Shown: piece after piece, positions 1 through 21,482 of the stretch
Layout of the letters: the number at the start of each line of letters is the position of its first letter
How positions within the stretch are numbered: the stretch's first letter is position 1
Virus record (IMG/VR): IMGVR_UViG_3300047550_001098
Location: 1 to 21,482 of that record
Strand: one strand, 5' to 3'
Origin: a virus
Length of the DNA stretch: 21,482 bases
Position numbers and translations under genes: made by a program
Notes under the pieces: model-generated
What the model was told of the DNA's origin: nothing
Database searches by the model: none
The model's input: the letters and a program-made list of their open reading frames with translations, nothing else

Positions 1-721
1 GAAAACCATTGATGCCCAGTTCTGTAGGGTTACCATACTCATCAACACATTTGTTAGCACCTTTCCAAAGTTCAGCAAATTTGTCTTCGTCTGAATTTGG
101 TGTGCTAGTTATAATGGCCTTACCACCAGTGCTTAGTGTAGGCGATATAGAGGTCCAGAATTCTTTGGCAATGGTGGGTCTCACATAAGCGAACTCATCG
201 GCATACAGCAAGCTGATACTCATACCACGACCAGTTGTTTCTGTGGTGGTCTGTGCCACTATGCGTGATCCATTATCGAATTCCAAACTGCCTTTGTTAT
301 AGCTGGTTACTCCGGCACGTATATGGTCTGCACAAAATTCATAAGCGTAGCGTACACGCTGCATGATTTCATAAGCACCGGTATATTTGTGTGCAGCGAC
401 CAGTATGGTGCTGTCAGGAATAAACATAGCGTACCATAACAAGTAACCGGCTGCAGACGTAGTTTTGCCAGACTGTCTCGGCATGAGACTGATACTAAAT
501 CTATAATTATGATAATTTTCAATCAGTCTTTTTTGATAGTCATAAGGGTTGTACAAGATTTTTCCACGTACAGGATGCTGTATGTAGAAAAAATTACTCA
601 TAAAATATTCTGGCCCGGTGTTGGGATCAGCGCAGGCCATGAACTCGCGTATCTGTTGCTCGTTAAACGACTCAGTGGTATGCGGCTTTTTAACTAAGGT
701 ATAATCAACAGGCTTACTCAT
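1..721 (-). CDS. 17: Terminase large subunit gp17 (partial: ATPase domain)
   Basis: This is the DNA-packaging motor ATPase of a T4-like phage, which docks on the portal and pumps DNA into the prohead. The visible 240 residues contain the whole ATPase signature: an adenine-binding YQ at 62-63, a Walker A motif RQSGKTT at 82-88, a Walker B motif LLYADE with D175 and catalytic E176, and the coupling motif TSTPN at 205-209. The C-terminal nuclease domain lies beyond the left edge, so the gene is cut by the window and not truncated biologically. The ATG at 721 follows the upstream 90-aa gene by 24 nt. No strong Shine-Dalgarno is visible. The gap holds a short inverted repeat AGCCAAC-T-GTTGGCT at 732-746. 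T4 places genes 16 and 17 side by side, but here three other genes separate them. Family assignment is very secure. Confidence 0.97.
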   Translation of the reverse strand, partial: MSKPVDYTLVKKPHTTESFNEQQIREFMACADPNTGPEYFMSNFFYIQHPVRGKILYNPYDYQKRLIENYHNYRFSISLMPRQSGKTTSAAGYLLWYAMFIPDSTILVAAHKYTGAYEIMQRVRYAYEFCADHIRAGVTSYNKGSLEFDNGSRIVAQTTTETTGRGMSISLLYADEFAYVRPTIAKEFWTSISPTLSTGGKAIITSTPNSDEDKFAELWKGANKCVDEYGNPTELGINGF

Positions 722-745
722 TGTTGTACTTAGCCAACTGTTGGC

Positions 746-1018
746 TTATTCTAAGGGTTTTTGTTTTATCATATAGGGCAGGCTGAACCATAGTTTAAAC
801 CAGTCTGGCGTACCTGGTTGTATATCGTGCTCGCGTTCTAGCCTGCGTTTTTCTGTGCCTGTTACACTGATATTAATACCAGTTTCGAATGTGGTCAAGT
901 TAGTTGGCTGTAAACCAGCTAGTTGCTGTAGGTTACGAATGTCATCGTCACTGAGTACAGCATCTGGGACCTGCGATTCTGGAGCAAAGTCCCTGCTGGT
1001 AAATTTATACTCTTTCAT
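746..1018 (-). CDS. Conserved hypothetical protein, 90 aa, between internal head protein and gp17
   Basis: This small soluble protein has no domain I can name. The N-terminal half is acidic and polar. The C-terminal part reads LEREHDIQPGTPDWFKLWF followed by a short hydrophobic stretch, which resembles a small protein I know next to the terminase gene in aquatic T4-like phages; that is memory, not a search. I chose the ATG at 1018 over the TTG one codon upstream because it forms a TGATG junction with the stop of the preceding 455-aa gene, a sign of translational coupling. The position directly before gp17 suggests a packaging or head-related role, but that is inference from context only. Confidence 0.75.
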   Translation of the reverse strand: MKEYKFTSRDFAPESQVPDAVLSDDDIRNLQQLAGLQPTNLTTFETGINISVTGTEKRRLEREHDIQPGTPDWFKLWFSLPYMIKQKPLE

Positions 1019-2385
1019 CAAGTTTTTTTGGCTGGCAAGCCCTTATGCTTGGTCTTAGCAAAATCTCGAGCATCTGCCTTGCTCATAGATTTGGCTGCTT
1101 TTTTAAGTTCGGGGCTGGCACCTTTGACCTTTGCGCCTTTTTGCATGGCATGTACCATGCCCATAAACTTTTGTTGTTGCTGACTTACTGCTTTCTCGGC
1201 AACAACATCGGCCTTATTTACTTTTTTACCTTGGTCTTTGCTTTCATCAAACTTGTCATAAAGATAATTTGCTACTTCGTCGGTTACGTCAGCTTGTTGT
1301 TGAGGTGACAATTTAGCAAATACTTGTCCTAAGGGACTTCTTCTCAAATGATGCTCAATATCCATTGGATCCGTAATATCATCACTTGTGACATCTGGTG
1401 GTAATATTTTGATTATGTTACGAATTAACGAGTCTAACGTAATTACATCACCTTTATATTTTACATCATACATGCCGCTATTGCGACCTGGGGCCATTTG
1501 CATAGCTTTTTCATATGCTTCTTGTTTAGAGGCATATGGACCAGAAACTGAATTTCCGTCATCGTCGACAATATAAAATCCTGCTTGCTCGTCATTAATG
1601 CTTTCTTTCACAGCACCTTTTTTCTTGTCGGCTAGAGCCTTTTTCATGGGCTCTTTCTTGTTTCCGTCTTTGTCCATGTCTAGAAAGTCTGGCTTGCCCT
1701 TGCCTTCCGCCACGACCTTAAATGCTGCTAGTTCTTCATTAAGACGCTGTTCAATCGCAGCAAGTTCTCGGGCTTCACGCATGGCCATGGGATTGTCTCC
1801 ACCGGCTACTTTGGGATAACTGTTCTTAGGACGATTAAGGTCATTGCCTTGTGCTATCTGCACATCAATACCCTGTGTCTCTGGTGCAGGTTCGTTGGCA
1901 TAGGCTTCTTCCATTTCAGCATCATGGTGAGCTGCCTGTGGATTCATACCACTGAGCTTGAGTATTTGTGCCAGCTGTTCAGCAGCTTGACCTTGTGCTG
2001 TTACTGTGAGACTCTTATGGCCAGTACGAGTATCTGTGCTGGCGTTAATGTTCATGCCAGACTCTTGCTCAGGCTCGCCACCGCCCATCATGGCTTGGCT
2101 ATAGCATTCTTCAAGGTCAACACTTTCGTTGTCTTTGGTGTCTTTGTCAGCATCATCTGTGTCTTTGTCGTCAGCTTCTTCGTCTTCCTTGACTGGATAT
2201 TTTTTGCCGTCGACTTCGAATTCTTTTTTGCCGGCGGCCTTGGCTTTGGCCAGTTCACCAGAGAACTCGTTGCCTTCCTGTGTGTCTTCTTCGTCTACTT
2301 TTTTATCAGGTTCGGCGCTTTCTGTCAATGACTGCTTGGTAGTGCTGATGCCATCTAACTTGGCCAATAGTTTAGCGAAATCCAT
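1018..2385 (-). CDS. Acidic putative internal head/scaffold-like protein with DUF3008-like C-terminus, 455 aa
   Basis: This long, low-complexity protein has several recognisable segments. Residues about 20-95 are very rich in D, E and K. Around 232-256 lies a DxDxDG loop (FLDMDKDGNKKEPM) followed by a lysine-rich stretch. The last 55 residues or so (from about 400, FMGMVHAMQKG to KTKHKGLPAKK) resemble DUF3008, a small basic domain of unknown function. Several tripeptides fit the T4 prohead protease rule of a hydrophobic residue, any residue, then E: SLTE-S near residue 20, LNEE and VVAEG. The gene follows the 161-aa protein with a 2-nt gap and a clear AAGGA site. An internal core or scaffold-type protein cleaved during head maturation is the best inference, but no enzymatic motif proves a function. 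I see no match to gp22 strong enough to use that name. Confidence 0.8.
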   Translation of the reverse strand: MDFAKLLAKLDGISTTKQSLTESAEPDKKVDEEDTQEGNEFSGELAKAKAAGKKEFEVDGKKYPVKEDEEADDKDTDDADKDTKDNESVDLEECYSQAMMGGGEPEQESGMNINASTDTRTGHKSLTVTAQGQAAEQLAQILKLSGMNPQAAHHDAEMEEAYANEPAPETQGIDVQIAQGNDLNRPKNSYPKVAGGDNPMAMREARELAAIEQRLNEELAAFKVVAEGKGKPDFLDMDKDGNKKEPMKKALADKKKGAVKESINDEQAGFYIVDDDGNSVSGPYASKQEAYEKAMQMAPGRNSGMYDVKYKGDVITLDSLIRNIIKILPPDVTSDDITDPMDIEHHLRRSPLGQVFAKLSPQQQADVTDEVANYLYDKFDESKDQGKKVNKADVVAEKAVSQQQQKFMGMVHAMQKGAKVKGASPELKKAAKSMSKADARDFAKTKHKGLPAKKT

Positions 2386-2387
2386 GT

Positions 2388-2873
2388 TTATTTTCCTTGT
2401 GTACTGATCTTGTGTTTTTGCAGCTCTTTGAGCATGCTGTCTATGCGCTGTTGACCAACTAAGGGTTGACCACTTTCGGCTTCTAGTTCGGGATTGAGTA
2501 GCACACTGCCTTTGACTTTCTTGGGTTCAATTGGCTGTGCTTCATGCAGCTGATCTTCTTTGCGTGTACGCACTACCACATGAGCGGCACTGATGCCTAG
2601 TCGTTCGGCCACAATCTGTCTGATTTGGTCGTTGACAGTAGGATATCGCAGAGTAATTTCCATAATCTGCACACCGCAAGGGCCTAGACTGGGGAAATCT
2701 GCTTGTGCTCGAACTGGTACTCTGCGTCCTTGAGTGATGTTTTCTACTACATACATACTGAGACCATGTTGCACACTGTTTTGTAGATCTTCACTGAGAT
2801 CACAGTCGGCAACACGAACTACAAATTCGTATTGTGGACGGATTTCCATAAGATAATCTGTTAATGGCTTCAT
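2388..2873 (-). CDS. Putative prohead-targeted structural protein, 161 aa
   Basis: The N-terminus MKPLTDYLMEI resembles the short targeting leader of T4 internal proteins (MKTYQEFIAE), with a possible prohead-protease site after E10. The body (about 12-105) is a compact alpha/beta domain with YEFVVRVADCDL, an ADFPSLGPC segment and EITLRYPTVNDQIRQIVAERL. I associate this pattern with small capsid-related proteins of marine phages, from memory. The C-terminal 55 residues are polar and probably extended or helical. The gene has its own late promoter 22 nt upstream and an AACAGGAT Shine-Dalgarno region, so it starts a late transcript that continues through the 455-aa, 90-aa and gp17 genes. Function is inferred, not shown. 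Confidence 0.8.
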   Translation of the reverse strand: MKPLTDYLMEIRPQYEFVVRVADCDLSEDLQNSVQHGLSMYVVENITQGRRVPVRAQADFPSLGPCGVQIMEITLRYPTVNDQIRQIVAERLGISAAHVVVRTRKEDQLHEAQPIEPKKVKGSVLLNPELEAESGQPLVGQQRIDSMLKELQKHKISTQGK

Positions 2874-2894
2874 AGCTTAAATCCTGTTATTGTA

Positions 2895-2902
2895 TATTTA
2901 TA
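2895..2902 (-). promoter_or_regulatory. T4-type late promoter, TATAAATA, upstream of the 161-aa head gene
   Basis: An exact TATAAATA box on the minus strand lies 21 nt before the ATG at 2873 and abuts the stop codon of gene 16. The box and leader TATAAATATACAATAACAGG nearly duplicate those before gene 13 at 12939-12966. T4 late promoters consist essentially of this box, read by sigma gp55 with the sliding clamp. Confidence 0.8.
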
Positions 2903-3406
2903 TTATTCCGGCATCTTTTTGTTTTCGAGGATCTGTTTAAGTAGTGCATTACGATCCACTACCACAGCTTGTCCATCAATGGGTTTGTTCATAATTGTGT
3001 CATTTTTGGCAGCAGTTTGATCTAAACGTAATTTTTTCAGCTGTAGATCAATCATTTTGAGCTTTTTGTCAATTTTGGCTTGTTTGGCAGTGATGGCATG
3101 ACCTAGTAGTACACCGGCAGTTTGTAGTATTTGTCCACTGAACCTAGCTTCCACATTCATACCTAGGTTCATGAGATCTTCAAACTTTTCTTTAGCCATG
3201 TTACTGAGTTCGTCCAACTCATCATCGGCTGAGTCTAAGTCGCGTACCTGTGGCAGTGCTTGGTCAATGCGATCTACTATTTCAGTGGCATCTGCCAGTT
3301 GCTGTCGTTGTTGTTCGATTAACTCAACAGGATCTACCTGTAATGGTTCTGGCTCTCCGGGCTCAGGTGTAGCCAAATCGAACAGCTCTTCGAGACGTTT
3401 TGTCAT
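2903..3406 (-). CDS. 16: Terminase small subunit gp16
   Basis: The product is the DNA-recognition and regulatory partner of gp17. Its 167 residues match the roughly 164 of T4 gp16 in length. The layout fits: an acidic, proline-rich N-terminus (to about 25), a first predicted helical segment (27-75), and a second strongly helical, lysine-rich oligomerisation segment (about 95-130, AKQAKIDKKLKMIDLQLKK). The tail carries an IDGQAVVVDRNALLKQILENK stretch. The GMNVEARFSGQILQTAGVLLG segment resembles T4-like small terminases of aquatic phages. The gene starts 8 nt after the stop of gene 4 and has no obvious Shine-Dalgarno, so it may depend on coupling. Identity rests on pattern and context (gp17 is three genes on), not on an alignment. 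Confidence 0.78.
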   Translation of the reverse strand: MTKRLEELFDLATPEPGEPEPLQVDPVELIEQQRQQLADATEIVDRIDQALPQVRDLDSADDELDELSNMAKEKFEDLMNLGMNVEARFSGQILQTAGVLLGHAITAKQAKIDKKLKMIDLQLKKLRLDQTAAKNDTIMNKPIDGQAVVVDRNALLKQILENKKMPE

Positions 3407-3414
3407 AAGATTAT

Positions 3415-3852
3415 TTAGCGACGGCTTTTAAGGTTACTGTAGATATCGCCTTCGGATACAACACGAAATCGCATGCCATAGGCCTTGCACCAGGCATGAG
3501 CTGCTGCCCATTTGGCTTGATTCAGTGCCACCGCAGCACGATCACGCACACTACGAGCATTTTCCATGCTGACTTCTTTACTAGGCTTGACTTCTACTAC
3601 TTCAGCATGTTTTTGTCCAGTGCGATCTACATAGACCATCATAAAATCCGGCACGTAGATGGTATTACGACCAGTAAAGGGATTGCGATAGGGTATCATA
3701 AATGGTTCGCTAGCCCATTGCAGCACACTGGGATTATTGTCAGCAAAGGCCATGAAGGTAAATTCCCAACTGCTACGATATGTAGGTTCTTTGCGCCCTA
3801 CATATTTTTCTGTGTTCTTGACTGTGTATTTGCCTTGGGCGTACTTACTCAT
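3415..3852 (-). CDS. 4: Head completion protein gp4, TnsA/PD-(D/E)XK nuclease fold
   Basis: T4 gp4 finishes the DNA-filled head before neck attachment and is related to the TnsA endonuclease fold. The signature is visible: YRSSWE with E30, YVPDF with D69, and EVVEVKP with E87 and K89. These are the expected E, D and ExK residues of a PD-(D/E)XK active site, so the fold looks catalytically intact. A conserved NQAKWAAAHAWCKAYGMRF helix follows. The length of 145 aa matches the T4 protein (about 150). The ATG overlaps the stop of the upstream 126-aa gene by four bases (ATGA), implying coupled translation. Whether it cuts DNA, perhaps trimming the packaged end, is not established by sequence alone. 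Confidence 0.9.
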   Translation of the reverse strand: MSKYAQGKYTVKNTEKYVGRKEPTYRSSWEFTFMAFADNNPSVLQWASEPFMIPYRNPFTGRNTIYVPDFMMVYVDRTGQKHAEVVEVKPSKEVSMENARSVRDRAAVALNQAKWAAAHAWCKAYGMRFRVVSEGDIYSNLKSRR

Positions 3853-4229
3853 GGCAATATGCAGCGAGTAACGTACTTGCTGATTCGTGCGGTACCGCTA
3901 AGTCCCAAATAACTGGTATTAACTCTGTTGAGATTTAAAAACATACTAACATATCTTTTAAAATCTTCTTGGTTCATGGTGCTGAATCTGTCTATAGTTT
4001 CTATAGGATTAACACCTTGTGCTAAACTGGTAAAAACCACTGCACTAGCTATTAATTTGGCAGACTCTTCGTTGTCGGTCATCTTCATAAAATGCGCTAC
4101 TACTGCATCATTGATGTTTTGAGATAAACTAAAGTTTGGTTTATATATATTATTAAAAAATTTATCTGCCGTTGCGTTGAGGTCGGCACGAATACTACTG
4201 GTTTCGAGATTATTAGCAATATCCTGCAT
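3849..4229 (-). CDS. Conserved T4-like structural-cluster protein of unknown function, 126 aa
   Basis: This is a small, mostly helical protein. The NDAVVAHFMKMT segment, the AKLIASAVVFTSLAQGVNP helix and the VSMFLNLNRVNTSYLGLSG motif are features I recall from a conserved small protein of cyanophage-like T4 relatives with no assigned role. Hydrophobic stretches are short and amphipathic, so it is probably not a membrane protein. Its ATG shares a base with the stop of the 550-aa gene (TAATG), with a GGAGGA Shine-Dalgarno inside that gene, and its stop overlaps the gp4 start. Coupling to a tube-fold protein and to gp4 suggests a virion or assembly role. That is inference. Confidence 0.82.
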   Translation of the reverse strand: MQDIANNLETSSIRADLNATADKFFNNIYKPNFSLSQNINDAVVAHFMKMTDNEESAKLIASAVVFTSLAQGVNPIETIDRFSTMNQEDFKRYVSMFLNLNRVNTSYLGLSGTARISKYVTRCILP

Positions 4230-5881
4230 TAGCCTAGTCCTCCTAATTTAGTCTTAGCTAAGTTAATGTCTGTGACCAAGGCAGTAGTTTCAGATGTTTT
4301 AGTAGTCACAGTTTGTTGTGCAATATTATTAAGATTGGTCATAACTGTGATTTCGTTTGATATACCTGCTATTAAATTATTTTTTGTAGCCAAAGCTTCT
4401 GGAGTTGCTGCAACAATGGCTTGAGCTGCTGATAATCTAGTGTTTAACCCCGACAATGCAGTGTTTGTATTAGCAATCTGTCCTTGAGCATAAGTTAATT
4501 CGTTACTGGCGGTGACTAATTTATTTTCAAGACTGCGTATAGTTATGATTAGATCCTGTTTTAATCCTATAGTGTCTATGGTTACTTGTGGTGTCAAGCC
4601 AGACACCGTGCTTTGGTCATTGAGTAATTTTAATTCGGTGCCAGACAAAACCTTAGGTTGCCCCACGTTACTGGGCAGCCGTGGATTATAATTACTAGGA
4701 GGTTTACTTACAGTGCTCTGTAGTATGGGTGTGGATTTATATCTATTAGTCTGAGTTTTACTGTTTAACAAGATAGCTGCGCCGGCTAAGGTAATAGCAC
4801 TACTAGTAGTTTCGATGCCACTGAACTTAATAGCTTGAGCGCCGTCGATGGTGGTTATATTAGGCACCTGCGTTCTATTATAGCTTTGCGTCATGCGTTG
4901 ATTAATCTGTTCCTGAATAGCCAATGTAGCGGTAGCATTAACTACACCTGTTAATTCATTTAAGGCCGCTTGTTTAACATTCATGGTTCTGGCCATATTT
5001 ACAGCTCTGGCTGTTTTAAATAGTGCAGCACCGTAATTACCATTGGTAAAATCTTCTATGGCACTGCCAGTTGTACCCAATAATCCACCGGTACCAAACA
5101 CTGTATTAACACCACCAACTTGTCGCAAGGGACTAGGCATTTTATCATAGTGTAGTTGAGCGAATCCATTTACCTGCCCAGATGCTACTGCTCCTTCTTG
5201 ATACAGTACATTTTCGTACTCAACAATCATGTTGTGTTCTAATAGGTCGCTGGCACCTTGACTGTGAGTACCATGTTTAAAACTTTTAATGATAGGATTA
5301 ATCAGTATATATTCGCTGAATCTCTTTTGATGCAAACTATATATTCTAATAGCTCTTAAATAGTTGTCTACTGTACCTGGCTTTTCATCTTTGTTAGGCC
5401 CATATCCAAAATTCATGTCCATTTCATTGGCGTATTTGTAGGCCATGTCATAGCGTTGTATAGTATAGTCACTGTCTCTATAGTGATATCTAAAATAATC
5501 ATACCAAAAATTTCTTACAAGGTTAGCACTGTCATCGTGAAATACCATACTCACTGAATCAAAGCGCACTTTGCTTTGTATTAAATTTGGTCTGTTATAG
5601 CTATTAAGAACTTTGGTGTCCACAGTAAATTTAGGCAGATCAATGTTCTTGACCATTAAGCCCATTTCAATTTGATTTTCCGTGGTTCTAAACGCCGATT
5701 GTATAGCTGAATTTACATCAAAAAATACGTGGAATAAGAATCCGGTCTTAGGAACTAATCTAAAATTACTACCAACAAATAATCGATTGGCATGAGCGTA
5801 ATCTTTTAGCGTGTCAGGCGTGGCAACTTGTCTTAGAGTTTCTCCTAAAAATTTAACAGCTCCACTGAATATATTAGCCAT
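4229..5881 (-). CDS. Tail-tube-fold virion protein with C-terminal coiled coil, 550 aa
   Basis: The first 240 residues or so look like the tail-tube/baseplate-tube-initiator fold. A FRLVPKTGFLFHVFF strand opens it, then LMVKNIDLPKFTVDTKVLNSYN, then the VRFDSVSMVFHDDSANLVRNFW unit, which resembles the strand-strand-D-helix pattern of gp19 and gp54. Near 205-225 is GASDLLEHNMIVEYENVLYQEG, like the closing strands of that fold. Residues about 270-340 are alanine-rich and helical. The last 120 (from about 430) have heptad-like leucine and alanine spacing that suggests a coiled coil. It is encoded after gp19 behind its own late box, with an AAGGAA site 12 nt before the ATG. A tube-initiator or tube-associated protein (gp48/gp54 type) is the best reading. 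It is not a portal. The gene looks AT-richer than its neighbours. Confidence 0.72.
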   Translation of the reverse strand: MANIFSGAVKFLGETLRQVATPDTLKDYAHANRLFVGSNFRLVPKTGFLFHVFFDVNSAIQSAFRTTENQIEMGLMVKNIDLPKFTVDTKVLNSYNRPNLIQSKVRFDSVSMVFHDDSANLVRNFWYDYFRYHYRDSDYTIQRYDMAYKYANEMDMNFGYGPNKDEKPGTVDNYLRAIRIYSLHQKRFSEYILINPIIKSFKHGTHSQGASDLLEHNMIVEYENVLYQEGAVASGQVNGFAQLHYDKMPSPLRQVGGVNTVFGTGGLLGTTGSAIEDFTNGNYGAALFKTARAVNMARTMNVKQAALNELTGVVNATATLAIQEQINQRMTQSYNRTQVPNITTIDGAQAIKFSGIETTSSAITLAGAAILLNSKTQTNRYKSTPILQSTVSKPPSNYNPRLPSNVGQPKVLSGTELKLLNDQSTVSGLTPQVTIDTIGLKQDLIITIRSLENKLVTASNELTYAQGQIANTNTALSGLNTRLSAAQAIVAATPEALATKNNLIAGISNEITVMTNLNNIAQQTVTTKTSETTALVTDINLAKTKLGGLG

Positions 5882-5904
5882 GTCAGATCAAGTTCCTTTA
5901 TCTA

Positions 5905-5912
5905 TATTTAGT
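5905..5912 (-). promoter_or_regulatory. Probable late promoter variant, ACTAAATA
   Basis: ACTAAATA followed by TAG on the minus strand lies 23 nt before the ATG at 5881, matching TATAAATA at six of eight positions. It sits directly after the gp19 terminator, where a new promoter is needed for the 550-aa, 126-aa, gp4 and gp16 genes. Spacing agrees with the other late boxes in the window. Confidence 0.5.
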
Positions 5913-5915
5913 GAC

Positions 5916-5942
5916 AAAAAAAGACCCCAGTAATGGGGTCTT
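5916..5942 (-). terminator. Rho-independent terminator downstream of gene 19
   Basis: On the minus strand an 8-bp perfect stem, AAGACCCC-ATTACT-GGGGTCTT, is followed by an uninterrupted run of seven T. It lies 28 nt after the gp19 stop and just before the late box of the next gene, so it should end the gp19 transcript. Confidence 0.9.
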
Positions 5943-5969
5943 GGTGGTATGCAGTTGCTGAATGTTGTT

Positions 5970-6590
5970 TTACAGTGTTACATTAAGACCCATAGCTCTG
6001 CCAACATTGGTTCCGATGCCAGTACCGCCTGGAGTTTGTACTGCGTTGTCGAAGCGCATGGTTAACTGAATAGTAACAGGATCACTGCGCTCATAGGCCA
6101 TTTCTTGATAATTTGCATCTTTGATGTAGGCTCCAGAAATTTCCCAAGTTTCTAAAACTTGAATATCTTGATTACCGTTGCCACCGTCGAGCATTTCACA
6201 TCTGAGATTAAATTTATAATCACCACCGGCTGCGGCACTGCTTTGTTCCATGAAGTCAAATTGTTTCTGTAGCTGATAGCCAACTAATCTGCTGACATTG
6301 CCACCAGCATCGTCACGAATGGTAGTGGTAATATCGCCCCAATTTGGTTTTCCAGCCAGCTTAACTCTGCTGTTATACACATGAATATCAATGTCGTCGA
6401 AACTAACCTGTGGACGACTAAAACTTATAACTTGTTTCGTAAGTTCAACAGTATCAGCACCGACTACGCCGAAGCCCTCAAACGTAACACGAAAGCGATA
6501 CTGTAGTTTGGGCATGAGTAGCCCTTGTGTGCTAGCACTCTGGTTAGTTCTTAATGGTACTGTAAACTTAGATAGAGAGGCAACTGCCAT
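5970..6590 (-). CDS. 19: Tail tube protein gp19
   Basis: This is the subunit of the inner tail tube through which DNA passes. The T4-like tube pattern is clear: a short N-terminal arm (to about 25), LMPKLQYRFRVTFEGFG at 25-41, ELTKQVISFSRPQVSFDDIDIHVYNSRVKLAGKPNW, a DITTTIRDD strand-turn, a helix RLVGYQLQKQFDFM, and the closing WEISGAYIKDANYQEMAYERSDPVTIQLTMRFDNA. At 206 residues it is longer than T4 gp19 (163), mainly through N- and C-terminal extensions. The start has a strong TAGGAG site. A GATAAATA late box and a terminator isolate it as a single-gene transcript, which suits a protein needed in many copies. Confidence 0.93.
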   Translation of the reverse strand: MAVASLSKFTVPLRTNQSASTQGLLMPKLQYRFRVTFEGFGVVGADTVELTKQVISFSRPQVSFDDIDIHVYNSRVKLAGKPNWGDITTTIRDDAGGNVSRLVGYQLQKQFDFMEQSSAAAGGDYKFNLRCEMLDGGNGNQDIQVLETWEISGAYIKDANYQEMAYERSDPVTIQLTMRFDNAVQTPGGTGIGTNVGRAMGLNVTL

Positions 6591-6613
6591 TTCATTCTCC
6601 TAACTTATGTAAA

Positions 6614-6621
6614 TATTTATC
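6614..6621 (-). promoter_or_regulatory. Late promoter, GATAAATA, upstream of gene 19
   Basis: GATAAATATTT on the minus strand lies 23 nt before the gp19 ATG. It matches the T4 late box at seven of eight positions and has the same first base and flank (GATAAATATT) as the box in front of gene 18. Confidence 0.75.
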
Positions 6622-6658
6622 TCTTTCTGGCCGTAAAAAACCGCCCTCTATGTAATGC

Positions 6659-6685
6659 AAAACAGGCACCTTGGGTGCCTGTTTT
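6659..6685 (-). terminator. Hairpin terminator downstream of gene 18
   Basis: A perfect 12-bp stem AAAACAGGCACC / GGTGCCTGTTTT with a 3-nt loop lies 17 nt after the gp18 stop. Minus-strand RNA ends the stem in UUUU. The plus-strand reading also ends in a T run, so it could work in both directions. It separates the gene 18 and gene 19 transcripts. Confidence 0.85.
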
Positions 6686-6701
6686 TACAAGTTAACCAGC
6701 C

Positions 6702-9700
6702 TTATGCTCCAATGGTAGCAGCAGCAGCTGATCCGTCAATGGTACCAGGATTCTTGAGTCTAATAGGAATGTAGATAAATTCCACCGCCTTCATTGGCTC
6801 AATAGCAATGTCCACATACAGTTCATTTCTAGCGATACGATCTGACGTGTTATTGCTTTCATCACAGACCACTAAGTAGTCATATAAACCACGCTTGGCG
6901 ATAAGATCATTGAGCAAACTTTCGATCAGTTGTTTAATTTGATCTCTAGTGATTTTATCATTAGGCTCGAACAAGAACTGATTGGCCACACCGCGCAACA
7001 CTGTGCGTAGATAATTTACCAAACGTGCAACGTTAACACGATCCAGACTGGTGCCACTGCCGGAAATACTAGGAGCACGAGTTTTTTGACCATAGGCCAC
7101 AATGCCGACACCGTTGATTAGTGTAACAGGATTCATGCGGTTTTCGTACAGTGTGTCACGTAGATTGTTGTTGATACCTGTTCTAATAAATGTTCCAGAA
7201 TTTGCATCAATGTAACCAATAGCCAATGCATTGTCTATTAGACCACGACGTGTACCAGCCGGAGCGAACCAAGGATAGGCCACGTTGTCATTGTACATGT
7301 ATGTACGTAACATCATGTGACTAGCTGGTACTGCGATTTCATTTCCGCTTAAGTCTGTGGTCAATGCACTAGGGTAGTACAGCGCCATATAAGGATTGGA
7401 AATGGTCTGATCGGCTTCATAACTAACAATACTGTTTATGGTGGCAGGCATGGTCATAGGCGTGTCACCGATGATAAATCCTGTGTTAGCACGATCATTG
7501 TTCAACTCTACCAACTTCTGTACTAGCTCTGGATAACCAGGCGCAGTTAACAGATTAAAATTGTAACCTTCTTCACGCAGATCAAGATTGCTGTCAATGG
7601 CTGCTCTCATGGCCTGTATAATTTCGTTACGCTGACTGTAATGTCCCATCATAGGATGACTGTCAGCATTGTAGCCAATTTGCGTAACCCAAGCATTGTA
7701 GCTGGAAGCTAGTCCGGCTGCAGGGAAAGCTGTGGCATTAAAATAATTGACCACAAATTTCTTTACATTATAACCGCTGCGACGTGTGTTAAACAGCAGT
7801 GTGCCACGTGGATATAGTCTGTAGTCGGGCACATCTGGATCTGTGTAGTTGCTGCTCAACAAAGTTACTGTGCTGGGCAGTGCTGCGGTAATGGGATCAG
7901 TGGTGATAGCTGTACCCCATCGAGCATCTGCAAAAATTATACCATTTTGTGTGATACGATCAGCGTTGTCAATTAAACTCCACTCTTTGGTTACACTGTC
8001 ATAACGATACAGTCTTGGGTAGTTTTCCAAATCGCTGGTGTCTAACCATAAGTCTCCACTGGCTACTAGTGTGGTGCCATCGCTTTGGTAAGTGGGCTGA
8101 CTAGCTGCTACAATGACACCATTGGCATCTGTGTTAGTAAGATTATAACCACGAGCGTCTGACGCTACATTACGGTACCCACGCCATCCATTAGTTCCAT
8201 CATGAATCATGATATCCACAGCAGTTGGATCACTGTAGTACCATAGTTTACCATCTGCTGGATTAGTATAGGGTTCAGCTGATGTAAATGTGTACGTGGC
8301 TTCGGCAAAGTTACTGAGCCCTGCATCATCAGTGGTACTCGTAAGTGCAACTATATAATCATTGCTGCCGGTAGCAGCAGTTAGACCGGCTGCCGATATG
8401 GGATTAGTAGCTCCTGTACCATAGGTTAATTTAATTAAACCACCTGCTGTGTGCGAGATACTAACAGCTCCAGACGATTCGACCGCAGCGGTTACGTTAG
8501 CAACACCGGCTGCTGTAACAGCACTAACAAAACTAGCTGCGGTAGTTCCGCTGATAGTTACTGTACCTGACACCACTGGAGTAACCGACCCTGGCACACT
8601 GGCTGTAATAGTAAAAGTAGATCCATTGGTAAATGTAGGTGTAGTAGTGGTGCCAACAATCTTTGTGATCCCAGCGACACGTTGATAGTAAAATTTGAAA
8701 CCAACTGCACCGTCATTGGCAGGATTGTATTTTACAAAAATGCTGTTAGCAGCTATACTCTTACCACCATTGGTGGCATCCATACTGTACAGTGCTTCAA
8801 AGCCATCAGCATATATTGGTGTTGCTAGTGTAGCCCAAGACTTGGTTGTACTATTGTAACGTTTAAACACTAGGTTAGCACCACCGCCTGTGGCGCTGGT
8901 CTTCATCCATACACTGCCACTGGGACGAGGAGTTGCAGCAGTACGTCTCCAGTCTGGTTGAGCTGCATAATTGCCATGAGTCACAGCAGCACGTCGGTAT
9001 GTACCTGCTGTGATGCCTAAAATATTAAGTGGTGTCACAGTGGCACCACCATAACTAACCCCGGCTCCGTCAACAATAACTGCTTGCTGACCGGTAGCGG
9101 TGGTCGCCACTAAGATTTCTAATCTGTCATTGACTACTCGAGCAGTGATTCCGGTAATAGCAGCAGTGCTAATGGCAGTGGCCACACCAGCCATGGTTGT
9201 AACACCAGTAATGGTCACAGTAGTGCCATTAATAGTAAATGTTGCTGCCGGAACTGCACCAGACGCAAAAGCAACTGCACCGCTATTAGCGGTTACCACA
9301 GAAGCGATGTCATTTGCCCATGTAGCAGTGCCTAACTGTGCCCAATTGTTATCACTAAGTTTTTTGTATACGTAATTATTATTGCCAGCTGCAACTACTA
9401 CAGCATAGTCACCTTTGCTGCCAACACTGCTGGTAGGTACTGCTGATAGTACTGTGGGGGTTTTTTCCACGAACGGTACATCGGGTGCAATGATTGATTC
9501 ATCAAACTCAAAAATACCAAACTTGCTGGCAGCAGTGTCGAGCCACTGTACACCATTGGCAGGTGAGCCTGTAGGTCTTACCACTGTTCCAGTTAAATCA
9601 TTTAGATCAATGTCGGCACGCATGACCCAGGAACGATTCCCTAGTCCCAGTGCACTATAAGCTGCCATTAGACCATATTCATTAAGCTCATCGCCGTGAA

Positions 9701-9944
9701 TTGGTGTATCTGCACTAGTACGCTTAAATGTAGGTGTACCAAAAATACTGGCTAATTCGCGTTGGCTGGTAATACCATAGGCTTTGCCTGCATTTGCCTT
9801 GGTGGTACCTGGGGCAATCAAACCATTGATTGTTTTATCTTGCGCTGTGGCCACTACTACAAAAGGTATAGTGCCTACAGATGACGGTAAGTATTGACTT
9901 TCGTCAATTACTGTAATCTCTACTCCTGGGGATACTAGAGCCAT
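6702..9944 (-). CDS. 18: Tail sheath protein gp18, greatly enlarged (1080 aa)
   Basis: This is the contractile sheath subunit. The N-terminus MALVSPGVEITVIDESQYLP and the C-terminal 370 residues (from about 710, YPRGTLLFNTRR through ITRDQIKQLIESLLNDL and VEFIYIPIRLKNPG) carry the sheath family signature, including the terminal handshake-type segments. T4 gp18 has 659 residues; the extra 400 or so lie in the middle. That insertion contains two threonine/valine/alanine-rich beta domains (about 215-320 and 425-530) and at least four short modules with a glycine, an aromatic start and a terminal tryptophan: GDYAVVV near 178, GSVWMKT near 344, DGKLWYYS near 565 and SGDLWLDT near 630. They probably project from the tail surface. 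AAGGAAG precedes the ATG. The gene has its own late box and terminator. Confidence 0.93.
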   Translation of the reverse strand: MALVSPGVEITVIDESQYLPSSVGTIPFVVVATAQDKTINGLIAPGTTKANAGKAYGITSQRELASIFGTPTFKRTSADTPIHGDELNEYGLMAAYSALGLGNRSWVMRADIDLNDLTGTVVRPTGSPANGVQWLDTAASKFGIFEFDESIIAPDVPFVEKTPTVLSAVPTSSVGSKGDYAVVVAAGNNNYVYKKLSDNNWAQLGTATWANDIASVVTANSGAVAFASGAVPAATFTINGTTVTITGVTTMAGVATAISTAAITGITARVVNDRLEILVATTATGQQAVIVDGAGVSYGGATVTPLNILGITAGTYRRAAVTHGNYAAQPDWRRTAATPRPSGSVWMKTSATGGGANLVFKRYNSTTKSWATLATPIYADGFEALYSMDATNGGKSIAANSIFVKYNPANDGAVGFKFYYQRVAGITKIVGTTTTPTFTNGSTFTITASVPGSVTPVVSGTVTISGTTAASFVSAVTAAGVANVTAAVESSGAVSISHTAGGLIKLTYGTGATNPISAAGLTAATGSNDYIVALTSTTDDAGLSNFAEATYTFTSAEPYTNPADGKLWYYSDPTAVDIMIHDGTNGWRGYRNVASDARGYNLTNTDANGVIVAASQPTYQSDGTTLVASGDLWLDTSDLENYPRLYRYDSVTKEWSLIDNADRITQNGIIFADARWGTAITTDPITAALPSTVTLLSSNYTDPDVPDYRLYPRGTLLFNTRRSGYNVKKFVVNYFNATAFPAAGLASSYNAWVTQIGYNADSHPMMGHYSQRNEIIQAMRAAIDSNLDLREEGYNFNLLTAPGYPELVQKLVELNNDRANTGFIIGDTPMTMPATINSIVSYEADQTISNPYMALYYPSALTTDLSGNEIAVPASHMMLRTYMYNDNVAYPWFAPAGTRRGLIDNALAIGYIDANSGTFIRTGINNNLRDTLYENRMNPVTLINGVGIVAYGQKTRAPSISGSGTSLDRVNVARLVNYLRTVLRGVANQFLFEPNDKITRDQIKQLIESLLNDLIAKRGLYDYLVVCDESNNTSDRIARNELYVDIAIEPMKAVEFIYIPIRLKNPGTIDGSAAAATIGA

Positions 9945-9976
9945 TTTTTCTTCCTTATAATTAGGTCATAAAACCA

Positions 9977-10005
9977 TTGCTAATATTTATCGGCTAGTTT
10001 AAAAT
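9977..10005 (+). promoter_or_regulatory. Candidate sigma70-type promoter for the zinc-ribbon gene
   Basis: TTGCTA-N17-TAAAAT matches the sigma70 hexamers at four and five of six positions, with ideal spacing. It ends four nt before an ATG at 10010, similar to the promoters of gene 1 and the 83-aa gene. It overlaps the leftward gene 18 late box, so the two may be used at different times. This is weaker than the two perfect promoters. Confidence 0.4.
9984..9991 (-). promoter_or_regulatory. Late promoter, GATAAATA, upstream of gene 18
   Basis: GATAAATATTAGC on the minus strand lies 39 nt before the gp18 ATG, with an AAGGAAG Shine-Dalgarno in between. The leader is longer than at the other late genes of the window. 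The box overlaps the spacer of a candidate rightward promoter for the zinc-ribbon gene. Confidence 0.7.
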
Positions 10006-10054
10006 CTCCATGGTTAGCGGTCCTTTCCAAGGTCCTTTGGAAATAAATATCAGC

Positions 10055-10396
10055 ATGAAAAGATCCGTTTGTCCACAGTGTCGAATACACCCAGTGGCTA
10101 TCAATTACTACAGAAACAACAAGGTACACTTTCGTACGCTATGCACGCCTTGTATACATAAACGTCGTCGCACAGCAGTAAACGTACCTGGATGGCTAAG
10201 AGCTGGGTATAAAAAACGTGATCGCTGTGAACGCTGTAATTTTAAATTTAAGTTAACCGAACAGAGTACGGTATACTATGTGGATGGCAACACCGGCAAC
10301 AACCATTGGAGTAATTTACGTACTATTTGTGCTAATTGTAGCTTCGATGTGAAAGATTCACACTGGAGACCTAGTCGGATTCTGCCAGATTCTTAA
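10055..10396 (+). CDS. Small double zinc-ribbon protein with HNH-like C-terminus, 113 aa
   Basis: Four CxxC pairs (C6/C9, C30/C33, C58/C61, C92/C95) are spaced as two zinc-binding ribbons joined by a basic PGWLRAGYKKR linker. The segment YYVDGNTGNNHWSNLRTICANC (split here: YYVDGNTGNN, then HWSNLRTICANC) resembles the metal-finger half of HNH nucleases, but the catalytic His pair is not obvious, so nuclease activity is doubtful. I recall similar proteins in cyanophage-like T4 relatives without a proven function. Nucleic-acid binding is likely. I chose ATG 10055 (MKRSVCPQC) because it begins the recognisable domain. An in-frame ATG at 10010 would add 15 residues and lies right after a promoter-like -10. 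Its 3' end overlaps gene 1, read from the other strand, by 26 bases. Confidence 0.8.
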   Translation: MKRSVCPQCRIHPVAINYYRNNKVHFRTLCTPCIHKRRRTAVNVPGWLRAGYKKRDRCERCNFKFKLTEQSTVYYVDGNTGNNHWSNLRTICANCSFDVKDSHWRPSRILPDS

Positions 10397-11024
10397 CTTG
10401 TTGATATAAGCGTTCAATAGTACTGTTATTGTCTATAACAAGATCAAACTTAGTGGCTAACCATGCCCACTCGCTGGGATGGATGTCGGGATACCGTGAT
10501 GCCATATCACGTTGTTGATCAGAGATAATCCACTGTTCGTCTTCGGCAGTATGCACAGTCTGTAGCGCACAGGCCAGCCATTCCGGCGGTGCTCCACGTT
10601 CTACACAAACCAGTTTACCGCCAGAACGCCTAATAGCTGCCACTTCATTAGGAAAACGCACATCCGAAATCACAATATTGTCTGTGCTTTTCAGTAACTT
10701 GTTCTCTAAACTAGCTACCCAGATGTCATCATGAAAGCCGTGACGACACACATCAGTGCCCCAGTACTGTAGGATCCAGCGTGGTGTAAGCGTGGGCATT
10801 TTTAGCCGTTCGGCCCACCAAGGATCTACTTGTTCACGCCAGGCACGACTAGCAGCAGTACGCCCTTCCAGCATGATTCTGTCCCAGCCAAACACACAGG
10901 CCACAGCATCTTTGAGAGTGTTAGCAAAACTTTCACGGCGATACCCATGATAATTAACCAAGTAATCGGCCACAGTGTCTTTGCCTGAGCCAATGAATCC
11001 TGATATACCAATGATTTTAGCCAT
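10371..11024 (-). CDS. 1: Deoxynucleoside monophosphate kinase gp1
   Basis: The enzyme phosphorylates dNMPs to dNDPs for phage DNA synthesis, in the cytoplasm. The P-loop GFIGSGKDT at residues 9-17, with K15, is intact. IVISDVRFPNEVAAIRRSGGKLVCV is the characteristic middle strand and switch of the T4 gp1 family, and the helical HPSEWAWLATKFDLVIDNN segment is near the end. The length of 217 aa is close to T4 gp1 (241). It is a metabolic, normally early gene set inside the late cluster. A perfect TTGACA-N17-TATAAT promoter lies just upstream, with only seven nt between the -10 and the ATG and no Shine-Dalgarno. Late read-through from gene 13 could also reach it. Confidence 0.93.
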   Translation of the reverse strand: MAKIIGISGFIGSGKDTVADYLVNYHGYRRESFANTLKDAVACVFGWDRIMLEGRTAASRAWREQVDPWWAERLKMPTLTPRWILQYWGTDVCRHGFHDDIWVASLENKLLKSTDNIVISDVRFPNEVAAIRRSGGKLVCVERGAPPEWLACALQTVHTAEDEQWIISDQQRDMASRYPDIHPSEWAWLATKFDLVIDNNSTIERLYQQVKNLAESD

Positions 11025-11031
11025 AGCTATA

Positions 11032-11060
11032 ATTATAGCCAGGGCTCGAAGTTATGTCAA
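11032..11060 (-). promoter_or_regulatory. Perfect sigma70 promoter for gene 1
   Basis: TTGACA (11055-11060) and TATAAT (11032-11037) on the minus strand are separated by exactly 17 nt. The -10 is followed by seven nt and then the ATG of gene 1, so the transcript should be leaderless or nearly so. The -10 lies in a 14-nt palindrome, GCTATAATTATAGC. Confidence 0.9.
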
Positions 11061-11064
11061 CGAT

Positions 11065-11430
11065 TTAGACGCCGTAACGGTTGATACGTTTCGCCGGAAT
11101 TACACTAGATTTATTAACCTGACTGAGCTCTTCGCTGCCCTTGCCGGTACTGCGACTGGGCTTGATGCCCATAATTCTTTCTGCACCACGGCGTATTGCA
11201 GCTTCACCGTCGGTGTAATCAACCATGTTGAAGTTGCTGCCAATAGGCCCACGGCGATCCATGTCCATGTCAGGGCTGCCAGCCATGGCTATTCCAAATC
11301 TGTAGGCCAGATAAGGATGTGCGTTATTATCTAAGAAGTCATACTGAGTATGATTGGGCAAGGCTAGTCTAGCAGCCTTGCGTAAGGGCTTGCGACTGCG
11401 TCCTTCTGTGACAATGTCTTGTACTTTCAT
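11065..11430 (-). CDS. Putative internal head protein with cleavable leader, 121 aa (paralogue of the next gene)
   Basis: The leader MKVQDIVTEG has the form of the capsid-targeting peptide of T4 internal proteins, with a hydrophobic-x-E prohead protease site predicted after E9. The mature part is rich in arginine. It shares features with the neighbouring 125-aa protein: a leader of the same length, a central RxGxAxA segment, a YT-x2-E motif and a PAKRINRYGV end that matches PARRTNKYGV. The two genes overlap by four bases (ATGA) and look like an old tandem duplication. T4 internal proteins are packaged with the DNA and enter the host at infection; a similar role is inferred. The protein family itself has no function that I know. 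Confidence 0.82.
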   Translation of the reverse strand: MKVQDIVTEGRSRKPLRKAARLALPNHTQYDFLDNNAHPYLAYRFGIAMAGSPDMDMDRRGPIGSNFNMVDYTDGEAAIRRGAERIMGIKPSRSTGKGSEELSQVNKSSVIPAKRINRYGV

Positions 11431-11804
11431 ACACCGTACTTATTGGTTCTACGAGCAGGCACAGGACTAGTGCGATGTGTACCTGAACTTTCACTGCTAC
11501 GATGATCACGTACTACATGATTGACCTTGCTGTTGACATGCTTAAATGCTTGATTTAGCATGCGACTTTCTACTTCAGTATAAGGCACAGCTACATTGTC
11601 GCTGTGAAACCAGGTACGGTCATCGACTTTCAACTTTTTGTTAGAGCCATCTGCCATGGCTGCTGCTAGACCCACACGCTGTAGATTATAGTCGAAGCCG
11701 GCTCCATTACCATCATTGAATGTCACTGTACGATGCATGGCTTTTTTGTGCTCGCGATCTAGTTTACCCTTGGTGCCTTCTGCAATGATTTCATGTATAC
11801 GCAT
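11427..11804 (-). CDS. Putative internal head protein with cleavable leader, 125 aa
   Basis: The leader MRIHEIIAEG fits the T4 internal-protein pattern, with predicted prohead protease cleavage after IAE9. The remainder is basic and polar (many K, R and H), with a YNLQRVGLAAAMADG segment, a PYTEVESRMLNQAFKHVN helix and the conserved end PARRTNKYGV. I recall this RVG-AxAxxDG / PYTxxE / NKYGV family from aquatic T4-like phages, unnamed. The start has an AGGATA site overlapping the gp13 stop. It should be co-transcribed with gp13 from the late box at 12959. A role as packaged head protein delivered with the DNA is inferred from leader and charge. No catalytic motif is visible. Confidence 0.84.
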   Translation of the reverse strand: MRIHEIIAEGTKGKLDREHKKAMHRTVTFNDGNGAGFDYNLQRVGLAAAMADGSNKKLKVDDRTWFHSDNVAVPYTEVESRMLNQAFKHVNSKVNHVVRDHRSSESSGTHRTSPVPARRTNKYGV

Positions 11805-11808
11805 GGTT

Positions 11809-12939
11809 TTATCCTATTACCCAAGTCAATGGTGTGGAGTTATCCACGTAAGTCTTAAGATCTTCTTCTAATTTCTGCATTTCTTCTTTGGCCTCAGCAA
11901 TCAAGGCTGTCCCGTTAAGTGTGGTTCCGCCTTGCGGCCCAGCTATACTGCCAAATTTACTACGAGCTTCTCCTAATATAAACTTGGCAAAAGCGTAAGC
12001 ATAATCTTGAATCCATGGAAATACAAAATTGTCATTTAGCAACATGACATCAGGTTTGTAGTTGTAAATTTGTAGTAGCACAGTTTCTGCAGGATCATCA
12101 CTGACTGGACTGCTAATCTGTGTTCTTGATAATTCATATCCTGTTACCGAACTAGCTGCCAGCACTGAACTAGCAGTCACAGTAACAGTTTTTGTTCCAG
12201 GATTGTGGGAAACTATTGAGTATGAACCATTATATCCCGCAATAGGGCAGTTACCAATGGTCAATGAATTACCAACTTCTACTGGCCATGTTTGTGTGTA
12301 TACCAATGTTATAGTGCTACCAATAGCAGTGCCACTGGAAGTCAATGATGCCAATTGAACATATTTTCTGCCTGCGTCAGGGATTTTACGCACCAAAGTC
12401 AGCTTTTTGGTAACTGAGTTATACTGGAAATTCATATATCCGCCAAACAGTTTCATGGCCTGCTCTTGATAGTGCGTGAACAATTCATAATTAGCCAATC
12501 CACCTACACGCCCAGCTACCAACATGTAGGTATTAAGGTATCCCGAAGCAAAAGGCTCGAATTGGCTGGCTGTGGTGCCTGTGACCGATCCTATGCCGCG
12601 TCTGAACACTTGACGCACCTGCATGATTTCTGCAGGTAAAATATATTCTTGTGTTTCTGGCAATAGCTCTAGGAAAGCATAGCTTTCTTCCACAGAATTG
12701 CTGGCACGTTGACGATACTTGATCAAGGCCTGTTTAATGGCAAGATTGTAGTGTTCGGAATCAAGCTCAACATCTACAATACCATCAGCTAAACGCAGAC
12801 GTATATAGTCTATGATGTCATTTCTACGACTGTCCAAGGGATCAAGTCCAGTGCTTGAAAACGCAATGGGACCTGGTCCACCGAGGCTATCAGCAATTAA
12901 GTTTTGTTTAGCATTTAAACCGGTTTTTAATGTGGCCAT
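11809..12939 (-). CDS. 13: Neck protein gp13, with an inserted beta domain
   Basis: gp13 forms the ring that closes the filled head and receives the tail. The first 100 residues show the adaptor-like helical start (DIIDYIRLRLADGIVDVELDS, then the AIKQALIKYRQRA helix). The C-terminus, FPWIQDYAYAFAKFILGEAR followed by GPQGGTTLNG and an EAKEEMQKLEEDL helix, closely parallels the end of T4 gp13 as I remember it. Length is 376 against 309 in T4. The excess is a threonine/serine/valine-rich Ig-like insertion at about 193-273. The start has an AACAGGAC Shine-Dalgarno that lies in one arm of a perfect inverted repeat containing the late promoter. gp14 and gp15 are encoded nearby on the other strand, preserving the 13-14-15 grouping. 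Confidence 0.88.
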   Translation of the reverse strand: MATLKTGLNAKQNLIADSLGGPGPIAFSSTGLDPLDSRRNDIIDYIRLRLADGIVDVELDSEHYNLAIKQALIKYRQRASNSVEESYAFLELLPETQEYILPAEIMQVRQVFRRGIGSVTGTTASQFEPFASGYLNTYMLVAGRVGGLANYELFTHYQEQAMKLFGGYMNFQYNSVTKKLTLVRKIPDAGRKYVQLASLTSSGTAIGSTITLVYTQTWPVEVGNSLTIGNCPIAGYNGSYSIVSHNPGTKTVTVTASSVLAASSVTGYELSRTQISSPVSDDPAETVLLQIYNYKPDVMLLNDNFVFPWIQDYAYAFAKFILGEARSKFGSIAGPQGGTTLNGTALIAEAKEEMQKLEEDLKTYVDNSTPLTWVIG

Positions 12940-12945
12940 AAAATA

Positions 12946-12973
12946 GTCCTGTTATGTATATTTATAACAGGAC
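12946..12973 (-). promoter_or_regulatory. Inverted repeat that can sequester the gene 13 ribosome-binding site
   Basis: On the minus strand GTCCTGTTAT and ATAACAGGAC form a perfect 10-bp stem around an 8-nt loop. The second arm includes the AGGAC Shine-Dalgarno of gene 13, six nt before its ATG. The late box occupies the end of the first arm and most of the loop. RNA started upstream would hold both arms, while RNA started at the late promoter should lack the first arm. Confidence 0.8.
12959..12966 (-). promoter_or_regulatory. T4-type late promoter, TATAAATA, upstream of gene 13
   Basis: An exact TATAAATA box followed by TACATAACAGGAC lies 19 nt before the ATG of gene 13. It should drive gene 13 and the two internal-protein genes, possibly continuing into gene 1. 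Confidence 0.85.
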
Positions 12974-12981
12974 CACCTAGA

Positions 12982-14163
12982 CTAGCCAACTCTGAGTAGT
13001 AGCGTGTCCTCTGATATTCTGCCATTAAGGCGCACTTCCACGGCCTTGATGTCCTTGATCCAGGTTCTTAGTGCTACTTTGCCAGCCTTGGCAAACTCCT
13101 TGAGTTGCTCGTCGGGACGACGCAGTGTTTTGGCCACACTACGGCTCTCATCGTAGCCAGTGATACTGGTACCGCGAACACCGAGCTCGCCCATGGCCTC
13201 AGCATGATAGCAGCCTAGTTTACGAGTCTTGGTGTTGTAGACCCATAGTGTGCTAGCACCAATGATGTCCACAGGATTAACACTGACCACTTTGAGTGCA
13301 CGATCTTCTTTGGCATACTTGAGCTTGGCCACTAGCTTTTCCTTGCTGGGTGCCTTACGCACTCGAGCCTTTTTAACTGCTTTCTTGACACCACGGTATT
13401 CCTCAATGCCAGCCAGCAGATCCGCAATAAACCCAAACATGCGTCTATAGTCTGCGGCGCGATAGTGGCGATATGCTTCCACTAACTGTGCATCCTCACG
13501 ATCCTGTGCTGCCATGAGCTCGGCACTGCGAGCCTGAAACACTGCTTCATAGCGTCCCAGTTGGCTTTGTGGCACACGATTGGCAGTGAGAAAGTCGTAG
13601 ATCTTAAATGACACCGACTGCTTTTGCAACACTTGATCGTAGATGCCCTCAATCTCACCAATCAGCTCAGCAGTGCGCTCTTGCAGTCTGTCCTGTATGG
13701 TAATCTTGCGTTCCTGCACTTGATCAGGACTTGCTATGACTTCCTCGCCGGTGTCGCCGCCGCGAGCAGCCAGATTTAAAGTGTAGTCAACTTGATCATG
13801 TATGTACTTGACATGCCGATCCAGCAAGGGCATGCCACGACGATGTGCCATAATCAAGCTACAGGGTGTCATCAGCACATAGCGATCAGCCACACGCTCA
13901 AAACGATCCAGAGTGGTTTTATTAAGCCGACTGTTACGACGCAGCCAGTCATTTAGATGTTTACGACACTGCTTGACCGAATAGTGATAGTTGTAGTACT
14001 GAAAGCTCTTACGCAAATGATGATCAAATGTTTCGGAATCGAATCCTAAAGCCCGCTCGGTGTCCCATTGTGGTTCTGGGCCTGTGGCTTTTTCTTCACT
14101 GGCCATTACACGAGCGCTGGGTTCTTTGCGTTTGGGTACTTTAATTCCCTTGATTTTGGCCAT
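12982..14163 (-). CDS. Conserved phage protein of unknown function, 393 aa
   Basis: I cannot assign a function. A lysine- and proline-rich start (to about 30) is followed by a helical region with FQYYNYHYSVKQCRKHLNDW (about 54-73), a coiled middle (160-260) and a basic AVKKARVRKAPSKEKLVAKLKY segment near 265-286. The last 100 residues form a distinct alpha/beta region: VSVNPVDIIGASTLWVYNTK, then RGTSITGYDE, then LKEFAKAGKVALRTWIKDIKAVEVRLNGR. I remember that C-terminal pattern from unnamed proteins of cyanophage- and pelagiphage-like T4 relatives. It starts 10 nt after the 83-aa gene with a TAGGA site overlapping that gene's stop, and shares its sigma70 promoter, suggesting early expression. 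Basic character hints at nucleic-acid binding, without proof. Confidence 0.85.
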   Translation of the reverse strand: MAKIKGIKVPKRKEPSARVMASEEKATGPEPQWDTERALGFDSETFDHHLRKSFQYYNYHYSVKQCRKHLNDWLRRNSRLNKTTLDRFERVADRYVLMTPCSLIMAHRRGMPLLDRHVKYIHDQVDYTLNLAARGGDTGEEVIASPDQVQERKITIQDRLQERTAELIGEIEGIYDQVLQKQSVSFKIYDFLTANRVPQSQLGRYEAVFQARSAELMAAQDREDAQLVEAYRHYRAADYRRMFGFIADLLAGIEEYRGVKKAVKKARVRKAPSKEKLVAKLKYAKEDRALKVVSVNPVDIIGASTLWVYNTKTRKLGCYHAEAMGELGVRGTSITGYDESRSVAKTLRRPDEQLKEFAKAGKVALRTWIKDIKAVEVRLNGRISEDTLLLRVG

Positions 14164-14173
14164 GTACTGGTTC

Positions 14174-14425
14174 CTAAGTTGACAATAGAGCTAGTGTAAC
14201 ATATTGATCTAAACTTGTCACGGACTCTGTGAACTTGTTGCGTAAATCCCACAGTCGGTGGCTGTCCCGCTGATTTCTACAATTCACCTGCTCTTGTGCC
14301 ACAGCACGACGCAGATTTTCGCAGTTTTTGTACATGCGTTTAAGATCCATTCTTACACGGCTGTTAGACATGGCGGCAATACGCTGTGGCAATTGCTCAT
14401 AGATTTCCATGATTTCCAAATCCAT
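14174..14425 (-). CDS. Small helical protein of unknown function, 83 aa, first gene of an early-type operon
   Basis: The protein is polar and predicted almost wholly helical (LEIMEIYEQLPQRIAAM, then VRMDLKRMYKNCENLRRAVAQEQ, then LWDLRNKFTESVTSLDQYVTLAL). No known domain is recognised. I chose the ATG at 14425 over the TTG at 14431. The TTG overlaps the -10 hexamer of the promoter and so would not be in the RNA. The ATG lies five nt beyond the -10, so translation is probably leaderless. It is followed by the 393-aa gene after 10 nt, and the two form one unit. Regulatory or adaptor roles are possible but nothing in the sequence decides. Confidence 0.72.
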   Translation of the reverse strand: MDLEIMEIYEQLPQRIAAMSNSRVRMDLKRMYKNCENLRRAVAQEQVNCRNQRDSHRLWDLRNKFTESVTSLDQYVTLALLST

Positions 14426-14430
14426 AGTCA

Positions 14431-14459
14431 ATTATATATGCTTTGTGCAAGAATGTCAA
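14431..14459 (-). promoter_or_regulatory. Perfect sigma70 promoter for the 83-aa/393-aa operon
   Basis: TTGACA (14454-14459) and TATAAT (14431-14436) on the minus strand are separated by exactly 17 nt. The ATG at 14425 lies five nt past the -10. The architecture is the same as at gene 1. It sits 10 nt from a divergent late box for gene 14. Confidence 0.9.
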
Positions 14460-14468
14460 CTCAGAATC

Positions 14469-14476
14469 CATAAATA
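14469..14476 (+). promoter_or_regulatory. Late promoter, CATAAATA, upstream of gene 14
   Basis: CATAAATACTAG differs from the T4 late consensus TATAAATACTAT only at the first and last bases. It lies 20 nt before the TTG start of gene 14, with the AGGAGA site in between. Confidence 0.75.
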
Positions 14477-14496
14477 CTAGATACAGGAGACCGGCA

Positions 14497-15582
14497 TTGG
14501 CACGACTTAGTTTATGGAAGGCAGGGCGTCATAGCAATGATTATCGTTTCTTTGACCGCAGAATTTCGGAAATATTTACCATTGGTGGTACTGGGATACT
14601 GGTACACAAATATCTGGGACCCATAGATCAAGGCACCACCGGTGATCTTACACTGCCTGCTAATGCTAACCAAAGCGAACTAAACATACAAGATCTGCTG
14701 TTTTTAGAAAACCGTAATCGTCGTTACGAAGACAACGTCTACAGACTGCGCGGACACTATCAAGTCACTGACAATGCCTTTGATCTCACACAATTTGGCC
14801 TATTCCTGCAAACCGGTACATTGTTTATGACCTTTCATATCACCGACATGATTGAAAACATGGGTCGTAAAATCATGAATGGCGACGTACTGGAATTGGA
14901 ACATCTCATTGATTACGAAACCCTAGACCCTAACATACCGGCGGCGCTGAAAAGGTTTTTTGTAGTCAGTGATTGTACTCGTGCTGCCGAAGGTTACTCA
15001 CCAACTTGGTGGCCACATCTTTGGCGCTGCAAGATCAATCCCTTAGTTGATAGCCAAGAGTACAGCGATATTTTAAATCGCATCAAAGTCACCGAAGGCA
15101 GTAATGTTCCTATACGAGACATACTCAGTTCCTATGAACAGTATAAAGATATCAATGACGTAATTATAGCACAAGCAGAAATCGATTTACCACAGAGTGG
15201 TTATGATGTAGACCCAATTTATCATCGTAGTACAGATGAAAACACACCTGATTTTAAGGTCAATGGGTATTTAAGTGGCACAGGAGCTCCACCAAACAAC
15301 GTGCCAGTGGTGGCTGGTATTAGTTTTCCGGCAAGCCCTGATCTAGGCGACTATTGCCTACGCACAGATTATCAACCCAACAGACTGTTTAGGTACGACG
15401 GCAAACGCTGGATTAAGATCGAAGACGATGTTCGTACTAACATTACCAATAATGCCAGTACCAATACCACACAGCGTAATAGATTCATCAACAATACAGC
15501 CACGTTTACTGATGTACGCGGTGATACGCAAAACAGTAAACAAAATCTACATGATGTGCTGAAAATTAAACCCGACAACTAA
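14497..15582 (+). CDS. 14: Neck protein gp14-like, 361 aa, TTG start
   Basis: gp14 joins gp13 in the neck. Visible features are IQDLLFLENRNRRYEDNVY, a DLTQFGLFLQTGTLFMTFHI strand pair, GRKIMNGDVLELEHL (compare the GDLIYFP turn of T4 gp14), and RAAEGYSPTWWPHLWRCKINPL. T4 gp14 has 256 residues; the C-terminal 100 here add a GDYCLRTDYQPNRLFRYDGKRW module and an Asn/Thr-rich tail. I chose TTG 14497 because AGGAGA lies 6 nt before it and the late box lies further upstream. The ATG at 14443 would fall upstream of that box and leave an unlikely N-terminus. Position between gp13 and gp15 supports the name, and the match is by pattern rather than alignment. Confidence 0.72.
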   Translation: MARLSLWKAGRHSNDYRFFDRRISEIFTIGGTGILVHKYLGPIDQGTTGDLTLPANANQSELNIQDLLFLENRNRRYEDNVYRLRGHYQVTDNAFDLTQFGLFLQTGTLFMTFHITDMIENMGRKIMNGDVLELEHLIDYETLDPNIPAALKRFFVVSDCTRAAEGYSPTWWPHLWRCKINPLVDSQEYSDILNRIKVTEGSNVPIRDILSSYEQYKDINDVIIAQAEIDLPQSGYDVDPIYHRSTDENTPDFKVNGYLSGTGAPPNNVPVVAGISFPASPDLGDYCLRTDYQPNRLFRYDGKRWIKIEDDVRTNITNNASTNTTQRNRFINNTATFTDVRGDTQNSKQNLHDVLKIKPDN

Positions 15583-15585
15583 TCT

Positions 15586-17019
15586 ATGAGTTCATACTTT
15601 TATTCAGGGCAAGTAAGACGCTTTTTGCAGCAGTTTATACGCTTGCTTTATAATTTCGAAGTCAGTCTAGGAAAAAACCGCGAAGGCATTGGTACACTAA
15701 TGCGTGTGCCAGTGTACTATGGCGACGGTAGTAGGCAAGTAGCTAGCATTATAGCAAAAAACAGTGAAAATAATTTACCAGCGGTACCAGCCATGACTGT
15801 GTATATTGCCAACCTGCGCTATGATCGACCTAGAATACAAGAACCAAGTTTTGTCAGCAGCCTACGCATACGCGAGCGAGCCTGGGATCCAGTCACACAG
15901 CAGTACACAGATTATCAAGGTGATCTACTAACTGTGGAAAGACTTATGCCGGTTCCTTATTTACTCACCCTAAAAGTAGATATTTGGACCAGCAACACAG
16001 ATCAGAAACTACAGATATTAGAACAACTATATGTGCTGTTTAATCCAAGTTTGGAAATACAAAGCACTGACAACTATGTAGACTGGACCAGCCTGACAGT
16101 GGTTACCTTGACTGACCAGACATTTACCAGCCGCAGTGTACCAGTAGGCACAGAAGATCCCATTGATGTTGCTACCTTGACCTTTGACATACCAATTTGG
16201 CTTAGTGCACCTGCTAGAGTTAAGAAACAAGGTGTTATACAAAAGATTGTGGCCGATGTCTATGACAGCCAAGGCAGCATAGACAATTCTATAAACAGTT
16301 TTGATATCACAGGTAGCTTGTTCTTAAATCGTCAGATTTATACTCCTATTAATTTCAATGTGGTCTATACCGGTAACACACTAAAATTATACGTTAGTGA
16401 CAGCGTGGTAGAATTTGACGATGAACTAGAACCTCCTATGAATGAAGGTAACTGGGAGGTAGCTGTACGCAGTTTTGGTGAATTAGCCAATACCGGTAAT
16501 GTCAGTTTTTTGACCAATGGCATCAGTCAAGTGCAACTAGAAAACGACGGCAACACCGTGGTGGGCACAGTGGCCTATCATCCTACTGATGTAAGTTTGT
16601 TGATATTTAATGTGGACACTGACACCTTACCTGCCAACACACTAGCCCCTGTAGATGCAATCATTGATCCATTTACAATTACAGTGAACAGCACTTATTT
16701 GTTTCCAATAATTGGTGTACGTTACTTGATAATTAATCCCATTGGCAGTGCGGCTAATTCCGACGGCAACACAATGACCATAGATGGCCCTTTGTTATGG
16801 AACAGAACGAATCAGCCCGAACTCATAGCCAATGCCAATGACATCATTGAATGGACTGGTACACGTTGGATTGTGGCATTTGACAGTGCGGCTACTACCA
16901 GTATACAATACGTAACTAATCTTACTACCACTATACAATATCGATGGAAAAATCAACAATGGACCAAGGCAGTAGAAGGCCGTTACGGGGTAGGAGCCTG
17001 GAGTTTCGTTCCAAACTAA
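15586..17019 (+). CDS. 15: Tail terminator / sheath stabiliser gp15, with C-terminal extension
   Basis: T4 gp15 caps the tube and sheath and connects the tail to the neck. The first 220 residues follow its pattern. They start with SYFYSGQVRRFLQQFIRLLYN, then RVPVYYGDGSRQVASI, then a PAMTVYIANLRYDRPR strand region. Next come PVPYLLTLKVDIWTSNTDQKLQILEQL, FNPSLEIQ and the closing LTFDIPIWLSAPARVKK. T4 gp15 has 272 residues; this has 477. The extra half is beta-rich and ends with two tryptophan modules (IIEWTGTRWIVAF and YRWKNQQWTKAV). It starts 3 nt after gp14 with no visible Shine-Dalgarno, so coupling is probable. The Nudix gene begins inside its 3' end. Confidence 0.87.
   Translation: MSSYFYSGQVRRFLQQFIRLLYNFEVSLGKNREGIGTLMRVPVYYGDGSRQVASIIAKNSENNLPAVPAMTVYIANLRYDRPRIQEPSFVSSLRIRERAWDPVTQQYTDYQGDLLTVERLMPVPYLLTLKVDIWTSNTDQKLQILEQLYVLFNPSLEIQSTDNYVDWTSLTVVTLTDQTFTSRSVPVGTEDPIDVATLTFDIPIWLSAPARVKKQGVIQKIVADVYDSQGSIDNSINSFDITGSLFLNRQIYTPINFNVVYTGNTLKLYVSDSVVEFDDELEPPMNEGNWEVAVRSFGELANTGNVSFLTNGISQVQLENDGNTVVGTVAYHPTDVSLLIFNVDTDTLPANTLAPVDAIIDPFTITVNSTYLFPIIGVRYLIINPIGSAANSDGNTMTIDGPLLWNRTNQPELIANANDIIEWTGTRWIVAFDSAATTSIQYVTNLTTTIQYRWKNQQWTKAVEGRYGVGAWSFVPN
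16880..16909 (+). promoter_or_regulatory. Candidate sigma70 promoter for the Nudix gene, inside gene 15
   Basis: TTGACA at 16880-16885 is followed after 18 nt by TACAAT (16904-16909), or after 16 nt by TATACA. A second TATACAAT lies at 16932-16939, four nt before the Nudix ATG. Because the segment also codes for a repeated TTxIQY peptide in gp15, chance is possible. Confidence 0.35.
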
Positions 17020-17432
17020 CACAAGGTGTAGGTGCACTGATCTACGCCAAAGACACTGGTCGTTACTTGTTTTTGCTGCGCCAAGGCGGCAGTTGGGCAG
17101 CTACCTGGGCATTGCCCGGTGGCAAGGTTGATTCAGGTGAAACTGTGGTCACAGGACTAGCCAGAGAAATCGAAGAGGAACTGGGCGGACGCATACGCGA
17201 TCCCAAACTAATTCCCATAGAACGTTATACCAGTTCAGATCACAAGTTTGTGTATCACACCTTTTTCGTAGCTGTTGAGCGAGAATTCATGCCAGTGCTC
17301 AACGACGAACATTCAGGCTATGCTTGGTTGCCTTTGCAGTTTGCGCCAAAACCCCTGCATCCTGGCATTGTACGCACCGTGGCCGAACAGGACATCATGG
17401 CCAAAATACGTGTAGCAGAATCAGTCAGCTAG
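16944..17432 (+). CDS. Nudix hydrolase, 162 aa
   Basis: The complete Nudix box GX5EX7REUXEEXG is present at residues 60-81 (G60, E66, R74-E75, E78-E79, G81), so the metal-binding glutamates are intact. The surrounding strands (GVGALIYAKDTGRYLFLLRQ before it, HTFFVAVEREFMPV and YAWLPLQFAP after it) complete a single-domain pyrophosphohydrolase. Substrate cannot be read from sequence; nucleotide sanitising or RNA 5'-end processing are family options. The ATG lies 76 nt inside gene 15 and lacks a Shine-Dalgarno. The true start could be later, since the conserved domain begins near residue 20, where the only nearby candidates are non-ATG. It may be expressed with gp15 or from a candidate internal promoter. 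Its 3' end overlaps the convergent propeller gene by 12 bases. Confidence 0.93.
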   Translation: MEKSTMDQGSRRPLRGRSLEFRSKLTQGVGALIYAKDTGRYLFLLRQGGSWAATWALPGGKVDSGETVVTGLAREIEEELGGRIRDPKLIPIERYTSSDHKFVYHTFFVAVEREFMPVLNDEHSGYAWLPLQFAPKPLHPGIVRTVAEQDIMAKIRVAESVS

Positions 17433-20400
17433 ACTGTAAGTAAAGACCTGACCTTCAGTGCCAGAAGATGTGATAAACAATCTGCGTCCTTGATCGCCAT
17501 AGCTGAGACCACGCACAGTCTTGGTATACTGACTTAGAGTAAACTGCGGCCGTGTGCGCTGCCATTGTGCCAAATTGGTAGCAAACGGTGTAGTAGTGGC
17601 ATATTCATGCAAGTAGGCCTCTTGATTGGTAGCAGCACTGAGCACCACAAACCTAAGCCCGTTGTCGGCCCAGACAATGTCTCTGGGCGTGGTGCCGCCA
17701 CGATCTGCCAACATGCTGAGTTCATAGGTCAAGGTAGCTGTGTTGACATTGAATGGTGCAGTCATGGTATAGTGCATGATGGTGTTGCGTGTGGTGCCTA
17801 CTATCCATAGGGCTGAACCATCAGCACGTATCCATATGCCCTGTGGATTATGTTCAGGTGTGGTCAACAATTTTCGCTGTACAGCCGACAGTGATGCGGA
17901 ATTATAAGCTGAAGTAGCTGCAAATTCAGCTACGCCAGCTGTGCTGCTAGTGCCGGTCACACAAACAAACAACTTGCTGCCATCATAGCTCCACTGGAAT
18001 CCAGTTGCTGTGGTTTGACCGTGTGTACCAGATTGATTATAGATGGCTGACATGGTATCCCAAGGTGTGGTCAACACATATTCACGTAGCTGTGTGCTGT
18101 TGAGCACATACATCATGGTGCCCGTGGCATTAAACCTGGCCTTGCCTGAGCTGTTGTCTACAGCCAACCAACCCGTGCCTTGTGTGAGCAAGCCACCTGA
18201 CACGGTGTTGTTGTAGGCAGGAAATGTTGCTGTGTTTAGGTCCCAGGCCGTTGTGAGTGTGTATCTATTCACGCGACTGCCACTGAGCACAAACATTCTG
18301 GTACCACCTTGATTAAAGGTCACCGCAGTGCTGCCAAATGGCATGTTGCGTGTGGCTGTGACTGTGCCAGTGTGTATGAGCTCTGCTGTGCCTAGTGTGT
18401 ACTCAATGATTTGGTCTGTGAGCTGATCATTGGCTATGTAAAATCTAGTAAGATCAGGCTTGACTGCTATGTCTACAGGACTCACTGTATATGGCGGTGT
18501 AAACCAACCTAGACCAGACTCTATGGCATTGACTGTGACTGAAGTCAAGCTGAAATTGGTGTTGAGACGAGCTTTGACCACACAGTCACGGCTGGTACTC
18601 AACGCTATACTGAGATATAACCATTGGCCGTCGGCACTCACAGTCACTGCCTGTACCTGTCCATTGACACCAGTGATGTTTAAGCTATCGACATTTAGGG
18701 TACTGTTTAGTGTGGCCGACGTGATTTCCCAGGCCTGGCTCAAGTACCAAGCAGCTACACGTCTAGCACCAGTGGTGCCTGTGCCTTGTGTGCCGCACAC
18801 ATATAGATAACGTCCGTCTTGACTGAATGTCATGCCCAACATGGTACCAAGTCCGGCAGAAATTGCTAGCTCATTGCTCACAGGTTGACTGCCCGACGAG
18901 TAGCTCTTGTAAGCTGTGGTTATGTTCCAGGCTTCGGTCAAGGTCAACCGCACTACCTGATCTGGCACACCTAGAGTCACAAATACTTCTGAGCCGTCGT
19001 CACGGAAATCTATGCCATATGGTGCTGTAGTCAGTAATGTGGAGCCATTGGCCATGGTTCTGGTATAGGTCACTGTGTTGATCTGCCAGGCAGTGCCTAG
19101 GCCAAATTCCCAGATTCTGCCCGAGCCTGATCCGGTCACATACATTCTGGTGCCGTCGGGTTTGAAACAGATGGCATAAGGACTGCCTACCACTGACATG
19201 CTGCGATTTTTAGTACTGTCATAGATGGCCCAGGAAAAATCATAGGGATTCAGCACTGCATACTGTTCCAGTCTAGTGCTGCTTTGATTGACCATGACCA
19301 AGGTTTCACCGTCGGGACTAAAAGCAAAACCGGTATTGGTCACACGACGTATGGCGCTGCTGGTATAGAAATGCGTGGCTGTGCCTAATTCGAATGGCGT
19401 GGTCAAGGTAAAATAGTAACCGCGGTCATTGCCGCTGCCAAACACTATCAACTGTGACCCATCACCGCTGATCCAAAGATCACGCGGTATGGTATCATAG
19501 CTTTGTAGATCTAATTTGGCACCTGAGTGTGTGGCCGAACTGATATTCCATGCTTCAGCACAGATCCACTCGGTCACACAGTATGAACTAGGACCTGCTT
19601 GTGTGCTGATACCCACAATGTAAAATCTCGAGCCATCGGCAGTGAACGTGATACCGCGTGGTGTTTTTTCCACAGTGGTCACACTGAGTATGGGACCATT
19701 GGCACCACCCACCTGTGCTGAGTCCAGTTCCCAGGGCGTGTTCACAGTGACCTGAAAAATACGATTCCTAGCACTTCCACCAATGTACATTCTGGTGCCA
19801 TCTAGGCTGAAATGTACAGCAGTGGGCACAGTTTCGTCGAACACAGTGTTGGTGCCCACGGCCACGCTTTTGCCCGAGTATGTGGCAGTGCTGAGTTCAC
19901 CGGCGGTGCCTAGGTTATACTGATACACACGATCTGAAGTGCTGCCGATGACATAGACTCGATTTCGTGCTTGATTTATGTAGACATCCTGTGGTTGACT
20001 GTCTTGACTGTTGACTGAGAATCCTGAACCCACACGCACATTGCCTATGCCGTGATCGGTGTCCATGATCAGCTCAACCACTACGTCTGCGCTGCGTTCA
20101 GACACAGCAATCATTTTGCTGCCGTCGGCATTGACCTGAATACCTCTGAAATTTATCAAGCTGGTGCCACCGTATTTCAGTGCACCGTTGACTATTCTGG
20201 GATAGCTATAGATGCCGTCCCAACGAGCTGTGCTGATGTCCCAATTGGTACTCAGGCTAAATTGCAGTATGGCATTACTGAGACCATAACCACCACCGTT
20301 GGGCAGTGTTATGGTTCCCAGGGCTAGCACATACATCTTGCGACCATTGTGCGTGAATGCCAGGCTGCGTATGTCTGTGGGCACACATGCCACCGATTTG

Positions 20401-20849
20401 GGGTCGAAACTGTGTACATAACTGGCACCGGCAACTTGATAAGGTGTGGCGCAGTTGTACTCATAGATTAGATCTGTGCTTAGGCCGCAATAGTATAATT
20501 TATTACCCGAATCACCAAAGGTCATGCCAGTGGGCGAGGTATCCTGACTGCCCAGGCTGAGTTGTTGCCCTAGTTGTACGTTGCCAAATTGTTCAGCATT
20601 GTATAATTTGTACTCTTGTACGCGGTCGAAACTGCCAGCAATCATGACCCAGAATTGACTGCCATCTATGCCGTTGTAGATGATATCACCAGCAGTTTGT
20701 GTGGTGTCTATGTTGAACCTAGGCCAGGTGTCAGTGCCCAGCCACTGCAGAGAAGTTATGCTGTAGTTAGCTGTGTTGGCATCGAAAGCTGGTGCAGCTG
20801 GTGTGGCCGTCACTGTGCCAGCTGCGGCCTGTAGCCATTGCGTAAACAT
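17421..20849 (-). CDS. Giant multi-blade beta-propeller virion protein, 1142 aa
   Basis: About twenty imperfect repeats of 50-60 residues fill the protein. Each has the form F-x-x-D/N-G-x-x-MYV-x-G, a variable loop, I/V-x-x-Y-x-L-x-T-x-W-x-I-x-T-A. Good examples are FSLDGTRMYIGGSARNRIFQ, FKPDGTRMYVTGSGSGRIWE and VNRYTLTTAWDLNTA. These are four-stranded blades of a WD40/NHL/lactonase-like propeller, so the count suggests three propellers of six to seven blades. I recall such arrays in tail or fibre proteins of aquatic phages. There is no signal peptide, transmembrane segment or enzymatic motif. Its ATG shares a base with the stop of the fibre-like gene upstream (TAATG), so the two are coupled and probably form one surface structure. 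A receptor- or glycan-binding role is inferred. Confidence 0.85.
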   Translation of the reverse strand: MFTQWLQAAAGTVTATPAAPAFDANTANYSITSLQWLGTDTWPRFNIDTTQTAGDIIYNGIDGSQFWVMIAGSFDRVQEYKLYNAEQFGNVQLGQQLSLGSQDTSPTGMTFGDSGNKLYYCGLSTDLIYEYNCATPYQVAGASYVHSFDPKSVACVPTDIRSLAFTHNGRKMYVLALGTITLPNGGGYGLSNAILQFSLSTNWDISTARWDGIYSYPRIVNGALKYGGTSLINFRGIQVNADGSKMIAVSERSADVVVELIMDTDHGIGNVRVGSGFSVNSQDSQPQDVYINQARNRVYVIGSTSDRVYQYNLGTAGELSTATYSGKSVAVGTNTVFDETVPTAVHFSLDGTRMYIGGSARNRIFQVTVNTPWELDSAQVGGANGPILSVTTVEKTPRGITFTADGSRFYIVGISTQAGPSSYCVTEWICAEAWNISSATHSGAKLDLQSYDTIPRDLWISGDGSQLIVFGSGNDRGYYFTLTTPFELGTATHFYTSSAIRRVTNTGFAFSPDGETLVMVNQSSTRLEQYAVLNPYDFSWAIYDSTKNRSMSVVGSPYAICFKPDGTRMYVTGSGSGRIWEFGLGTAWQINTVTYTRTMANGSTLLTTAPYGIDFRDDGSEVFVTLGVPDQVVRLTLTEAWNITTAYKSYSSGSQPVSNELAISAGLGTMLGMTFSQDGRYLYVCGTQGTGTTGARRVAAWYLSQAWEITSATLNSTLNVDSLNITGVNGQVQAVTVSADGQWLYLSIALSTSRDCVVKARLNTNFSLTSVTVNAIESGLGWFTPPYTVSPVDIAVKPDLTRFYIANDQLTDQIIEYTLGTAELIHTGTVTATRNMPFGSTAVTFNQGGTRMFVLSGSRVNRYTLTTAWDLNTATFPAYNNTVSGGLLTQGTGWLAVDNSSGKARFNATGTMMYVLNSTQLREYVLTTPWDTMSAIYNQSGTHGQTTATGFQWSYDGSKLFVCVTGTSSTAGVAEFAATSAYNSASLSAVQRKLLTTPEHNPQGIWIRADGSALWIVGTTRNTIMHYTMTAPFNVNTATLTYELSMLADRGGTTPRDIVWADNGLRFVVLSAATNQEAYLHEYATTTPFATNLAQWQRTRPQFTLSQYTKTVRGLSYGDQGRRLFITSSGTEGQVFTYSLAD

Positions 20850-21482
20850 TAGGCCGATCTCCCGACCCAGGCTCCATATAGTTGGTTATTGGCTTTCCAC
20901 AGCACATAAGCATCTGCGGCATTACGAGCAGGTTCCACATTGCCCAAGCTGGTTACCCAGTTGATGGGCGGCCAAGTCACTGAGTAGGTATTGCCATTGC
21001 TGAGCATGAGCATGATGCTGTCACCATTAGACAGCGTTTCTGTGAACACAGTGGGTGCTGCCAAGACCTTGATCTGTAGGTTTCCGTTGGTGGGATCCAG
21101 CACAGTGCCGGTCAGGGTATAGACCTGTACACCAATGCGTCCGGTCATCACTGTGTTCTGCAGAGTTTTGTTTTGTGCAGTTTGTGCGCCGGTGGTACGA
21201 ATCACCGTGGCATCCACGCTGACGTTGCCTGTGGTGATAGTGATGCCCGAGCCTGCTGAAAAATGCGCTCTGATGTCTGTGGCTGTGGGACCAGTATAGG
21301 TCAGCACACCAGTGCCGCTGTTGTAGGTCAAGCTACCGTCGCCGCCGTTGTCGACTACACTGATACTGTTGAGACTGCTCAACGGCGCTGAACTAAGGTT
21401 CCAGGTAACACCGTCCCAGACCCAGACACGACTGTCTAGAGTATAAGTTTGGTTAACTGTGGGATTAAGAGGAAAATCTAAT
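20849..21482 (-). CDS. Tail-fibre-like structural protein, C-terminal part (partial)
   Basis: The frame is open to the right edge with no stop, so the gene starts outside the window; the TTG at 21382 is not a convincing start. Reading from the edge, a module DFPLNPTVNQTYTL / RVWVWDGVTWNL precedes a glycine/threonine-rich beta region with SGITITTGNVSVDATVIRTT, ending in NQLYGAWVGRSA. The central SGxGITITTGNVSVD and TTGAQTAQNKTL segments are typical of phage fibre and spike shafts. The W-module matches those in gp18, gp14 and gp15. It is coupled to the propeller gene by a one-base overlap. Fibre or adhesin identity is inferred from composition; the missing N-terminus would show how it attaches to the virion. 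Confidence 0.75.
   Translation of the reverse strand, partial: LDFPLNPTVNQTYTLDSRVWVWDGVTWNLSSAPLSSLNSISVVDNGGDGSLTYNSGTGVLTYTGPTATDIRAHFSAGSGITITTGNVSVDATVIRTTGAQTAQNKTLQNTVMTGRIGVQVYTLTGTVLDPTNGNLQIKVLAAPTVFTETLSNGDSIMLMLSNGNTYSVTWPPINWVTSLGNVEPARNAADAYVLWKANNQLYGAWVGRSA

Follow-up and report, generated by a model that had tools for sequence, protein, structure and literature searches.

Promoter and start codon of gene 1

How would gene 1 of an uncultured T4-type phage be translated if a consensus promoter lies so close to its ATG that almost no leader remains? We analyzed the 21,482-nt virus record IMGVR_UViG_3300047550_001098 (the window), and for this phage's own genome the results cover this stretch alone. 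The window carries a T4-type structural region with sheath, two tubes, sheath stabilizer, head closure, neck, and gene 1 (PHROGs). Homology of gene 1, sheath, tubes, and neck places it in the T4-type jumbo phage lineage (Atu_ph07, PA5oct, and CBB kin), with identities to Atu_ph07 and PA5oct-like phages of 43–46% for the sheath and 42–47% for gene 1; no near DNA match to phage isolates was found. A 1142-aa protein at 17421–20849 (−) has beta-propeller-like matches (SGL, lactonase, and WD40) and is perhaps a fiber or adhesin.

Gene 1 (10371–11024, minus strand) encodes a 217-aa deoxynucleoside monophosphate kinase (phrog_139, E 7e-51; Pfam DNMK, E 2e-14). Its promoter, found at the same place in orthologs, is a perfect sigma70 site at 11032–11060 (−), with TTGACA at 11060–11055, a 17-nt spacer, and TATAAT at 11037–11032, followed by the 7-nt discriminator TATAGCT (11025–11031) and the ATG (11024–11022). 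Shine-Dalgarno (SD) motifs were absent from the 20 nt upstream of the ATG, ccctggctataattatagct. The first-pass annotation had reported this promoter, its 7-nt distance to the ATG, and the lack of an SD, all of which we confirmed, and its proposed leader of 0–2 nt agrees with the spacing; a leader of 0 nt is most likely, with A11024 of the ATG as the predicted +1. This prediction assumes an E. coli-like sigma70 spacing, from which that of the host may differ, and the pyrimidine bias before ATGs described below supports the assumption. The protein begins with MAKIIGISGFIGSGKDT; because its P-loop begins at about residue 8 and orthologs share the start, the true start does not lie downstream of this ATG.

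We propose that host sigma70 RNA polymerase would start the gene 1 transcript at the A of the AUG, presumably early and from a strong promoter, and that the resulting mRNA would open with its start codon, a 5'-terminal AUG bound by a 70S ribosome with initiator tRNA. Judged from sequence, gene 1 is very probably leaderless in this way and belongs to a regular leaderless class of the lineage.

The motif TTGACA-N15–19-TATAAT occurs twice in the window, against 0.03 expected, and none of 100 shuffles contained two copies. The first-pass annotation had suggested searching for further perfect promoters near ATGs, and the window holds one: TTGACA-N17-TATAAT at 14459–14431 (−), 5 nt before the ATG at 14425, with the discriminator TGACT at 14426–14430 and a predicted +1 at A14425. 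This second copy and the late class described below are additions to that annotation. The gene behind it (14174–14425, minus strand; predicted leaderless) had been listed from TTG 14431 and encodes an 83-aa protein. The window thus has promoter-to-ATG distances of 7 nt (gene 1, lacking an SD) and 5 nt (83-aa gene). An 11/12 sigma70 match at 16880 lies within the sheath-stabilizer coding sequence and was set aside as a promoter; its fixed 34-nt offset in kin favors coding constraint.

The 83-aa protein represents a new family, whose homologs form subfamilies linked by profile comparison and share Met1 and a Ser-x-Glu-x-Val-x-Cys-Arg-like motif; Met1 is invariant across 28 proteins, with a mean column identity of 45%. 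The gene is sigma70-leaderless by spacing in 25 of 26 close homologs and also in remote subfamilies, even in some phages that have an SD-led gene 1. Structure prediction gave a three-helix bundle (pLDDT 88), for which no significant PDB fold match was found, and the protein had no PHROGs or Pfam family and no homolog in phage isolates. The helical family is widespread among uncultured T4-type phages. On the opposite strand (14470–14499), the start of a divergent gene, given in the ORF list as TTG 14443, is more probably TTG 14497, which follows a late box ATAAATA (14470–14476) and AGGAG; the late promoter of this gene and the putative leaderless early promoter share ~70 bp. The mechanical ORF list misplaced three starts in the window.

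Spacing of early and late promoters

We surveyed ten large records from relatives (57–250 kb each, ~1.3 Mb together), which are fragments ascertained via window proteins, for sigma70 sites with at most 1 mismatch. Distances to the ATG fell into two groups, with 28 sites at 3–8 nt, 2 at 9–14 nt, 3 at 15–19 nt, and 64 at 20–45 nt, whereas reversed and scrambled hexamers gave only 3 and 2 sites, respectively, at 3–8 nt. Counting distinct proteins over all loci, 57 genes are predicted to be leaderless, at distances of 5 (16 genes), 6 (31), and 7 nt (10), with none at 2–4 or 8 nt, 5 at 9–14 nt, and 101 at 18–38 nt. An SD was present at 0 of 28 short-spaced starts and at 49 of 67 leadered ones. A pyrimidine preceded the ATG in 25 of the 28 short-spaced sites (p = 4e-4) and, among distinct genes, in 50 of 57 leaderless vs. 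54 of 101 leadered cases (p = 9e-6); this bias fits a +1 at the A, since a pyrimidine-purine start is expected. Genes behind these sites include gene 1 and those for NUDIX, 5'-3' exonuclease, DNA methylase, exoribonuclease, MazG-like, primase-like, and glycosyltransferase proteins. Leaderless-sited genes on further IMG/VR contigs encode proteins that resemble, as judged by eye, T4 DNA polymerase and clamp loader. Across IMG/VR, an ATG 5–7 nt after a perfect promoter opened an ORF in 84 of 127 cases, compared with 35 of 122 at 9–11 nt (p = 4e-9), so leaderless sigma70 starts would not be unique to this lineage.

The same spacing was found at T4-type late promoters. A late box ATAAATA at 10043–10049 (+) lies 5 nt (TCAGC) before the ATG at 10055 of a 113-aa Cys-rich HNH-like protein (10055–10396, plus strand; Pfam HNH, E 1.8e-4), whose ORF had been listed from 10010 although the conserved start is ATG 10055. 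The box CTAAATA (one mismatch) at 3412–3418 (−) lies 5 nt (ATCTT) before the ATG at 3406 of a 167-aa gene (2903–3406, minus strand; phrog_16202 in PHROGs, function unassigned). Both genes are predicted to be late and leaderless; the spacing is retained in 89 of 94 distinct upstream regions of the HNH-like gene, at protein identities as low as 32%, and in 16 of 18 orthologous upstream regions of the 167-aa gene. The promoters fit the T4 late type, which has the octamer TATAAATA, no −35 element, and a start ~6 nt downstream. Before window genes, NATAAATA stands either 26–46 nt away with an SD or 5 nt away; the gp55 gene itself is outside the window. Just upstream of the 10043 promoter, in the region that separates the HNH-like gene from the divergent sheath gene, the equivalents of 10015–10042 in relatives retain either a palindrome, CCTTT..AAAGG, or a repeated GGTCCTTT, which may be an operator or a terminator.

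In relatives, distances from the late NATAAATA box to the ATG were 4 (13 sites), 5 (30), 6 (6), 7 (9), and 8 nt (2), with none at 9–15 nt and the others at 16 nt and more, and permuted octamers gave a flat distribution. This amounts to 60 leaderless and 151 leadered late promoters, near-identical relatives being counted separately. An SD was identified at 0 of 60 leaderless and 104 of 151 leadered starts, and a pyrimidine preceded the ATG in 57 of the 60 (p = 4e-8). The peak spacing is 6 nt after the sigma70 hexamer and 5 nt after the late box. The sigma70 −10 hexamer spans −12 to −7 and so ends 6 nt short of +1. The 8-bp T4 late box has its first base at −13 and ends at −6, 5 nt short of +1 (PMC2988020). 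The two peaks match the two promoter geometries, which argues that the A of the ATG is +1 in both, in a comparison that was not planned in advance. At the late genes, presumably, a gp55-type holoenzyme initiates at the A of the AUG.

Gene 1 would be one member of a regular class: ~30% of recognizable promoter-gene junctions, early sigma70 and gp55-type late alike, are predicted to be leaderless. The class is a regular minority in this uncultured lineage, neither early-specific, because T4-type late promoters show it too, nor universal. The first-pass annotation had suggested a leaderless early message and had thought leaderless use as a rule unusual for a T4-like phage. A sigma70 promoter that puts the start codon at most 1–2 nt from the predicted +1 agrees with the former, but the restriction to early genes does not hold. 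Leaderless spacing does recur in the lineage; however, it is no rule, as the remaining junctions have 16–45-nt leaders, mostly with an SD.

States of gene 1 and alternative explanations

We fetched 80 gene 1 loci, classed 150 orthologous starts, and built a tree from 115 distinct proteins. The starts comprised 26 leaderless, 100 SD-led with a promoter, 15 with an SD-like motif alone, and 9 unclear. The promoter position is kept in most orthologs, and its distance to the ATG takes two states, 5–7 nt without an SD in the close group vs. ~18–26 nt with an SD in the others. Seventeen leaderless rows fall within the clade of the window (support 100/98), and its sister clades are SD-led. The leaderless state requires at least 3 changes on the tree, with the starred branches forcing three, compared with a shuffled mean of 17.9; L070 is a leaderless case nested among SD-led sequences, and the third case, L100, is distant, both placements depending on long branches. 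In several SD-led relatives (L009, L011, L014, L017, L018, L024, L030, L110, L138, and L143), the gene 1 leader forms a hairpin, for example GCTCC-TAA-GGGAGC, with TTTTTT between it and the ATG, which puts the SD inside the stem; the hairpin could be an attenuator, a stabilizing 5' stem-loop, or a terminator.

Among the alternatives, we regard it as possible, though less likely than not, that leaderlessness reflects genome compaction alone and has no translational consequence. A 40-nt gap separates gene 1 from the same-strand gene upstream and is filled exactly by the promoter, and the −35 box often abuts an upstream stop codon, as compaction would have it. However, leadered promoters lie against an upstream stop equally often, for which reason we rejected compaction as the factor separating the two classes, and certain genes have kept the leaderless state despite extensive divergence, whereas others are never leaderless. 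Compaction in any case disputes the purpose of leaderlessness and not leaderlessness as such.

It is improbable that gene 1 is instead translated from a longer transcript started upstream, with the sigma70-like site secondary or inactive. The same-strand gene 40 nt away makes read-through likely late in infection, and read-through from upstream promoters may indeed add longer SD-less mRNAs. Nevertheless, such a long transcript would likewise have no SD, the near-consensus site persists with quantized spacing while its flanking sequence diverges, and in the sister clades the orthologous promoter persists, followed by a leader that carries an SD.

Still less credible is an error in the annotated ATGs, by which the true starts would be downstream codons with their own SD and a short leader. 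The 83-aa ORF of the window does have an in-frame ATG at codon 6 after GGAAATC, but this Met is missing in its homologs, whose Met1 never varies, and in gene 1 the early P-loop and the start shared with orthologs speak against it. Chance resemblance of AT-rich DNA beside ATGs can be dismissed on statistical grounds: weak sigma70-like sites in the window do match shuffles (43 vs. 41.5), yet the excess of perfect sites (2 vs. 0.03), the bimodal exact spacing, the controls, and the cross-clade conservation do not fit it.

We therefore retain a leaderless gene 1, transcribed from a host-sigma70 promoter, as the preferred reading. The reasons for leaderlessness may be a saving of ~25 nt in each gene or a mode of initiation that does not rely on the SD. 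One speculative and rather unlikely extension of the latter is that two parallel translation classes exist per temporal stage, which would allow a conserved gene set to be expressed even under a block of SD-dependent initiation. In this reading, the block might come, for example, from 16S 3'-end cleavage in defense or from 30S subunit competition, and the set would comprise gene 1, the 83-aa gene, and the HNH-like gene, together with DNA polymerase, clamp loader, primase, and 5' nuclease in kin.

Comparison with known systems

T4 is a textbook example of a phage with SD-led translation, and a literature search, most subscription papers being beyond its reach, turned up no T4-type phage for which leaderless genes have been described. 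As far as the searched literature shows, a T4-type lineage with ~30% predicted leaderless genes in both temporal classes is new, as is the switching of one gene between the two states under a conserved promoter. With this share of predicted leaderless promoters, and with gene 1 having changed modes at least three times at one promoter, the lineage is a natural experiment that bears on the question of why genes are leaderless. Further, start-codon and promoter callers that require an SD or a 5' UTR will put start codons in the wrong place in such common environmental phages.

Cultured T4-type phages, including T4, KVP40, S-PM2, P-SSM2, CBB, Atu_ph07, and the PA5oct-like Cassandra, resemble the lineage in having early sigma70 and late NATAAATA promoters and share gene 1, sheath, and tube homologs with the window, but leaderless sites are rare in them. 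Leaderless to leadered late promoters numbered 0/27 in T4, 0/20 in KVP40, 1/26 in S-PM2, 1/36 in P-SSM2, 0/37 in CBB, 1/33 in Atu_ph07 (first 320 kb), and 4/39 in Cassandra, and the corresponding sigma70 counts were 0/2, 0/10, 0/4, 2/18, 1/46, 1/37 (first 320 kb), and 1/12. In Cassandra, these are a candidate sigma70 site at 29416 (+) and four late sites 5 nt from the ATG. The relatives differed from four of these isolates (T4, Cassandra, Atu_ph07, and CBB) for both late (p = 4e-10) and sigma70 promoters (p = 2e-7).

Leaderless and SD-led genes also coexist within one genome in mycobacteria and Caulobacter, which are cellular and have other promoter types. The Thermus phage phiYS40 likewise has a class of leaderless mRNAs alongside ordinary ones, confined to the middle/late class, and P23-45 is similar. 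However, phiYS40 belongs to an unrelated lineage and host, and its leaderlessness is tied to temporal class, whereas the present lineage has leaderless spacing at ~30% of both sigma70 and late promoters. During phiYS40 infection, IF2 goes up and IF3 goes down (PMC3594737). Phage translation factors as a cause here are suggestive at best and were not adopted: phage-encoded IF3 was confined to isolates with few leaderless sites (Phosso, Atu_ph07, and CBB) and none was found in the leaderless-rich records of the relatives, which are fragments, and bS21 and IF1 are patchy. One relative, G002, encodes both IF1 and bS21.

Leaderless translation is itself well established, and its closest single-gene parallel may be the lambda cI mRNA from PRM, the model leaderless mRNA, which has a sigma70 promoter and its AUG at +1 (PMC9031893), as predicted for gene 1. 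In lambda, this is a single repressor gene; in the present lineage, it would be a genome-wide class that includes replication and structural-region genes.

Follow-up and report, generated by a model that had tools for sequence, protein, structure and literature searches.

The window that we have analyzed is a viral record from IMG/VR of 21,482 bases, that is, a 21-kb fragment. T4-type structural genes are grouped in it, namely those coding for a gp13-like head-tail adaptor, the tail sheath and the tail tube, all recognized through PHROG. The gene whose control is considered here is gp13, coding for the head-tail adaptor Ad2 (neck protein, 376 aa), located on the minus strand at 11809..12939 (PHROG 211, E 5e-30) with its ATG start codon at 12939. 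The two ORFs downstream of gp13 had been labelled as internal-protein genes in an earlier reading made from the letters of the window (hereafter the sequence-only reading). This label remains unconfirmed, as Pfam gave no match for either of the two and PHROG none for the one tested. Since a search of cultured phages at the DNA level gave no matches for the window, relatives were sought by protein searches.

The gp13 leader reads, on the minus strand, ...AGGTG GTCCTGTTAT AAATATAC ATAACAGGAC TATTTT ATG. It contains two perfectly complementary 10-base arms, the first (5') arm GTCCTGTTAT at 12973-12964 and the second (3') arm ATAACAGGAC at 12955-12946, separated by the 8 nt loop AAATATAC (12956..12963). 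Both arms are assigned from the sequence, and the first one also from the compensatory changes found in relatives (see below). An exact match to the T4-type late promoter box, TATAAATA, spans the first arm and the loop (12966-12959), and the Shine-Dalgarno (SD) of gp13, AGGA(C), is inside the second arm (12950-12946), both on the minus strand as well. The sequence-only reading had described a perfect 10-bp hairpin with an 8-nt loop, the box in the first arm plus the loop and the AGGAC SD in the second, and every one of these elements proved exact. Besides, the stem can be extended on the same strand by five more pairs, including G-U and A-U, between 12945-12941 and 12978-12974, reaching almost to the ATG.

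When the last base of the box is set as -6, the late 5' end is predicted at ~12953, within the second arm. The first arm is upstream of this predicted start and would thus be present in read-through RNA only. The computed cost of opening the SD was 11.6 kcal/mol in the read-through RNA versus 1.4 in the late RNA, as expected if the site is costly to open in the former and free in the latter. The folding energy of the leader was -27.1 kcal/mol versus -13.2 +/- 2.7 in shuffled sequences, none of which (0 of 300) was as low. Perfect 10-bp inverted repeats with loops of 3-20 bases appeared at two places in the window, whereas shuffled windows gave 0.25 matches on average. The number of TATAAATA boxes in the window was not significant by itself (2 found, 1.06 expected) and, as we read these data, the significance of the box comes from its position inside the hairpin and its conservation, not from its occurrence alone. 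Rfam had no matches in the window at the gathering score.

Upstream of gp13 on the same strand there is an operon with two ORFs of 83 and 393 aa, both of which were verified. The stop codon of the 393-aa gene (PHROG 11903; 12982..14163, minus strand) ends 8 nt short of the first arm of the hairpin. The 83-aa gene, first ORF of the operon (14174..14425, minus strand), gave a confident three-helix model and could truly start a few codons further on. Actually, its ATG (14425) falls at the start expected from the promoter (~14424), so that either its mRNA may lack a leader or its true start may be an internal Met, for instance that at 14410. Neither of the two proteins had a Pfam match. For the 393-aa one, AlphaFold2 gave a mediocre model (pLDDT 72, pTM 0.35) with no fold match at E <= 0.001; distant homologues of this protein occur in PA5oct, in Sinorhizobium phages and in a cyanophage.

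The sequence-only reading had claimed for this operon a perfect sigma70 promoter and no visible terminator before gp13, and both claims held: TTGACA-17-TATAAT is found at 14459-14431 on the minus strand, and the scan of the window detected no terminator-like site on that strand from the operon promoter to gp13. A further sigma70-like promoter, GTGACA-17-TACACT, whose -10 is preceded by TG, lies immediately upstream of the 393-aa gene (14193..14221, minus strand). The same arrangement is widespread. Near -295 of the 393-aa gene, most relatives carry a sigma70-type promoter with 9-12 of the 12 consensus bases (11 of 12 matches are reached in 5% of random 500-base pieces), and a second one at -52 to -62 is frequent, with perfect consensus in the loci L012, L028 and L090. 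In a 250-kb relative of L012 there were seven perfect sigma70 sites overall, two of them serving this operon. In 28 relatives the coding strand of the operon had no late box of the NATAAATA type, and homologues of the 393-aa protein are located near replication genes, RNaseH in phiN3 and the single-stranded DNA-binding protein in BUCT-ZZ01. We infer that the operon is early, a conclusion well supported by its promoters, the lack of late boxes and of a visible terminator, and the replication genes that neighbour its homologues.

The promoter of the operon is one of two placed back to back at 14431-14476, the minus strand carrying the sigma70 TTGACA-17-TATAAT and the plus strand a late-type box, CATAAATA, before a structural gene of PHROG 11591. 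The sequence TGTCAA (the reverse of TTGACA) directly ahead of this late box is retained in many relatives. The sole other perfect TTGACA-17-TATAAT of the window, at 11032-11060, precedes the dNMP kinase gene (10371-11024). With perfect sites at the operon and at the dNMP kinase, gp13 sits between two sigma70 units.

Two protein searches provided 68 loci with gp13 and 29 with the upstream 393-aa gene. A total of 58 gp13 leaders, from environmental contigs and cultured phages and including those of the RaK2-like jumbo phages, were clustered into 39 at <70% ungapped identity. These leaders share hardly more than TAAATA and the Shine-Dalgarno, and nearly all of them fold alike. Examples with changed letters are TCCCCAGG-TAAATATATTA-TCTGGGGA and GGTATCCTGTT...TAAATA...AACAGGATACC, while in some lineages (L052, L054) the promoter box doubles as the first arm, as in CATAAATAC-TAAAAATAAAAG-GTATTTATG. 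In 35 of the 39 clustered leaders at least 6 of 10 bases of the SD region were paired with RNA that precedes the late start predicted for them. Opening the SD had a median cost over the 39 clusters of 13.3 kcal/mol in read-through RNA versus 1.3 in late RNA, and it was at least 5 kcal/mol in 37 of them. The summed energy of the arms paired with their own partners was -618 kcal/mol, versus -321 +/- 20 when they were re-paired at random between phages, and none of 10,000 permutations came close to the value of the own partners. We have also aligned 21 leaders of the short-loop type to look at covariation. TAAATA was invariant, standard pairs occupied 95.7% of the cells (32-46% in slid versions), both sides had changed at 7 of the 10 pairs (32 cells), and one pair was G-U in 12 of the 21 leaders. 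Hence the pairing is maintained by compensatory changes while the box persists, in line with the covariation that the sequence-only reading had proposed to look for, and the G-U pairs, frequent at one position, are what would be expected of RNA. The gp13 proteins of the phages sharing the hairpin are only about 40% identical.

A hairpin at the end of an early operon could be mainly the intrinsic terminator of that operon, overlapping the late promoter by chance. Among the 39 leaders, 18 have at least five T in the 8 bases directly before the ATG, and a T run follows the stem in XaC1, GAP32, 121Q and others. However, the remaining 21 have no T run, and these include some of the strongest hairpins (L007, L017, L024); besides, a terminator has no need for an SD within its second arm. 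The T-rich tail of the window leader is interrupted by A and base-paired to the first arm, and the terminator scan did not list the gp13 hairpin. We therefore consider this explanation unlikely as the main role of the element, although with T-rich tails in about half of the leaders termination might reinforce the block in some of the phages.

In the RaK2-like phages (fENko-Kae01, Munch, Hallingskeid, pEa_SNUABM_12, GAP32, CBB, XbC2, Kaldavass, XaC1, 121Q and RaK2) the gp13 hairpin was present, with different letters, in all those checked, behind other genes of the same strand. In 121Q (L109:2486-2501) and RaK2 (L110:2486-2501) the annotated gp13 start falls inside the hairpin, and the same layout appears once gp13 is read from an ATG located 12-15 nt downstream. 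Since both the similarity and the other RaK2-like leaders point to this ATG, it is probably the true start in these two phages. A second structural gene presents the same pattern. In the 9 RaK2-like phages scored, the tail sheath gene (gp18) comes directly after the dNMP kinase gene and its leader forms the same hairpin (9/9), with values of 11-16 kcal/mol. Over 50-kb stretches of fENko and GAP32, gp13 and gp18 were clear outliers in the cost of opening the SD, and GAP32 had two further weaker cases near 9-10 kcal/mol. PA5oct has a terminator in front of gp18 and the hairpin is absent; the literature search found no usable paper with timing data for this phage. In the clade of the window there was neither a strong hairpin at gp18 nor a visible terminator after the dNMP kinase. 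An HNH-like ORF (10010-10396) lies on the opposite strand between the dNMP kinase and the tail sheath of the window (9944-10396). When the gene before gp13 is divergent, the SD pairing was 0.44 in Atu_ph07 and 0.74 in Phosso, a set that, together with Vibrio 2.275.O, is too small and too ambiguous to serve as a control.

The variety of genes found in front of gp13 bears on a different explanation, translational coupling, by which gp13 translation would need the ribosomes finishing the 393-aa gene and both proteins would be made together early. The stop codon only 8 nt ahead of the first arm fits this idea, and a similarly short spacing is apparent in several relatives. Nevertheless, the upstream gene varies by lineage (the 393-aa family, a peptidyl-tRNA-hydrolase-like protein in RaK2-like phages, and others), the spacing at gp18 is longer (about 22 nt), and the late box inside the hairpin is left unexplained, all of which makes coupling improbable. 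Perfect palindromes overlapping promoters can be operators, as this one might be for a dimeric regulator, unless the repeat served as an RNase III or 3'-end protection element, but we give such roles very little credence given that the letters of the arms are wholly different between phages with the pairing kept, that the box itself is the first arm in L052 and L054, that the second arm tracks the Shine-Dalgarno and that the G-U pairs (12/21 at one pair) point to RNA. All of these readings, operator, RNase III, terminator and coupling, rank below a switch of the T4 type.

To assess how specific the hairpin is, we gathered 80 clustered leaders with a TAAATA box from the same contigs. Opening the SD cost at least 8 kcal/mol in 26 of 31 gp13 leaders versus none of the 49 others (p ~1e-11), which include those of the sheath, the tube and the divergent PHROG 11591 gene, indicating that the hairpin is not a general part of late promoters. 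Within the window it is likewise true, as had been noticed, that no boxed gene other than gp13 has it. Regarding the promoter class, a relative of the gp55-type late sigma was found in 3 of 5 large related records. The late-box counts in whole relatives were not clearly above a reversed-pattern control, and for this reason the presence of a box alone was not taken as evidence. In phage CBB, ATAAATA is the predicted late motif, a gp55-like sigma was found and the neck protein was detected in virions (PMC5259590); the word hairpin is not in the text of that paper.

There are exceptions. Three lineages, L025, L028 and PA5oct, are without a strong gp13 hairpin. L025 (5905) and L028 (3764) keep the box, gp13 and the homologue of the 393-aa gene upstream and have no SD hairpin; the RNA of L028 folds into a hairpin ahead of the Shine-Dalgarno. 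In PA5oct the gp13 hairpin is weak. Loss of the pairing with the promoter kept, which the sequence-only reading had named as evidence against itself, is thus found in L025 and L028, weakly in PA5oct, and not elsewhere. Besides, only 8 nt lie between the stop of the 393-aa gene and the first arm, so that ribosomes terminating there might unfold the hairpin for a short time.

Our analysis indicates that the gp13 leader is a two-state switch set by the site where transcription starts, a reading to which we give a probability of about 0.85. RNA started at the sigma70-type promoters of the 83-aa/393-aa operon would hold both arms and fold, burying the gp13 Shine-Dalgarno, so that gp13 would not be translated early. 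The late gp55-type polymerase, once made, would start at TATAAATA inside the hairpin, and the resulting RNA, beginning at ~12953, would be free of the first arm and leave the ribosome site open. The early read-through RNA, its non-translation and the timing are what we infer from sequence, and the mechanism is most likely that of the T4 genes e and I-TevI. In large T4-related phages with gp55-type late promoters, a wider rule may follow gene order, not gene identity: a late virion gene that immediately follows an early operon would be silenced early, by a terminator or by a hairpin that embeds its promoter and buries the ribosome site, and the head-tail and sheath proteins would then be ones that must not be made early. 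The contrast at gp18 (hairpin in the RaK2-like phages, terminator in PA5oct, neither where an antisense gene intervenes) is of this kind, and to our judgement the rule stands about evenly between holding and failing. The hairpin itself provides a rule for correcting start codons, as for gp13 of 121Q and RaK2, and for predicting which units are early or late in metagenomic phages. The silencing of late genes that share RNA with early ones also becomes measurable in cultured phages growing on laboratory E. coli.

In T4, the ribosome site of the genes e, soc, 49 and I-TevI is buried in early RNA, and for gene e the late promoters are located in the DNA coding for the 5' strand of the hairpin, lysozyme synthesis being cut 100-fold (PMC3014915). 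Similar hairpins have been described for homing endonucleases, I-TevI/II/III and segB of T4 and mobE of Aeh1 (PMC2988022). The analogy with the hairpins of T4 early RNA drawn in the sequence-only reading is therefore documented and, since every sequence-level feature of the T4 cases is matched, we have filed the gp13 leader with them. The known T4 cases are few and mostly lysis or homing endonuclease genes. Within the open-access literature searched, finding this device at genes of the neck and the sheath, and so broadly, is apparently new.

As in T4 gene e, the late box lies in the DNA of the 5' strand, the early RNA would bury the ribosome site and the late RNA would be without the first arm. 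Unlike gene e, which codes for a lysis enzyme, the gene is here that of a virion neck protein, the sequence is different and apparently independent, and the phages that conserve the element are a far wider group; the T4 case was shown experimentally and ours is derived from sequence. T4 soc and gene 49 resemble gp13 in being late functions carried on early or middle polycistronic RNA with the ribosome site buried, but they are other genes, and the gp13 and gp18 cases are unreported in the literature found. With I-TevI/II/III, segB and mobE the leader shares a late or middle promoter placed so that the late RNA cannot make the hairpin, in front of a gene included in an early or middle transcript. 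Those are homing endonucleases of mobile elements, whereas here the same logic appears at essential virion genes, the core structural gene of the neck and, in the RaK2-like phages, also the tail sheath, and it has been kept by selection across phages as divergent as their gp13 proteins.
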